A DNA stretch of 64,000 nucleotides from Paradevosia shaoguanensis (GTDB taxonomy: Bacteria > Pseudomonadota > Alphaproteobacteria > Rhizobiales > Devosiaceae). Shown one piece after another: positions 1 through 64,000 of this stretch. The position numbers and the translations under genes are program-made. Numbering within the stretch: position 1 is the first letter of the stretch; every line of letters starts with the position of its first letter. The notes under the pieces are model-generated. The model worked only from the letters and a program-made list of their open reading frames with translations. It was not told the DNA's origin and ran no database searches. Location: assembly GCF_016801025.1 (NCBI RefSeq), contig NZ_CP068983.1:496001-560000 (forward strand), written 5' to 3'.

Positions 1-16
1 GCCGGCGCCCCCATCC

Positions 17-41
17 GACAGCTTCCAACGGAAGCGCTGTC
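17..41. other. Bulged hairpin at window edge
   Basis: GACAGC..TTCC (17-26) can pair with GGAAGCGCTGTC (30-41), leaving a 2-nt bulge. It may be the 3' hairpin of a gene outside the window. There is no clear T-tract, so its role is unknown. Confidence 0.3.
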
Positions 42-65
42 CGTCTGTTGCGCCAAACCCACTGA

Positions 66-151
66 ACTTCCCCGGCCGCAGAGCCGGGGCCCACGGGTTC
101 CTCCACTCGCGTGGAGGGTGGCAATGGGCCCCGGATCAAGTCCGGGGAAGT
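66..151. repeat. Palindromic element family 1, copy A
   Basis: An 86-bp element bounded by perfect 10-bp inverted repeats ACTTCCCCGG and CCGGGGAAGT. Inside are CCGGGGCCCA and TGGGCCCCGG in inverted orientation and a central CTCCACTCGCGTGGAG near-palindrome. Flanks (CCAAACCCACTG.. / ..GGTGGTTGGGG) extend the inverted repeat imperfectly. It lies 3' of the GntR regulator gene. Other copies are near 12616, 41066, 45463 and 57033. Confidence 0.88.
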
Positions 152-206
152 CCGGTGGTTGGGGCGGCCATCGCAACCTCATCTACCGGTGCAATTGAGT
201 ACGGAC

Positions 207-863
207 CTAGCCGGCGGCGAAGGTGCGGTGGGTCGAGGCGCGGAAATGGGCTTCGAGATTGGCGATGGCGCCGTCGGTATCGCGCTTTTCGAGGCTTTCC
301 AGGACGCGCAGGTGCTCGTCCATGGTGGAGATGAGCTGGCTGCGGATGAAGCCGCTCTGGTGGACGCGGCGGGCCATGTTGAGATTGTCCTGGACGCGCG
401 CGTGAGTGGCGAGGATGGCGCGGTTGTCCAGCGACTGGACGATGTTGCGGTGAAACTGGCGATCGAGCGCGACGACGACGGCGCGGGCCTCCTCGAAGGG
501 TGTGTCGGCGATGAGCAGGGCGCGGCAATCCTCGTGGCGCTTGCGCATGTCGGCCAGCCATTCGGGCTTCACCACCTCGGCGAAGGCGCGCATGGCAAAA
601 ACCTCCATCATGATGCGGAACTGGTAGTTCTCGCGGATGAAGGCGACTTCCGGATAGACGATGCGGATGCCGGTGCGTGGCTTGATCTCGACCAGCCCGA
701 ATTCCTCGAGCAGCACCAGCGTCTCGCGCAGGGGCGAGAGCGAAATGCCGAGCAGGTCGCAGAGTTCGTTCTGCGTCACCACCATGCCGGGGGTCAGCTT
801 GCCCTCGTGCATAGCTTCGCGAAACCGGCGGTAGCCTTCGTTATCCTGCCTCTCAGCTTCCAT
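207..863 (-). CDS. GntR-family (FCD-type) transcriptional regulator
   Basis: A 218-residue one-domain-plus-effector regulator. A winged helix-turn-helix occupies about residues 10-66 (VTQNELCDLLGISLSPLRET is the recognition region). It is followed by a helical FCD domain with the expected metal or effector residues in DRQFHRNI, DEHLRV and EAHFRAS. FCD regulators usually bind sugar acids or organic acids and repress an adjacent catabolic operon. The gene is divergent from the first enolase-superfamily dehydratase, and the shared 204-bp region holds a perfect inverted repeat at 1017-1047. The inference is that it controls the 1068-9529 operon and is inactivated by an intermediate of that pathway. 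A GAGGGG ribosome site precedes the ATG at 863. Confidence 0.9.
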   Translation of the reverse strand: MEAERQDNEGYRRFREAMHEGKLTPGMVVTQNELCDLLGISLSPLRETLVLLEEFGLVEIKPRTGIRIVYPEVAFIRENYQFRIMMEVFAMRAFAEVVKPEWLADMRKRHEDCRALLIADTPFEEARAVVVALDRQFHRNIVQSLDNRAILATHARVQDNLNMARRVHQSGFIRSQLISTMDEHLRVLESLEKRDTDGAIANLEAHFRASTHRTFAAG

Positions 864-1010
864 CCAGATGCCCCTCGTCGTTTCGCGGTCGTTCCCGGTC
901 TGGCGCCGACATTAGCACCTGCCACGGCTGGCATTGATCGACGCAGCGCGAATCCCACCAGTAAATATCATTGTGGCATAGAACTTCCGTCGAATCTTCA
1001 TCCTTGCGGG

Positions 1011-1047
1011 TTGACGTGAGATATTTTCTCGCTCCAATAATATCTCA
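1011..1047 (+). promoter_or_regulatory. Candidate promoter and GntR operator
   Basis: TTGACG (1011-1016) looks like a -35 box. It is followed immediately by a perfect 9-bp inverted repeat, TGAGATATT (1017-1025) and AATATCTCA (1039-1047), separated by 13 nt. The -10 must lie in AATAATAT, so the repeat brackets the promoter, as expected for a repressor site. Assignment to the neighbouring GntR protein is inference. Confidence 0.6.
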
Positions 1048-1067
1048 CAAGGGAGTTGAGGGCTGCA

Positions 1068-2189
1068 ATGAAGATCACGCGGTTCACCGCCTGGCTGGTT
1101 GAGGTCGATGCCGGGCCAAGATTCATCTGGCGCAACGGCCTGTCCGGATCGCATGGCGACATCCCGCCGGGCACGCGACCGCGCAAGGCAGTGATCCGGA
1201 TGGATACCGATGCCGGGATTTCCGGAGCCTTCGAGATCGGGCGGGGCGATGCCGTGGTGGACCTGGTGCGCCGGCGCTACCATAACTTCATCGGCGAAAA
1301 TCCCCTGCTCACCGAGCGACTCTGGCACCTCGTCTGGGAAGTCGATCGCGTCGAGGAAATCCACATGCGGGCGCTCGGCATTCTCGACCAGCTCTGCTGG
1401 GACGTGAAATCGCAGGCGGCGGGCATGCCGATCTACCAGATGCTCGGCGGCAACGACCCCAAGGTGCCGGCTTACGCTTCGACCGTCACCTGGCCGACGC
1501 TCGACGAATACGAGCGCTACATCAAGATGTGCCACGATATCGGCTTCAAGGCCTTCAAGCTCCATGCCTGGGGCGACGTGAAGCGCGATATCGAGCTTTC
1601 GACCAAGCTGCGCGAATGGGTGGGGCCGGATGCGGACCTGATGTTCGACGGCTCGGCGGGCTGGGACTATGTCGACGCGCTCGAAGTGGGCCGCGCGCTC
1701 CAGGACCTCGACTTCCTCTGGTACGAGGAGCCGATGCGCGAGTTCTATCTCGGCTCCTACACCAAGCTCTGCGAGAAGCTGAAGATACCCGTGCTGGCGG
1801 CCGAGACCTCGGACGGCGTGCACTGGAACATGGCGAGCTGGATCGAGGCCAAGGCGCTCGACATGACGCGCATCTCGACCTTCTACAAGGGCGGGTTCAC
1901 GGGCGCGATGAAGATCGCGCACATGTCGGACAGTTTCGGCATGCGGGCGCAGGTGCATGGAATGGGTCTCGAAAACGCCCAGCTCTGCGCCGCGGTGCGC
2001 AACAACGACTATTACGAGCAGCTCGTCATGAACGAGGAGCAGATCAGGGGCCTCGACAAGCTCGGCCCGCTCTCGATCGTGGATGGCTACCTCAATGTCA
2101 GCGACGAGCCGGGCATCGGCTACCGCTTCGACTGGGACGAGCTCGACCGTACGGCGCTCAACAAGGTCGAGGTGACCGAGCGCTTCTGA
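1068..2189 (+). CDS. Mandelate racemase/muconate lactonizing enzyme family dehydratase (enolase superfamily)
   Basis: A 373-residue member of the mandelate racemase subgroup, probably a sugar-acid dehydratase. Metal ligands are D194 (MFDGS), E220 (WYEEP) and E246 (AAETS). The base residues are K164 and H166 (FKLHAW, a KxH motif) and H297 (QVHGMG). These positions almost match mandelate racemase itself (K164, K166, D195, E221, E247, H297), so the active site is intact. H166 in place of the second lysine separates it from KxK racemases and points to dehydration of an acid sugar; the substrate cannot be read from sequence. The ATG at 1068 is preferred over the in-frame TTG at 1056 because GGGAG sits directly before that TTG. 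It is the first gene of a catabolic operon. Confidence 0.9.
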   Translation: MKITRFTAWLVEVDAGPRFIWRNGLSGSHGDIPPGTRPRKAVIRMDTDAGISGAFEIGRGDAVVDLVRRRYHNFIGENPLLTERLWHLVWEVDRVEEIHMRALGILDQLCWDVKSQAAGMPIYQMLGGNDPKVPAYASTVTWPTLDEYERYIKMCHDIGFKAFKLHAWGDVKRDIELSTKLREWVGPDADLMFDGSAGWDYVDALEVGRALQDLDFLWYEEPMREFYLGSYTKLCEKLKIPVLAAETSDGVHWNMASWIEAKALDMTRISTFYKGGFTGAMKIAHMSDSFGMRAQVHGMGLENAQLCAAVRNNDYYEQLVMNEEQIRGLDKLGPLSIVDGYLNVSDEPGIGYRFDWDELDRTALNKVEVTERF

Positions 2190-2230
2190 CGTTTCGCAAA
2201 AAGACGGAAATGCAAAGGGAGGAGACCTGC

Positions 2231-3481
2231 ATGACCACCACTTTCGACAGACGTTCGCTGCTCAAGCTCGGAGCAGCCGCCGCGGCGGCGACGATGCTGC
2301 CCCGGACGGCGTTCGCCCAGGCGGCCAGCATCAATTACTGGCACACCTTCACCAGCCAGTCCGAATTCGCCGGACTCGAGGAGGTGATGAAGCTCTTCGC
2401 GGCGGCCCACCCCGATATTAAGGTCACGCAGGAGAACATTCCCAACCCCGAATTCATGGCCAAGATCACCTCGGCGGTGGTGGCCAACAGCCGGCCGAAC
2501 GTGACGATGGTGTCGTCCGAGCGTTTCGCGGACCTGCTGGCCATGGGCGCGCTCACCGACATGACCGAACGCATCGCCTCCTGGGATCGCCGCGCCGATT
2601 TCGACGACAAGCGGTTCGATTCCATCACCAAGGACGGCAAGGTCTATGGCGTGCCCGGCTTCACGTTCGTGGACTGGATGTATTACCGCAAGGACTGGTT
2701 CGACGAAGCCGGCCTCGCGCCGCCGACCACGCTCGAAGAGTTGCGCCAGGCCGCTATCAAGCTGACCGATCCCTCCAAGGGCCGGTTTGGCCTCGGGATG
2801 CGCGGCGGCCCGGGCGGGCAGAACTACATCATCAACGTCATGGCCGCTTTCGGTTCGCCCGTGGTGGACGCTACGGGCACCATCGGGCTCAACCGCGACA
2901 AGGCCATCGAGGCCATCGACTGGTTCAGCGGCTTGCTGACACGCGACGGCGCAGTGCCGCCAAGCGCTGCCAATGACGGCTTCCGCCAGGTGATCGAAGG
3001 GTTCCAGACCGGGCAGACGGCCATGATCTGGCACCATACCGGCTCCTACCAGGACGTCGCTTCGGCACTGAAGCCCGGCGTCGAGTTCGCCACGCTCGCC
3101 ATGCCGGCGGGTCCGGCGGCGCGCATCGCCCGCCTCGCCTATGCCTACAACACCATCACCAGCGACCAGAACGCGGACGCCTCGTGGGAATGGGTGAAGT
3201 TCTGGGGCGAGCCGGATGCGGCCGTCGCCTTCCTCGAAAAAACCGGCTACTTCCCGGCCTCCTCGGTGGCGGCCAAGGACGAGCGCATCTCCGGCAACCC
3301 GATGTACAAGGCGGCGGCCGAAACGCTCGAATTCGGCATCCCGCAGCCGAGCTTCCCCGGTTATGCCGGCTGGACCGAGAGTGTCGTCCTGCCTGCCTTC
3401 CAGCGCACGCTGATCGGCCAGGCCACGCCCGAGCAGGCTGTCGATGAAATGATCGACGGGCTGGCTTCGGCAACCGCCTAG
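2231..3481 (+). CDS. CUT1-type sugar ABC transporter substrate-binding protein
   Basis: A 416-residue periplasmic solute-binding protein (SBP_bac_1 family). Residues 1-30 form a signal peptide with a twin-arginine motif, DRRSLLKL, then an alanine-rich core and cleavage near AFAQA. This suggests export by Tat, known for some sugar-binding proteins. The mature part begins INYWHTFTSQSE, typical of the family, with GVPGFTFVDWMYYRKDWFDEAG matching the usual binding-protein region. A strong AAAGGGAGGAG ribosome site precedes the ATG at 2231. It is followed by two permeases and an ATPase, so the importer is complete. Confidence 0.93.
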   Translation: MTTTFDRRSLLKLGAAAAAATMLPRTAFAQAASINYWHTFTSQSEFAGLEEVMKLFAAAHPDIKVTQENIPNPEFMAKITSAVVANSRPNVTMVSSERFADLLAMGALTDMTERIASWDRRADFDDKRFDSITKDGKVYGVPGFTFVDWMYYRKDWFDEAGLAPPTTLEELRQAAIKLTDPSKGRFGLGMRGGPGGQNYIINVMAAFGSPVVDATGTIGLNRDKAIEAIDWFSGLLTRDGAVPPSAANDGFRQVIEGFQTGQTAMIWHHTGSYQDVASALKPGVEFATLAMPAGPAARIARLAYAYNTITSDQNADASWEWVKFWGEPDAAVAFLEKTGYFPASSVAAKDERISGNPMYKAAAETLEFGIPQPSFPGYAGWTESVVLPAFQRTLIGQATPEQAVDEMIDGLASATA

Positions 3482-3551
3482 CCGTCGTGTCGGCGGCCGA
3501 CCCTCCTGACGGCCGCCGACCTCCCCCGATCGACTGCTCGCGCGAGGACCA

Positions 3552-4511
3552 ATGACCAACGGGACTTCAACCGCCGCCTTTCCAGGCGCGCGCTCCGCTT
3601 TTGAACGGCTCAACCCCATCCGGGCAATCGGGGAACTCTCCGAGAGCCGCTACTGGATGTATCTGCTGCTGTTGCCCAGCGCCCTGCTGATCACGGCGGT
3701 GGTGCTCTACCCGACGCTCTACGGCATCCAACTGAGCTTCCGCGAGATGCGGCTCAACCGGCCGGACCTGGGCACGGACTGGGTGTTCTTCAAGCATTAT
3801 GCCCGCATGATGAGCGACCCCATCTTCTGGGTGGCGCTACGCAACACAGCGGTGTGGGTGACGTCTTCGATCGCGCTCGAATTCCTGATCGGGCTGGTGG
3901 CCGCGCTGGCGCTCAATCGCGACCTCCCGGGCACCAAGCTTCTCGCTGTGCTGATCCTCCTCCCCTATTTCCTGCCTAATGTGGTGGCCGGCCACATGTG
4001 GGCGCTGATGCTCGATCCGCGGCTTGGCGTCATCAACGACGTGCTGGTGCGGGTGGGCCTGCTCGAAGGCTACAAGGCCTGGTTTGCCGATCCCAACACG
4101 GCGATGGCGGCGGCCATTGTCGTCGAGGCCTGGCACAGCTTTCCGTTCTTCACGCTGCTGATCCTGGCCGGCCTCAAGGGCATTCCAGCCGATCTCTACA
4201 AGGCGGCCGATATCGATGGCGCCGGCGCGTTCTCGCAATTGCGGCTCATCACACTGCCCATGCTCAAGACCATCATCGCGGCAGCGGTGATCCTGCGCGT
4301 GATCGGCCTCGTCAACTCGCCCGACCTGCTGCTGATCCTCACCAGCGGCGGCCCCGGACGCTCGACGCAGGTGCTTTCGCTCTACGCCTTCCAGACGGCC
4401 TACAAGGACTTCAACTTCGGCTATGCCGGGGCGCTGTCCGTGGTGATGTTCATCCTGCTGATGGTCTTCGCCTGGGGCTATATCCGCCTGTCGCGGTTCA
4501 ACCAGGAGTAA
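3552..4511 (+). CDS. Sugar ABC transporter permease (MalF/UgpA type)
   Basis: A 319-residue inner-membrane permease of the binding-protein-dependent type. Six transmembrane segments are apparent, the first around residues 36-58 (YLLLLPSALLITAVVLYPTL). The cytoplasmic EAA loop reads YKAADIDGAGAFSQLRLITLPML and should dock onto the ATPase encoded at 5367. It pairs with the permease starting 5 bases after its stop. Confidence 0.92.
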   Translation: MTNGTSTAAFPGARSAFERLNPIRAIGELSESRYWMYLLLLPSALLITAVVLYPTLYGIQLSFREMRLNRPDLGTDWVFFKHYARMMSDPIFWVALRNTAVWVTSSIALEFLIGLVAALALNRDLPGTKLLAVLILLPYFLPNVVAGHMWALMLDPRLGVINDVLVRVGLLEGYKAWFADPNTAMAAAIVVEAWHSFPFFTLLILAGLKGIPADLYKAADIDGAGAFSQLRLITLPMLKTIIAAAVILRVIGLVNSPDLLLILTSGGPGRSTQVLSLYAFQTAYKDFNFGYAGALSVVMFILLMVFAWGYIRLSRFNQE

Positions 4512-4516
4512 GCGCC

Positions 4517-5362
4517 ATGGCCGTTGCCCAGTCTCGCTCCAAGCTCATCTGGAACGTCCTCAGCTATGCCGTGCTGATCGTTCTGGCCTTCATCTGCATC
4601 GCGCCGATCGTGTGGACCTTCCTCACCTCGATCAAGCCCGAAACGCAGATCGTGACCCGCGACATGGTCTACATCCCGACCGAGGTGACCATCGAGAACT
4701 ACGTCAAGCTCTGGTCGCAGTCGTCCTATCCGACGCTGGTGATGAACAGCCTCGTCGTAACCGGACTGACGGTGCTGATCTGCCTCATCACCGGGACGTT
4801 CGCCTCCTACGCGTTCTCGCGCTTCGTCTTCAAGGGGCGCACGCAGCTGATGCTGGCTTATCTCGTCGTGCGCATGTTCCCAGCGGTGCTGATGATCATC
4901 CCGCTTTTCGTGCTGATGCGACAGATCGGGCTGCTCGACAGCACGATCGGGCTGGCCATCGACTATACGAGCTTCCTGCTGCCGCTCTTCGTCTGGATGC
5001 TCAAGGGCTTCTTCGATGCGGCGCCAAAGGAACTCGAAAGCGCGGCGCGCGTGGATGGCAGCACGCGGGTGGGCGCGATGTTCCGCATCGTCATTCCCAT
5101 CGCCCGTAACGGGCTGGTCGCCACCTGCGTCTTCGTCGCGATCGCGGCGTGGAACGAATACCTCTTCGCCCTCATGCTCACTACCAGCCAGGGCTCGCGC
5201 ACCTGGCCGGTGGGCCTGCAGCTCATGGTGGGCGAGTTCCAGTTGCCCTGGGGCATGTTGGCCGCCGGCGGCATGATTTCCATCCTGCCGGTGATCATCC
5301 TGTTCGCCATCGTGCAGCGCGTCATGGTGGCCGGCATCACAGCCGGCGCAGTCAAGGGATAA
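4517..5362 (+). CDS. Sugar ABC transporter permease (MalG/UgpE type)
   Basis: A 281-residue second permease of the same importer, with six predicted membrane segments. Its EAA loop is [20 protein letters not shown]. The ATG at 4517 follows the upstream stop by 5 nt and gives the short cytoplasmic N-terminus usual for MalG-type subunits. The ending ([12 protein letters not shown]) is the typical family C-terminus that contacts the ATPase. Confidence 0.92.
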
Positions 5363-5366
5363 GCTT

Positions 5367-6443
5367 ATGGCGACACTTTCCATCAACGGCGTCCGCAAGA
5401 GCTTCGGATCCCTCGAAGTCCTCTCCAATATCGACCTCGAACTGGAGGATGGCGGGTTCCTGGTGCTGCTCGGCCCATCGGGCTGCGGCAAGTCCACGCT
5501 GCTCTCGATCATCGCCGGGCTTGAGCCCTCGTCGGGCGGGGACATCTTCATCGGCGAGCGCAAGATGAACGACGTCCACCCCAAGGACCGCAACATCGCC
5601 ATGGTGTTCCAGTCCTACGCGCTCTACCCGACCATGCCGGTGCGGCGGAACATCGGTTTCGGGCTCGAAATGCGCAAGGTGCCGCAGGGCGAGCGCGACG
5701 CAGCGGTGCAGAAGGCCGCTGAGCTGCTGCAGATCGAGCATCTGCTCGACCGCAAGCCGGGACAGCTTTCTGGCGGGCAGCGCCAGCGCGTGGCCATGGG
5801 GCGCGCCATCGTGCGCGATCCCGATCTCTTTCTCTTCGACGAGCCGCTCTCAAACCTCGATGCCAAGCTGCGTGTCGAGATGCGGACCGAGATCAAGCGG
5901 CTGCACGACCGGCTGGGGACGAGCGTGGTCTATGTCACGCACGACCAGGTGGAGGCGATGACGCTGGGCACCAAGGTCGCCGTGATGAGGAATGGCATCA
6001 TCCAGCAGTTGGCCGACCCGCAGACCATCTACGAGAAGCCGGCCAACATGTTCGTCGCCGGGTTCATCGGCTCGCCGACCATGAACTTCCTCAGCGGCCG
6101 GCTGGAGGAGCAGGACGGCGCATTGGCGTTGCGCTACGGGGATTCCGTGCTGGCGCTGCCCGAAACGGAAGCGAGCGCGCGGCCCTTTATCGGGCGCGAG
6201 GTGGTGGCGGGCATCCGACCCGAGACGTTCAGCACGCACAGCGACGGGCCGTCGTTGACGGGGACCGTCGACGTGGTCGAGCCCACGGGACCGGACACGA
6301 TGGTGGTGCTCAACGTTGCCGGCCAGATGATCACCGCGCGGCTCGGCTCGCGTGACCGGCCGGTGCTGGGCTCGCCCATGACGCTCGCCGTAGACACTTC
6401 CGCCCTCAATCTCTTCGACCCCGAAAGCGGCAACCGCATCTGA
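5367..6443 (+). CDS. Sugar ABC transporter ATP-binding protein (UgpC/MalK family)
   Basis: A 358-residue cytoplasmic ATPase energising the importer. Walker A is GPSGCGKST near residue 36, the Q-loop is VFQSYALYP, the signature LSGGQRQR, Walker [13 protein letters not shown] and the switch histidine sits in VTHDQ. A C-terminal TOBE/OB regulatory domain (about residues 240-358) contains [11 protein letters not shown] and GIRPE. It begins 4 bases after the second permease stop with AAGGGA as ribosome site. It is a different gene from the aglK homologue at 58841. Confidence 0.94.
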
Positions 6444-6452
6444 GCTGGAAAC

Positions 6453-7625
6453 ATGACCAAGGACCTGCGCATCAAGCGCCTCACCGTCTACCAGTATGGC
6501 TGGACGCAGCGCGAACTCGGCTACGACTATAACGGCTTCAACCACGTCTACCTCGCCGGCTCGACCGTCGAGCAGACGGGGTTCGTCTTCACCATCGAGA
6601 CGGAAGGCGGGATCACCGGCGAATATGTCGGGGGGACCGGCGTTTCCTACGCCCAGGTGGCGATGGCGGCGCAATATCTCATTGGGCGCAACGCGCTCGA
6701 GCGTGAGCTGATCTGGAACGATCTCAAGCGGGCGCTGCGCAAGTATGATCGGTTCGGCATCGGGCCGATCGACATCGCGCTCTGGGACATTGCAGGGAAG
6801 GCCGCGGGCATGCCGGTGTCGCAATTGCTCGGCGGCTGGCGCACGCGACTGCCGGCCTATGCCTCAACCTATCATGGCGACGAGAATGGCGGGCTGTCGA
6901 GCCCGGAGGCCTTTGCCGATTTCGCGGTGCAGTGCCAGGAAATGGGCTACCCCGCCTTCAAGATCCACGGTTGGGGCAACGGGCCCATCGCGCGCGAAGC
7001 GGCAGCGGTGATCGCGACGCGCGAGGCGGTCGGCGACGGCATGGACCTGATGATCGACCCGGCCTGCGAATACGAGACCTGGGGCGATGCGCTCAAGGTG
7101 GGCCAAGCGTGCGATGAGGCCAATTATTTCTGGTACGAGGATCCCTACAAGGATGGCGGGCAGTCGTCCTATGCCCATCGCAAACTCAAGCAGTTCATCC
7201 GCACGCCGATCCTGCTTGGCGAGCACATCCGGGGCATCGAGTTGCGCGTTGACCAGCTCGTGGCCGAGGGCACCGATTTCGTGCGGGCCGATGTCGACTA
7301 TGACGGCGGCATTACCGGGGTGATGAAGCTGGCGCATATCGCCGAGGGGTTCGGCGTCGATTGCGAAATTCACGCTCCGGGCCACGCGCCGCGGCACTGC
7401 ATGGCGGCGATCCGGAACACCAATTACTACGAACTGGGCCTCGTTCACCCCAAGGTGCCAGGCCCGAAATCGCAGAACGCCATTTTCGCCGACGACTATT
7501 CGGACGACCTTGATTCCGTGGATGCGCAGGGTTGCGTGCCGGTGCCGACCGGACCGGGGCTGGGGATCGCCATCGACTGGAAATGGCTTGCGGCCCACGA
7601 AACCGGCAAGGTCGTCTACGAGTAA
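6453..7625 (+). CDS. Second mandelate racemase/muconate lactonizing enzyme family protein
   Basis: A 390-residue enolase-superfamily enzyme, distinct from the one at 1068. Predicted active-site residues are K170 and H172 (FKIHGW), D202 (MIDPAC), E229 (WYEDPY), E257 (LGEHIR) and H307 (EIHAPG), so all metal and base positions are present. Two KxH enolases in one operon suggest either sequential steps or two related sugar acids brought in by the ABC importer. It lies 9 bases after the ATPase gene and 5 bases before the next gene, so it is certainly cotranscribed. Confidence 0.9.
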   Translation: MTKDLRIKRLTVYQYGWTQRELGYDYNGFNHVYLAGSTVEQTGFVFTIETEGGITGEYVGGTGVSYAQVAMAAQYLIGRNALERELIWNDLKRALRKYDRFGIGPIDIALWDIAGKAAGMPVSQLLGGWRTRLPAYASTYHGDENGGLSSPEAFADFAVQCQEMGYPAFKIHGWGNGPIAREAAAVIATREAVGDGMDLMIDPACEYETWGDALKVGQACDEANYFWYEDPYKDGGQSSYAHRKLKQFIRTPILLGEHIRGIELRVDQLVAEGTDFVRADVDYDGGITGVMKLAHIAEGFGVDCEIHAPGHAPRHCMAAIRNTNYYELGLVHPKVPGPKSQNAIFADDYSDDLDSVDAQGCVPVPTGPGLGIAIDWKWLAAHETGKVVYE

Positions 7626-7630
7626 GCGCC

Positions 7631-9529
7631 ATGAACGACAAAGTCTCCTTTCCTCCCGCTCTCTCGGTCGGGCGCCCCGCCGCGCCGCCGACCTGGGCCC
7701 TGCTCCAGCGCCAGATCTTTGCGGTGCTCGACAAGGCGGCACTCGAATTCGCCGACCGCTATACGCGGCCGGACGGCACGCTGATCTGGCGCGATCGCTG
7801 GCCGGGCATGGATGGCTCGGACGACCCCTATGAGGGGTTCATGAACATGCCGCTCTTCTACGCGCTGGGCGGCAGTGAAGAGGTCTATCGGCGCTCGCGC
7901 ACCATCTGGGACGGCATCACCTGGCAGTGGACCGAATATGGCCAGATCCACCGCGAATACGACGCCTATTACGACTGGATGCATCACGGGGAGAGCAATC
8001 TCTTCTTCTATTTCTTCGGGCTCGCCGACCCGGCCGTGCTCAAGGACCGGCAGCGTACGCAGCGGTTTGCCGGTTTCTACAACGGAGAGGACGCGGAAGC
8101 GCGGAACTACGATACGGAGTTGCGTCTCATCCGTTCGCCGATCACCGGCAGTCGCGGGCCGCGCCATGTGCAGACGGCGGAGGACTGGTCGACGCATCGC
8201 GAAATCCTCGACAATTACCTGCCCCCCTTCGAGGACCTGCCAGGCATCGACCGCTATGGCATGAAGACGCCATGGTCGGATGACAGCACATATGCGGAAA
8301 TCCTCAAGCGCATCAACGAGCGGCAATCGCGCGGGGACGTGCCGCTCAACCTGGGCGCCACATCGCTCATGACCCATGCCTTCGCCTATTCGGGCGAGGA
8401 GAAATACCGGCGCTGGGTGCTCGACTACCTCGATGCCTGGAAGCGGCGGACGGCGGATAATGGCGGGATAACGCCCGACAATATCGGGCTTTCCGGCAGG
8501 ATCGGCGAATACAATGACGGCAAATGGTGGGGCGGCTATTACGGCTGGCGCTGGCCGCATGGCGCGTTCTCGCTGCTAGAGCCGCTCTCAATCGGCGCGA
8601 TGAATGCGGTGCTGCTGACGGGTGACACCGGCCATCTCGATCTGCCCCGCTCCCAGCTCGACATGCTCTGGTCGCTGCGGCGCGAGGAGGATGGACGCTG
8701 GGTGGTGCCGAACCGCCATTACGACGAAGGCTGGCGCGATTTCCGCCCGCAGCACCCGATGTATGGCGTGTATCTCTGGAACCTCTCGATGGCCGAGGAG
8801 GATGCCGAACGGGCCGAGCGCGGTTGGGCGGGTGGTGTGTTCGACGCGGTCAATCCGGCCTATTCGAGCTATGGCGGCTCGACAGGCGGGCATATGGGCT
8901 TCAATGGCAATACTGCGCAGTGGTTTCGTTTCATCCGCGGGCGCGATCCGGGCTATCCCGAGGCGATCCTGCGCGCCAATCTCGAAACCATTGCCAACCA
9001 GATCGAGACCTACCGCAGCGCGCTCAACGACCCGCTGACCATGGACCATTATCGCGAGTCCATGACCATCCACATGTGGCAGCAACTAACCCCGATGATC
9101 ATCGAGGGCCTGACCCAGCTCACGCTGGGCGGACCGATGCATGTCTACCACGGCGGCCTGCAACTGGCGCGGCTGCGCTATTACGATGCGGCGGGCCAGC
9201 GGCCGGGATTGCCGCAGGGCGTAGCGGCGCTGGTCGATGAACTCTCGGACGACGCCGCCTCGGTGACACTGGTCAATACCGACCCGCTGGCGGAGGCCGA
9301 CCTCATCGTGCAGGCGGGGGTCTTCGGCGAACATGACTTCACGAGCGTCGTGGCGGATGGCGGCGATGCGGTACCCGTCTCGGGCCGCTGGCTGCGACTG
9401 CGGCTGGCGCCAGGCGCGACGACGCGGTTGCGGCTGGGCATGGCGCGGTTCGCCAATCCTCCGAACTATGACACGCCCTGGACCCGAGCGGCGGGTGCTG
9501 TGGAGCCCCTGCTGGGGCGCAGCGAATAA
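7631..9529 (+). CDS. Large uncharacterised protein of the sugar-acid operon
   Basis: A 632-residue protein I cannot assign to a named enzyme. There is no signal peptide, so it is probably cytoplasmic. It is rich in Trp, Tyr, Asp and His, with conserved-looking stretches such as YYDWMHHGESNLFFYFFGL, WWGGYYGWRWPHGAFSLLEP and GGSTGGHMGFNGN. Repeated helical segments with aromatic-acidic loops look like an (alpha/alpha)-barrel glycoside hydrolase or lyase, with a beta-rich C-terminal part (about 520-632). The fold is inference. Its place as last gene of the dehydratase/ABC operon suggests it acts on the imported compound, perhaps opening a glycoside or oligomer before dehydration. Start at 7631, 5 bases after the preceding stop. 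Confidence 0.75.
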   Translation: MNDKVSFPPALSVGRPAAPPTWALLQRQIFAVLDKAALEFADRYTRPDGTLIWRDRWPGMDGSDDPYEGFMNMPLFYALGGSEEVYRRSRTIWDGITWQWTEYGQIHREYDAYYDWMHHGESNLFFYFFGLADPAVLKDRQRTQRFAGFYNGEDAEARNYDTELRLIRSPITGSRGPRHVQTAEDWSTHREILDNYLPPFEDLPGIDRYGMKTPWSDDSTYAEILKRINERQSRGDVPLNLGATSLMTHAFAYSGEEKYRRWVLDYLDAWKRRTADNGGITPDNIGLSGRIGEYNDGKWWGGYYGWRWPHGAFSLLEPLSIGAMNAVLLTGDTGHLDLPRSQLDMLWSLRREEDGRWVVPNRHYDEGWRDFRPQHPMYGVYLWNLSMAEEDAERAERGWAGGVFDAVNPAYSSYGGSTGGHMGFNGNTAQWFRFIRGRDPGYPEAILRANLETIANQIETYRSALNDPLTMDHYRESMTIHMWQQLTPMIIEGLTQLTLGGPMHVYHGGLQLARLRYYDAAGQRPGLPQGVAALVDELSDDAASVTLVNTDPLAEADLIVQAGVFGEHDFTSVVADGGDAVPVSGRWLRLRLAPGATTRLRLGMARFANPPNYDTPWTRAAGAVEPLLGRSE

Positions 9530-9535
9530 GGTGAT

Positions 9536-9556
9536 GGGCGGCTAAAAAGGCCGCCC
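9536..9556 (+). terminator. Hairpin after the sugar-acid operon
   Basis: GGGCGGC (9536-9542) pairs with GCCGCCC (9550-9556) around a TAAAAAG loop, 7 bases after the last stop of the operon. There is no T-run, so termination strength is uncertain. Confidence 0.55.
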
Positions 9557-9618
9557 CTCACTCTGGCCACGTTTCTCCCTATTCTGCGCCCTGGGGGCGA
9601 TACTTTAGGGAGTTAGCC

Positions 9619-9888
9619 ATGTTTTCCGTGGCCCTGGGTCGTATTCTCCTCGCCGCCGTCCGCGTCGTGCTGGTTGCGGCAATCCTCACAGCATCGCTCG
9701 GTGTCGCCCTCGGCATCGGGCTCGCGCTGGCCCGCATGGGGCATCTCGGCACCTGCCAGGATGGATCGTGCGAGCTGGTTGCGGTCATCTATGTGATGCC
9801 CATCGTCGGCATCGCGCTCTACCTCGCTGCGCTGGTCTTCTATTCCTGGCTCGCTACCCGTGAGCCGCGCACCAGCGTGCAGTCCTGA
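9619..9888 (+). CDS. Small membrane protein, function unknown
   Basis: An 89-residue protein with two hydrophobic segments, about residues 8-38 (rich in Val, Leu, Ala) and 53-75 (VIYVMPIVGIALYLAALVFY). A short loop between them contains two cysteines (GTCQDGSCEL) that could form a periplasmic disulfide. TAGGGAG precedes the ATG. The next gene also encodes an exported protein, and the pair may form a small envelope operon. No family recognised. Confidence 0.65.
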   Translation: MFSVALGRILLAAVRVVLVAAILTASLGVALGIGLALARMGHLGTCQDGSCELVAVIYVMPIVGIALYLAALVFYSWLATREPRTSVQS

Positions 9889-9917
9889 ATCCCGAACGCC
9901 AACTTCGGAGATCCTCC

Positions 9918-10247
9918 ATGTTTCTTCTTGCCACCGCCATCGCGGCGCTTTCGCTCAGCCTTGCCCCCTCCTTCGCGCTCGCCCAGGAGGGCGGGCAGTT
10001 CGCCGAGGCGACAGAAACCGTGCCCGAACTCATCGACCTCTACGAAGCGGCAGATTCCGAGTGCCGCCTCAACCCGAGCCCGGACGTGAAGGTGGTCGTC
10101 GCCTGTGTTTCGCGCTCGATTTACGGCGCCGCGCTCAATGAGCGGAATTGGTGCATAGGTCGCGAAGGCGAGCCGAATGCCATGATGGAATGGCATGAAT
10201 GCGAGGCCGATTCCCTGCGCTTCCCGCCGGTCGACTTCGACGGCTAG
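9918..10247 (+). CDS. Small secreted protein, function unknown
   Basis: A 109-residue protein with a clear Sec signal peptide (MFLLATAIAALSLSLAPSFALAQ, cleavage about residue 23) and a short acidic mature domain. The mature part contains four cysteines (SECRL, VVACV, NWCIG, HECEA), probably disulfide-bonded in the periplasm. CGGAG precedes the ATG. Its stop overlaps by 4 bases the stop of the convergent AraC gene (CTAG shared). No family recognised. Confidence 0.65.
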   Translation: MFLLATAIAALSLSLAPSFALAQEGGQFAEATETVPELIDLYEAADSECRLNPSPDVKVVVACVSRSIYGAALNERNWCIGREGEPNAMMEWHECEADSLRFPPVDFDG

Positions 10248-11245
10248 CCGCGAAGCGCCCGCAGCGAGCGCATGAGGATCGAGGCGTCGGCACTCGGGTT
10301 CAGGTCCAGCGCCACCGGAGGCTCGTCGATCGGCAACCCCAATATGCCGGCGCTGCGCATGTCGGTGGGGCTCAGGTTGAATTCGCGGCGGAAGGCACGG
10401 CTGAAGCTCGACAGGTCCAGGAACCCGACCTGCTCGGCGATCCGCGCCACCGGGATGACGACGTTGGGCATGGTGAGCAATTGCCGCGCCGTGCGCAGGC
10501 GTTGCCGCTGCATGTAGCGCGTCACCCCGCCAAAGGGTTCGAACAGACGGTAGAGGCGCGAGCGCGAGGTGCCGATCATGCGGCAGAGCTCATCCGGGGA
10601 GAAATCGGGCCGGCCGAGATTGTCACGAATGGCGCGGCGGGCGCGCTCGACGAGCGTCCAACTGGTGAGGGGCGCAGCTTCTTCCAGGCGATCGGCATTC
10701 GGCGCGAGACAGGCGGCGACGATGGTACTGGTGGCGCCGGCAATGGTGCTCATTTCCTCGTTGCTCATCAGCGGCAGGCGCCGCTCGAGAGCACTGAGAT
10801 AGTCGGCGAGGAGCGTCGTGAGGCCCGTGGGCGGCAGGTCGCCCTCGGCGGCATCGATGAGGCCGGCCATGGCGGGATAGAGGTCGCGCGGGAGATAGAG
10901 CGAGAGTACGCCCCGATCATTGGCGCTCATCTCGAACTGGCGGGCCAGCGAGCGAATGCCGATGTGGCGCTCACCGGGTTCGGGAGAATCGCAGAGGACG
11001 ACGCACCAATGGTCGAGCGGCTCCTTGCGCAGGTGCCGGAAGCGGCGCTCGACAGGCGGCAGCACGGCGCGGGTCATGACCGTGGTGCCAAGATCCCAGA
11101 CCCTATGTTCGGTCGAAAACGGGCCATCCAGCGATTCGACAGGCTCAACGTCGATCACCGGCGCCATAAAGGCGCGATAAGCTTCAAATTGATCCGAATT
11201 ATTCAGGCCGCTGGTCGAAAATACAATAGGCGACTGCACTTCCAT
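10244..11245 (-). CDS. AraC-family transcriptional regulator
   Basis: A 333-residue regulator. Residues about 20-200 form an AraC-type N-terminal ligand or dimerisation domain of the AraC_binding_2 kind. Residues about 220-315 carry the double helix-turn-helix: FSPDELCRMIGTSRSRLYRLF is the first motif and IAEQVGFLDLSSFSRAFRREF the second. No ligand can be inferred. It is convergent with two small envelope genes and separated from the phosphatase gene by 174 bp, which must hold its promoter. Confidence 0.9.
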   Translation of the reverse strand: MEVQSPIVFSTSGLNNSDQFEAYRAFMAPVIDVEPVESLDGPFSTEHRVWDLGTTVMTRAVLPPVERRFRHLRKEPLDHWCVVLCDSPEPGERHIGIRSLARQFEMSANDRGVLSLYLPRDLYPAMAGLIDAAEGDLPPTGLTTLLADYLSALERRLPLMSNEEMSTIAGATSTIVAACLAPNADRLEEAAPLTSWTLVERARRAIRDNLGRPDFSPDELCRMIGTSRSRLYRLFEPFGGVTRYMQRQRLRTARQLLTMPNVVIPVARIAEQVGFLDLSSFSRAFRREFNLSPTDMRSAGILGLPIDEPPVALDLNPSADASILMRSLRALRG

Positions 11246-11419
11246 AAGTCGTCTGCCTCACAAGTTCGTACTGATCTGGTAGCAGTGCGCGCGTTGGCCC
11301 GTCAATATTTGAACCTGTCAGGCGCCCGCAGCAAAGCGGGACAGGCGCGGGATGCCGCTTGCTCATTGCCCGCCACGCGCCTAGAAGGGCGGGCAGAAAC
11401 GCCTCCTTACGAAAGTCGT

Positions 11420-12268
11420 ATGCCCGAAGCGCCAGCCACCAGCCCCGAGCAAGACCTCGAACTCTTGCGCTCGACCGCCGTCGGGGCGGGTATCATTGCC
11501 TCGGGTTACTTTCGTCGCAACCTCAAGACCTGGACCAAGGAAAACGCCTCGCCGGTGAGCGAAGCCGATATCGTGCTCGACAAGTTCCTGCACTCCTCGC
11601 TTCTCGCCGCCCGGCCGCATTACGGCTGGCTGAGCGAAGAGAGCGTGGACGACCTGGAGCGGCTCAAGCATGACCGGGTGTTCGTGGTCGATCCCATCGA
11701 CGGCACGCGCGGCTTCATCCGTGGCGAGGACAGCTGGACGGTGAGCGTTGCGGTGGTGGAGCATGGCGTGCCGGTGGCCGGCGTCGTCTATGCGCCGGCG
11801 CGTGACGAGCTTTATGACGCGAGCATCGGCGGGGGCGCACGGCTTAACGGCAAACCCATCGTAAGAGCGGCGCAGCCGGGGCGCTCGGCGGTGATCCCGG
11901 CGCCGGGCGCGGTGCACCAGGAATTGCAGGATGCGGGCCTCAGCTACACGCGCGGGCCTTACTATCCCTCGCTGGCCTATCGGCTGGTGCAGGTGGCAAC
12001 GGGCAAGCTCGACGCCGTCGTGGCGCGGCGCGGTTCGCAGGATTGGGATATTGCGGGGGCGGCCATCATTCTCGCCGAAGCCGGCATCGGCTTTGAGGAT
12101 GTGTGCGTGGGCAAGCCCCGTTTCAACATGACCGATGTGCGCCATGGGGCGCTTGCGGCGCTCAGCGACGAGTCGCTAAAACCTGTCGTCCACAAGGCGC
12201 TGCGCCGCATCTATGGCTGCCCCGCCGAAACCGAAATCACCGCCGACCTCGAAAGGCGCACGCAATGA
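11420..12268 (+). CDS. Inositol monophosphatase / 3'(2'),5'-bisphosphate nucleotidase family phosphatase
   Basis: A 282-residue Mg-dependent, Li-sensitive type phosphatase. Metal-binding motifs are visible: SEES (E of the first site), VVDPIDGTRGFI (the DPIDGT signature) and QDWDIAGA (C-terminal aspartate). CysQ enzymes remove the 3' phosphate from PAP or PAPS in sulfur assimilation; others use inositol phosphates. Linkage to DUF4170 by an ATGA overlap matches rhizobial genomes, where this gene starts an envelope-lipid cluster. The ATG at 11420 gives the normal family length; the longer upstream open frame is not needed. Confidence 0.85.
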   Translation: MPEAPATSPEQDLELLRSTAVGAGIIASGYFRRNLKTWTKENASPVSEADIVLDKFLHSSLLAARPHYGWLSEESVDDLERLKHDRVFVVDPIDGTRGFIRGEDSWTVSVAVVEHGVPVAGVVYAPARDELYDASIGGGARLNGKPIVRAAQPGRSAVIPAPGAVHQELQDAGLSYTRGPYYPSLAYRLVQVATGKLDAVVARRGSQDWDIAGAAIILAEAGIGFEDVCVGKPRFNMTDVRHGALAALSDESLKPVVHKALRRIYGCPAETEITADLERRTQ

Positions 12269-12504
12269 GCGAAGAGAACCAGCAGCAGCTTCTGCACCTC
12301 GTCATCGGCGGCGAGCTGTCCGACCTGGAATCGGTGACGTTCAAGGACCTCAAGGCGGTCGATATCGTCGGGGTCTATCCCAACTACGCGGCGGCCTACG
12401 ACGTGTGGAAGCAGAAGGCGCAGCAGACGGTGGACAATGCCGAGATGCGGTATTTCATCGTGCACCTGCACCGGCTGCTGGATCCGGAAGCGGTCAAGCC
12501 GTAA
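12265..12504 (+). CDS. DUF4170 family protein
   Basis: A 79-residue acidic soluble protein. The pattern HLVIGGELSDLESVTFKDL...VGVYPNYAAAYDVWKQKAQ...DNAEMRYFIVHLHRLLDP is that of DUF4170, a small alphaproteobacterial family next to lipopolysaccharide-core genes. The function is unknown. The start codon overlaps the phosphatase stop (ATGA), so they are translationally coupled. Confidence 0.85.
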   Translation: MSEENQQQLLHLVIGGELSDLESVTFKDLKAVDIVGVYPNYAAAYDVWKQKAQQTVDNAEMRYFIVHLHRLLDPEAVKP

Positions 12505-12615
12505 GGCGCAAGTTTCGGTAGAGGTGGGATTGGGGACCCTGGCTGGGGCCGGGGTGTTTGGTGCTGGGCGGGTGGTGGCTGTAGCTGCTGGCCCCCCACT
12601 TTTCCCCACCACGGA

Positions 12616-12702
12616 GCTTCCCCGGGGCGGAGACTCGGGCCTGTTGCGCCGCGCCACTCGAGTGGAGGCATCCGTGGGCCCCGGCTCTGCGGCCGGGGAA
12701 GT
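12616..12702. repeat. Palindromic element family 1, copy B
   Basis: An 87-bp copy with ends GCTTCCCCGG and CCGGGGAAGT. Flanks CCCCACCACGG (left) and GCGGTGGTGGGG (right) extend the inverted repeat to about 22 bp with few mismatches, so the full unit is about 110 bp. The left interior has diverged (GGGCGGAGACTCGGGCC). It fills much of the 358-bp gene-free stretch 12505-12862. Confidence 0.82.
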
Positions 12703-12798
12703 GCGGTGGTGGGGGACGTGCGGGAGGACGGGCAAGAACGGGGGCGAGAGCGAAACTGAGCGGCCGGCGCCTCTTCCTGATTGCGTTTGGGGAGAGAA

Positions 12799-12843
12799 CC
12801 CCTCACCCGCCCTTCGGGCACCCTCTCCCTCAAGGGGAGAGGG
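12799..12843. repeat. Palindromic element family 3 (12.8 kb copy)
   Basis: CCCCTCACCCGCCCTTCGGGCA is followed by a hairpin, CCCTCTCC (12821-12828) with GGAGAGGG (12836-12843). The same sequence recurs in inverted orientation at 17008-17054 and with variation at 17090-17144. It lies beyond the stop of the convergent glycosyltransferase gene and may double as its terminator. Confidence 0.7.
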
Positions 12844-12862
12844 CGATGGGGAGCGGTCGCGT

Positions 12863-13993
12863 TTATGGCTCCAGGAGGCGTTGGACGATTTTGGCGGCGG
12901 CGCCGAAGGGGCCCAGTCGCTCGGCGCCGATTTCGCCGCGGCGTGTGCGTTCTGCGCTGTCGGAGAGCAGGCGTGCGGTTGCGGTCGCCAATGCGGTTGC
13001 GTCCTGGGGGACCAGTTCGCGGGATTCGCCCATCAGGGCCTGTTCGTCGGCCATGCGCTTGCGGCGATTGTCGGGGCGGTCGAAGGTGATGACGGGGCGG
13101 CCGAGGCCGAGGGCCTGCTGGGTAGCGGTGCCGGCCTGGGAGAGCACGACATCGGAGGCTTCGATCAGGTTGCCGGTCACGCCGGTGGCGAGGTGGAGCG
13201 TGAGGCCGTCGCCGGCGAGCGTGCCGAGGTCGGCGGTTTCGCCTGAAGTCGGTGGTTGATGGGTGAGGCCCGTAGCCTGCGCGAGCGTGGTGGGGGCGAT
13301 GCCGCCGGCGACCGCGACGAAGATGTCGGGACGCAGGTCGGGCGGCAGTTGGCGCAGGGCGTCGACCTGAAGCGCCAGGCTCTCGCCGGTGGTGGCGCGG
13401 CTGCCGGGAAGGAGCGTGACGGCCAGCGGGCGGGTACGGCGCGCGGTGGCGTCGTATTGGCCGTAGGTGGTGGTGTCGAGCATGACATTGCCGGCGGCGC
13501 GGGCGTCGATGCCGGCGCGTGCGAGGGTTTCGGCCAGCATGGCGTCACGGGTGAAGACGGTCTTGCAGGTGCGGCGGATCAGCCAGCGCTCGGGGGCGGA
13601 ATAGGTGTGGGCGAAGCCGGACTTGAAGACGTCCAGATAGACGTCGATCGGCAGGCCCGCTAGGAGGCAGAGGATGGGGCCGACATTGTCGCCGACTACA
13701 ACCACCTTGTCGTAGCGCCCGCGGGCCGAGCGCAGGAAGCTCAAGGCCGGGCGAATGCTCGAGAGCATGCCGCCCCTGACATCGCGGGCGACCGAACCCT
13801 TCGTGTGCCGCCAGCCCTCGGAGGGAATATCGAAGCGCGGGCCGACCAGCGGCGCCAGCCCCTCATAGGCGCGGCCCTGGCCGACCACCGGGTAGGCGTC
13901 GGCGACATGGCCCGCGGGCAGGCGCGAGATGATCTCGGCGGCGATGGAATCTTCGCCATTGCCGTTGGCGATGAAGAGGAAGCGCGCTGTCAT
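12863..13993 (-). CDS. LpxB-like glycosyltransferase paralogue 1
   Basis: A 376-residue GT-B glycosyltransferase related to lipid-A-disaccharide synthase. Family marks are the start ARFLFIANGNGEDSIAAEII, VTLLPGSR (the LpxB LLPGSR motif), GNVMLD, and ASDVVLSQAGTATQQALGLGRPVITF for the sugar-nucleotide site. It is closer to the LpxB-related group of cyanobacteria than to true LpxB, so the acceptor is unknown. The start is the ATG at 13993; upstream in-frame ATGs would only add a low-complexity leader. The paralogue at 14031 ends 37 bases upstream on the same strand. Together they lie between DUF4170 and DUF2093. Confidence 0.8.
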   Translation of the reverse strand: MTARFLFIANGNGEDSIAAEIISRLPAGHVADAYPVVGQGRAYEGLAPLVGPRFDIPSEGWRHTKGSVARDVRGGMLSSIRPALSFLRSARGRYDKVVVVGDNVGPILCLLAGLPIDVYLDVFKSGFAHTYSAPERWLIRRTCKTVFTRDAMLAETLARAGIDARAAGNVMLDTTTYGQYDATARRTRPLAVTLLPGSRATTGESLALQVDALRQLPPDLRPDIFVAVAGGIAPTTLAQATGLTHQPPTSGETADLGTLAGDGLTLHLATGVTGNLIEASDVVLSQAGTATQQALGLGRPVITFDRPDNRRKRMADEQALMGESRELVPQDATALATATARLLSDSAERTRRGEIGAERLGPFGAAAKIVQRLLEP

Positions 13994-14030
13994 GGGCGCA
14001 GTTAGGCCGCTCGTACCGGGCTTGGCAAGC

Positions 14031-15170
14031 TCAGGCAACAATGCCTTCCACCACCTCGCGGATCGCACCGGCTCCGCCGACACGTTCGCGGGCGATTGCC
14101 CCGATCCGCGCCCGCTCGTCGGGATTGGCGATCAGCACGCGCAGGGCCTGCGACACGCTGCCGACTTCGGGAAGCGTGACGATACGGGCGATGCCGAAAA
14201 GCCCCTGCTCGTCGCGGTAGCGCGCACCGCGATCGCGGAAGGAGCGGAAGTTGATGACCGGACGGCCGAGGCCGATAGCCTGGACGGTGGCAGTATCTGC
14301 CTGCGACAGCACGATATCGGATGCCTCGATGAGATTGCCCAGCGCCGAACCTCTGGCCATGTGGACGGTGAGGCGCTCGTCGCGCAGGGTGGAGAGATCG
14401 CCCGACTGGCCGGTGAGAAGGCCCGAGCGGTGGAGCTTGGCGGCCTTGGCGAGATCGTCGATGGAGACGGACCCGGCCACGGCGAGGAAGATATCGGGCA
14501 GATCCTGCGGCGGGAGGGCGCGGAGGGCGTCCATCTGCAGCGCGAAGCTCTCGCTGTTGCCGGCACGGCTGCCGGGGAGGAGCGTGACGGCGGTCGGTTG
14601 GGTGCGGCGGGCCATGGCGTCGTAGTCGCCATAAGGGACGCAATCCATGAGGACGTTGCCGACCGAGCGAGCCTGGTGCCCATCGGCGCGAAGGGACGCG
14701 GCGAGCTCTTCGTGGCGGCAGAAGGTCAGCGCGACGGTGTGGCCGATCAATTGCCGCTCAACGGCGGTATAGGGCCGGGCGTGGCCGGTGCGGTGGAGAT
14801 CGAGGTAGATGGCCTCGCGGATGCCGGCGGCCCAGCAGCCGGCGAGCGCTGCGACATCGCCCACGACGACGACGCGATCATAGCTCCTGCGGACGCGGCG
14901 GAGAAATTGCACGCCGGGCCAGAAGGCCCGCACGTTGTTGAGGCCGAAATCGTGCGGCACGGAAAAGCGCGGACGCCGCCAGCGCGGCATCTGCGCGCGC
15001 GGACCCACGAGAGGACAGAGACCATGATAGGCCGTGCCTTCTCCCACCGCCGCATAGGCTTCCACGATGAAGCCTTCAGGCAGCCGGCGAATGATCTCGG
15101 CTGCGACCGAGTCTTCTCCGGAACTGGTGGAAACGAAAAGCAGGCGCCGCGGACCGGACGCTTCGGTCAC
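14031..15170 (-). CDS. LpxB-like glycosyltransferase paralogue 2
   Basis: A 379-residue tandem paralogue of the gene at 12863. Shared features are RRLLFVSTSSGEDSVAAEIIRRLP at the N-terminus, VTLLPGSRAGNSESFALQMDALRALPP, GNVLMDCVPYGDYDAMARR and NLIEASDIVLSQADTATVQAIGLGRPVINF. Similarity runs from end to end, so this is a gene duplication rather than two fragments. The second copy has ADTAT where paralogue 1 has AGTAT, a change in the donor-binding loop that could alter sugar choice. No signal peptide; probably peripheral on the inner membrane. It starts 5 bases after the DUF2093 stop, so DUF2093 and both transferases look like one operon. Confidence 0.8.
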   Translation of the reverse strand: MTEASGPRRLLFVSTSSGEDSVAAEIIRRLPEGFIVEAYAAVGEGTAYHGLCPLVGPRAQMPRWRRPRFSVPHDFGLNNVRAFWPGVQFLRRVRRSYDRVVVVGDVAALAGCWAAGIREAIYLDLHRTGHARPYTAVERQLIGHTVALTFCRHEELAASLRADGHQARSVGNVLMDCVPYGDYDAMARRTQPTAVTLLPGSRAGNSESFALQMDALRALPPQDLPDIFLAVAGSVSIDDLAKAAKLHRSGLLTGQSGDLSTLRDERLTVHMARGSALGNLIEASDIVLSQADTATVQAIGLGRPVINFRSFRDRGARYRDEQGLFGIARIVTLPEVGSVSQALRVLIANPDERARIGAIARERVGGAGAIREVVEGIVA

Positions 15171-15175
15171 GGCGG

Positions 15176-15397
15176 TCAGCCGTTCAGGCCATAACGCTGA
15201 TAGGCCTGGTAGGCGGCGGTGGCATCGGCGTAAGGCTCCTGCCGATCGACGCTCCAGTAGCTGAGTTCGTCAACCGGAATGGGCTTGCCCGTGATGGCGC
15301 AGCGCACGAAGCTGCCGGGCTTCATGACCACGAAGTCGCCATCGAGATAGCGGATTTGTGCTTCCGAAGGGGTGAACCCCTTATCGAAGATATTCAT
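15176..15397 (-). CDS. DUF2093 family protein
   Basis: A 73-residue protein recognised by MNIFDKGFTPSEAQIRYLDGDF, PGSFVRCAITGKPIPVDELSYWSVDRQEPYA. The family is alphaproteobacterial and, as I recall, commonly sits beside lpxK in rhizobia. The function is unknown. It is the first gene of the minus-strand set that continues with the two LpxB-like genes, and it lies 72 bases downstream of xseA. Confidence 0.85.
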   Translation of the reverse strand: MNIFDKGFTPSEAQIRYLDGDFVVMKPGSFVRCAITGKPIPVDELSYWSVDRQEPYADATAAYQAYQRYGLNG

Positions 15398-15469
15398 GGC
15401 GTCCTCGCCCCCGCGCGTCCGGCCAAATGCTCACTGTGTTCCCCCTCATATAGAGGGGAAATGTGGCAG

Positions 15470-16912
15470 TCAAAAGAGGTCCGGCTGCTCATCATCACGG
15501 TCTTGCGAGGAACGCGGCTTCTTGGGCTTAACGGAAGGTAGAGGCCGCCCCGACGGCCCTGCCCCCTCGCCCACGGTCACCGGCACCTCGCCATCGGCGA
15601 ATTCGATGCGCAGGGCATCGCCTTCCGCCAGGAACTCTCTGCCGCGCACGAGCTCGCCGCCCGCATCCTTGACGATGGCATAGCCGCGCGCCAGCACAGA
15701 CTTGTAGCCCAGCGTCAGCAGCAGCTTGCCGAGGCTGTCGATGCGCTGGCGACGGTCCGAGACCATGCGCTTGAACGCCGGTTCGGCGCGCGCCGCGACG
15801 GGATCGTAGCGCAGCCGGGCGCGATGCACGGTGGCTTCGAGCGTCGACAGCGAGAGGCGCGAGGTGACGCGCGCCAGCTGGATTTCCTTGATCTGCTTGG
15901 CGTGCCGCAGGGCGGCCAGCAGGTTCGAGGAGGCGTGGTCGAGCCGCTGCTGGGCGGTGGCGATGAGGTCGGCCGGGCGAGGCAATCCCGCCGACGCCGC
16001 CCGCAGCCGGTCGCGATAGTTCGAGAGAATCCGCCGCGCCGCCATGCGCTGGCGCGCGCCCTGGTCATCGACATAGGCGATGAGTTCGGAGCGCACCGGC
16101 ACCGCCGCCTCGGCTGCCGCCGTGGGGGTGGGCGCGCGCATATCGGCGGCGTAGTCGATGAGGGTGGTGTCGGTCTCGTGGCCCACCGCCGAGATGATGG
16201 GAATGCGGCTCGCCGCCACGGCGCGCACCACCATTTCCTCGTTGAAGCCCCAGAGGTCTTCGATGGAGCCGCCGCCGCGCGCGACAATCAGCAGGTCCGG
16301 CCGTGCGATGGGACCGTCCTCGGGCAGCGCGTTGAACCCGGCAATGGCCGCCGAAACTTCCGGTGCGCAGGTATCGCCCTGCACGCGCACCGGCCAGACG
16401 ATGACGTGCGTGGGAAAGCGGTCTTCGAGCCGATGGAGGATATCGCGGATCACCGCGCCGGTCGGCGAGGTCACGACGCCGATGACGCGCGGCAGATAGG
16501 GCAGCGGGCGCTTACGCTCTTTGGCGAAGAGCCCTTCCGCTGCCAGCTTCTTGCGCCGCTCCTCGACCAGCGCCATCAGCGCGCCGGCACCGGCCGGCTC
16601 GATGTTCTCGATGACGATCTGGTATTTGGACGAACGCGGGAAGGTCGTCAGGCGCCCCGAGGCGATGATCTCCAACCCTTCCTCGGGCTTGAAAGCCAGC
16701 CGGGCAAAGCTGCCACGCCAGACCACCGCGTCGATCGAGGCGTCGGCATCCTTGAGCGTGAAATAGGCATGCCCGGACGAATGCTGCCCGCGATAGCCCG
16801 AAATCTCGCCGCGCACGCGCACATAGTCGAAATTCTCCTCGACGGTGCGGCGAACGGCCTGGGCGATCTCGGAGACGGTATATTCGGCAGCGTTGGTGAG
16901 TTGTTCGGCCAT
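15470..16912 (-). CDS. xseA: Exodeoxyribonuclease VII large subunit
   Basis: A 480-residue cytoplasmic nuclease subunit that, with several XseB copies, degrades single-stranded DNA. An N-terminal OB fold (about 10-105) contains VRVRGEISGYRGQHSSGHAYFTLKD. The catalytic core has VIGVVTSPTGAVIRDIL, IARGGGSIEDLWGFNEE and SAVGHETDTTLIDYAADMRAPTPTAAAE, all family signatures. A coiled-coil region (about 290-400) precedes the C-terminal segment that ends with a charged, variable tail. xseB is not in the window. Confidence 0.96.
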   Translation of the reverse strand: MAEQLTNAAEYTVSEIAQAVRRTVEENFDYVRVRGEISGYRGQHSSGHAYFTLKDADASIDAVVWRGSFARLAFKPEEGLEIIASGRLTTFPRSSKYQIVIENIEPAGAGALMALVEERRKKLAAEGLFAKERKRPLPYLPRVIGVVTSPTGAVIRDILHRLEDRFPTHVIVWPVRVQGDTCAPEVSAAIAGFNALPEDGPIARPDLLIVARGGGSIEDLWGFNEEMVVRAVAASRIPIISAVGHETDTTLIDYAADMRAPTPTAAAEAAVPVRSELIAYVDDQGARQRMAARRILSNYRDRLRAASAGLPRPADLIATAQQRLDHASSNLLAALRHAKQIKEIQLARVTSRLSLSTLEATVHRARLRYDPVAARAEPAFKRMVSDRRQRIDSLGKLLLTLGYKSVLARGYAIVKDAGGELVRGREFLAEGDALRIEFADGEVPVTVGEGAGPSGRPLPSVKPKKPRSSQDRDDEQPDLF

Positions 16913-17007
16913 ACCGGAGAGGTGCGCGATGGCGCCGAGTCCGTCAAGGGTGGCGAAGGCGCGGCGGGCATGTTATCGGGCGGCCGAGCCCGCCCAAGGC
17001 ACGGCTG

Positions 17008-17144
17008 CCCTTCTCCCCTTGAGGGAGAAGGTGCCCGAAGGGCGGATGAGGGGTTCGTGATCCAGCCGCTGGCATAGCGCGTGCGGCAGACCCCTCACCC
17101 GTCCCCGCTGCGCGGGTCCACCCTCTCCCTCAAGGGGCGAGGGG
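17008..17144. repeat. Inverted pair of family 3 palindromes between xseA and purD
   Basis: The left unit (17008-17054) contains CCCTTCTCCCCTTGAGGGAG and GTGCCCGAAGGGCGGATGAG. The right unit (17090-17144) is its inverse with a replaced central hairpin (CCCGTCCCCGCTGCGCGGGT). They sit in the 264-bp divergent region of xseA and purD, so the purD promoter must lie in or around them. Confidence 0.7.
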
Positions 17145-17176
17145 AACCGGAGTCCTTGGCGAACTGGGAGCCCCAT

Positions 17177-18451
17177 ATGCGCGTACTTCTCATCGGTTCC
17201 GGCGGGCGCGAGCACGCTTTGGCCTGGGCTCTCGCCAAATCTCCCAAACTCGAAAAGCTCTTCGTCGCCCCCGGCAATGCCGGCACGGCAAAGGTGGCCG
17301 AGAACGTCGCCCTCGATCCCAACGATCACGCGGCAGTCCTCGACTTCGTAAAGTCCCAAAACATCGACTTCGTCGTCATAGGCCCCGATGCCCAGGTGGT
17401 GGCTGGGCTCGGCGACGACGTCCGCGCCATCGGCATCCCCTGCTTCGGTCCATCCAAACAGGCGGCGCAGCTCGAGGGCTCGAAGAGCTTCACCAAGGCG
17501 CTCTGCGACGAGATGGGCATCCCCACTGCCGCCTATGCAAAATTCGACGCTGAAGCCCCCGCCCTCGCCTATGTCCGCGAGCAGGGCGCGCCCATCGTCA
17601 TCAAGGCCGATGGCCTGGCACTCGGCAAAGGCGTTACCGTCGCCATGACGCTCGAAGAAGCCGAAGCCGCCATCCGCGATTGCTTCGCCGGAGCCTTCGG
17701 CGCATCCGGCGCCGAAGTCGTGATCGAGGAATTCCTCGAAGGCGAGGAAGTCTCGGTCTTCGTTCTCTGCGACGGGATAAATTCCCTCCCGCTGGCCACG
17801 GCTCAGGACCACAAGCGCGCCTTCGATGGCGACAGGGGCCCCAATACCGGCGGCATGGGCGCCTATTCGCCCGCTCCGGTCATGACGCCCGAACTCATGG
17901 AACGCACGCTTGCCGAAATCATCGCGCCGACCATTTCCGGCATGGCCGCGCGCGGCACGCCTTACCAGGGCGTGCTTTTCGCCGGGCTCATGCTCACAAA
18001 GGACGGCCCCAAGCTCATCGAATACAATGCCCGTTTCGGCGACCCCGAGACGCAGGTGCTGATGATGCGCCTCAAGTCGGACCTGCTCGACCTGCTCCTC
18101 GCCACCGCCACGGGCGGGCTCGCTGGCCATACCGCCGAGTGGGATCCGCGCACGGCCCTCACCGTCGTTCTGGCGAGCCGGGGCTACCCCGGAAGTTACC
18201 AGAAGGGCACCGAAATACGGGGGGCGGAGAGCCTCGACACCGACACACTCCGGGTGTTCCATGCCGGAACTCGCCGTGATGGCGAGCGTTTACTCGCCAT
18301 AGGGGGACGTGTGCTCAACGTCACGGCGCTTGGGTCCTCCGTCGAGGAGGCGCAGGAGCGTGCTTACCGAGCGGTTGATGCAATTGATTGGCCGGACGGC
18401 TTTTCGCGACGCGACATCGGATGGCGCGCAATCGCCCGGACTCGCGCCTGA
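17177..18451 (+). CDS. purD: Phosphoribosylamine-glycine ligase (GAR synthetase)
   Basis: A 424-residue ATP-grasp enzyme making glycinamide ribonucleotide, step 2 of purine synthesis. The N-domain begins [22 protein letters not shown]-grasp motifs are [53 protein letters not shown] and [13 protein letters not shown]. The usual VGPE near residue 75 reads [14 protein letters not shown], a mild variant. The ATG at 17177 is chosen because the conserved N-terminus begins there; the upstream open frame runs through the palindromes. Confidence 0.96.
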
Positions 18452-19481
18452 ACCAATCGTCAACCTTGAAGGCCTAACCTTTCCTGGCGTCAAGGCCGAG
18501 CCAGCGGCCCTCCCGCTCGTCGAACGGGGGCGCAGGCTGGCCGATGCCCTGCGGCGCAAGGGCAAGGAGCCCGGCACGAAAGTGTGGAGCGGCGCGGAAC
18601 CTCGTATCGGCGTGGCCCTGGGTGGCGGATCGGCCCGCGGCCTCACGCATATTCCCTATATCGAAGCCCTGGACGAACTCGGCCTCAAGCCCGCCGTGAT
18701 CGCCGGCACCTCCATCGGCGCCCTGATCGGCGCCGGCTGGGCCGCCGGCATGACCGGCGCCGAACTACGCGAGCATTCCTATGGGGTGCTGGGCACGACG
18801 CGCACCATCATGGGGCGGCTCTGGGCCACGCATGTGCCGCGCTTCGCCGGCATCCTCCACAACGGCATCCCGCTCCAGCTCGATGCGGCGCGCGTTGTCG
18901 ACAGTTTCGTACCCGACAGCTTCCCCGCCGATTTCTCCGAGCTTTCGATCCCGCTCTATGCCGTCGCCACCGATTTCCAATCCTGGCATCAGGTCGTCTT
19001 CAATTCCGGCGCGCTGCGCCCCGCCATCGCCGCCTCCATCGCCATTCCGACGCTCTTCAAGCCGGTACGCTATGCCGGGCACCTCCTCGTCGATGGCAGC
19101 GTGGTCAATCCGCTGCCGCTCGACCAGGCGGCGGCCGATACCGACATTCTCATCGGCATCGACGTCAACGGCGACGCCGCCGAACAGCCGCGCCAGGATT
19201 ACCGCCCGCTCGACGTCTGGTTCGGCTCGGCGCAGATCATGATGCACCAGCTCATCGCCAACGCCATGGCCGCCTACCCGCCCGATGTCTATGTGCGCCC
19301 GCATCTGTCGCTGTTCGGCGCCCACGAATTCTGGCGCGTGCGCGAAATCATCGCCCATGTCGATGCCGACAAGGACCGCTTCAAGCGCCAGGTCGAGGCC
19401 AGCATCGAGGCCTTTATCGCAAGCCGGCAAAGAAATCTTTCAGGAGCTGCCGGGAGCGCCGTTCGCCTGCACCGGCGATGA
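18378..19481 (+). CDS. Patatin-like phospholipase family protein (RssA type)
   Basis: A serine acyl hydrolase of up to 367 residues. The oxyanion motif is [10 protein letters not shown], the nucleophile serine is in [15 protein letters not shown], and the catalytic aspartate in [13 protein letters not shown] (DGS). No signal peptide, so a cytoplasmic or membrane-associated esterase acting on phospholipids or acyl-thioesters. The start is uncertain: ATG 18378 lies inside the end of purD, while GTG 18582 is preceded by AAGGAG and gives the usual short lead before the glycine loop. The 3' end overlaps the convergent tadA gene by 68 bases. Confidence 0.85.
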
Positions 19482-19863
19482 CCTCCGGCGCGTGGTGGCA
19501 GGTTGGCTGCGCGAAGAGGTGCACGCCGTTGTCCACCGCCCCGGCCTTGGGATCGTCCGCCCCATAGTAAAGCCGCCGCAACCGCACATGCGCGATGGCA
19601 CCGGCGCACATGGCGCAAGGCTCGAGCGTCACGTAAAGATCGCACCCATCGAGCCGCCCGGTCCCCCGCACCTCCAGCGCCTTCCTGATCGCCAGCATCT
19701 CCGCATGCGCCGTCGGATCGTTGAGCGCCCGCATCCGGTTCCGCTCGGCCGCAAGAACCTTGCCGTTTTCCACGATCACCGCCCCAATCGGCGCCTCACC
19801 ATTGGCGGCAGCCTCCTCGGCCAGCGCGAGGGCAAGGTCCATCGGGGATTGGGGAACGGTCAT
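19414..19863 (-). CDS. tadA: tRNA-specific adenosine deaminase
   Basis: A 149-residue zinc deaminase converting A34 to inosine in tRNA-Arg(ACG). The zinc site is complete: HAEMLAIR (His and catalytic Glu) and TLEPCAMCAGAI (two Cys). The region PTAHAEML and the ending DFFAGLR agree with TadA rather than free-base deaminases. The start is the ATG at 19863; an open frame continues upstream only through the palindromic repeat. The last 68 bases overlap the patatin gene on the other strand. Confidence 0.9.
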   Translation of the reverse strand: MTVPQSPMDLALALAEEAAANGEAPIGAVIVENGKVLAAERNRMRALNDPTAHAEMLAIRKALEVRGTGRLDGCDLYVTLEPCAMCAGAIAHVRLRRLYYGADDPKAGAVDNGVHLFAQPTCHHAPEVIAGAGERRSRQLLKDFFAGLR

Positions 19864-19933
19864 GGGCGGTTGGTAGCAGGTTTGGGTTTGGTGGTGAAGG
19901 GTTCGGGCCCTTGGCCTTCCCCCTCCCTTGGCC

Positions 19934-20038
19934 TTCCCCCTCCCTAGCCCTCCCTGCAAGGGGGAGGGTGGGTGTCTTTGGTCAGATCGCGCAACAAACC
20001 CCACCCTCCCCCTTGCAGGGAGGGCTAGGGAGGGGGAA
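19934..20038. repeat. Family 2 palindrome with perfect 39-bp arms
   Basis: The arm at 19934-19972 is the exact reverse complement of 20000-20038, 39 of 39 bases, around a 27-nt loop. The core of each arm is CTCCCTGCAAGGGGGAGGG. It lies in the divergent region between tadA and mutL, so it is not a simple terminator for either. Related pairs occur at 53942-54201 and 62910-62985. Confidence 0.9.
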
Positions 20039-20118
20039 CCCCAAACTCCGTCCCCGCCATTTCCGGGTCAACACCCTCCCCTACATCCCCTATGCTGGCG
20101 GCAAAGGAGAATCACCTC

Positions 20119-21921
20119 TTGTCTATCCGCCAGCTTCCCGAAGACCTCATCAATCGCATTGCCGCCGGCGAAGTCGTCGAGCGGCCGGCGAGCGTGGTCA
20201 AGGAACTGGTCGAGAACGCCATCGATGCCGGCGCTTCCAGGATCGTCATCACCACCGCCGGCGGCGGCAAGACGCAGATCCGCATCGAGGATGACGGATG
20301 CGGCATGGACGAAGCCGATTTGGTTCTCTCCGTCGAGCGCCACGCGACCTCCAAGCTCCAGGCCGACGACCTCGACGACATCCGCACCCTGGGCTTCCGT
20401 GGCGAGGCCCTGGCCTCCATCGGTTCGGTATCGGACCTCGCCGTCTCCTCGCGCCCCGATGGCGCCGAGAGCGGGCTGCGCCTCGAAGTGCGGCGCGGCG
20501 TCAAGCGCGGGCCGGTTCCGCAGGCGATGAACAAGGGCACGATCCTCGACGTGCGCAACCTCTTCGCCGCCGTCCCCGCCCGCCTCAAATTCCTCAAGAC
20601 CGACCGCGCCGAGGCCGCAGCGATCACCGACACGGTCAAGCGTCTCGCCATGGCCAATCCGCATGTGCACTTCGTACTCGATGGCTCGGACCGCTCCACC
20701 CTCAACTGGCCCGGCATCACCGGGGAAGGCGCGCTTGCCGCCCGCCTCAGCCAGGTCATGGGCGACGACTTTTCCGAAAACGCCGCGCCGCTGGGCTTTG
20801 CCCGCCACGGCATCGTGGTGGCAGGGCTCGCGGGCCTGCCCACCTATTCGCGCGCCAACAGCCTGTCGCAGTTCTATTTCGTCAACGGACGCTCGGTGCG
20901 CGACAAGGTGCTGCTCGGCGCCGTGCGCGCCGCCTATGCCGATTTCGTCTTCCGCGACCGCTTCCCGGTCATCGCGCTCTTCGTCGCCGTCGATCCGGCC
21001 GAGGTCGATGTCAACGTGCATCCGGCCAAAGCGGAACTGCGCTTCAAGGACCAGGGCGCCGTGCGCGGTGCGGTGATCCGCGCCATTCAGGAGGCCCTTG
21101 CCGCCGCCGGCTTCCGTGCGTCGAGCACCGTAGCGGAATCGGTGATGGACGCCTTCCGCGCCCCCGAGCCCGCCATGGCCGAGCCGGTGCAGGAAACCTA
21201 TCGCCCCGAAAACGCGCCCGCCTACCGCCCGGCCTACGGCGCCCCCGCACGCCCGCTGGCCTTTTCCGATTTCGCGCCCCCGAGCGCCCGCGTAGACCTG
21301 CCGCCCCCCGAGGTCCCCGTGCCCGCCGAACCCGAGGAATACCCCTTGGGCTCCGCCCGGGCGCAGATGTTCGAGAACTTCATCGTCGCCCAGAACGGGG
21401 ATTCCCTCGTTCTCGTCGATCAGCATGCCGCCCATGAGCGGCTGGTCTATGAGCGCTTCAAGGCCCAGATGGCCGCCGGCCCTATTGCCAGCCAGGCGCA
21501 TCTCATTCCGGTCGTCATCGAATTGCCGCAGGAAGATTGCGACCGGCTGGAAGAAGCCGCTCCCACGCTCGAAAAACTCGGTCTCTATCTCGAACGCTTC
21601 GGCCCCCGCGCCGTCGCCGTCCGTGAAACCCCGGCGCTGCTCGGTCAAACCGACGTTCACGGCCTCGTCCGCGATCTCGCCGACGGCCTCGCCGAATGGG
21701 ACAGCGCCGAAGCGATCTCGGATCGGCTCGACGCCATCATCGCCCGCATGGCCTGCCACGGCTCGGTCCGCTCCGGCCGCCGGTTGCGGGTCGAGGAAAT
21801 GAACGCGCTGCTGCGCGAAATGGAAGCCACGCCGCATTCCGGCCAGTGCATCCACGGGCGGCCGACTTACGTGGAATTGAAGCTCAAGGACATAGAGCGC
21901 CTGTTCGGCCGCACGCGGTAG
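20119..21921 (+). CDS. mutL: DNA mismatch repair protein MutL
   Basis: A 600-residue GHKL ATPase linking MutS recognition to downstream repair. The N-terminal domain has IRQLPEDLINRIAAGEVVERPASVVKEL, DDGCGM and GFRGEALASIGSVS, the MutL ATP-binding motifs, then FYFVNGRSVRDKVL and the transducer region. A proline-rich linker (about 360-420) leads to the C-terminal dimerisation domain. QMFENFIVAQNGDSLVLVDQHAAHERLVYE carries QHAAHER, and an ACHGSVRSGRRL motif is present. I prefer the TTG at 20119, eight bases after AAAGGAGA and one codon before the conserved SIRQLP, over the ATG at 20092. Confidence 0.95.
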   Translation: MSIRQLPEDLINRIAAGEVVERPASVVKELVENAIDAGASRIVITTAGGGKTQIRIEDDGCGMDEADLVLSVERHATSKLQADDLDDIRTLGFRGEALASIGSVSDLAVSSRPDGAESGLRLEVRRGVKRGPVPQAMNKGTILDVRNLFAAVPARLKFLKTDRAEAAAITDTVKRLAMANPHVHFVLDGSDRSTLNWPGITGEGALAARLSQVMGDDFSENAAPLGFARHGIVVAGLAGLPTYSRANSLSQFYFVNGRSVRDKVLLGAVRAAYADFVFRDRFPVIALFVAVDPAEVDVNVHPAKAELRFKDQGAVRGAVIRAIQEALAAAGFRASSTVAESVMDAFRAPEPAMAEPVQETYRPENAPAYRPAYGAPARPLAFSDFAPPSARVDLPPPEVPVPAEPEEYPLGSARAQMFENFIVAQNGDSLVLVDQHAAHERLVYERFKAQMAAGPIASQAHLIPVVIELPQEDCDRLEEAAPTLEKLGLYLERFGPRAVAVRETPALLGQTDVHGLVRDLADGLAEWDSAEAISDRLDAIIARMACHGSVRSGRRLRVEEMNALLREMEATPHSGQCIHGRPTYVELKLKDIERLFGRTR

Positions 21922-22011
21922 CCCCCTCACCGTCCGCGACGCAAAAGAACCTTTCCCCCGCCGCCTTGCCTTGCTACAAGCGCCCCCTAATCCAATTTCA
22001 GTTGATAGCCG

Positions 22012-24966
22012 ATGACCGATACCGCTCAGGGCGTCGAGACCGAACACGACTACTCGGCCACGCTCTTCCTCCCCCAGACCGAATTCCCGATGCGCGCTGG
22101 CTTGCCGGATCGGGAGCCGATTTGGCTCAAGCGTTGGGCGGATATGGATCTTTACCGGCTCCAGCGCGAGCAGGCCAAGGATCGTCCCAAGTTCACGCTC
22201 CATGACGGCCCCCCGTATGCGAACGGCAACATCCATATCGGGCACGCGCTCAACAAGACGCTGAAAGACCTCGTTTCCCGCTCGCACCAGATGCTGGGCT
22301 ACAACTCGGCCTATGTGCCGGGCTGGGACTGCCATGGCCTGCCCATCGAGTGGAAGGTCGAGGAGCAATATCGCGCCAAGGGCAAGGACAAGGACGCCGT
22401 TGACGTCATCGAGTTCCGCGCCGAGTGCCGCACCTTTGCCCAGCATTGGATCGACGTGCAGCGCGAGGAATTCAAGCGCCTGGGCGTGCTCGGCGACTGG
22501 GACAACCCGTACCTGACGATGAGCTTTGATGCCGAGGCGCAGATCGCCCGCGAGCTGATGAAGGTGGCCGCTACCGGCCAGCTCTATCGCGGCTCCAAGC
22601 CCGTCATGTGGTCGGTGGTCGAGCGCACGGCGCTGGCCGAAGCCGAGATCGAATATGCCGACTACGAGAGCGACACCATCTGGGTGAAGTTCCCCGTCCA
22701 TTCAGGCGGCGGCGAGATCACGTCCAAGGCCTTCCACGACCTCAATGCGTCGGTGATCATCTGGACCACCACGCCCTGGACGATTCCCGCCAACCGCGCC
22801 ATCTCCTATTCGCCCAAGATCGCCTATGGCCTCTACGAGGTCACCAAGGCGCCCGAGGGCAATTGGGCTTCGGTGGGCGAGAAGTACATCATTGCCGACA
22901 AGCTCGCCGCCGAGGTCTTCGCCAAGGCCAAGGTCGAGGAATTCGCCCGCATCGGCGATGTCGATCCGGCCCACATCACCTCGACCTCCCATCCATTGCG
23001 CGGCCTCGCCGGCGGCTATGAGTTCGAAGTGCCGCTGCTCCCCGGCGAGCATGTGACCGACGACGCCGGTACCGGCTTCGTCCACACGGCTCCCGGCCAC
23101 GGCATCGACGACTTTGAAGTCTGGATGGCCAACTCGCGGAAAATCCACGAGCGCGGCATCGAGACGGCGATCCCCTATGTGGTCGACGACGCCGGCTTCT
23201 ATACCAAGGATGCACCCGGCTTCGACGGCGCACGCGTCATCGACGACAACGGCAAGAAGGGCGACGCCAACCAGCGCGTCATCACGGCTCTCGCCGAGCG
23301 CAACGCCATGGTTGCCCGCGGCCGCGTCAAGCACCAGTATCCGCATTCCTGGCGTTCCAAGAAGCCGGTGATCTATCGCAATACCCCGCAATGGTTCGTC
23401 TATATGGACCGCGACATCGAGGGGAAGGCAGGCGACACACTGCGCCATCGCGCGCTCACGGCGATCGATGCCACCAGGTTCTACCCCGCTGCAGGCCAGA
23501 ACCGCCTGCGCGCCATGATCGAGGACCGCCCGGACTGGGTGCTGTCGCGCCAGCGCGCCTGGGGCGTGCCGATCGCGGTGTTCGTCAACAGGGACACCGG
23601 CGAGATCCTCAAGGACGAGGCGGTCAACCACCGCATCGGCCAGGCCTTCGAGGAAGAGGGCGCCGACGCCTGGTTCAAGGCGGGCGCCGCCGAACGCTTC
23701 CTGGGCGACGGCTACAAGGCCGCCGAGTGGGAAAAGATCGACGACATCCTCGATGTCTGGTTCGAGAGCGGCACCACCCATTCCTGGGTGCTGCGCAACC
23801 GCCAGAAATGGCCGGACCTGCAATTCCCTGCCTCGATGTACCTGGAAGGCTCGGACCAGCACCGCGGCTGGTTCCATTCCTCGCTCCTCGAAAGCTGCGC
23901 CACCAACGGCTTTGCCCCTTACGCTTCCGTCCTCACCCATGGCTTCACCATGGATGGCGAAGGCCGCAAGATGAGCAAGTCGCTGGGCAACACCGTTGCG
24001 CCGCAGGAGATCATCAAGCAGTACGGCGCCGACATCCTGCGCCTCTGGGTGGCCTCGGCCGATTATTCGGAAGACCTCCGCCTGGGCAAGGAAATCATCC
24101 AGACGACCGTGGATGCCTACCGGAAGTTGCGCAATTCGCTGCGCTGGCTGCTGGGCAACCTGGCTCACTACAAGCCCGAAGAAGACGTGCCGTTCTTCGA
24201 GATGCCCGAGCTTGAGCGGCTGGTGCTGCACAGGCTTTCGGAGCTCGATACGCTCGTGCGCGAGGCCTATCAGGAGTTCGACTACAAGCGCGTTGTCTTC
24301 GCGCTCTCGAACTTCATGAATATCGAGCTGTCGGCCTTCTACTTCGACATCCGCAAGGATGCGCTCTATTGCGATCCGATCTCATCGGTCCGCCGCCGCG
24401 CGTCCCTCACGGTGCTCAACCACCTCTACGAGTGCCTCACCGCCTGGCTGGCCCCGATCCTGCCCTTCACCATGGAAGAGGTCTGGCTCGAGCGCTTCCC
24501 CGGCGACACCTCGTCCGTGCACCTGCGCCAGTTCCCGAAAATTCCGGCGGACTGGGGCAATGCCGAGCTCGAGGCCAGGTGGGACAAGATCAAGGCCGTG
24601 CGGCGCGTCGTGACCGGCGCGCTTGAAATCGAGCGCCGCAACAAGGTCATCGGCTCCTCGCTCGAAGCGGCCCCGAAGGTCTTCGTTTCCGACGAGGCGC
24701 TGCTTGCGGCGCTCAAGGATCAGGATTTCGCCGAGATCGCCATCACCTCGTCCATCGAGGTGATTGGTGGGGACGGCCCCGCTGACGCCTTCCGCCTCGA
24801 TGAGGTGGCGGGTGTCGCGGTGGTTCCCGCGCTCGCCAGCGGCAAGCGCTGCGCCCGCTCGTGGAAGATCCTGCCCGAAGTCGGTTCCGAAGCCGATTAC
24901 CCGGACCTCTCCCCGCGCGACGCCCAGGCGATGCGCGAGCGCGCGGCGGCGGGTCTCCCGGTTTGA
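22012..24966 (+). CDS. ileS: Isoleucyl-tRNA synthetase
   Basis: A 984-residue class Ia synthetase. The HIGH motif is GNIHIGHAL (about residue 71) within [20 protein letters not shown], and the KMSKS motif is [10 protein letters not shown]. The editing (CP1) domain carries [13 protein letters not shown] and the aspartate-bearing [16 protein letters not shown]. The anticodon-binding region follows from about 690. The length and C-terminal zinc-less ending fit alphaproteobacterial IleS. The stop overlaps the TTG start of lspA, as is usual for this gene pair. Confidence 0.97.
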
Positions 24967-25508
24967 GCGGCCGCGGGTCGATCATCGTCAGCCTCCTGGT
25001 GGGGCTCATCGCCTTCGCGCTCGATCGCGGGCAGAAGTTCTACCAGGTGGCCAGCGCCTGCATCTCGCCCGAGCACCCCTGCCCGGCCGGGATGTTCCAG
25101 CCGTGGAGCCAGAACGGCTGGACGGGGGGCGAGCTGGTGCGCGTCACCGATTTCTTCGACTACGTCCTCATCTGGAATACCGGCATTTCCTATGGTCTTC
25201 TCGATAGCCTGCCCGTGGCGGCGCTCGGGGTGATCATGGTCATCGCCATCATCGCGCTGGGCATCTGGTGGTTCCGCACCGATGCCCCGCTGGTGCGGGC
25301 GGGCCTGGCCATGTGCATCGGCGGCGCGGTATCCAATGCGCTCGATCGCCTGCTTTATGGCGCCGTGGCGGATTTCTTCCACTTCCACCTCGGCGAGCGC
25401 TCGTTCTACATCTTCAACATCGCCGACGCGGCCATCACGCTGGGCGTATGCCTGCTGATCCTCGATGTGCTCGGCGTTGGGCGGCGGAAGACGGTCGCTG
25501 CGTCGTAA
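24963..25508 (+). CDS. lspA: Lipoprotein signal peptidase (signal peptidase II)
   Basis: A 181-residue inner-membrane aspartic protease that cleaves diacylated prolipoproteins. Four transmembrane segments are apparent. Conserved motifs are [30 protein letters not shown] (first catalytic Asp in ALDR) and [11 protein letters not shown] (second catalytic Asp). The start is TTG 24963, overlapping the ileS stop as TTGA; it places the first membrane helix ([17 protein letters not shown]) at the N-terminus. A longer in-frame start inside ileS would add a non-hydrophobic arm. The loop after helix 1 carries two cysteines ([12 protein letters not shown]), unusual in the family as I know it. Confidence 0.92.
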
Positions 25509-25766
25509 CGCTAGCGCTCCCTCACGGGCCCCCGACTGTCGCGGGGAAGAGACAATTGTGATCGGGGGTGTCTGAGCATGCGGTGTGTCGTGCGCAATGC
25601 TGCCTCCAAACCCCGGCTTTCTGCCCCTCCATCCCCCCCTCTTGCGCGCACTGCAATCCGCCCTTAACAACCCGTGAACACGTTGCTGCCAGAATCTGGT
25701 CTTAGGCGGGGCAATGGGCTATAAGGCTTCGCCTTGGTCCTGAGGGGCTTCTTGAAGGAAAGTTGC

Positions 25767-26477
25767 ATGCGTAACGTCAATACCGGGCGACGGCCCGCTC
25801 TTACGGCCGTGACCCGGGCTGGTCTCGTTTCTGCGGTTCTCTTGGTTGGCGCGGCTCTTTCCGCCTGCACGACGGTGGAAGGCACCAATGCCCTGACCGA
25901 TGCGGGCACCTTCGAGCGCGAAGTGATGACCTCTACCCTCCAGGGTCTGTCGCTGGTTCCCAAGGGCGAAGGCAAGTCCGAGACTATCGAAGCGCGTGGC
26001 CCGCTGGTCATGCCCAAGGCCGGCTCGGTCGCTCCTGCTCCGCAGCAGAGCGTCAAGACCGCCATGCTCCCGGTCGATTCCAGCAAGGTGCAGATCGACG
26101 CCACCAACCTTTCCGAAGCCGACATCCAGCGCCTGCGCAATGCGCGCGTGGTCGACCTTCGCTCGCTTTCCGGCCGCCCGCTTACCGATGCGGAAGCCCG
26201 CCAGCTTACGGCGCGCATGAATGCGGCCAACATGGCAACCACGGCCAATACCAAGCGCCCGCTCTACTATCCGCCTGACGAATACTTCACCACCGTTGGC
26301 GGTCGCGACCTGGTTTGCGCGACGCCGAGCGGCGAACTCGTTCGCATCGACGATAACCGTTGCCCGCCGGCCATCCGCAAGGCGCTCCAGTCGCGCGGCG
26401 TCAAGGGACCGGCGTCGCCTGGCATGAGCGATCCGTTCAGCAGCCTTTCGGACGACCTCGGCCTCAGCAACAACTGA
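25767..26477 (+). CDS. Probable outer-membrane lipoprotein, function unknown
   Basis: A 236-residue protein with a lipoprotein signal (RAGLVSAVLLVGAALSAC, lipobox LSAC, lipidated Cys about residue 34). The mature part is low in obvious domains. It contains a Ser/Pro-rich linker, then LSEADIQRLRNARVVDLRSLSGRPLTDAEARQLTARM and a C-terminal piece with two cysteines (DLVCATPSGELVRIDDNRCPP). The gene follows lspA, whose product would process it. A GAAGGAAAG site precedes ATG 25767. No named family recognised. Confidence 0.75.
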   Translation: MRNVNTGRRPALTAVTRAGLVSAVLLVGAALSACTTVEGTNALTDAGTFEREVMTSTLQGLSLVPKGEGKSETIEARGPLVMPKAGSVAPAPQQSVKTAMLPVDSSKVQIDATNLSEADIQRLRNARVVDLRSLSGRPLTDAEARQLTARMNAANMATTANTKRPLYYPPDEYFTTVGGRDLVCATPSGELVRIDDNRCPPAIRKALQSRGVKGPASPGMSDPFSSLSDDLGLSNN

Positions 26478-26500
26478 CAATTTCCGGCCAGACATTTAGC

Positions 26501-26535
26501 TACCCCCTCTTGCAGCCGAGGCTGCGGAGGGGGTA
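26501..26535 (+). terminator. Long GC-rich hairpin after the lipoprotein gene
   Basis: TACCCCCTC (26501-26509) pairs with GAGGGGGTA (26527-26535), with an inner GCAGC/GCTGC stem. It lies 24 bases past the lipoprotein stop and before rluB. It has no T-run, so it may be a terminator or a palindromic repeat. Confidence 0.5.
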
Positions 26536-26598
26536 ACGACTCCAGCATCCGTTGAACCGCGCCGCCTTCGGGCCCCGCATGAAAAGAAAGCGTCCGGC

Positions 26599-28140
26599 AT
26601 GACTGAGAGCCGCACCCCACCGGCCATGGGCGATCGCCTGGCCAAAGTCATGGCCCGCTCGGGTCTCTGCTCGCGCCGCGATGCCGAGGCCTGGATCGCC
26701 GAGGGCCGCGTGTCGGTCAACGGCAAGGTGGTCAAGACCCCGGCCTTCAACGTCACCGACCGCGACAAGATCGCCGTGGACGGCAAGCCGCTCGCCGCGC
26801 GGCAGGGCACGCGCGTGTGGCTCTACCACAAGCCGCCGGGCCTCGTCGTGACCGAGAAGGACCCCGAGGGGCGTCCCACGATCTTCGAAGCACTCGCCGA
26901 GAAGGGGTTGCCGCGCGTCCTCACTATCGGGCGGCTCGATATCAATACCGAAGGCCTGCTGCTGCTTACCAATGATGGCGGGCTCAAGCGGGTGCTCGAA
27001 CTGCCGGCTACCGGCTGGCTGCGCCGCTATCGCGTGCGCGCTTTCGGCAGCATCACGCAGGCGGCGCTCGACAAGCTGGCGGACGGCATCGAGGTCGAAG
27101 GCGTCAAGTACGGGCCGATCGAAGCCACGCTCGAACGCGAGCAGGGCTCCAATGTCTGGCTGATCGTTGCGCTGCGCGAAGGCAAGAACCGCGAGGTCAA
27201 GAACGTGCTAGGCGCGCTTGGCCTCGAGGTCAACCGCCTGATCCGCGTCAGCTACGGCCCGTTCCAGCTCGGCGACCTGCCGGTGGGCGAGGTCGAAACC
27301 GTCAAGGATCGCGTGCTGCAGGATCAGCTTGGCGACCGGCTCGCCATCGAGGCCAAGGCCGACTTCTCGTCTGACCTGCCCGAGCCGCGCCGTATGGGGC
27401 GCGATACGGGCAAGCCTGTGCGCGGCGAGCGCCCTGCGCGTACCCGCAAGATTCATTTCGACGACGGCCGTGCGCCGATGGAATACACGGCACCGCAGCG
27501 CCGGAAGGGCGACGACGACAAGCCCATGCGCGGCAAGCGCGACGAGGGGTTCAAGCCGCGCCGCGGCAAGCCGGCGGATGCCGACCAGGCGCCACGCTCG
27601 CGTACCGGCAAGCCGCTGCGCGGCGAGAAGCCCGTGAGCGACCGTCCGCGCCGTGGCCACAGCGAGCGCCCCGATACCCGCGAGGCAGGCGAATGGACGC
27701 GCAAGCCGCGCGCGCCGCGCTCGACCGCCGGGTTTGACGACAAGGCGAGCGCGCCCAAGCGCACCTATGGCAGCAAGACGCATGACGGCGGCAAGCCGCG
27801 CTCGCGCAGTGCCGATGCCTCGGCCCGACCCGCACGTGGTCCGCGCGCCGAAGGCTCAGGCCGTCCGCCGCGGTCCGAAGGTGGTCCGGCTCGCGGTCCG
27901 CGTTCGGAAGGCGCAGGTTCGCGTCCTTCGCGTCCAGGCGGCGCCTCAGGGCGCCCTGCCCGGCCGCCACGGGGCGAAGGCGCACCGTCGCGCGGCAAGG
28001 CTGCTCCCGGCCGTCCGTCGCGTCCTGAAGGGGCGCCGAAGGGGCGTGGCGGCCCGCGCAAGGATGGCGGCTCGTCCGGTCCGCGTACGCCGCGCCCGAC
28101 GGGTGGCGCGCCGCGCGGTCCCCGCAAGCCGCGCGGTTAA
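26599..28140 (+). CDS. 23S rRNA pseudouridine synthase, RluB/RsuA family, with long basic tail
   Basis: A 513-residue protein with an N-terminal S4 RNA-binding domain (GDRLAKVMARSGLCSRRDAEAWIAEGRV, about 11-60). The RsuA-type catalytic domain carries GRLDINTEGLLLLTNDG with its catalytic Asp (about 116) and ends with KNREVKNVLGALGLEVNRLIR (about 195-215). Residues about 250-513 are a low-complexity tail rich in Arg, Gly, Pro, Lys and Ser, with repeated KPRG/RPARGPR/GRPSRP motifs. Such tails occur in alphaproteobacterial RluB but this one is over half the protein. It probably binds rRNA non-specifically. The next gene, rsmD, starts 3 bases after the stop. Confidence 0.9.
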   Translation: MTESRTPPAMGDRLAKVMARSGLCSRRDAEAWIAEGRVSVNGKVVKTPAFNVTDRDKIAVDGKPLAARQGTRVWLYHKPPGLVVTEKDPEGRPTIFEALAEKGLPRVLTIGRLDINTEGLLLLTNDGGLKRVLELPATGWLRRYRVRAFGSITQAALDKLADGIEVEGVKYGPIEATLEREQGSNVWLIVALREGKNREVKNVLGALGLEVNRLIRVSYGPFQLGDLPVGEVETVKDRVLQDQLGDRLAIEAKADFSSDLPEPRRMGRDTGKPVRGERPARTRKIHFDDGRAPMEYTAPQRRKGDDDKPMRGKRDEGFKPRRGKPADADQAPRSRTGKPLRGEKPVSDRPRRGHSERPDTREAGEWTRKPRAPRSTAGFDDKASAPKRTYGSKTHDGGKPRSRSADASARPARGPRAEGSGRPPRSEGGPARGPRSEGAGSRPSRPGGASGRPARPPRGEGAPSRGKAAPGRPSRPEGAPKGRGGPRKDGGSSGPRTPRPTGGAPRGPRKPRG

Positions 28141-28143
28141 GCG

Positions 28144-28701
28144 ATGCGCATCGTTGCCGGCAAGTTTCGCGGCAAGCAATTGCTCTCACCGCCCGACGAC
28201 TCGATCCGCCCGACTTCCGACCGGGCGCGCGAATCCATCTTCAACATCCTCGCGAGCCGGATGGGCCCGCATCTGGATGGCGTGCGGGTCATCGATCTCT
28301 TTGCCGGCACCGGCGCGCTGGGGCTGGAAGCCCTGTCGCGCGGCGCGGCAAACGTGATTTTCGTGGATACCGGGGCTGATGCCCGCGGGCTCATCCGCGA
28401 TCATATCGAGGCATTTGGCGCGGGTGGTGTTACCAAGCTGCTGCGGCGCGACGCGACCGATCTCGGGCCGGCGGGCACGATGGGTGGCATCGGTCTCGCC
28501 TTTCTCGATCCACCCTACGGCAAGGGCCTGGGCGAAAAAGCACTGGTCGAGTTGCGTGAGGGCAAGTGGCTGGCTCCGGGCGCCATCGCGGTGCTCGAAG
28601 AGGCCAGCGAGGTGGCGGTCGAACTACCCGAAGGCTTCACCCTCGAAGACCGCCGCGAATATGGCGCGGGCGCCATGCACATCCTCAGCTTCGCCGGCTG
28701 A
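28144..28701 (+). CDS. rsmD: 16S rRNA (guanine(966)-N(2))-methyltransferase
   Basis: A 185-residue SAM-dependent methyltransferase. The family start MRIVAGKFRGKQLLSPPDDSIRPTSDRARESIFNIL is clear. The SAM loop is VIDLFAGTGALGLEALSRGA and the catalytic motif FLDPPYGKGL (DPPY). It methylates G966 of 16S rRNA in the 30S subunit. It is coupled to the pseudouridine synthase gene upstream, so both rRNA modification genes form one operon. Confidence 0.95.
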   Translation: MRIVAGKFRGKQLLSPPDDSIRPTSDRARESIFNILASRMGPHLDGVRVIDLFAGTGALGLEALSRGAANVIFVDTGADARGLIRDHIEAFGAGGVTKLLRRDATDLGPAGTMGGIGLAFLDPPYGKGLGEKALVELREGKWLAPGAIAVLEEASEVAVELPEGFTLEDRREYGAGAMHILSFAG

Positions 28702-28704
28702 GGC

Positions 28705-29301
28705 GTGGCCAAAACCTTCTTCCTGCCGGGTGCGGGTGGCAGCGCCGACTTCTGGCGCCCGGTCGCCACTCATTTGGGGCTCGATGGTCGGTTGCTGGCC
28801 TGGCCAGGGTTGGGCAACGAACCGCATAGACCTGACGTCAATGGCGTCGACGACCTCGTCAACATGGTTCTCGAAGGGCTCGACGAGCCCGCCAATATCA
28901 TTGCGCAATCCATGGGTGGGCTCGTTGCCGTGAAGGTGGCGCTGGCCGCGCCGGAGAAGGTTCGACGGCTGGTGCTCACGGTGACTTCGGGCGGAGTGCC
29001 GGTGGCGGATCTCGGTGGGAGTGATTGGCGGGCGGACTATTACGCGGCCTATCCTGCTGCTGCCCGCTGGATCGGGGAAGCACGCGAAGACCTGTCGGCG
29101 CGCCTCGGCGAGATCGCCTGCCCCACACTGCTGCTCTGGGGTGACAGCGACCCGATCAGCCCAGTGGCCGTTGGGAGGCGTCTGGAAGCGCTGCTCCCCA
29201 ATGGGCGGCTTCAGATGATCCAGGGCGGTGACCACGATCTGGCGATCACCCATGCGCAAGACGTGGCCAAGCTTATCGCCCGGCACCTCGGGGACGGCTA
29301 A
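28705..29301 (+). CDS. Alpha/beta hydrolase family protein
   Basis: A 198-residue small alpha/beta hydrolase. The nucleophile elbow is AQSMGG (Ser about 73), the acid is in LLLWGDSDPISP, and the histidine in QGGDHDLAI, so the catalytic triad is complete. The lid is reduced, consistent with the short length. The GTG at 28705 is 3 bases after the rsmD stop and gives the normal first strand (AKTFFLPGAGGSADFW). The substrate is unknown. The stop overlaps that of convergent ribF by 4 bases. Confidence 0.85.
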   Translation: MAKTFFLPGAGGSADFWRPVATHLGLDGRLLAWPGLGNEPHRPDVNGVDDLVNMVLEGLDEPANIIAQSMGGLVAVKVALAAPEKVRRLVLTVTSGGVPVADLGGSDWRADYYAAYPAAARWIGEAREDLSARLGEIACPTLLLWGDSDPISPVAVGRRLEALLPNGRLQMIQGGDHDLAITHAQDVAKLIARHLGDG

Positions 29302-30272
29302 CCGAAGAAGCCGAGCTTCCTGTCCAGTTCGCTCTTAGGCGCGCAGGCGTTGAGGGCGTCCTCGGCCTTGCGGCTGTCGCGGTTCATTGCGGCGATGAGG
29401 TCATCGAGGCCGCTGAAGACTTCCTGGCCGCGGATGTGGGCGATCAGGGCCACCGAAAGGTGGGCGCCATAGATGTCGTCATGGAAATCGAAGAGATGCG
29501 TCTCGAAGGGTGGACGCTGGTTGTTGAACATCGGCTTGCCGAAGCTGGCGACGCCGTTGATCAGCCGGTCGCCGAGACGTGCGCGCACGGCGTAGACGCC
29601 CTGCGCGAGGTGGAAGCCCTCATGGGTGGCCATGTTGGCGGTGGGGAAACCCAGCTCGCGGCCGCGGCGATCGCCCGAGACGATCTCGCCTTCGACGAAC
29701 CAGTGGTAGCCGAGGAGCGTATTGGCCGTGGCGAGGTCGCCGACGCCGAGCGCCGAGCGGACGCGCGAGGACGAGATAGGTTCGGTACCATCATCGATCA
29801 GCGCCAGCGTTTCGACCTCGAAGCCGTATTGCGCGCCGGCGCTGCGCAGGAAATCGGGAGTGCCGCGCCGGCCGCGGCCGAAATGGAAATCGGCGCCGAC
29901 GATCACACCGGAAACGGCGAGGGCATCGACCAGATAGCGGGAGACGAAATCTTCGGCCTCGACCTGCGAAAGGTCGCGCGTGAAGGGCATGATGACGATG
30001 CCATCGAGCCCCAGCGCTTCAGCGAGGCGCGCCTTGGCATTGCCTTCGGTGAGGCGGAACATGAAGGGCTCGGGCGCGAAGACGTCACGCGGATGCGGCT
30101 CGAACGTCAGCACCACCGCCGGCACGCCGCGCTGGCGCGCGCGTTCCTTGAGGGCCGCGAAGACGTGCTGGTGGCCACGGTGGAAGCCATCGAAATTGCC
30201 GATGGCAACCTGGGCACCCTTGAGCTGGGCCGGTACGGTATCCAGGCCCGCTAGCTTGATGAAATCAGTCAC
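29298..30272 (-). CDS. ribF: Bifunctional riboflavin kinase/FAD synthetase
   Basis: A 324-residue enzyme making FMN then FAD. The N-terminal nucleotidyltransferase domain has AIGNFDGFHRGHQ (HxGH-type motif) and FEPHPRDVF. ISSSRVRSAL ends the FAD synthetase half. The kinase half carries GDRRGRELGFPTANM (PTAN motif), then FGKPMFNNQRPPFETHLFDF. The gene is followed on the same strand, upstream in position, by the TIGR01459 HAD gene, an arrangement I recall from other alphaproteobacteria. Confidence 0.95.
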   Translation of the reverse strand: MTDFIKLAGLDTVPAQLKGAQVAIGNFDGFHRGHQHVFAALKERARQRGVPAVVLTFEPHPRDVFAPEPFMFRLTEGNAKARLAEALGLDGIVIMPFTRDLSQVEAEDFVSRYLVDALAVSGVIVGADFHFGRGRRGTPDFLRSAGAQYGFEVETLALIDDGTEPISSSRVRSALGVGDLATANTLLGYHWFVEGEIVSGDRRGRELGFPTANMATHEGFHLAQGVYAVRARLGDRLINGVASFGKPMFNNQRPPFETHLFDFHDDIYGAHLSVALIAHIRGQEVFSGLDDLIAAMNRDSRKAEDALNACAPKSELDRKLGFFG

Positions 30273-30334
30273 TTGTAGTTACGCCCCAGGGTGCAAGCCG
30301 CGGGAAATTGCCAAGTTTGGCGCGCCATTGCAAG

Positions 30335-31201
30335 CTACCAAGCCAGCCGCGGCATGAAGCCGGCGAGGCGGGCGCCGGTAGTGGCCACGAAGTTGCGGAT
30401 ATGCTCGGAGTCCGGCTCGCCGAAGGCATCCAGCTCGCCCGCATGGATCGAGCCGGTGATGAACAGGAAATCAATGCCGAAATCGGCCGCGCCCATGGCG
30501 TCGGTGCGCACGCTGTCGCCGATGGCGAGGATGCGGCTGCGCTCGACGGGATGGCCGACGGCCTTCTCGGCCAGCGCCAGGGCCTCGTTGTAGATCGGGG
30601 CATAGGGTTTGCCGGCCATCAGCACGATGCCGCCCAGTTCCTCGTAGATATCGGCCAGTGCGCCGCCGCAATAGACGATCTGCTCGCCGATCTCGACCAC
30701 CTTGTCTGGATTGGCGCAGATGAGCGGCAGGCCACGACGGCGCCAATGGGCAATGCGATCGGAATACATGTCGGGCGTGTCGTCATCGGTATCGAGGTCC
30801 GTGACGACGACGGCGGAAGCCTCGTCGGCCGTGCCACGGCGCACGTTGAGGCCTTCATAAAGCGCATCGTCGGCGGTGGGCGGTCCGACATGGTGGATGA
30901 CCTTGCCGGAATAGCGCGCGATCATGGTGCGAGTGGCGTCGCCCGAGGTCACCACCGAATCATAGGCACCGCCCGGGACGCCGAGTTCATCGAGCATGGC
31001 GATGATGGGGCCTGAGGGCCGAGGCGCGTTGGTGATGAGGACGACGCGTCCACCGGCCTGGCGGAACTTCACCAGCGCCTCGACGGCGCTCGGATAGGCA
31101 GCCACGCCGTTATGCACCACGCCCCAGACGTCCGACAGCACGACGTCATAGCGTCCGGCAATGGCTGAAAGCCCGGAAAGCGCTCCGGCTGTGTCCGACA
31201 T
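30335..31201 (-). CDS. HAD-superfamily class IIA hydrolase, TIGR01459-like
   Basis: A 288-residue cytoplasmic HAD protein of the NagD-like class IIA. Motif I reads LSDVWGVVHNG: the nucleophile Asp is present but the usual second Asp (DxD) is Trp. Motif II is VLITNAPRPSG, the cap contains VVLMAGKPYAPIYNEAL (the motif III lysine), and motif IV is RILAIGDSVRTDAMGA. The DxW form is characteristic of this subgroup as I recall, so it may have weak or different phosphatase activity. It lies 62 bases upstream of ribF on the same strand. The substrate is unknown. Confidence 0.85.
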   Translation of the reverse strand: MSDTAGALSGLSAIAGRYDVVLSDVWGVVHNGVAAYPSAVEALVKFRQAGGRVVLITNAPRPSGPIIAMLDELGVPGGAYDSVVTSGDATRTMIARYSGKVIHHVGPPTADDALYEGLNVRRGTADEASAVVVTDLDTDDDTPDMYSDRIAHWRRRGLPLICANPDKVVEIGEQIVYCGGALADIYEELGGIVLMAGKPYAPIYNEALALAEKAVGHPVERSRILAIGDSVRTDAMGAADFGIDFLFITGSIHAGELDAFGEPDSEHIRNFVATTGARLAGFMPRLAW

Positions 31202-31215
31202 GTTTGGTCCTTCGC

Positions 31216-32430
31216 TTACGCTACAGGCGCCAGGCGATCACCCACGAGATCAGGACGGATCGGACCGGCGGAGGCCATGTAATAGCCTTGTGCGTAGCCG
31301 AACCCATCTTCGAGGAGGGATATGATCTGGTCTTCGGACCTGATGCCCATCGCCATCAGGTCGATGCCCGAGCGCTCGACGAAACTGGCGATATCGGAAG
31401 TGTGGATATCGGTAAAGGCCCCAGGCTGCTCGACGAACCGTGTCGCATCGACGCGGACGGAACGGACGCCAAGAGCCGAGAGCTCGCTGAAATCCGAACG
31501 CAGCGAGCGGGCATTGACGATCGAATAGGCGGCGCCTCGACGCATCATCGCCGCCAGTGCCTGGCGCTCTGCACTGGTGCAGGCGCGCCAATCGTCTTCG
31601 CTGATGGCGAAATTGATCACCGGGACAGTGCCGCGATTGGCTTCAAGCAGGGCCGAAATCTGATTGACCGCCGGCACGTCGCCCAACGTGGCGCGCGAGA
31701 GCGGCACGTAGAGGGTGAGCGTCGATTTGTTGGCGCGGGCGCGGTGCAGCAGCGTCACCGCCTCTTCGGCAGCCATGATCTCGATGCGGCGGATGACGCT
31801 TTCGCCGCCGCGCACGGGCATGAATTCCGAGGCAGCGGCGATGTCACCCCCGTCCATGCGCATGCGCGGTGTGAGGTCATAGCCGTGCACGCGGCGCTGG
31901 GGCAGCGTAAAGATCGGCTCGATGTGGAAAAGAATGCGCCCTTCGCTGAGCGCATCCTCGACGATGGAAAGATCGATATCCGGTTCGGGCAGCGCTTCGG
32001 GCACGGCGCGGGCGGTGGCGCTCAGGACCATCGGGCCCTTCTGCGCTTCGCGCTCCTCTTCCTGGGCCTGTTCAAGGTCGGAAACCGCTTCGGCGACCTG
32101 GCGCACGACGGTGCCCAGCACGGAAATATCGGCTTCGAGGCCGGAAAGGCGCTTGCCGGCATCGACGTCGGTAAGGGCGTTGATGCGCTGGGAGAGGACC
32201 TGCCCGGCCTGAGCGTCAGTGGCGAGGAGACGCGACAATTCCTCGACGGCGCGTTCAAGGCGTGCTTCGGAGCGGCGGCGCAGCTGGCGTTCCATGTAGA
32301 TGACGGCCAAACCGCCGGCCAGCATGGCGAGCATCAGGGCTTCGACTGGCGAAAACGCCAGGCCAAAATAGGCCGTAGCTGCGAGAGCGCAGGCTGCCAG
32401 GGCGATGAAAGTATAAACCAGCGCCTGCAC
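31216..32430 (-). CDS. Membrane-anchored degenerate EAL-domain protein
   Basis: A 404-residue protein. Two N-terminal membrane segments (about 4-22 and 28-46) are followed by a coiled coil (about 47-130) and an EAL-type domain (about 150-395). The signature is lost: where active c-di-GMP phosphodiesterases have YQPI and EALxR, this has HIEPIF and YDLTPRM, so the metal-binding Glu is absent. The C-terminal FGYAQGYYMASAGPI still resembles the fold. It is probably a non-catalytic c-di-GMP receptor or scaffold. It is divergent from the sigma-54-type activator and shares its promoter region. Confidence 0.85.
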   Translation of the reverse strand: MQALVYTFIALAACALAATAYFGLAFSPVEALMLAMLAGGLAVIYMERQLRRRSEARLERAVEELSRLLATDAQAGQVLSQRINALTDVDAGKRLSGLEADISVLGTVVRQVAEAVSDLEQAQEEEREAQKGPMVLSATARAVPEALPEPDIDLSIVEDALSEGRILFHIEPIFTLPQRRVHGYDLTPRMRMDGGDIAAASEFMPVRGGESVIRRIEIMAAEEAVTLLHRARANKSTLTLYVPLSRATLGDVPAVNQISALLEANRGTVPVINFAISEDDWRACTSAERQALAAMMRRGAAYSIVNARSLRSDFSELSALGVRSVRVDATRFVEQPGAFTDIHTSDIASFVERSGIDLMAMGIRSEDQIISLLEDGFGYAQGYYMASAGPIRPDLVGDRLAPVA

Positions 32431-32524
32431 TACCTATTCCCGGCGAGTTGGTGATTCTGTTTCAACTCAATACCACCCAAGCCGAAACGGCAAAAGCGGA
32501 TGCCTTCGACGGGAAGACAAACGA

Positions 32525-32549
32525 ATTGTTTACCCTGTTCATAAACAAT
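32525..32549. promoter_or_regulatory. Perfect inverted repeat in the EAL/activator divergent region
   Basis: ATTGTTTA (32525-32532) and TAAACAAT (32542-32549) form an exact 8-bp inverted repeat with 9-nt spacing, in an AT-rich island between the EAL gene and the activator start at 32589. It is a plausible operator; the binding protein is unknown. Confidence 0.5.
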
Positions 32550-32588
32550 CTGCGGAAAGCAAAAACGCCAGAGGCGAGGATAACGCCC

Positions 32589-34025
<1,437 letters not shown>

Positions 34026-34043
34026 CTTTACGAAAATCCATAA

Positions 34044-34071
34044 ATTAGGTACTTTAGAGAAACTACCTGAT
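34044..34071. promoter_or_regulatory. Candidate toxin-antitoxin operator
   Basis: ATTAGGTA (34044-34051) and TACCTGAT (34064-34071) form an inverted repeat with one mismatch in an AT-rich stretch just before the antitoxin start. Phd-type antitoxins usually repress their own promoter at such sites; the role here is inferred. Confidence 0.5.
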
Positions 34072-34086
34072 TTAAGGAACTATATC

Positions 34087-34347
34087 GTGCGCCGCTTCTC
34101 GCTTACCGAACTCAACAATCGCTCGGGCGAGGTGGTTGAAGCCGCCTATTCGGGCCCGGTCGAGATCACCCGCCACGGCAAGCCGAAATTCATCATCATA
34201 ACGGCGGAAGAATACGCCCGGCTGGCCCGGCGCGACCCGCGCCGCGTATACGGTGCCGGGGAGACACCGGATGAAATAGCCGATGCCTTTGCCCAGGAGC
34301 TAGATCGCCTGTCGCGCGGCGAAGGTTACGGCGACGATGAACCCTGA
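34087..34347 (+). CDS. Type II antitoxin, Phd/YefM family
   Basis: An 86-residue protein. The N-terminal half, RRFSLTELNNRSGEVVEAAYSGPVEITRHGKPKFIIITAEEYARL, is the Phd/YefM DNA-binding fold. The acidic C-terminal half (GETPDEIADAFAQELDRL) is the expected toxin-binding tail. The start is GTG 34087, after TTAAGGAAC. The toxin-like gene overlaps its last 11 bases, so translation is coupled. The short AT-rich leader contrasts with the surrounding GC-rich DNA, which fits a transferred module. Confidence 0.82.
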   Translation: MRRFSLTELNNRSGEVVEAAYSGPVEITRHGKPKFIIITAEEYARLARRDPRRVYGAGETPDEIADAFAQELDRLSRGEGYGDDEP

Positions 34348-34756
34348 CCTGCTGCGGCCGGGCACTGTCCTCACCTACCCTTATCTCTGGCTGCGGGAGC
34401 AAAAAGAGGGGGAAACCGAGGGGCGGAAGGAGCGACCGATCTGCATGGTGATCGCGCTGAAGACAGGGAGCGGCACGACGCACCTGATGCTGTTAGCCAT
34501 CTCGAGTAAACCGCCAATTCGCGAGCAGGACGCGATCGAGATTCCGGAGATAGAGAGGAGGCGTGGGGGGCTGAGCGAGGTCGGCACGTCGTGGATCGTC
34601 ATCAGCGAGTACAATTACGATGTCGCCGAACAATCCTTCTACCTTAGGCCTGATCAGGCGCCGCTGGGTCGCTTCAGCCGCTCTTTCGTGGCTTTGCTCG
34701 CCGCACGCCTCGCTCCGTTGCTCAAGTCCAGGACCGGGCGGGTCGGACGGCTCTAA
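34337..34756 (+). CDS. PemK/MazF-like toxin
   Basis: A 139-residue protein. The N-terminal PGTVLTYPYLWLREQKEGETEGRKERPICMVIAL matches the PemK/MazF SH3-barrel start (G-x-V, then K-x-RP-x-x-VI). PemK-type toxins cut mRNA. The length is slightly above average, with a basic C-terminal tail (RLAPLLKSRTGRVGRL). A Phd antitoxin with a PemK-like toxin is a mixed but known pairing. Family assignment rests on the N-terminal motif only. Confidence 0.65.
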   Translation: MNPDLLRPGTVLTYPYLWLREQKEGETEGRKERPICMVIALKTGSGTTHLMLLAISSKPPIREQDAIEIPEIERRRGGLSEVGTSWIVISEYNYDVAEQSFYLRPDQAPLGRFSRSFVALLAARLAPLLKSRTGRVGRL

Positions 34757-34938
34757 AGCCCCAGCTTTTCCTTCGCCTTGCGGGCGGTGGCGAAGGCCTT
34801 GTGTTCTTCGCCCAAGGCGGTGCCCTTCTTGAGGACATTGCCTTCGGCATCGAGAACCTCCCATTGCCACTGAGCGTTGAGGCCTGCGCCGCCGGTACGG
34901 CGGATGCGGATGTCGGAATTTTTTGGCTTTTCGGTCAT
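34753..34938 (-). CDS. Small conserved-looking protein, function unknown
   Basis: A 61-residue, charged, soluble protein: IRIRRTGGAGLNAQWQWEVLDAEGNVLKKGTALGEEHKAFATARKAKEKLGL. It may form a three-stranded sheet plus a basic helix. Its stop overlaps that of the convergent toxin gene by 4 bases. It starts 182 bases before groES on the other strand. No named family recognised. Confidence 0.65.
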   Translation of the reverse strand: MTEKPKNSDIRIRRTGGAGLNAQWQWEVLDAEGNVLKKGTALGEEHKAFATARKAKEKLGL

Positions 34939-35006
34939 AGCCCCTTATCTCTCATTGTAAGCGCGGGTGGAAGCCGACTTCACCGCTCCGTCACAATCCC
35001 GCGACC

Positions 35007-35035
35007 TTGACTCCCTAAAACACGGCTCCTATATC
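35007..35035 (+). promoter_or_regulatory. groESL promoter
   Basis: TTGACT (35007-35012) and TATATC (35030-35035) are separated by 17 nt, a good housekeeping-type promoter. The predicted start near 35042 places the CIRCE element just downstream, inside the leader. Confidence 0.75.
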
Positions 35036-35048
35036 GGCTGCCAGCCAG

Positions 35049-35075
35049 TTAGCACTCTGTTATCCGGAGTGCTAA
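35049..35075. promoter_or_regulatory. CIRCE element (HrcA operator)
   Basis: TTAGCACTC (35049-35057), nine bases, then GAGTGCTAA (35067-35075): a perfect match to the canonical CIRCE inverted repeat. HrcA repressor binding here would shut groESL off until heat shock. hrcA itself is not in the window. Confidence 0.97.
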
Positions 35076-35120
35076 CAGGTCTCAGATTTGCATCACCGTT
35101 AGGTCTCATAAGGAGCGAAA

Positions 35121-35408
35121 ATGAGCTTCCGTCCCCTGCACGACCGCGTGGTCGTCCGGCGCGTCGACAGCGAGGAAAAGTCCGCTGGCGGCATCATCAT
35201 CCCCGACACTGCCAAGGAAAAGCCCTCCGAAGGCATCATCGAGGCCGTTGGCCCCGGTGCGCGTGACGAAAGCGGCAAGGTTGTTGCCCTGGACGTCAAG
35301 GCAGGCGATCGCGTGCTCTTCGGCAAGTGGAGCGGCACCGAGGTCAAGATCGACGGCAAGGACCTGTTGATCATGAAGGAATCCGACATCCTGGGCATCA
35401 TCGGCTAA
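35121..35408 (+). CDS. groES: Co-chaperonin GroES
   Basis: A 95-residue heptameric lid of the GroEL chaperonin. [35 protein letters not shown] shows the conserved start and the mobile loop that binds GroEL (about 17-32). [29 protein letters not shown] is the remaining beta-barrel. AAGGAG precedes the ATG. Cotranscribed with groEL under CIRCE control. Confidence 0.98.
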
Positions 35409-35443
35409 AGCCGGCTCCGGACAGTCCGTTCAACGCTTACTAA

Positions 35444-37096
<1,653 letters not shown>

Positions 37097-37155
37097 GAAG
37101 TCCGGCCGGCATCAGCCGACTAGAACACCTGACCTTTCCCAAGGTCACGAACGGG

Positions 37156-37187
37156 AGGGCGGTCCATAAGGGCCGCCCTTTCCCTTT
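37156..37187 (+). terminator. groESL terminator
   Basis: AGGGCGGTCC (37156-37165) pairs with GGGCCGCCCT (37170-37179) around an ATAA loop (one T-G pair), followed by TTCCCTTT. It lies 60 bases after the groEL stop and is a good Rho-independent type hairpin. Confidence 0.8.
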
Positions 37188-37268
37188 GCGGGTGATGTTC
37201 GATCAAACGCTCTGGCCCGACGCCCTTGGCTGCTCTAGGCTCGGACAACTTCACCACAGGAAGCGCCC

Positions 37269-37502
37269 ATGGCCCCTCCCACCAGACGACATACCAGCGC
37301 CATCGACCAGGCCGAGGCCCTGTTCAAGGCAGCGACGACCAAGCAGGTCGAGAACGTATCGCCCAAGAGCAACGCGATTCCGGTCGGCAAGGAAACGGTT
37401 TCGCTGCGTCTCGATCGCGACGTGCTCGAGCACTTCCAGGACGACGGTCCGGGCTGGCAGGACCGGATCAACGCGGCCCTGCGCACCTTCATCGAGCGGT
37501 AG
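37269..37502 (+). CDS. BrnA-like antitoxin domain protein without adjacent toxin
   Basis: A 77-residue protein. The C-terminal half, VSLRLDRDVLEHFQDDGPGWQDRINAALRTFIE, is the ribbon-helix-helix type BrnA pattern; the N-terminal half is basic and probably disordered. In brnTA modules the toxin gene precedes brnA. Here the upstream neighbour is groEL and its terminator, so it is an orphan. It may act as a stand-alone DNA-binding regulator. AGGAAG precedes the ATG; the next gene's ATG follows its stop directly. Confidence 0.75.
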   Translation: MAPPTRRHTSAIDQAEALFKAATTKQVENVSPKSNAIPVGKETVSLRLDRDVLEHFQDDGPGWQDRINAALRTFIER

Positions 37503-37979
37503 ATGCGCGGGCTCGCGGCTTTGGCATTGTTGGCTCTCCTGGCTTCGCCCACGCTGGCGCAGGACGAGGAGGCCTATATCGATGACCGCTCGACGCCTGA
37601 GGCGGTGATCAACTCGCTCTACAACGCCATCAATCGCGCCGAATACCTGCGCGCCTATTCCTATTTCGGCGCGGACAACGCGCCCGCCGATTTCGAGACC
37701 TTCTCCAAGGGCTACGAGGATACCGATAGCGTCGATGTCCTGCTCGGTAAGTCGACGTCTGAAGGCGCGGCGGGGAGCACATACTATTCGGTGCCGGTGG
37801 CGATCGACGCCGTGGGCAAGGACGGCACGCACAAGCAGTTTGCCGGCTGCTACACGCTGCGCCTCGCCAACCCGCAGATCCAGGCGACGCCGCCGTTTGT
37901 GCCGCTGCACATCGAGAAGGGCGACCTCAAGCCCGCCAATGGTGAGCTCGAAGCGATCCTGCCGGCGAGCTGCGAGTAG
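37503..37979 (+). CDS. Secreted protein, function unknown
   Basis: A 158-residue protein with a short Sec signal (MRGLAALALLALLASPTLAQ, cleavage about residue 20). The mature part begins TPEAVINSLYNAINRAEYLRAYSYF, reminiscent of NTF2-like lipid or ligand pockets, and ends with KPANGELEAILPASCE. Two cysteines (GCYTL, ASCE) could pair. It directly abuts the BrnA-like gene, so the two share a transcript. No named family recognised. Confidence 0.7.
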   Translation: MRGLAALALLALLASPTLAQDEEAYIDDRSTPEAVINSLYNAINRAEYLRAYSYFGADNAPADFETFSKGYEDTDSVDVLLGKSTSEGAAGSTYYSVPVAIDAVGKDGTHKQFAGCYTLRLANPQIQATPPFVPLHIEKGDLKPANGELEAILPASCE

Positions 37980-38063
37980 CAGCCCCTCCTCCCGACGTCC
38001 GATTTGACTCAGGCCGGCGGGCCATAGCATCCTCTGGTATATAGACTTTTCGAGGGTTCGACC

Positions 38064-38975
38064 GTGTTCCGCACCGGCCAGTTTCTTGGCGCTATCGCGC
38101 TTTCCGCTTTGATTCTCTCGCCGGCCATTGCCGTGGAGAAGAGCAAGGATGCCAATCCTTCGTCTTCCACCGCCACGCCCGCGGTGACGTCCGGCGGCAA
38201 TTCGGACAAGACGCCGAGCAAGAAGCCGACCACGACGCAGACGCCAACGGCTCCCCGTTCGGTCAACGACATTCTCGATGAAGCCGACCAGTATTACGAC
38301 GGCGACGGGGTCAAGCAGGACTACGACAAGGCGCTGGCCCTCTATCGCGAAGCGGCGGCCATGGGCGATGGTTATGGCTATGACATGGTCGGGCTGATGT
38401 ACGATCTCGGCCGGTCGGTCAAGGAAGACCCCAAGGAGGCCATGGCCTGGTATCGCAAGGCTGCCGATGCGGGCTTCTACACCGCCATGGTCAATATCGG
38501 CACGCTCTACGAACAGGGCCGCGGGGTGACCAAGGACCTTGAGGAAGCGGTGAGCTGGTACCGCAAGGCTGCCGAGAAGGACAACCTGCGCGGCATGTAC
38601 TATCTGGGCGACATGTACCTGGAAGGCCGCGGCATCGGCAAGGATCTCGAAGAGGCGGTGAGCTGGTACCAGAAGGCCGTCGATGGCGGCTATGCCGACG
38701 CCTATTGGGCGCTATCGCTGCGCTACGTCTATGGCGAAGGCGTCGCCAAGGATACGCACAAGGCCGCCGACCTCGCCTACTACGCACTCACGCATGGCGT
38801 GCAGTCGGCCCATGACAATCTCTTCGATGCCCGCAACAAGAATGTCTCGGCCAATTTCCTGCGTCGCATCCAGGAATTGCTGAAGCAGGACGGGTTCTAT
38901 GACGGCAAGGCCGATGGCAATTTCGGGCCGCAGACCCGCACCGCCATCGAGGCCGCGTTCGGCACCGCCAATTAG
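38064..38975 (+). CDS. Secreted Sel1-repeat protein with peptidoglycan-binding C-terminus
   Basis: A 303-residue exported protein. The signal peptide (about 1-24) is followed by a Ser/Thr/Lys/Pro-rich linker (about 27-65). At least four Sel1-like repeats follow (about 70-240), with units such as ALALYREAAAMGDGYGYDMVG and EAVSWYRKAAEKDNLRGMYYLG. The last 40 residues (LLKQDGFYDGKADGNFGPQTRTAIEAAFG) form a PG_binding_1 motif that anchors to cell-wall peptidoglycan. It is probably a periplasmic scaffold. Start is GTG 38064. The stop overlaps that of convergent TauE by 4 bases. Confidence 0.85.
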   Translation: MFRTGQFLGAIALSALILSPAIAVEKSKDANPSSSTATPAVTSGGNSDKTPSKKPTTTQTPTAPRSVNDILDEADQYYDGDGVKQDYDKALALYREAAAMGDGYGYDMVGLMYDLGRSVKEDPKEAMAWYRKAADAGFYTAMVNIGTLYEQGRGVTKDLEEAVSWYRKAAEKDNLRGMYYLGDMYLEGRGIGKDLEEAVSWYQKAVDGGYADAYWALSLRYVYGEGVAKDTHKAADLAYYALTHGVQSAHDNLFDARNKNVSANFLRRIQELLKQDGFYDGKADGNFGPQTRTAIEAAFGTAN

Positions 38976-39718
38976 GGCACGAGCAGCAGCTTGAGCGCCA
39001 TCGCCACCGAGACCACCACGACCAGCGGGCGGATGAGCTTGGCGCCGAAGCGGATGCCCGTCAGCGCGCCGAGATAGCCGCCTGCGATCTGTCCGACCGC
39101 CATGGTCAAGGCGGCGGGCCAGACGACATCGCCCGAGGGGATGAAAAGCAGCAACGCGCCAAGGTTGGAGGCGAGGTTGAGCACCTTGGTGTTGCCTGCC
39201 GCGCGCGTGACGCCCAGACCGAAGAGCGCGACGAAGGCCAGCGTCAGGAACGAGCCGGTGCCCGGTCCGAAAATGCCGTCATAGAAGCCGACGCCAAAAC
39301 CCACGAGCGGCACGAAGATGGGGAAACTCAGCCGCGCCGCGCGGTCGGCATCGGTCAGCTTGGGCGCGAACATGAAGTAGCCGGCAATGGCGATAAGCGC
39401 GATCGGCACGATCACGTCGAGAATGCCGGTATCGATGTTCTTGACCGTGAGGGCGCCGAGCAGGCTGCCCGCCAGGGTCAGCAGGATGGCCGGCACGAGC
39501 GCCCGCAGTGACACCAGGCCCTTGCGCCAATAGGTGGTGGCGGCAATTGTCGTGCCGACGATCGATTGCATCTTGTTGGTCGCCAGCGCCGCCACCGGCG
39601 GCAGGCCCGCCGAAAGCAGGGCTGGCAGCGACAGCATGCCCCCGCCTCCCGCAATGGCATCCACGAAACCGGCGGCAAGGCCGACAACGGCGAGGGCGAG
39701 CAGGGTAAGCGGTTCCAA
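38972..39718 (-). CDS. TauE/SafE family sulfite or anion exporter
   Basis: A 248-residue membrane protein with about eight hydrophobic segments. The start LLALAVVGLAAGFVDAIAGGGGMLSLPALLSAGLPPVAALATNK is the DUF81/TauE signature, with the duplicated half repeating as GFGVGFYDGIFGPGTGSFLTLAFVALFG. Members export sulfite, sulfoacetate or other anions; the substrate is unknown. It lies 2 bases downstream of the GT2 gene, so they are co-expressed. Confidence 0.9.
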   Translation of the reverse strand: MEPLTLLALAVVGLAAGFVDAIAGGGGMLSLPALLSAGLPPVAALATNKMQSIVGTTIAATTYWRKGLVSLRALVPAILLTLAGSLLGALTVKNIDTGILDVIVPIALIAIAGYFMFAPKLTDADRAARLSFPIFVPLVGFGVGFYDGIFGPGTGSFLTLAFVALFGLGVTRAAGNTKVLNLASNLGALLLFIPSGDVVWPAALTMAVGQIAGGYLGALTGIRFGAKLIRPLVVVVSVAMALKLLLVP

Positions 39719-39720
39719 AG

Positions 39721-40950
39721 TCAGGACTTCTTCTTGGGCAGGTCCCGGATGCGGGACATCGGGTCGTCGGGCGGGGGGAAATCGGCAACGCGCCGCTCGT
39801 AGAGCGGAATATTGATCATCGAGGACATAAAGCCGCTCATGCCAAGCTGCAAGCCCGCTACGAGCGATGTCATGGCCAGGATCATGTAGCGCATGCTCGA
39901 TGTGACATCGAGCGGCCCGAAATCGCGCGAAGCCCAGACACTGACGCCCCAGATGAGCGTGCCTATTCCAATGGCCACCAGTACGACGGCGGCGAGCAGG
40001 ATGCGCTCGAGCGTCAGCGCTTCGAGCAGGCCATCAAAGCCCGATTTGGGGATGAAGCCGTAGCGCGAGGCAAAGCGCCGGCCGATAAGGGCGAACGAGA
40101 CCGACTGCAGGCCGACGATGATGAACATCGCCGCCATGAGGAAGGTGTGGAGGTCGATCTCGACGGTCGGAGTAAGATGCACCGGCCCCTGCAACAGGAT
40201 GCCGCCCAGCACCATGCCGACCACCAGCAGCGTGATGCCCGGATAGAGGAAGAGCCAGCGCGGCGAGAAGAGCAGCAGGAACCGCAGGTGCCGCCAGCCG
40301 TCACGGAACGAGCGCAGATGGGGGCGACGAGAGCGACCATCGGGCCAGAGCGTGGTGGGCACTTCGCCGATCGCCAGACCAGCCTGAGTGGCCTTGACCA
40401 CCATTTCGGAGGCGAATTCCATGCCGGTGGTGCGCAGGTTGAGCGCCAGGATCGCGTCGCGGTCGAAGCCGCGCAGCCCGCAATGAAAATCGCCGATGTG
40501 TGAGCCGAAGAAGAGCCTGCCGGCAAATGAAAGCACTGGGTTGCCGACATAGCGGTGAAGCGGCGGCATGGCGCCCGGTTTGATGCCGCCCTTGAAGCGG
40601 TTGCCCATCACCAATTGCTTGCCGGCGCGCAGCTCTGCAAGGAACGGGTCGAGGCTGGAGAAATCATAGCTGTCGTCGGCATCGCCCATGATGACGAAAC
40701 GGCCGTGCGCGGCCGCGATGCCGCCTGCGAGGGCAGCGCCGTAGCCCTTCGTCGCCACGCGCACCAGCCGCGCGCCGTTCTCGACGGCGATTTCCTGGCT
40801 GCCATCGGTCGAACCATTGTCCGCCACCACGACCTCGCCCTCGACACCCGCGCGTTCGAGGAAGCCGCGCGCCTTGCGAATGCAGGTCGCCAGCGTCTCG
40901 GCCTCGTTAAGGCAAGGCATCAGGATGGTGAGTTCAATCGCTTTCGGCAC
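39721..40950 (-). CDS. Family 2 glycosyltransferase with C-terminal membrane domain
   Basis: A 409-residue enzyme. The N-terminal GT2 domain begins LTILMPCLNEAETLATCIRKA, with VADNGSTDGS, GDADDSYDF (metal-binding DxD) and GNRFKGGIKPGAMP, like dolichyl-phosphate mannosyltransferases. About four hydrophobic segments follow (from about residue 215), so it works at the inner membrane, probably adding a sugar to a polyprenyl phosphate or transferring one to a lipid. No donor or acceptor can be read. It is the first gene of a pair with TauE/SafE. Confidence 0.88.
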   Translation of the reverse strand: MPKAIELTILMPCLNEAETLATCIRKARGFLERAGVEGEVVVADNGSTDGSQEIAVENGARLVRVATKGYGAALAGGIAAAHGRFVIMGDADDSYDFSSLDPFLAELRAGKQLVMGNRFKGGIKPGAMPPLHRYVGNPVLSFAGRLFFGSHIGDFHCGLRGFDRDAILALNLRTTGMEFASEMVVKATQAGLAIGEVPTTLWPDGRSRRPHLRSFRDGWRHLRFLLLFSPRWLFLYPGITLLVVGMVLGGILLQGPVHLTPTVEIDLHTFLMAAMFIIVGLQSVSFALIGRRFASRYGFIPKSGFDGLLEALTLERILLAAVVLVAIGIGTLIWGVSVWASRDFGPLDVTSSMRYMILAMTSLVAGLQLGMSGFMSSMINIPLYERRVADFPPPDDPMSRIRDLPKKKS

Positions 40951-41065
40951 GCCGGTCGCCCCTGTCCGGAAGATTACCGGGTCAAGCTTCTAGCTGCAAA
41001 TTGGTTCAAGAATTGCGCACGGGGGGAGGCAGTCCCCTTCATATCCCACACCTTCCCACCCCCTT

Positions 41066-41152
41066 ACTTCCCCGGCCGCAGAGCCGGGGCCCACGGATAT
41101 CTCCACTCGAGTGGAGCGGTGCAATAGGCCCCGGGTCTGCGCCCGGGGAAGT
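41066..41152. repeat. Palindromic element family 1, copy C
   Basis: An 87-bp copy with intact 10-bp ends (ACTTCCCCGG and CCGGGGAAGT). The central 16-bp palindrome CTCCACTCGAGTGGAG is perfect. GCAGTGGTTGGGG follows the right end. It lies between the GT2 gene and hisG, 29 bases past the hisG stop. Confidence 0.88.
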
Positions 41153-41181
41153 GCAGTGGTTGGGGAGAGGAAGGAGGCCCC

Positions 41182-41898
41182 CTAAAGCTCCTGGACCGCC
41201 GCCTCTGCACCCAGTCGCGCCAGCAATTGTCCCAGCGTCGCAACACGGCTCGCATCCCAATCCGCCGTCCGGCTCACGATCAGCGCGGCTTCGCTCTTGA
41301 GGATCACGCCGTCTTCGATGATGCGCAGCTGGTTGGCCACCAGCGTCGAGCCCGAGGAGGTGATGTCCACGATGATATCGGCTACGCCCGCGGCCGGGGC
41401 CGCTTCGGTGGCGCCCAGGCTTTCGACGATCCGGTATTCGGCAATGCCATGGGCGGCGAAGTGACGGCGGGTGACGTTCACGTATTTGGTCGCGATGCGC
41501 AGCCAGCGGCCGTGGCGGGCGCGGAAATCGGAGGCGACGTCGGAGAGATCGTGCATCTGCGTGACGTCGATCCAGGCCTCGGGCACTGCCACCACCACAT
41601 CGGCATTGCCGAAGCCGAGCGGCTTGGCGATCACGACGCTTTCCGGGCCATGCTCAGCAGTCTCGTGGATGAGGTCGATGCCCGTCACGCCGATATCGAT
41701 GGCGCCGCGGATGAGTTCGCGCGCGATCTCGGCGGCGGGGTAGAAACGCACCGTCACGTCATCAAAGCCTTCGAGCGCGCCCAGATAGGAGCGCGCGCCG
41801 CCCGGCCTTGTGATGTTGAGCCCCGCCTTGGCAAAGGTCTCGCGGGTCACTTCCTCGAGCCGGCCCTTGGAAGGCACCGCCAGCGTAATGCCGCTCAT
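41182..41898 (-). CDS. hisG: ATP phosphoribosyltransferase, short form
   Basis: A 238-residue enzyme for the first step of histidine synthesis. It begins [26 protein letters not shown] and carries [13 protein letters not shown] and [19 protein letters not shown] (PRPP loop). It lacks the C-terminal regulatory domain of long HisG, so it needs HisZ, encoded just upstream with a 4-base overlap. Feedback by histidine acts through the HisG-HisZ octamer. Confidence 0.96.
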
Positions 41899-42965
41899 GC
41901 CAGCGCCTCCTTCTCCAGCCGGTCCACCCAGACCGCGCAGCCGGCCGCCGCGATGCGCGCGGTGGCGCCCAGGCGCTCCAGCAGCCGGTCATATTGACCG
42001 CCGGACGCAAGCACATGGCCGCCCTGCCCGGTCATCTCGAAGACGACGCCGGTATAGTAATCGAGGCGCGGGGAGAAGGCGGCGTCGAACGTCACGGGCG
42101 CGGCCGGTCCGAACGCGGTCAGATGACGACGGAGCGTGCGCAGCGGCGCCGAAAGATCGACGCGCGCGCCCTCGGCCAGCGCCTCGACCTGGTCCAGCGC
42201 CTCATCGGCCTCGCCGGCAATCGCCAGGTAGTCGCGCAGCAGCGCCAGCGTGCCTGCCGGCACGAGCGCCGCGTCCAGCGCCTGCTGCTCGAGATAGCGA
42301 TCGGCGATTTCCTCGGGACCGCGGCCATCGGTGAGGCTGAGGCCGGCGGCCACCATCTGCTCGGTCACCTGCTCGACCAGCGTCGCGCGGTCAGGCGTTT
42401 CCGCCTTGCCGTTGCCTTGCGTCGCGAGGCGATCGAGCAAGCGCGCCAGCGCTTCGGCGTGGCCGAAACGGTTGCGGATGCGCGGGCGCCAGACATCGGG
42501 CATGTCGAGCCCGGCCAACAGCGCCTCGAAAAGGCCGACGCCCCCGAGGCGCACTACAGCGTTGCGGGCGTTGAAGATTTCAAGCGTCCTGCGAGCGAAG
42601 CCGAAAACACGGTCGAGCGCCAGATCGGCATTCGGCTGCGCCATGAGTTCGAGGCCGGCCTGATCGACTTCGATCACGCCGGAGCGGCGCTGCCGGAAAA
42701 TGGGGCCCAGATAGCCGAAGGCCGCGGGTTGGCCGGCGCGCGGGCTCTTGAGATAGTCGGCGACGATGGGCAGCGTGAAATCGGGACGCAGGCAGAATTC
42801 AGTGCCGTCGCCGCCGCTGGTCAGCAGCAGCCGGCGGCCGAATTCCTCGCCCGCCAGGTCGAAATACGGCCCGGCCGGCAGCAGCAAAGGCGGGGTGACA
42901 CGGGTCACGCCCTCTCCCTCGACCAAGGCGGCGAGGGCTGCCCGTCGCTGCGCGCTCGTGGTCAC
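41895..42965 (-). CDS. hisZ: ATP phosphoribosyltransferase regulatory subunit
   Basis: A 356-residue HisRS paralogue that activates short HisG and senses histidine. It keeps the class II fold ([46 protein letters not shown]) and a motif-like [33 protein letters not shown], but has no anticodon-binding domain. It overlaps both neighbours by 4 bases (ATGA), so hisS-hisZ-hisG is one coupled operon. Confidence 0.93.
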
Positions 42966-44425
42966 GCCAGCATGTCCCTGATGGCCTGCACGAGATCGAC
43001 ACGGGCTACGTTCACCTGGGCCGGGCGCGCCGCCTTCATCTCCGCGTTGGAAGTGAATTCCTTGGCCGCTTCGGCACCGGCTACCATGTCCTTGATGGTG
43101 ACCATGCCCTGCTCGCGCTCGTTGGAGCCTTCGATGACCACCGCCGGAGCGTTGCGCCGATTGGCGTATTTCATCTGCGCGTTCATGCCCGAGGAACCCA
43201 GATACATCTCGGCCCGGATCCCGGCGTTGCGCAGTTCGGATACCATGGCCTGGTAGCGCGCCGTCTGGTCGCGATCCATGACCAGCACCACGACGGGCCC
43301 CTGCACCGCCTCGGAGGTGAGGTTGCCGGTGAGTTTCAGCGCATTGGCGAGACGCGACACGCCGATGGAGAAGCCGGTAGCCGGCACCGGCTCGGAGCGG
43401 AAGCGCGAAACCAGCCCGTCATAGCGGCCGCCGCCGCCGACGGAGCCGAAGACGACCTGCTGACCCTTCTCGTTGGTGACGGCGAAGGTGAGTTCGATCT
43501 CGAAGACCGGACCGGTGTAGTATTCAAGGCCACGGACAACTGAAGGATCGATCTTGATGCGGTCCGGTCCGTAGCCCGCAGCGGCGAACAGCATCGCCAT
43601 GGCGCGCAGCTCGGTCACGCCGGCGGTGCCGGTTTCGTTGCCGGTCACGAGCTTGTCGAGCTCACCGAACAGCGCCTCGCCCTCGCCGCCTGCGGAGGTA
43701 TAGGCCAGCACCTTGGCGATCTGGCTGTCGTCGAGCCCGGCACCCTTGGTGAAGTCGCCGCTTTCGTCCTCGCGGCCCTTGCCGAGCAGGGCGCGGACGC
43801 CGTCCATGCCGAGGCGATCGAGCTTGTCGATGGCGCGGAGCACTACGAGGCTCTTGTCCGGATCGGCCTTGCCGAGGCCAATGCTTTCCAGCACGCCGTC
43901 GAGCACTTTGCGGTTGTTGACCTTGACGATGTATTTCCCCTGGAGGCCGAGGGCATCCATGGTGTCGGCCATCATCATGCAGATTTCGGCGTCCGATTCC
44001 GGACCGGCAGCGCCGACGGTGTCGGCGTCGAACTGCATGAACTGGCGGAAGCGGCCCGGGCCCGGCTTTTCGTTGCGGAACACGTAGCCGGCGCGATAGG
44101 AGCGGAACGGCTTGGGCAGCTTGTCGTAGTTTTCGGCGAAATAGCGGGCGAGCGGCGCGGTCAGGTCGTAGCGCAGGCTCAGCCACTGCTCGTCATCGTC
44201 CTGAAGCGAGAACACGCCGGCATTGGGTCGGTCGGTATCCGGCAGGAACTTGCCCAGAGTCTCGGTGTATTCGAAGAGCGGGGTTTCGATCGGGTCGAAC
44301 CCGTAGCGCTGATAGACAGCCTTGATCTTGGCGATCATGGCGTCGGTCGCCGCGATATCGGCGGGCGTGCGATCCTCGAAACCGCGCGGCAGCCGCGGCA
44401 CGATCAGCTTGGATTTATCGGTCAT
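42962..44425 (-). CDS. hisS: Histidyl-tRNA synthetase
   Basis: A 487-residue class II synthetase. Motif 2 is [27 protein letters not shown] and motif 3 lies in [15 protein letters not shown]. The histidine-binding [13 protein letters not shown] is present. At 487 residues it is longer than the bacterial type of about 425, and its N-terminus ([26 protein letters not shown]) differs. This fits the divergent alphaproteobacterial HisRS that pairs with tRNA-His lacking G-1. Such a tRNA is encoded at 48935. The start is ATG 44425; the upstream in-frame extension is not conserved-looking. Confidence 0.95.
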
Positions 44426-44486
44426 CTGGCAAAGTCCGGAAAAGTCGCGGGTGTTGGTAGCGGATTGAGGTTGGCACGGCAAGCGT

Positions 44487-44513
44487 GGGGCTCCCCGAAA
44501 ACCGGAGAGCCCC
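44487..44513 (-). terminator. Hairpin upstream of hisS
   Basis: GGGGCTC (44487-44493) pairs with GAGCCCC (44507-44513), with an inner CCG/CGG stem. It lies just past the stop of the small gene at 44521 and before hisS on the same strand, so it probably ends that transcript. No strong T-run is seen. Confidence 0.5.
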
Positions 44514-44520
44514 CTCGCTT

Positions 44521-44754
44521 TTAGGCGCGCCAGAGCACCAGCAGCATCGGCTTGATGGTCGGGACGCCCTCATACGGGCCGGCATCGCCATCGGGCGGCA
44601 GGCCGAGGTCGCCGCGCAGGTGCGCCGGCGCTATGGGCGGACGCACCCGGTAGCGCCACCACGAGAGCAAGGCTGCAAGCTGCTTGCCGCCGTTCTCTTC
44701 CGTAGCGGGTACCGGGGTGGCGTTCTTGAGGGGCTGGAATTCGAGAATGGTCAT
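44521..44754 (-). CDS. Small protein, paralogue of its neighbour
   Basis: A 77-residue protein with one recognisable block, [29 protein letters not shown]. The gene at 44795 encodes WW.R...PVVPDHLRADVGLPP, so the two are tandem paralogues built on W-W-x-R...P-x-HLR-x-D-x-GLPP. No signal peptide or full membrane segment. The pattern HLRxDxGLPP suggests a small binding motif. AAAGGAG precedes the ATG. Function unknown. Confidence 0.7.
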
Positions 44755-44794
44755 TTTGTCTTCTCCTTTGTTGGGGTTGTGGGGCTGGGAACGG

Positions 44795-45037
44795 CTAGTT
44801 CATCCAGTCCTTGCTCTTGCCCTGGTCGGCCTTGCGGCCGAGGTCCACGAGCGGGAAATCGAACATGGACGGCACGCGGGGCGGCAGTCCCACATCCGCA
44901 CGCAGATGATCGGGTACCACCGGATTCTGGCGGCCCCACCAGGCTACGAGCCTGGCAAACCATCCCTGGGCGGCCTCGGGCTCCCGCCTGGGAACCGCAG
45001 GCACCAGGGAATGGGCCTTCACTTGGTGAATCGACAT
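44795..45037 (-). CDS. Small protein, paralogue of its neighbour
   Basis: An 80-residue protein with VAWWGRQNPVVPDHLRADVGLPPRVPSMFDFP, homologous to the block in the gene at 44521. The N-terminus is basic and the C-terminal tail (GRKADQGKSKDWMN) unrelated. The 40-base gap between the two genes and the same strand suggest one transcript. Function unknown. Confidence 0.68.
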   Translation of the reverse strand: MSIHQVKAHSLVPAVPRREPEAAQGWFARLVAWWGRQNPVVPDHLRADVGLPPRVPSMFDFPLVDLGRKADQGKSKDWMN

Positions 45038-45201
45038 TTCATGTTCCGAACCGCAAAAGCGGCCGGCTCCTGTTGCTGGAAATGAAGAGACTCGTGACGG
45101 AGGGACGAAAATGGTCCCGAAAAAGGCGGTCAGTCGTCTCGTTAGGCTAGGAAGTTGTCCGTCGCTGAAGGATCAGCAGGGAATTCAGGCGTTGGCTGGC
45201 T

Positions 45202-45267
45202 TCAATGTCGAAGCCACATACCCGAATTGGTGCAGGCGATTTTGGTGAAGCGTACGCGATAGGTCAT
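45202..45267 (-). CDS. Possible 21-residue small protein
   Basis: The ATG at 45267 is preceded by GAGGAGGCGTCTG, a strong ribosome site with 6-base spacing, and the frame encodes MTYRVRFTKIACTNSGMWLRH before TGA. The good ribosome site is the only support; coding status is uncertain. Confidence 0.25.
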   Translation of the reverse strand: MTYRVRFTKIACTNSGMWLRH

Positions 45268-45462
45268 CAGACGCCTCCTCGGCTGCGTGTTGGACATTGC
45301 GCTTGTAACGCGCTCGTGAGCGCCTGCCAACACCCGATGCGGCAGCTTGTCGCGCTGCGGGTGGATTGTTGTGCAAAAGCAACAGTATGGGCGGCGAGAA
45401 GTGATCGAAGGCTGCTCGGGCAATGCCTCTTTCACGTTGGGAGCGTGGCTTCCCCGCCCCTT

Positions 45463-45547
45463 GCTTCCCCGGGCGAAGACCCGCGGCCTACGGATCGCGC
45501 CACTCGCGTTTGTCGTGGCAATAGGCCGGCTCTGTGGCCGGGGAAGT
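45463..45547. repeat. Palindromic element family 1, copy D (degenerate)
   Basis: An 85-bp copy with ends GCTTCCCCGG and CCGGGGAAGT. The centre has decayed (CCACTCGCGTTTGTCGTGG) and the CCGGGGCCCA boxes are lost. It lies 45 bases past the tagA stop. Confidence 0.75.
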
Positions 45548-45591
45548 TCAGTGATGGGGTGAATGCAGGGGTGCCAGGATAGAGTAACGCC

Positions 45592-46194
45592 CTACTTCGG
45601 CCGCACCAGCCCCTTGCGCTCCGCATCCACCTCGGCGTGGCAGAAACATCCGGGGACGTGGTCGTTCACCATGCCCATCGCCTGCATGAAGGCGTAGGCC
45701 GTGGTTGGCCCGACGAAGCTGAAGCCGCGCTTGCGCAAATCCTTGCTCATGCGCCGCGACGCATCGGATTGCGCGACGAACGTGCCCGGTGGCGGCAATT
45801 CCTCGGGCTTGGGCTCGAACCGCCAGAAATAGGCCGCGAGCGAGCCGAATTCCTTCTGCAGTTCCAGCGCCCGCTTGGCATTGTTGATGGTCGAGGCGAT
45901 CTTGCCGCGATGGCGGATAATGCCGGTATCCTGCAGCAGCCGCTCGATATCGGTTTCGTCCATCGCAGCCACGCGTGGGATGTCGAAACCGTGGAACACT
46001 TCGCGAAAGCGTTCGCGCTTGCGCAGGATGGTGATCCAGGCCAGCCCCGACTGGAAACCTTCCAGGCACAGCTTCTCGAAAAGCCGCGAGTCGGAGGTGA
46101 CCGGACGGCCCCATTCGCGATCATGATAGTGCTGGTAGAGCGGGTCGCTTCCCGCCCAGGTGCAACGGACAAGTTCTGTGGTCTCTTCGGTCAT
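45592..46194 (-). CDS. tag: DNA-3-methyladenine glycosylase I
   Basis: A 200-residue helix-hairpin-helix base-excision enzyme that removes 3-methyladenine. It begins RCTWAGSDPLYQHYHDREWGRPVTSDSRLFEKLCLEGFQSGLAWITIL, the Tag signature (W-[GA]-[SN]...YHDxEWG), followed by HRGKIASTINNAKR and VGPTTAYAFMQAMGMVNDHVPGCFCH. Zinc ligands are the early Cys and His plus the C-terminal His and Cys. The length is normal. Confidence 0.94.
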   Translation of the reverse strand: MTEETTELVRCTWAGSDPLYQHYHDREWGRPVTSDSRLFEKLCLEGFQSGLAWITILRKRERFREVFHGFDIPRVAAMDETDIERLLQDTGIIRHRGKIASTINNAKRALELQKEFGSLAAYFWRFEPKPEELPPPGTFVAQSDASRRMSKDLRKRGFSFVGPTTAYAFMQAMGMVNDHVPGCFCHAEVDAERKGLVRPK

Positions 46195-46337
46195 GGTCCG
46201 CTATCTCGGTTCAGAATCGCCTCGGCGCCACCCGATTTTGACGGGCCGGAAAGAAATAGGAAACCACGTCGTTTCACTCCCTCTTGGCGAATATCGTGCA
46301 GATTTCCCGGCGATTTATCGATTGGGGGATCGGTTCG

Positions 46338-46958
46338 ATGTTGCGTCTGGTTCGCGCGGCGACTTGCAGCCTGGCCATCTTGAGCGCACTGACGCTCGAT
46401 GCCTTTGCCGGGCAGGTTCAGCAATATCCCTGGGTCTACGCGCCGCCGCCGGGCATGAGCGTGGTTGCCGGGCGACCGGCCAATGGCCTGCAGTTGCAGG
46501 CGCGCTTCCGCGTCAATCCGACCTTCCTGCGGCAGGTCGTGCGCGTGGCCACGTCCGAGCGTGCCGGCACCATCGTCGTCGATACCCGCCAGCACTTCCT
46601 CTATTTCATGCTCGGCGAGGGCAAGGCGCTTCGCTACGGCATCGGCACCGCCAAGACCGGCTTTGAATGGTCGGGCACGCACCGCATCACCAACAAGCGC
46701 GAATGGCCGGACTGGACGCCGCCCGCCGAGATGCTCAAGCGCCGACCGGGGCTGCCGCGCCACATGGAGGGCGGGGAGAACAATCCGCTCGGCGCCCGCG
46801 CGCTCTATATCGGCTCGACCCTCTACCGCATCCATGGCACCAACGAGCCCTGGACCATCGGCGGGGACGTCTCCTCGGGCTGCATCCGCATGACCAACGA
46901 TGATGTCATCGATCTTTTCGCGCGTGTGCAAATTGGCACGAAGGTCATTGTTCTTTAG
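46338..46958 (+). CDS. L,D-transpeptidase (YkuD family)
   Basis: A 206-residue exported enzyme. The signal peptide (about 1-26, MLRLVRAATCSLAILSAL) leads to a YkuD domain: IVVDTRQHFLYFMLGEGKALRYGIGTAK, the HGTNEPW histidine and the catalytic SSGCIRMTNDDVIDL. It forms 3-3 peptidoglycan cross-links or attaches proteins to the wall. In rhizobia such enzymes support polar growth. The start is ATG 46338, after GGGGGAT; the earlier in-frame ATG would put a charged arm before the signal. Confidence 0.9.
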   Translation: MLRLVRAATCSLAILSALTLDAFAGQVQQYPWVYAPPPGMSVVAGRPANGLQLQARFRVNPTFLRQVVRVATSERAGTIVVDTRQHFLYFMLGEGKALRYGIGTAKTGFEWSGTHRITNKREWPDWTPPAEMLKRRPGLPRHMEGGENNPLGARALYIGSTLYRIHGTNEPWTIGGDVSSGCIRMTNDDVIDLFARVQIGTKVIVL

Positions 46959-47005
46959 TTAGGAATTTCAGGCACTCTCGGCCCAATTACTATTGGGGCC
47001 TGGTC

Positions 47006-48904
47006 GTGCGCAATTTCCTCAATCTGGTCGGCCGCTTGGGCGCCGACGAACGGGGCGTGTTCGGCGTCATCTTCGCCGTCATGGCCATCGTCATCGTCGC
47101 CTTCTCCGGCGCGGTGGTCGACTACGTTTCCGTCCAGCAAGCCAAGACCCGCGCCCAGGTAGCGCTGGATGCCGCAGCGCTGGCATTGCAGCCGAAGATT
47201 TATACGCAGACGGAAGCGCAAATTAAGACTGCCGCAGATCAGCTTCTGGTCGAACGGCTGGCGGATCCAACGATCACAGCCAAGGTGAGCAGCGCGACCT
47301 ATGACACGACCAATGGCTCCCTGGACCTACGCGCGTCGGTAACCGTCAATACGAATTTCGTCCGCCTCGTCGGCGTCAACACGCTGACGGCGGGCCTCCT
47401 TTCCGAAGCGACCCGCAAGAAGCTCAATCTCGAAGTCGCAATGGTTCTCGATAATTCGGGTTCCATGGCCGACAACCAGAACAACTATGCTCGCCGCCTT
47501 ACGCGCCTCAAGGAGGCTGCCCGTTGCGCTGCCGACATCCTGCTGAGCGGCGATGAAACCTGCCCTTCCGGCAACACCGCAGTTGGTGCCACGAACGTCA
47601 AGGACACCTGGATCGGCATCGTCACCTTCAACGCGTTCGTCAATGTCGGACCCCAGTACACGACTGCGACCTGGATGGACACCACCGGCAAATCGCGCAT
47701 CGCGCGCGACAATTTCGACAACGACGATAACGAGGACACGCCGTTCACTGGTCCGGTGAACCGCTTCGACCTCTACAACAACCTAAAGGGGGTAACCTGG
47801 AAGGGCTGCGTAGAGGCCCGTTCGCATAACGGCGACTACGACGTGACGGACAAGCCTCCCTCTCAGTCGGCCCCGGATTCGCTGTTCGTTCCTGTATTCG
47901 CGCCTGACGAGCCATCGTCGTGGGGCTCCAGCGCCAACAGTTACATTCCGGATTCTCCGCCTTCGTGCCCGCAGAGCCCGAGCTGTGTCCAACTGCAAAC
48001 CAAGACGCAATGCTCTACGAGGGGCAATAACAAGTCCAACTACGATAAAGCATCATGTTCTGGGCCTACAACCACAAGCTGGATTTTCACGGAGACGGAC
48101 GGCACAAGCAAAACCGTGTCGTCGTGTCCCGCAGTGTTGAGCAATGGCAGCCGCGCTGTTACCTCGGACGCTTACGAATACACCTCCGTTGGCAACAATA
48201 ATTACACCAATTACTGGCGTCAGACCTATTCGTACCCGTTCTCGGATCGCGTACTTCAGGAGCGGCTCTGCAAGTACAATGGGGCGACCGTCGACACCAG
48301 CAAGTCTGGCCCGAACGGCTCCTGCGTTGCCACGCCGCTGCTGCCGCTCACGAGCGATAAGTCCAGCATCATCAGCCGCATCAATTCCATGGTTGCTTCG
48401 GGCAACACCAACATCGCGCAAGGCGCGGTGTGGGGTTGGCACCTGTTGTCGGAGAACGAACCGTTCAAGGCCCTTCCTTACGACTCGGGATCGAACAGCA
48501 AGGTCATGATCCTGATGACCGACGGCGACAACACGTCCAACTACAACGGGAATATGAATCTCTCGACCCTGTACGCTGCCTACGGATACCCTTGGAACGA
48601 CCGCCCCTCCGGCGCGCCGTCGAACAGCCGCCTCTGGGGCAATCCGAGCAACACTACAACCAATCTCACGCGCCTCCAGGACGAGATGAACGCGCGCACG
48701 CTCTCCACCTGCACCAACGCGAAGGCTGCAGGCATAAAGATTTATACGATCGGACTGAGCTCAACTAACGCGACGACCATCCAGATGCTCAAGGATTGCT
48801 CGAACGGCGACGGGTACTGGTACTTCCCCGCGACCTCCGATGCGCTCAAGGATACGTTCAAGCAAATCGCCAGCCAGCTTGCGTCGCTGCGCTTGGCCAA
48901 GTGA
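47006..48904 (+). CDS. TadG-like pilus-assembly protein with von Willebrand A domain
   Basis: A 632-residue protein. The N-terminus (GADERGVFGVIFAVMAIVIVAFSGAVVDY) is the Tad_N membrane segment of TadE/TadG-like proteins. A vWA domain follows with MIDAS residues VLDNSGSM (about 145-155). A long Ser/Asn/Thr/Cys-rich insert (about 270-430) contains at least eight cysteines and is probably extracellular. The MIDAS-like VMILMTDGDNTS follows. The last part (LKDCSNGDGYWYFPATSDALKDTFKQI) completes vWA. Start is GTG 47006. No other tad genes are near. Confidence 0.88.
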   Translation: MRNFLNLVGRLGADERGVFGVIFAVMAIVIVAFSGAVVDYVSVQQAKTRAQVALDAAALALQPKIYTQTEAQIKTAADQLLVERLADPTITAKVSSATYDTTNGSLDLRASVTVNTNFVRLVGVNTLTAGLLSEATRKKLNLEVAMVLDNSGSMADNQNNYARRLTRLKEAARCAADILLSGDETCPSGNTAVGATNVKDTWIGIVTFNAFVNVGPQYTTATWMDTTGKSRIARDNFDNDDNEDTPFTGPVNRFDLYNNLKGVTWKGCVEARSHNGDYDVTDKPPSQSAPDSLFVPVFAPDEPSSWGSSANSYIPDSPPSCPQSPSCVQLQTKTQCSTRGNNKSNYDKASCSGPTTTSWIFTETDGTSKTVSSCPAVLSNGSRAVTSDAYEYTSVGNNNYTNYWRQTYSYPFSDRVLQERLCKYNGATVDTSKSGPNGSCVATPLLPLTSDKSSIISRINSMVASGNTNIAQGAVWGWHLLSENEPFKALPYDSGSNSKVMILMTDGDNTSNYNGNMNLSTLYAAYGYPWNDRPSGAPSNSRLWGNPSNTTTNLTRLQDEMNARTLSTCTNAKAAGIKIYTIGLSSTNATTIQMLKDCSNGDGYWYFPATSDALKDTFKQIASQLASLRLAK

Positions 48905-48934
48905 TCGGCAACAATCCAAGGGGAAGGTGGAGAA

Positions 48935-49011
48935 TGGTACCGCCTCCCCGGTTCGAACGGGGGACCCCTAGATCCACAATCTAGTGCTCTAACCAGCTGA
49001 GCTAAGGCGGC
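48935..49011 (-). tRNA. tRNA-His (GTG anticodon)
   Basis: The reverse strand folds as a cloverleaf. The acceptor starts GCCGCCT and ends AGGCGGT, then A73 and encoded CCA. The D-arm is AGCTCAGCTGGTTAGAGC. The anticodon arm is CTAGATTGTGGATCTAG with GTG. The T-arm is CCCCGTTCGAACCGGGG. Position -1 is encoded T, not G, and the acceptor starts with G1:U72. This is the alphaproteobacterial G-1-less form, which the hisS product at 42962 should recognise. Confidence 0.95.
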
Positions 49012-49287
49012 ACGCCATGTTTTTGGAGCCTGGTGGCCGAGGCCGGAGCTCCTTGGCGGAGCGGCTTCCGAAAACGGGCGGAACATAGGGCCAGTTTTTC
49101 GATCTGACAAGCGCCGATTTAACGCCGTGGAAAACCCCGTGCGCTTAACCATGGAAGGCTTTTGTGACACCGGCATGGCTCACGCCGCTGGACCCTCGCG
49201 CAAGGGCACGATATTTGGAATTGTGTTAAGTTCCGCGTATCAGTTGTGCCGTTCCGGCACATATGCGGCAGAGTTCGGGCTGGCGAC

Positions 49288-52242
49288 GTGACAGACGGTC
49301 AATGGATCAAATCGCCAACGGCGCGCCGCGTCATCGAATACTGGGCAGATGCCCGGCCGGCTTGGCTATGGTCGGGTGACGGCTCCGAGCTCCTCTGGCG
49401 CAACGGCGCCGCACGTTTCTTCATGGCGCGGATCAAGAAGAACGGGCCCAAGCTCCTCAGCTCGCCCACCCCGATCAAGGGCCAGGTGGCCCGTCTTATC
49501 CGGCTCGGCTCGACCGGGCGCACCAGCCTGTCGCGCATCCAGTTCCTGGCCGGCGACAAGCCGATCTCGGCCACCTGCGCCGTTACGCCGCTGCAGGTTG
49601 CCGATGGCGACACCGGCCTTCTCATCGTCGCGGTGGACCCGATCGATTCCACGCTCATCGAGGATGTCCGTCCCGACGCCATCACCCGCAGCATCTTGCC
49701 TCAGGATGCCGAGTATCTCGTGCTCGGCGGCGATGACCAACCCGTCACCGGCTCGCCCCTGGCGCTGACCCTGGGCGGCGACGCCACGGCAGCCCTGGGC
49801 GATGGCGAGACCGAACTCGACGGCCGCCGCTATGTGGCCACGCGTTTCCGCGCCGGCCCGAATGGCGCTACGCTGGTTCTCCTCGAACCAACCGCTCCTG
49901 CGCCGGAGCCGGAAATCGCCGTGGAGGAAACCCTTCCACCGCCTTCGGCAGAAGAGCCGGCCACCGATCTCGAAGCCTGGGCCGATGCCGATGGCCCGGA
50001 CGAGCTGCCGGACGAGACCGTCGACACGCACATCGACCCCGCCTGGGCCGCGGTGGAGGCCGCAGCCCGCGCCAGCCTCGAAGCGCCCGAAGAGCCGCAA
50101 CCCGCGCACGACGATGGCGAGGAGATCGAAGGCGAAGCCGCCACGACTGAGCCGCCAAACGAATCCGGCCGCCTCAGCGGGCTCTTCGAAAAGCTCTCGC
50201 AGGACGACGAACTCTACGCGCCCCTGAACGCCGTCGACGAGCCGGAAGCGGAGCAGCAGGGTACGCTGGACGCCGAAACCGAATTTGCGCCGGTCGCTCA
50301 GCAGGTCGAAGTCGAGACCTACACGCCCGAAATCGAGCCGGAACAATCTGCCGAAGCCGCTCCGCCGGAACTCGAGCTGCCTGTCGAGCCTGAAGCCGCC
50401 GCTCCCCAGCTGGTGCGCATCGTCGGCCGCCGCTTCACGCCACCGGCAGAGGCGCTCGAAACCGCGCCCCCCGACATCGCAGAAGACCTGCCGCCCGACG
50501 AAGCTGCGCCCAACGAAGACCTCGTAGAATCCGAAGAGACCGAGGCGGAGCCGGTCGCCGAAAGCGCCGAGCCGCCGACCGCTGCCGAAGCACCGCCGGC
50601 AACATCGAGCGATGCGGACGCCGTCGAGCGCGTCTCGCGCTATAATTTCGACGAGCTCTCCCGCATTCTCAATGATCGGGTTAGCGGCGAGCTCGGCCCA
50701 CAGTCGCGCCGCACCTCGATCGAAGAGATCATCGCCAGCAATCCCAACCCGACGCCACCGCCCGTACCGGCTCAGCAGCAGCCCACCGGGTCGCTGATCA
50801 ACCTGGGCGGGGAGACGCTGGTCCTTAACCGGCTGCCGCTCGGCATCCTGGTGTTCCGCGACCAGCAGGTGCTTTTCGCCAACCGGGCGATCACCGAGAT
50901 GATCGGCTACGAGTCGGTCGAAAGCCTGCGCAATGCCGGCCTCGCCTCGATCTTCCCGGCAGCCAGCGACGAGCAGCCCGAGGCCGGCCCGGTCAATCAC
51001 CTCGTGCAGCGCGACGGCACGCTGGTGCCGGTCACCGCGCGGCTGCAATCCATTTCGTGGCAGGGCCGCCCTGCCCTGATGCTCTCGGCCAGCGCCACCG
51101 AAGTGCGCACCGGGCATGAAGGCGCCGTGCACGCCTTTGCCGAAATGCTTGCCGAGACGCGCGAGGATGGCTTCATCCAGGCTAATCGCGCCGGCGTCAT
51201 CAGCGGCGTCTCCGCCCATGCGCGCATCGTGTTGCAGCGCAGCGAGATCGAGCTTGTCGGCAAGCCGCTCACCAGCATCATCCAGCCCGAAGACCAGGCG
51301 GCGCTGCGTACCTTCCTCGAACGCCCTGCCCGCTTTGCCGAAACGGCGCGACCCGTTCTGACGGTGCGCGGCGCCGATCCGGCCGTCGAGGTCATGCTGT
51401 TCGTTCAGGGCCAGGCCGGTATCGTCGCCGGGTACTTCGGCTTCGTCCGCCGTCGCGATGGCGCGACCCAGCTTCCCGCCTCCGATGCGGAAGGCGATCC
51501 GGTATTGCTGGGCCGGCTCAGCCGCGGCCTGCGCCGCCCGCTCAATACCATTATCGGTTTTTCCGACCTCATCAGCTCCGCCGCGTTCGGCGAGATCGGC
51601 AATCCGCGCTACAAGGAATATGCGCTCGATATCAAGGCCGCGGGCCACGAGATCACGGCGCTCGTCGAAGAACTCGATGACTATACGCGCCTGCGCGACG
51701 GCCGTTATTCGCCGCGCCCCACCGATGTCGACCTCGCGGCCCTGCTCGAATCCTGCGTCATCCGCGTGCGCGGACAGGCCAACGCGGCGCGCGTCCTCGT
51801 GCGCAGCGCCATTTCCGAGCGCCTGCCGCGCATCCGCGCCGACCGCGCCTCGCTCGGACAGGCCGTGCTCAACCTCCTGGCCAGCGCTATCGACCAGACG
51901 CCGGTGGGCGGCGCCGTCGTGCTATCGGCCAAGCTCGAGGACGATGGCTCGGTCGCCGTGCATGTGCGCGACAGCGCCAATGCGCAGGCCGATCAGTCCG
52001 AGCGCTTCGTGGTGTTCCGCGATGGCGTGGGCAAGGATGGGCAGATGCTCACCCCGGTGCGCTCGACGGTGGGTCTCGCGCTCACGCGCTCGCTGCTCGC
52101 CGTCAACGCCTGCTCGCTTTCGGTCGATCCGGCAGGCAGCGTCGGCACCATTTTCTCGCTCGTCATTCCGCGCGAGCTGGTGACCAAGGGGCAGCTTCCG
52201 CCTCCGCCACCCGAAGATGATGCCGGCCCGCTAAGCCCCTGA
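49288..52242 (+). CDS. PAS-domain sensor histidine-kinase homologue, catalytically degenerate
   Basis: A 984-residue protein. An N-terminal PAS-like region (VIEYWADARPAWLWSGDGSELLWRNGAARFF) precedes a long acidic Pro/Glu/Ala-rich linker (about 205-450). A PAS domain follows (about 510-600, NRLPLGILVFRDQQVLFANRAITEMIGY), then another (about 620-730), and a kinase module (about 735-970). The H-box reads LSRGLRRPLN, so the phospho-His is Arg (residue 746). The N-box reads LLASAIDQTP with Ser (866) where the ATP-Mg Asn should be, and the G1 box is VRDSANAQ. It should not phosphorylate. The start is GTG 49288; GTG 49246 is also possible. Confidence 0.85.
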   Translation: MTDGQWIKSPTARRVIEYWADARPAWLWSGDGSELLWRNGAARFFMARIKKNGPKLLSSPTPIKGQVARLIRLGSTGRTSLSRIQFLAGDKPISATCAVTPLQVADGDTGLLIVAVDPIDSTLIEDVRPDAITRSILPQDAEYLVLGGDDQPVTGSPLALTLGGDATAALGDGETELDGRRYVATRFRAGPNGATLVLLEPTAPAPEPEIAVEETLPPPSAEEPATDLEAWADADGPDELPDETVDTHIDPAWAAVEAAARASLEAPEEPQPAHDDGEEIEGEAATTEPPNESGRLSGLFEKLSQDDELYAPLNAVDEPEAEQQGTLDAETEFAPVAQQVEVETYTPEIEPEQSAEAAPPELELPVEPEAAAPQLVRIVGRRFTPPAEALETAPPDIAEDLPPDEAAPNEDLVESEETEAEPVAESAEPPTAAEAPPATSSDADAVERVSRYNFDELSRILNDRVSGELGPQSRRTSIEEIIASNPNPTPPPVPAQQQPTGSLINLGGETLVLNRLPLGILVFRDQQVLFANRAITEMIGYESVESLRNAGLASIFPAASDEQPEAGPVNHLVQRDGTLVPVTARLQSISWQGRPALMLSASATEVRTGHEGAVHAFAEMLAETREDGFIQANRAGVISGVSAHARIVLQRSEIELVGKPLTSIIQPEDQAALRTFLERPARFAETARPVLTVRGADPAVEVMLFVQGQAGIVAGYFGFVRRRDGATQLPASDAEGDPVLLGRLSRGLRRPLNTIIGFSDLISSAAFGEIGNPRYKEYALDIKAAGHEITALVEELDDYTRLRDGRYSPRPTDVDLAALLESCVIRVRGQANAARVLVRSAISERLPRIRADRASLGQAVLNLLASAIDQTPVGGAVVLSAKLEDDGSVAVHVRDSANAQADQSERFVVFRDGVGKDGQMLTPVRSTVGLALTRSLLAVNACSLSVDPAGSVGTIFSLVIPRELVTKGQLPPPPPEDDAGPLSP

Positions 52243-52412
52243 CCATCCCGCCGAATCTGTTGCACCCTGAAGCCGCCGCCGCGCTGTCCGCCCGGGCTGC
52301 GCCGGTGGTTCTTGCTATGCATTTGCTTGGGCAGAGAAAGGTTTAACATAGCGGCAATGCCTCCCGGCATGGGCGATGGCTTATAAGGGTGCAAGGGGGA
52401 GATGGAGAAGCA

Positions 52413-53900
52413 ATGATGAAGCTCAGGAACACTTTGGCCGCCGCGACGCTCGCCATTCTGGCAAGCGTCGCCCCCGCCTTCGCCGCCCGCACCGATATCC
52501 GCATCGGCCTCGTGCTGGAGCCCGCCGCGCTCGACCCGACCACGACAGCGGGCGCGGCGACCAAGGAAGTCACCTACCAGAACATCTTCGAGGGCCTGAC
52601 ACAGATCGACCAGAACGGCGCCGTGCAGCCGGCTCTGGCCACGTCCTGGACCATCTCGCCGGACAACCTCACTTACACGTTCAAGCTCGCGCCCAACGTC
52701 AAGTTCCACGACGGCACGCCGTTCACGGCCGATGACGTCAAGTTCAGCATCGAGCGCATCATCGCGCCCGACAGCACCAATTCGCAGAAGGACCTTTATG
52801 CCGGCGTGATCGACAGCGTTACGGTCATCGATCCGCTGACGGTCGAGATCAGGCTTAAGGCACCCTCGGGCAATTTCCTCTTCGATCTGGGTCGTGGCGC
52901 CGCCGTCATCGTCTCCCCCAAGACCGAGGCGAACAACGCCACCCACCCCGTCGGCACCGGTCCCTTCCGCTTCGTGCAATGGGACAAGGGCAGCCGCGTG
53001 GTACTGGAGCGGAACCCGGACTATTGGGGCAAGCCGGTGGCACTCGACAAGGCCACCTTCGTCTTCATCGGCGACCCGGCAACCGCCGTCAGCGCGCTCC
53101 TTGCCGGCGATGTCGATGGCTTCAACAATTTCGCCGCACCCGAAGCGGTCGATATCTTCAAGGCCAACCCGCAATTCACCGTCGCGGTCGGCACCACCGA
53201 GGGCGAAACGCTCCTTGCCACCAACAACAAGCGCAAGCCGTTCGACGACCTGCGCGTGCGCCAGGCCATCGCCCATGCCATCAACCGGCAGGAACTGATC
53301 GAGGGCGCCGGGCACGGCTTCGGCGTGCCGATCGGCTCGCATTTCGCGCCGCACAATCCCTATTACATCGACCTGACGAACACTTATCCCTTCGATCCGG
53401 CCGAGGGTAAGCGCCTCCTCGCCGAAGCCGGTTTCCCGGATGGCTTTTCCACCACGATCAAGCTGCCGCCTGTGCCTTATGCGCGGCTGGGCGGCCAGAT
53501 CCTCGCCCAGCAGCTCGCCGCCATCGGCATCAAGGCGCAGCTCATCAATGTGGAATGGGCGCAGTGGCTGACGGACGTTTACACCAACCACGATTTCGAC
53601 CTGACCGTGATCAGCCATGTCGAGCCCTTCGACATTGGCATCTATGCCGATCCCAACTACTATTTCGGCTACGACGACCCGGAATTCCAGGCGATCATTG
53701 CAAAGCTCAACGCCACGACCGATGACGCCCAGCGCAAGGACCTGGCCCAGCAAGCCCAGCGCCGCCTCGCCGAGCAGGCCGTCAACGGCTACCTCTTCGA
53801 ACTCGCCCAGGTCGGCGTCTGGAACAGCAAAGTCCGCGGCTACTGGCTCAACGCCCCCATCGAAGGCGTGGTGCTGCGCGATATTCATTGGGTGGATTGA
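52413..53900 (+). CDS. Peptide/opine-type ABC transporter substrate-binding protein
   Basis: A 495-residue SBP_bac_5 protein. The signal peptide MMKLRNTLAAATLAILASVAPAFAA (about 25) precedes the mature start RTDIRIGLVLEPAALDPTTTAG. Typical motifs are YQNIFEGLTQID, DGTPFTADDVKFSIERI, VGTGPFRFVQWDKGSRVVLERNPDYWG and DDLRVRQAIAHAINRQELIEG. It delivers oligopeptides or related amides to the permeases at 54228 and 55178. GGAG precedes the ATG. A 327-bp palindrome-rich gap separates it from the permeases. Confidence 0.93.
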   Translation: MMKLRNTLAAATLAILASVAPAFAARTDIRIGLVLEPAALDPTTTAGAATKEVTYQNIFEGLTQIDQNGAVQPALATSWTISPDNLTYTFKLAPNVKFHDGTPFTADDVKFSIERIIAPDSTNSQKDLYAGVIDSVTVIDPLTVEIRLKAPSGNFLFDLGRGAAVIVSPKTEANNATHPVGTGPFRFVQWDKGSRVVLERNPDYWGKPVALDKATFVFIGDPATAVSALLAGDVDGFNNFAAPEAVDIFKANPQFTVAVGTTEGETLLATNNKRKPFDDLRVRQAIAHAINRQELIEGAGHGFGVPIGSHFAPHNPYYIDLTNTYPFDPAEGKRLLAEAGFPDGFSTTIKLPPVPYARLGGQILAQQLAAIGIKAQLINVEWAQWLTDVYTNHDFDLTVISHVEPFDIGIYADPNYYFGYDDPEFQAIIAKLNATTDDAQRKDLAQQAQRRLAEQAVNGYLFELAQVGVWNSKVRGYWLNAPIEGVVLRDIHWVD

Positions 53901-53941
53901 GGGCAGGCCGGTTTTGCCTGGCACGAACGTGTCCGTGGCTC

Positions 53942-54068
53942 ACCCCCTCCCCGACCCTCCCCACAAGGGGGAGGGTGAAGGGGAGCCAACATCCCGATGC
54001 CGGCAATTGTACCGAGCCCGCGCCACACACCCCACCCTCCCCCTTGTGGGGAGGGCCAGGGAGGGGGT
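53942..54068. repeat. Family 2 palindrome (53.9 kb), 36-bp arms
   Basis: The arm 53942-53977 and the reverse of 54033-54068 match at 34 of 36 bases around a 55-nt loop. The core is CCACAAGGGGGAGGG. It lies in the gap between the SBP and permease genes and is followed at once by the pair at 54101. Confidence 0.85.
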
Positions 54069-54100
54069 AACGCCCCACACTCAGAACACGCCCGCGGCCC

Positions 54101-54201
54101 ACCCCCACCCCATCCCTCCCCGCAAGGGGGAGGGAGCGCGGGGGCACAATCCAGCCAACACGTCTCCCTCCCCCTTGCGGGGAGGGGACAGGGGTGGGGG
54201 T
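54101..54201. repeat. Family 2 palindrome (54.1 kb)
   Basis: The left arm 54101-54136 and right arm 54164-54201 are inverted with one small indel; the core is CTCCCCGCAAGGGGGAGGGAG. With the pair at 53942 it makes a tandem of long hairpins just before the permease start at 54228. Confidence 0.8.
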
Positions 54202-54227
54202 AGCCGCACACTCCCCACTACCCCAGC

Positions 54228-55181
54228 ATGATCCTCTTCCTCACCCGCCGTCTCGCCGGCTTCCTCGTCACGCTGATCATCGCGGCAGCGGCCGTCTTCC
54301 TCCTCCTCGATCGCCTCCCGGGCGATCCCGCGCAGTTCATCCTCGGCATCAATGCCAGCCCCGATGCCGTCGCCGCCCTGCGCACCCAGCTCGGCCTCGA
54401 CCTCCCCATCTGGCAGCGCTTTGTCGACTGGCTCCTCGCCATGTTCCGCGGCGATTTCGGCATTTCCTATACGCAAAGCGCGCCGGTCGCGGCGCTTATC
54501 GGCGAGCGTCTCTGGGTCACCCTGCCGCTCGCCGCCTTCGCCATGGTGCTTTCCATCGTCATCGGCCTTCCCATCGGCATCCTCGCCGCGCGCCGCCGTG
54601 GCTCGTGGCTCGATACGGGCCTGATGCTCCTCGCGCAGATGGGCATCGCCATTCCCAATTTCTGGTTCGGCATGCTACTGGTGCTGCTGTTTTCCATTAC
54701 CCTGCGCTGGCTGCCGCCCGGCGGCTTCACGCCCTGGCAGGAAGATTTTTGGGCAGCGCTCCGCGCCATGATCCTCCCCAGCCTCGCCCTCGCGCTTCCG
54801 CAGGCGGCCATCCTCGCCCGCGTCATGCGCACGGCGCTCGTGGATGTCCAAAGCTCCGATTTCATCCGCACCGCCCGCGCCAAGGGCATGACGCTGGGCG
54901 AAGCCGTCTGGCGGCATGGGGTGCGCAATGCGCTTCTTCCCATCCTCACCATCCTCGGCCTGCAATTCGCCTTCCTCATCTCGGGCACGATCATCGTCGA
55001 GAACGTCTTCTACCTGCCCGGGCTCGGTCGCCTCATCTTCACGGCCATTTCCGAGCGCGACCTCATCCTCGTGCGCGGCGCCGTCATCATCCTCATCGCG
55101 GCGGTGACGGCGAGCATGTTCATCGTCGATGTGCTCTATGCCGTGGTCGACCCACGCCTGCGTGGAGGCTTGCGGCCATGA
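54228..55181 (+). CDS. Dipeptide ABC transporter permease (DppB type)
   Basis: A 317-residue permease. It begins MILFLTRRLAGFLVTLIIAAAAVFLLLDRLPGDP, the DppB/OppB signature, then six membrane segments. The EAA loop is DFIRTARAKGMTLGEAVWRHGVRNALLP. It forms a heterodimer with the next permease, whose ATG overlaps its stop (ATGA). Confidence 0.93.
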   Translation: MILFLTRRLAGFLVTLIIAAAAVFLLLDRLPGDPAQFILGINASPDAVAALRTQLGLDLPIWQRFVDWLLAMFRGDFGISYTQSAPVAALIGERLWVTLPLAAFAMVLSIVIGLPIGILAARRRGSWLDTGLMLLAQMGIAIPNFWFGMLLVLLFSITLRWLPPGGFTPWQEDFWAALRAMILPSLALALPQAAILARVMRTALVDVQSSDFIRTARAKGMTLGEAVWRHGVRNALLPILTILGLQFAFLISGTIIVENVFYLPGLGRLIFTAISERDLILVRGAVIILIAAVTASMFIVDVLYAVVDPRLRGGLRP

Positions 55182-56017
55182 AGACTCGCTGGCACCCGAG
55201 CCTCGTCATCGGCCTTATCGGCACCGGCATTTTCCTCGCCCTGGCGCTGATCTCGCTCATCTGGACGCCCTATCCGATCGACCAGATCGATCTCGCCCGC
55301 AAGTTCGCCGGGCCCGGGCCCGAGCATTGGCTGGGCACCGATTTCTTCGGGCGCGACATGCTCTCGATGGTCATGGCCGGCACGCTCACCAGCTTCGTCG
55401 TCGCCGCCATCGCGGTAGCCATCGGCATGGTCATCGGCGTGCCGCTGGGCCTGGCGGCGGCCGCCTGGGGCGGGCCGGTCGAGTGGCTGGTGCTGCGAGT
55501 CAACGATTTCCTCTTCGCCTTTCCCGCCATCATCACGGCCATCCTCATCACCGCGCTTTTCGGCCCCGGCGCCACCAACGCCATGATCGCCATCGGCATC
55601 TTCAACATTCCGGTTTTCGCCCGCGTGGCGCGGGGCGGAGCCCTCAGCCTCAAGTCGCTCGACTATATCGGCGCGGCGCGCCTCGCCGGCATGGGCAATT
55701 GGGAGATTTCGCTGCGCCACCTGCTGCCGAACGTCGCCAGCCTCATCATCGTCCAAGCGACGATCCAGCTTGCCCTGGGCATTCTCGCTGAGGCTGGGCT
55801 GAGCTATGTGGGCCTCGGCACGCAGCCGCCGGCGACAAGCCTTGGGCTCATGCTCAAGGACGCGCAATCGCTGTTCCTGCTGCATCCCTGGCTTACCTAT
55901 GTGCCGGGCCTTTCCATCGTGCTGATCGTCATTTCGCTCAACCTGGCCGGCGACGGCCTGCGCGACATGCTCGATCCGCGGCTCAAGCGCGAGGGCATCG
56001 CCAATGCCGCCGCTTGA
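55178..56017 (+). CDS. Dipeptide ABC transporter permease (DppC type)
   Basis: A 279-residue partner permease. HWLGTDFFGRDMLSMVMAGTLTSF is the DppC/OppC signature, and the EAA loop is DYIGAARLAGMGNWEISLRHLLPN. Six membrane segments are apparent. Start is ATG 55178, coupled to the upstream stop. The ATPase gene starts 14 bases before its end. Confidence 0.93.
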   Translation: MKTRWHPSLVIGLIGTGIFLALALISLIWTPYPIDQIDLARKFAGPGPEHWLGTDFFGRDMLSMVMAGTLTSFVVAAIAVAIGMVIGVPLGLAAAAWGGPVEWLVLRVNDFLFAFPAIITAILITALFGPGATNAMIAIGIFNIPVFARVARGGALSLKSLDYIGAARLAGMGNWEISLRHLLPNVASLIIVQATIQLALGILAEAGLSYVGLGTQPPATSLGLMLKDAQSLFLLHPWLTYVPGLSIVLIVISLNLAGDGLRDMLDPRLKREGIANAAA

Positions 56018-57728
56018 GCTCCGGAACCTCTCGGTCGCCTTCGGCGAGAACACCGTCCTGTCCGGCGTCAGCTACGCGCTCGAACAGAGCGAACGGTTCG
56101 GCATTATCGGGGAAAGCGGCTCAGGCAAGACGATGATGTCGCTGGCGATCACCGGCCTTTTGCCCGAGGGCGCCCAGCGCGGTGGCGAGATCGTCTTCGA
56201 TGGCACGCCCCTGCCCCGGGACGAGCGCGGCATGGCCCGCCTGCGCGGCAGCCGCATCGCCATGGTCTTCCAGGAGCCCATGACTGCGCTCAATCCGCTG
56301 ATGCGTGTTGGCGCCCAGATCGCCGAAGCGGGGTCGCTCGCCGGGACCAATCCGGGCGTCGAAAGCCTGCTGCGCGAAGTCGGTCTCGATCCCCTCCACG
56401 CCGCCCGCTATCCGCACGAGCTTTCTGGCGGCCAGCGCCAGCGCGTGATGATCGCCATCGCGCTGGCCGGCGAGCCCGATCTCCTCATCGCGGACGAACC
56501 GACTTCCGCCCTCGACCTCATCACCCAGCGCCGTATTCTCGATCTCATTGCGGAGGTCTGCGACCGACGCGGCATGGCGCTGCTCTTCATCAGCCACGAC
56601 CTCAAGGCCGTCGCCGCGCTCTGCCAGCGCGTATTGGTGCTGCGGCGCGGCGAGGTGGTCGAACAGGGTCGCGCCGCCGATGTGTTTGGCGCGCCCAGCG
56701 CCGACTACACGCGCACGCTGATCGCAGCCGCGAAGCCGCGCATTCGCGCTGTGCCGCCGCCGTCAGAGCAGAAACCCTTATTGGAGGTCCAAAACCTCGC
56801 CCGTCACTTCCGCCAACCCGGCCGCGCCTGGTTCCTGCCCGGAGCGCCCTTTGCTGCCGTCGACGGCGTGAGCTTTTCGCTGGCGCAGTCGGAATCGGTC
56901 GCAATCGTCGGCCCCTCCGGTTGCGGAAAAACGACACTGGCGCGGATCATCGCGGGGCTGGATCGCGCCGATGGCGGGAGGATGGTGTTCCACGGAAGCA
57001 CCTCCTCTTCTCCGTTCCCCCCCCACCCCCGCACTTCCCCGGCCGAAGAGCCGGGGCCCACGGATCGCTCCACTCGAGTGGAGAACGGCAATGGGCCCCG
57101 GATCAAGTCCGGGGAAGTACCGTGGTGGGGTGGGAATGGTGGACAGACAACGACCGCCTCCAGAGACGCCACCACCTACCACGGCTCCGACCTCCCCCGC
57201 CGACTCCGCCGTGATATCTCGCTGGTCTTCCAGGACCCCTATGGCAGCTTCGATCCGCGTCTCGAAGTGGGCCGCGCCGTAGCCGAACCGCTCCGCCTCG
57301 AGCCCGGCATAACGCCGGCCGAACGCCTCAAGCGCGTGGCCGAGGCCGTCGAAGCCGTCGGGCTCTCGCCCACCCTCCTCAACCGCTATCCGCACGAGTT
57401 TTCCGGTGGCCAGCGTCAGCGGCTCGCCATTGCCCGCGCCCTCGTCACCCGCCCGCGCCTCGTCATTCTCGATGAACCGGTTTCGGCGCTAGACGTCTCC
57501 CTGCGCGGCGATGTGCTGGCTTTGCTCAACCGGCTGCGCGGCGAGTACGGGCTCGCCTATCTCGTCATCAGCCACGACCTGGATATGGTCCGCTCGGTGA
57601 GCGACCGCGTGCTGGTCATGGAAAAAGGGCAGATCGTGGAGGAAGGCCGTCCGGCCGATATCTTCGAGCATCCGCAACACCGGCTGACGCGCGAGCTGCT
57701 GGCCGCGCGCCTGCCCGATGTCGCCTAG
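56004..57728 (+). CDS. Fused dipeptide ABC ATPase (DppD-DppF) with an in-frame palindromic insertion
   Basis: A 574-residue protein with two nucleotide-binding domains. Domain 1 (about 1-245) has Walker A GESGSGKT, signature LSGGQRQR and Walker B LLIADEPT. Domain 2 (about 258-574) has Walker A GPSGCGKTTL, Q-loop VFQDPYGSF, signature FSGGQRQR and Walker B LVILDEP. Between Walker A and the Q-loop of domain 2, residues 333-395 are a foreign 63-residue segment encoded by palindromic copy E and its flanks (PRTSPAEEPGPTDRSTRVEN...). Both ends carry HGS, so removal restores the usual VFHGSDLPRRLRRDISLVFQ. The frame is intact; whether domain 2 works is unknown. Confidence 0.9.
   Translation: MPPLELRNLSVAFGENTVLSGVSYALEQSERFGIIGESGSGKTMMSLAITGLLPEGAQRGGEIVFDGTPLPRDERGMARLRGSRIAMVFQEPMTALNPLMRVGAQIAEAGSLAGTNPGVESLLREVGLDPLHAARYPHELSGGQRQRVMIAIALAGEPDLLIADEPTSALDLITQRRILDLIAEVCDRRGMALLFISHDLKAVAALCQRVLVLRRGEVVEQGRAADVFGAPSADYTRTLIAAAKPRIRAVPPPSEQKPLLEVQNLARHFRQPGRAWFLPGAPFAAVDGVSFSLAQSESVAIVGPSGCGKTTLARIIAGLDRADGGRMVFHGSTSSSPFPPHPRTSPAEEPGPTDRSTRVENGNGPRIKSGEVPWWGGNGGQTTTASRDATTYHGSDLPRRLRRDISLVFQDPYGSFDPRLEVGRAVAEPLRLEPGITPAERLKRVAEAVEAVGLSPTLLNRYPHEFSGGQRQRLAIARALVTRPRLVILDEPVSALDVSLRGDVLALLNRLRGEYGLAYLVISHDLDMVRSVSDRVLVMEKGQIVEEGRPADIFEHPQHRLTRELLAARLPDVA
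57033..57118. repeat. Palindromic element family 1, copy E, inside a coding sequence
   Basis: An 86-bp copy with intact 10-bp ends, perfect CCGGGGCCCA/TGGGCCCCGG boxes and perfect central CTCCACTCGAGTGGAG. It lies in frame in the fused ATPase gene. The three forward frames and at least two reverse frames are free of stop codons. Confidence 0.92.
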
Positions 57729-58777
57729 CCGATAGTGCGTTCGAGCAGGTCCAGCCAGTTGCCACACGCCAGCCGCCGGATCAGAGCGTCGCTATAGCCA
57801 CGCGCCTTGAGCGCATCGGTCAGCACGGGCAGCCCTGCCACCGAGCCGATGGCCGAAGGAATGTTGGCGCCGTCGAAATCAGAGCCGAAACCCACACGGT
57901 CTTCACCCAGCTTCTCGATCAGATAATCGAGGTGCCGCACCATGATGTCGGTCGCGGTGTCGCCGCGCATCGCGCCGTCCGGCCGCAGGAAACCGGTGGC
58001 GAAGTTGAGGCCTACCATGCCGTTGCTCTCGGCAATGGCGGCGAGCTGCTTGTCGGTGAGGTTGCGCGCCGAAGCGCAGATGGCATGGGCATTCGAATGG
58101 GTCGCCACCAGCGGCGCCGTCGAAAGCTTGGCCACGTCCCAGAAACCGGCTTCATTGAGATGGGAGAGGTCGATCACCATGCCCAGCCGGTTGCAGGCCC
58201 GGATGAGGTCCTTGCCCGCTGCCGTCAGTCCCGGCCCGATATCGGGCGAAGCCGGGAAATGGAACGGCACGCCGTGGCCAAAAATGTTGGAACGGCTCCA
58301 GACTGGGCCGATCGAGCGCAGGCCCGCGGCATAGAGCACTTCGAGCATGTCGAGATTGGCGTCGATCGCCTCGGCCCCTTCGATATGCATGATCGTTGCA
58401 AGCTTGCCCGCCGCGATTGCCGCATCGAGTTCGGCGCGGTTGCGGCAGAGCGCGACCGGGCTATCCGGGCCCCGTGTCAGGTCGAGCAGGATGCGCACCA
58501 TGGCGAGCGTCGACTGGCGGCCCTGTTCGAGCGTCAGCTGCTCGGGCAGCGGCGGGTTGCCGCCGATGGCGCCGGGCGCGGTGAAATCCGTCTTTTTCGG
58601 GTTGGGCGGAAAGATCGCGAAGAACCCGCCCACGAGCCCGCCCGCCCTAGCGCGCGGCAGGTCGAGATGCCCGTCCTTCGTCCCTTCGATGAAGGCCTTC
58701 GTGGGGGCGGCTGCGTAGTCGGTCAGCAGTCGCAGCAATACGTCGTTGTGGCCGTCGAAGACCGGGATGGGCGTCAT
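57725..58777 (-). CDS. Membrane dipeptidase, renal dipeptidase family M19
   Basis: A 350-residue zinc dipeptidase. VFDGHNDVLLRLL carries the first His-x-Asp zinc pair, IEGAEAID the bridging Glu, and ATHSNAHAI and later His residues complete the sites; GFGSDFDG ends the core. No clear signal peptide. M19 enzymes hydrolyse dipeptides, often with a D-residue at the second position. Convergence with the dipeptide importer suggests it degrades the imported dipeptides. The stop overlaps the ATPase stop by 4 bases. Confidence 0.9.
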   Translation of the reverse strand: MTPIPVFDGHNDVLLRLLTDYAAAPTKAFIEGTKDGHLDLPRARAGGLVGGFFAIFPPNPKKTDFTAPGAIGGNPPLPEQLTLEQGRQSTLAMVRILLDLTRGPDSPVALCRNRAELDAAIAAGKLATIMHIEGAEAIDANLDMLEVLYAAGLRSIGPVWSRSNIFGHGVPFHFPASPDIGPGLTAAGKDLIRACNRLGMVIDLSHLNEAGFWDVAKLSTAPLVATHSNAHAICASARNLTDKQLAAIAESNGMVGLNFATGFLRPDGAMRGDTATDIMVRHLDYLIEKLGEDRVGFGSDFDGANIPSAIGSVAGLPVLTDALKARGYSDALIRRLACGNWLDLLERTIG

Positions 58778-58803
58778 GGCTTTACCGGGGGAAGATGGGA
58801 AGG

Positions 58804-58833
58804 AAAAAGGCGGCGGGATCGTGTCCCGCCGCC
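58804..58833 (-). terminator. aglK terminator
   Basis: Read on the minus strand, a perfect 10-bp stem (58809-58818 with 58824-58833) with a 5-base loop is followed by TTTTT. It lies 7 bases past the aglK stop and is a textbook intrinsic terminator. Confidence 0.9.
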
Positions 58834-58840
58834 CGAAAGA

Positions 58841-59851
<1,011 letters not shown>

Positions 59852-59923
59852 ACAGAAAATCTCCCTATCCAGGGGCGTCGGTCCGAGACTGCTGGCAAGT
59901 GACCGTCGCCGTTGCGTGCATGA

Positions 59924-61597
59924 TCAAAGCAGTGAGCCAATATAGGCACCAAAGGGCGCCAGGCTCAACGAACCATTCTCGGGAGAGGCAACGACGCCGG
60001 GCGCATCCACACCCTTGAGGCTCATGGCCTCGGGGATGGAGAACACCACCGGCTTTTCGGACATGTTGAAGACGCAAAGCAGCCTGTCGTGTTCGACCGA
60101 GCGCACGAAAGCCAGCACGCCCTCGGGCGCATCCAAGAGCTTGATGGCGCCCTTGATCAAAGCCGGATGCTTTTTTCGGAAGGCCAGGAAGCTCTTGTAG
60201 AAGCTCAGCACCGAATTGGGGTCGTTGACCTGCGTATCGACCGCGCGCGGCAGGTGGTCGAACGGTACCGGCAACCAGGAGCGCTGTGCGGTCGAGAAGC
60301 CGCCCAGATGCGCATTGGCCTGCCAGACCATCGGCGTGCGGCAGCCGTCGCGGCCCTTGAACTCGGGCCAGAACTCGATGCCATAGGGATCGACCAGGTC
60401 CTCGAAAGCCAGCTCGGCTTCCGTCAGCCCCAGTTCCTCGCCCTGGTAGAGGCAGACCGAGCCCTTCATGGTCAGCAGCAATTGTGCCGCAAGGCGGGTG
60501 AAGGCGTCGTGCTGGCCGTGGGTCGCCCAGCGCGAGACATGGCGCACCACGTCGTGGTTGGAGAAGGCGAGGCAGATCCAGCCCTCCGGCGCATCCTTCT
60601 CGGTATTGGCGATCGAGGTGTGGAAATGCTCGGCCGAGAACACGCCGCCGAGATAGTCGAACGTATAGGCCATGTGCAGCCGGTCCTTGCCGGACGTGTA
60701 CTGCGCCATGACTTCGAGCTGGTGCTGGCTGTCGCCGATTTCGCCGACCGTGGTGGTGCCGGGATATTCATCCATCAGCGCGCGCAGGCGCTTGAGGAAC
60801 TTCAGGTTTTCCGGGCGGCTCTTGTCATAGAGATGCTCCTGGAAATTGTAGGGATTCACCGCCGGCGCGGTCGAGGCGTTGAAATCCTCGGGCTTGACCA
60901 CCGGGTTGGACTCCAGCCCCTCGGAATGGAAGTAGAAATTGACCGTATCGAGCCGGAAGCCATCCACGCCCCGATCGAGCCAGAAGCGCATGTCGGCCAG
61001 CAGAGCGTCCTGCACGGCCTTGTTGTGAAAGTTGAGATCGGGCTGGGAGGCGAGGAAATTGTGCAGGTAATACTGCATGCGCCGACTGTCCCAGGTCCAG
61101 GCCGAGCCGCCGAAGATCGAGAGCCAGTTGTTGGGCGGGGTGCCATCGGGATTGGGGTCGGCCCATACATACCAGTCCGACTTGTCGTTGTTGCGCGACT
61201 GCCGGCTTTCCGTGAACCACGGATGCTTGTCGGATGAATGCGAGATCACCTGGTCGATGATGACCTTGAGCCCGAGCCGATGCGCCTTCTCGACCAGCCG
61301 GTCGAAATCGCCCAGCGTGCCGAAGGACGGGTCGATGTCGCGGTAATTGGAGACGTCGTAGCCGAAATCCTTCATCGGCGAGGTGAAGACCGGGGAGAGC
61401 CAGATGGCATCGACGCCCAGGTCAGCCACGTGCTCAAGCCGCTCGGTGATACCCACCAGGTCGCCGATGCCGTCGCCGTTATGGTCCTGGAAGGAGCGCG
61501 GATAGATCTGGTAGATCACCGCGCCGCGCCACCAATCCTTGTCGACCGGCTGCGGTTCCACCGGCTTGGTTTCGGTCATAGCGAACGCGTCGGCCAC
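59924..61597 (-). CDS. aglA: Alpha-glucosidase, GH13
   Basis: A 557-residue cytoplasmic GH13 enzyme. Conserved regions are DWWRGAVIYQIYPRSFQDHNGDGIGDL, VDAIWLSPVFTSPMKDFGYDVSNY, GFRLDTVNFYF (nucleophile Asp), TVGEIGD (acid Glu) and FSNHDVVRH (third catalytic Asp). It hydrolyses imported alpha-glucosides such as sucrose, maltose or trehalose. Start is GTG 61597, after AAGGAAGAG; an ATG six codons later is possible. Confidence 0.9.
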   Translation of the reverse strand: MADAFAMTETKPVEPQPVDKDWWRGAVIYQIYPRSFQDHNGDGIGDLVGITERLEHVADLGVDAIWLSPVFTSPMKDFGYDVSNYRDIDPSFGTLGDFDRLVEKAHRLGLKVIIDQVISHSSDKHPWFTESRQSRNNDKSDWYVWADPNPDGTPPNNWLSIFGGSAWTWDSRRMQYYLHNFLASQPDLNFHNKAVQDALLADMRFWLDRGVDGFRLDTVNFYFHSEGLESNPVVKPEDFNASTAPAVNPYNFQEHLYDKSRPENLKFLKRLRALMDEYPGTTTVGEIGDSQHQLEVMAQYTSGKDRLHMAYTFDYLGGVFSAEHFHTSIANTEKDAPEGWICLAFSNHDVVRHVSRWATHGQHDAFTRLAAQLLLTMKGSVCLYQGEELGLTEAELAFEDLVDPYGIEFWPEFKGRDGCRTPMVWQANAHLGGFSTAQRSWLPVPFDHLPRAVDTQVNDPNSVLSFYKSFLAFRKKHPALIKGAIKLLDAPEGVLAFVRSVEHDRLLCVFNMSEKPVVFSIPEAMSLKGVDAPGVVASPENGSLSLAPFGAYIGSLL

Positions 61598-61660
61598 TTG
61601 CTCTTCCTTTCGCAGACATGCGAACCGCCGCCGGCCGGACGGCGCAAGCGGCGGTTTGCC

Positions 61661-61670
61661 AAAACGTTTT
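61661..61670. promoter_or_regulatory. LacI-type operator candidate
   Basis: AAAACGTTTT is a perfect 10-bp palindrome with the central CG typical of LacI-family operators. It sits 10 bases downstream of the -10 of the aglA promoter, where a repressor would block transcription. The divergent regulator at 61773 is the likely binder. Confidence 0.65.
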
Positions 61671-61680
61671 AGTAGGTTAT

Positions 61681-61710
61681 TGTTTACTCAAGGAGGCGAC
61701 CTTGCGTCAA
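61681..61710 (-). promoter_or_regulatory. Candidate aglA promoter
   Basis: On the minus strand, TTGACG (61705-61710) and TAAACA (61681-61686) are spaced by 18 bases. The operator palindrome lies just downstream, before the aglA start at 61597. Confidence 0.6.
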
Positions 61711-61772
61711 CTCCGGGAGGGGAAAGGACGTCAAAGGCGACGTCCGATAAACTTAATAAGTTTCAATACCTT

Positions 61773-62879
61773 ATGGAAAAGAAGAACAAGAAGGCCGGAC
61801 CGGGCACGGTCAAGACCGGCCGCAATGTCACGATAAAGGACCTTGCGGGCGAGCTGGGGCTGTCGATCACCACCATTTCGCGGGCGCTTTCCGGCTATTC
61901 GGATGTGGGTGAAAAAACCCGCAAGCGCGTCGAGGATGCTGCCTCGCGGCTGGGCTACCGCCCCAACCGCAATGCGCAGCGGCTCGTCACGCGCCGCACC
62001 CACAATATCGGCTGGGTGCAGCCGGACAACGAGCGCAAATTCCTCGACCCGCACTTCGTGGAAGTGATGGCCGGCGTGCTGCGCGGCGCGCGGGCGCTCA
62101 ACTACGACATCGTCATGACCAGCGCCACGGCCGACCACGAGATGGCGACCTACGATCGGTATGTGAAGGACAACAGCGTCGACGGCTTCATCGTCGACCT
62201 GCCCCGCGAAGGCGATCCGCGCATCGACTACCTGCTCGAGGCCGATCGCCCCTTCGTCGTCCACGGCCGCGAGTCCCGCCATCCGCGCTATGGCTGGGTG
62301 GATGTCGACAATTACGGCAACTTCTATCGCCTGGCGCGGCTCCTCGCTGCCAACGGCCATCGCAAGATCGCCTTCATCAATGGCGACGAGCGCTTCATCT
62401 ACGCCCATTCCCGCCGCCGCGCGGTCGAGGATGCCCTCAACGATTTCGGCATCGGCACGGGCGGCCTGCGCGTCTACAACTCGCTCCATCCCATGGGCGA
62501 GGTCGGCTTCAAGCTCACCACCGAAGCCCTGCGGGACGGCGAGGTGACGGCCCTGCTCTATTCCTCGATCCTCATGGCCATCGAGGGCCACAACGCCGTG
62601 GTCCGCGCCGGCCGGACGGTCGAAAAGGACATCGCCATCGCCACGATGGACGACGTCCTCCACTATCTCGACATCGACCATGTCGCCGACAGCCTCACCT
62701 TCGTCCGCTCCTCGCTGCAGGACGCCGGCCTGGCGCTGGTCGAAGAGATCAGCCGCCAGTGCGACGGCCACAGCGAGCCGAGCGGGACGCTCGTGCCGTC
62801 CACCTTCCACGTACTGCCGGATTGGGATGCGTCGAGCCTGGAATTGCCCGTGCCCGAGGAGAGGGCTGGGGAGTATTAG
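61773..62879 (+). CDS. aglR: LacI-family transcriptional regulator of alpha-glucoside use
   Basis: A 368-residue repressor. The helix-turn-helix (about 18-70) reads VTIKDLAGELGLSITTISRALSGYSDVGEKTRKRVEDAASRLGYRPN. The sugar-binding domain has type-I periplasmic fold motifs, for example VDGFIVDLPR, GHRKIAFINGD and the C-terminal SLTFVRSSLQDAGLALVEE. It is divergent from aglA and separates aglA from aglG. In Sinorhizobium the regulator lies outside the operon, so the order here is rearranged. The name is by context only. The start is ATG 61773; longer frames lack the motif lead. Confidence 0.85.
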   Translation: MEKKNKKAGPGTVKTGRNVTIKDLAGELGLSITTISRALSGYSDVGEKTRKRVEDAASRLGYRPNRNAQRLVTRRTHNIGWVQPDNERKFLDPHFVEVMAGVLRGARALNYDIVMTSATADHEMATYDRYVKDNSVDGFIVDLPREGDPRIDYLLEADRPFVVHGRESRHPRYGWVDVDNYGNFYRLARLLAANGHRKIAFINGDERFIYAHSRRRAVEDALNDFGIGTGGLRVYNSLHPMGEVGFKLTTEALRDGEVTALLYSSILMAIEGHNAVVRAGRTVEKDIAIATMDDVLHYLDIDHVADSLTFVRSSLQDAGLALVEEISRQCDGHSEPSGTLVPSTFHVLPDWDASSLELPVPEERAGEY

Positions 62880-62909
62880 GGGCGAGGGACACCAATCAAG
62901 CCAGCACGC

Positions 62910-62985
62910 CTCCCTCCCCCTTGCGGGGAGGGATCGAGGGTGGGGATACCCCCACCCCTATCCCCTCCCCGCAAGGGGGAGGGAG
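62910..62985. repeat. Family 2 palindrome (62.9 kb), back-to-back arms
   Basis: CTCCCTCCCCCTTGCGGGGA begins the left arm and the right arm ends with its near inverse. The arms almost abut, giving one large imperfect palindrome. It lies past the LacI gene stop, in the convergent region with aglG. Confidence 0.8.
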
Positions 62986-63053
62986 ACCTGCCGGCTCGAT
63001 CTCACTGCTGTCTCATGCCGCTACCGCCGCCCGGCAGCCGCCCCTTCACCCCG

Positions 63054-63076
63054 CCCCACCACCGCACCTCCCCGGC
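63054..63076. repeat. Probable left-end remnant of family 1
   Basis: CCCCACCACCGCACCTCCCC followed by GGC matches the left flank and end of the family 1 element with a T-to-C change in the ACTTCCCCGG box. No right end follows, so it is a half-element or chance. Confidence 0.4.
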
Positions 63077-63097
63077 ATGTGGCCCCGCCCACCCAAC

Positions 63098-63128
63098 AAA
63101 AAAGCCGCCCGGCTTCCACCGGACGGCC
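63098..63128 (-). terminator. aglG terminator
   Basis: Read on the minus strand, GCCGTCCGG (63119-63127) and CCGGGCGGC (63104-63112) form a 9-bp stem with a 6-base loop, followed by TTTTTT. It lies 24 bases past the aglG stop, a strong intrinsic terminator that ends the aglG transcript before the LacI gene. Confidence 0.88.
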
Positions 63129-63151
63129 CCAATCCCCAGCCAGCACGTGCC

Positions 63152-64000
63152 CTACTTCACCGAGCCCGCCAGCAATCCGCGCACAAAATACCGTTGCAGG
63201 GAGAAGAACACGATAAGCGGCACCACCATGGTGATGAACGCGCCGGCGGTGAGGATCTCCCACTTGTCCCCGCGCGAGCCCAGCAGGTTCACCAGCTTGC
63301 CGGTCAGCACCAGCTTGTCGTCCTGCGCCCCAAGAAACACCAGAGCCACGAGCAGGTCGTTCCAGACCCAGAGGAACTGGAAGATCGAGAAGCTTGCGAG
63401 CGCCGGGAAGCTCAGCGGCAGGACCATCGTGGTGAAGATCTTGAAGTGGCTGGCGCCGTCCATGCGCGCCGATTCCATGATCTCCTTGGGCAGCCCCGCC
63501 ATGTAGTTGCGCAGCAGGTAGATGGCGAGGGGCAGGCCGAAGGCGGTGTGGGCCAGCCAGATGCCCAGATACGTCTTGCTCTCGGTGCCGAAGGTCGTGG
63601 CGATGCCGTTATAGAGCCGCAGCAGCGGGATCAGCGACATCTGGAGCGGCACGACAAGGAGGCCGACGACCAGCGCCACGATAACGCCACGCCCCGGAAA
63701 CCGCATCCAGGCCAGCGCATAGGCGGCGAAAGCCGCGATGAGGATCGGGATGATCGTCGAGGGAATCGTCACCGTGAACGAGTTGAGGAAAGCCCGCCCG
63801 ATGCCGTTGGCATTGATCACCGAGGCATAGTTTTCGAGCGTGAAGCGCGGGGCGATGCCGGCGGTGAAATAGATGCGCGGCCCGGCCGTATGGGTGAAGG
63901 CGGTGTCCGAAACCCATTCGTAGTCGCCATTGGCCTCGACCGTGATCGTACCGCCATCGCGCATCGGCAGGCTTTCGCCCGCCTGCGCAGCGGCAAGGTC
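63152..64000 (-). CDS. aglG: Alpha-glucoside ABC transporter permease AglG (truncated by window end)
   Basis: The C-terminal 283 residues of a MalG-type permease; the gene runs off the right edge. Visible parts are a periplasmic region (GGTITVEANGDYEWVSDTAFTHTAGPRIYFTAGIAPRFTLENY), typical of AglG, then several membrane segments. The EAA loop is EIMESARMDGASHFKIFTTMVLP. The ending ends VRGLLAGSVK. Upstream aglE and aglF should lie beyond 64000. Assignment is by context and the long periplasmic loop. Confidence 0.82.
   Translation of the reverse strand, partial: DLAAAQAGESLPMRDGGTITVEANGDYEWVSDTAFTHTAGPRIYFTAGIAPRFTLENYASVINANGIGRAFLNSFTVTIPSTIIPILIAAFAAYALAWMRFPGRGVIVALVVGLLVVPLQMSLIPLLRLYNGIATTFGTESKTYLGIWLAHTAFGLPLAIYLLRNYMAGLPKEIMESARMDGASHFKIFTTMVLPLSFPALASFSIFQFLWVWNDLLVALVFLGAQDDKLVLTGKLVNLLGSRGDKWEILTAGAFITMVVPLIVFFSLQRYFVRGLLAGSVK

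What the first reader, a model, noticed from the sequence alone, without database searches (positions are those of the whole stretch)
12863..15397. Two LpxB-like paralogues in the place usually held by waaA and lpxK
Seen: phosphatase, DUF4170, two tandem LpxB-related glycosyltransferases, DUF2093. From memory of rhizobial genomes, the span between DUF4170 and DUF2093 normally holds waaA (Kdo transferase) and lpxK (lipid A 4'-kinase). Inference: these core lipid A genes have been replaced or moved, and the outer leaflet may carry a different glycolipid made by this pair. A loop change (AGTAT vs ADTAT) suggests the two copies use different donors or acceptors.
Basis: partly seen in the sequence, partly recalled or inferred. 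Interest (0 to 1): 0.78.

Follow-up and report, generated by a model that had tools for sequence, protein, structure and literature searches.

The report
Glycosyltransferases replacing lipid-A Kdo genes
In this bacterial family (Devosiaceae) the gene that phosphorylates lipid A is gone and, in most members, so are those that make and attach its first core sugar, Kdo; here two relatives of the lipid-A-building enzyme LpxB sit exactly in their place, probably attaching a different first sugar and giving an outer membrane with a non-standard endotoxin.

Summary
Between DUF4170 and DUF2093 lie two reverse-strand genes of the uncharacterised family TIGR03492 (distant LpxB homologues, GT-B fold); four relatives read in the same order have waaA-lpxK there. 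The replacement is real: this complete single-contig genome keeps lpxA, C, D, I and B but has no LpxK, WaaA or KdsA. LpxK is missing from all 101 Devosiaceae genomes searched, while LpxC is in all 36 tested. TIGR03492 is in 67/101, usually one copy, usually in this slot. A Kdo set (KdsA plus a divergent WaaA) occurs in 13/101, in the same slot where read, never with TIGR03492; 21 have neither. In distant phyla TIGR03492 lies beside lpxC-lpxA-lpxB. Most likely it puts a non-Kdo sugar directly on 4'-unphosphorylated lipid A; this is inference without biochemistry. The copies are not a recent duplication: A is canonical; B has lost near-invariant residues yet is under purifying selection. The backbone is therefore still lipid A; its 4'/6' decoration has changed. 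Weak points: the Kdo/TIGR03492 exclusion rests on two independent contrasts, 21 genomes have neither, and one lipid-A-less control genome carries TIGR03492.

The parts
11420..12268 (+). Inositol-monophosphatase/CysQ-like phosphatase, conserved left flank of the slot
   Evidence: PF00459 144 bits; synteny in Devosiaceae and relatives
12265..12504 (+). DUF4170, left border of the waaA-lpxK slot
   Evidence: PF13773 83 bits; synteny
12863..13993 (-). Gene A: canonical TIGR03492 glycosyltransferase (376 aa)
   Evidence: TIGR03492 181 bits; family residues kept; GT-B model pLDDT 91; dN/dS 0.12
14031..15170 (-). Gene B: divergent TIGR03492 paralogue with NG to TS and G to D changes (379 aa)
   Evidence: TIGR03492 122 bits; changes shared with G154 and absent from the single-copy sequences read; dN/dS 0.11
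15176..15397 (-). DUF2093, right border of the slot, 5 bases upstream of gene B and probably in one transcript with it
   Evidence: PF09866 80 bits; synteny
15470..16912 (-). xseA, exodeoxyribonuclease VII large subunit, conserved right flank
   Evidence: TIGR00237 448 bits

Best explanation
SHOWN: the genome encodes the lipid A pathway up to the disaccharide (LpxA, C, D, I, B) but has no detectable Kdo8P synthase, lipid A 4'-kinase or Kdo transferase; two TIGR03492 genes occupy the place of waaA-lpxK. INFERRED: the TIGR03492 proteins are UDP-sugar-dependent GT-B glycosyltransferases that attach a sugar other than Kdo directly to the 4'-unphosphorylated disaccharide (6'-OH or 4'-OH), starting the LPS core in place of WaaA and removing the need for LpxK. 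Gene A is the canonical enzyme. Gene B, with altered nucleotide-side loops, adds a second or different sugar, or is a non-catalytic partner.
For: No LpxK, WaaA or KdsA in a complete genome with ringing controls; LpxC and LpxB present; LpxK 0/101 and LpxC 36/36 in the family; same slot as waaA-lpxK in relatives; TIGR03492 and the Kdo module never co-occur (0 of 13 against 67 of 88) and in g98 both use the same slot; TIGR03492 lies beside lpxC/lpxA/lpxB in several distant phyla without LpxK or WaaA in the stretch; Synechococcus elongatus has the same gene pattern and cyanobacterial LPS can carry GalA at C4' and Glc or GalA at C6' instead of phosphate and Kdo (PMC4515613); homology to LpxB and GT-B fold with the PGSR and Thr phosphate contacts kept.
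Against: 21 of 101 Devosiaceae genomes have neither TIGR03492 nor Kdo genes, so the step is dispensable or done otherwise. The mutual exclusion rests on only two independent contrasts on the tree. Deinobacterium chartae has TIGR03492 without an LpxB or LpxC match. In one Pelagibacterium the gene lies in a polysaccharide cluster instead. TIGR03492 has Gln where LpxB and many GT-B enzymes have the ribose-binding Glu. No biochemistry exists; acceptor and donor are guesses.
Confidence: 0.55

Rival explanations
1. TIGR03492 makes another envelope glycolipid or polysaccharide precursor unrelated to lipid A; it landed in the slot emptied by loss of waaA-lpxK by chance, and Devosiaceae lipid A stays bare or is finished by other enzymes.
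For: TIGR03492 in the LPS-less control Deinobacterium chartae; Devosiaceae with neither module; gene inside a Wzy/Wzz/UDP-sugar-dehydrogenase cluster in Pelagibacterium sediminicola.
Against: Repeated adjacency to lpxC-lpxA-lpxB in unrelated phyla and use of the same slot by a Kdo module.
Confidence: 0.25
2. The two proteins replace LpxK rather than WaaA: they cap the 4' position with a sugar, and a different enzyme starts the core at 6'.
For: Marine Synechococcus lipid A carries GalA at C4' in place of phosphate (PMC4515613); LpxK is absent in every TIGR03492-positive Devosiaceae genome searched.
Against: Kdo-positive Devosiaceae also lack LpxK but have no TIGR03492, so the gene tracks absence of WaaA, not of LpxK.
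Confidence: 0.14
3. LpxK, WaaA and Kdo synthesis are present but too diverged for the HMMs, and lipid A is normal.
For: The WaaA of Kdo-positive Devosiaceae is only about 27% identical to relatives' WaaA, so enzymes can diverge far in this family.
Against: That divergent WaaA was still found at 122-166 bits; KdsA, an easily detected enzyme, is absent from the same genomes; in g5 genomes the slot is empty.
Confidence: 0.06

Closest known systems
Four-enzyme lipid A pathway (LpxA, C, D, B only) of Cyanobacteria and Dictyoglomi (Opiyo et al. 2010, PMC3087551)
   Same: Lipid A disaccharide made without LpxK or WaaA; TIGR03492 present in the Synechococcus elongatus control.
   Different: In Devosiaceae it is secondary, by loss within Alphaproteobacteria whose relatives keep waaA-lpxK; TIGR03492 sits in the vacated slot; lpxI is present.
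TIGR03492, lipid-A-disaccharide synthase-related protein (hypothetical equivalog)
   Same: Full-length match, family motifs SNGxGED, PGSR and GTAxxQ (gene A).
   Different: Below the curated cut-off; Devosiaceae form their own branch; gene B lacks NG and the Gly of GTA.
LpxB, lipid A disaccharide synthase
   Same: Homologous over 335 columns (98.8%); PGSR and the phosphate-binding Thr kept.
   Different: No Pfam LpxB match; Gln for ribose-binding E281; a separate true LpxB exists in the genome.
WaaA (KdtA), Kdo transferase
   Same: Proposed role (first core sugar on lipid A), same chromosomal slot, GT-B class.
   Different: No PF04413 domain match; no KdsA in the genome, so the donor must differ.

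Membership tests
TIGR03492 | score over the curated cut-off (219.2 bits) | tested here: not met
   A 181, B 122 bits; no Devosiaceae member reaches it
TIGR03492 | full-length profile coverage and family-invariant residues (GED, PGSR, Gln of GTAxxQ) | tested here: met
   Profile 1-394 and 1-392 of 396; alignment A3. Gene B misses the near-invariant NG and Gly
LpxB | PF02684/TIGR00215 match | tested here: not met
   No match for A or B; only one PF02684 place in the genome, elsewhere
LpxB | active-site set S17/D98/PGSR/T277/E281 | tested here: not met
   PGSR and Thr present, E281 replaced by invariant Gln, S17 region differs
WaaA | PF04413 Kdo-transferase domain | tested here: not met
   No match in A or B, none in the genome
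UDP-sugar GT-B glycosyltransferase | GT-B fold | tested here: met
   AlphaFold model pLDDT 91; best PDB matches GlgM, UDP-GlcNAc 2-epimerases, MurG
UDP-sugar GT-B glycosyltransferase | sugar transfer activity, donor and acceptor | not testable with these tools
   Needs enzyme assay
Four-enzyme (Kdo-free, LpxK-free) lipid A pathway | LpxA, LpxC, LpxD, LpxB present; LpxK and WaaA absent | tested here: met
Four-enzyme (Kdo-free, LpxK-free) lipid A pathway | no Kdo synthesis | tested here: met
   KdsA absent from the genome; KdsB and KdsD not searched
Four-enzyme (Kdo-free, LpxK-free) lipid A pathway | late acylation and export route (LpxL or LpxJ, MsbA, Lpt) | not tested
DUF374 (LpxJ-family) genes lie in the slot of some other Devosiaceae

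The most novel reading that the evidence does not exclude
TIGR03492 is the missing, widespread core-initiating glycosyltransferase of Kdo-free LPS (Cyanobacteria and Melainabacteria, Armatimonadetes and others) and was recruited in Devosiaceae to replace the whole LpxK-WaaA-Kdo branch, giving a secondarily Kdo-free, 4'-phosphate-free LPS in Alphaproteobacteria.
Probability: 0.42. Interest if true: 0.85.

Novelty: new variant of a known kind. Interest (0 to 1): 0.7.

Why it matters
LpxK and WaaA with Kdo are near-universal steps of lipid A assembly in Proteobacteria. A whole family that keeps lipid A synthesis but has dropped LpxK, and mostly Kdo too, is a natural experiment on which steps are really needed, and it makes the open question of who glycosylates Kdo-free lipid A directly testable in cultured Devosia. 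It also gives an uncharacterised protein family a concrete function to test, and predicts an endotoxin without 4'-phosphate or Kdo in common soil and marine bacteria.

Tried and rejected
'Genes merely moved': rejected by whole-genome HMM searches with ringing controls. 'Loss of all lipid A, as in other LpxK-minus lineages of the order': rejected, LpxC is present in all 36 Devosiaceae tested while 24 of 26 other LpxK-minus genomes lack it. 'Recent tandem duplication': rejected, A groups (moderate support) with G056/G160/Pelagibacterium-type sequences and B with the Devosia branch. 'B is a pseudogene': rejected by dN/dS about 0.11 and conservation in the sister species. 'Kdo-positive Devosiaceae keep the ancestral WaaA': doubtful, about 27% identity to relatives' WaaA against 43-53% among those relatives. 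Plasmid search by tblastn: no match. No paper on Devosia lipid A and LpxK or on TIGR03492 was found in the held library. Naming the host genus failed: its own record may be left out of the named collection.

Full report
OBSERVATION. A and B are 48% identical. Both match NCBIfam TIGR03492 end to end but under its cut-off, and neither matches Pfam LpxB. Profile comparison nevertheless shows homology of TIGR03492 with LpxB over 335 columns (98.8%, E 6e-17). The model of A (pLDDT 91) is a GT-B fold closest to glycosyltransferases, UDP-GlcNAc 2-epimerases and MurG.

IS IT A REPLACEMENT? The genome is one 4.63 Mb contig, 100% complete. It has LpxB, LpxC, LpxA, LpxD and LpxI, but no LpxK, WaaA or KdsA, although the LpxK and WaaA searches ring in E. 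coli, Caulobacter and Bacteroides. In 150 genomes of the order, WaaA and LpxK are lost together. Twenty-four of the 26 LpxK-minus genomes outside the family also lack LpxC and so probably make no lipid A; the two exceptions are fragmented drafts. The window's family is the clear exception: LpxC in 36/36 tested, LpxK over cut-off in 0/101. Named hits identify the family as Devosiaceae (Devosia, Pelagibacterium, Cucumibacter, Maritalea).

WHAT FILLS THE SLOT. TIGR03492 is in 67/101 Devosiaceae genomes, almost always between DUF2093 and DUF4170 in the loci read; two full copies were seen only in this genus (G000, G154). Thirteen genomes (twelve of genus g98 and G152) have KdsA, and exactly the same thirteen have WaaA; none has TIGR03492 (naive Fisher p 1e-7). 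In the g98 genomes read, the Kdo module (WaaA, KdsD/KpsF, KdsB, KdsA, Wzy_C protein, PMT_2 transferase) sits in the same DUF4170-DUF2093 slot. Its WaaA is only about 27% identical to relatives' WaaA, so it is very diverged or re-acquired. The remaining 21 genomes have neither; in the TIGR03492-minus g5 (Pelagibacterium) genomes read, DUF4170 and DUF2093 abut. On a species tree the Kdo state lies on two lineages, so the exclusion gives only two independent contrasts. I count it as suggestive, not proof.

INDEPENDENT CONTEXT. Outside Devosiaceae, TIGR03492 homologues in Armatimonadetes, Melainabacteria, CPR1, UBP9 and rumen bacteria lie beside lpxC, lpxA or lpxB, often with an ICMT-like methyltransferase and a metallophosphatase; no LpxK or WaaA was hit in those stretches. 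The control Synechococcus elongatus has LpxB, LpxC and TIGR03492 and lacks LpxK and WaaA. Cyanobacteria are described as having only the four-enzyme pathway and LPS without Kdo or phosphate (PMC3087551), with galacturonic acid at C4' and glucose at C6' in marine Synechococcus, and galacturonic acid at C6' in Oscillatoria planktothrix FP1 (PMC4515613). Against a purely lipid A role, the control Deinobacterium chartae has TIGR03492 but gives no LpxB or LpxC match.

THE TWO COPIES. LpxB uses E15/S17/D98, P198-G199-S200-R201, T277 and E281 (PMC5785501). TIGR03492 keeps PGSR and the Thr, has an invariant Gln where LpxB has E281, and 'SNGxGED' where LpxB has 'GExSGD'. Gene A keeps the near-invariant residues. 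Gene B, in both species of the genus, has TS for NG and D for the Gly before the phosphate-contacting Thr; the single-copy Devosiaceae sequences keep NG and G wherever the motif was found. Both genes are under purifying selection (dN/dS about 0.12 and 0.11). On the gene tree they are not sisters: B groups with Devosia-type sequences on a long stem, A with G056/G160/Pelagibacterium-type sequences (support for A's wider group is moderate). Likely history (inference): B is the native copy, A arrived later or survived as an old paralogue, and B then changed function.

MECHANISM. Most likely a UDP-sugar-dependent transfer of a first, non-Kdo sugar to the 4'-unphosphorylated lipid A disaccharide. 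The genome and slot facts are shown; enzyme activity, donor, acceptor position and the role of B are inferred. Late acylation could proceed without Kdo through LpxJ-type (DUF374) enzymes, of which the earlier characterised members do not require Kdo (PMC6148475), and DUF374 genes do sit in the slot of several Devosiaceae; whether this genome has one was not tested.

VERDICT. New variant of a known pathway; the enzyme assignment is plausible, not proven.

Noticed in passing
order-level handles G004, G014, G022, G036-G038, G047, G051, G055, G066, G068, G111 and others (24 genomes): Several Hyphomicrobiales lineages outside Devosiaceae lack LpxC, LpxK and WaaA together and so probably have no lipid A at all.
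   Followed up: partly
L137 7536-8804 (+), L139 7832-9088 (+): Kdo-positive Devosiaceae carry a WaaA about 27% identical to relatives' WaaA, next to a full Kdo set and without any LpxK: a Kdo transferase that presumably works on 4'-unphosphorylated lipid A.
   Followed up: partly
L217 7684-10107 (-), L220 7520-9970 (-), L219 2967-4205 (+): LpxB fused to a second, diverged LpxB-like half (about 807-816 aa) in rumen bacteria, and a stand-alone LpxB-like protein in CPR1, in the same clusters as TIGR03492.
   Followed up: no
L074 8405-9568 (+): In Pelagibacterium sediminicola TIGR03492 is not next to DUF2093 but among Wzy_C, Wzz, Caps_synth, UDP-sugar dehydrogenase and epimerase genes.
   Followed up: partly
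L210 5986-7114; G244:C1:135210-136318: TIGR03492 is split into two reading frames in some Devosia genomes, either decay or sequencing error.
   Followed up: no
L071 10087-10809 (-), L069 9164-9910 (-), L117 4891-5586 (+): DUF374 (LpxJ-family acyltransferase) genes sit beside DUF4170 in several Devosiaceae, hinting at Kdo-independent late acylation.
   Followed up: partly
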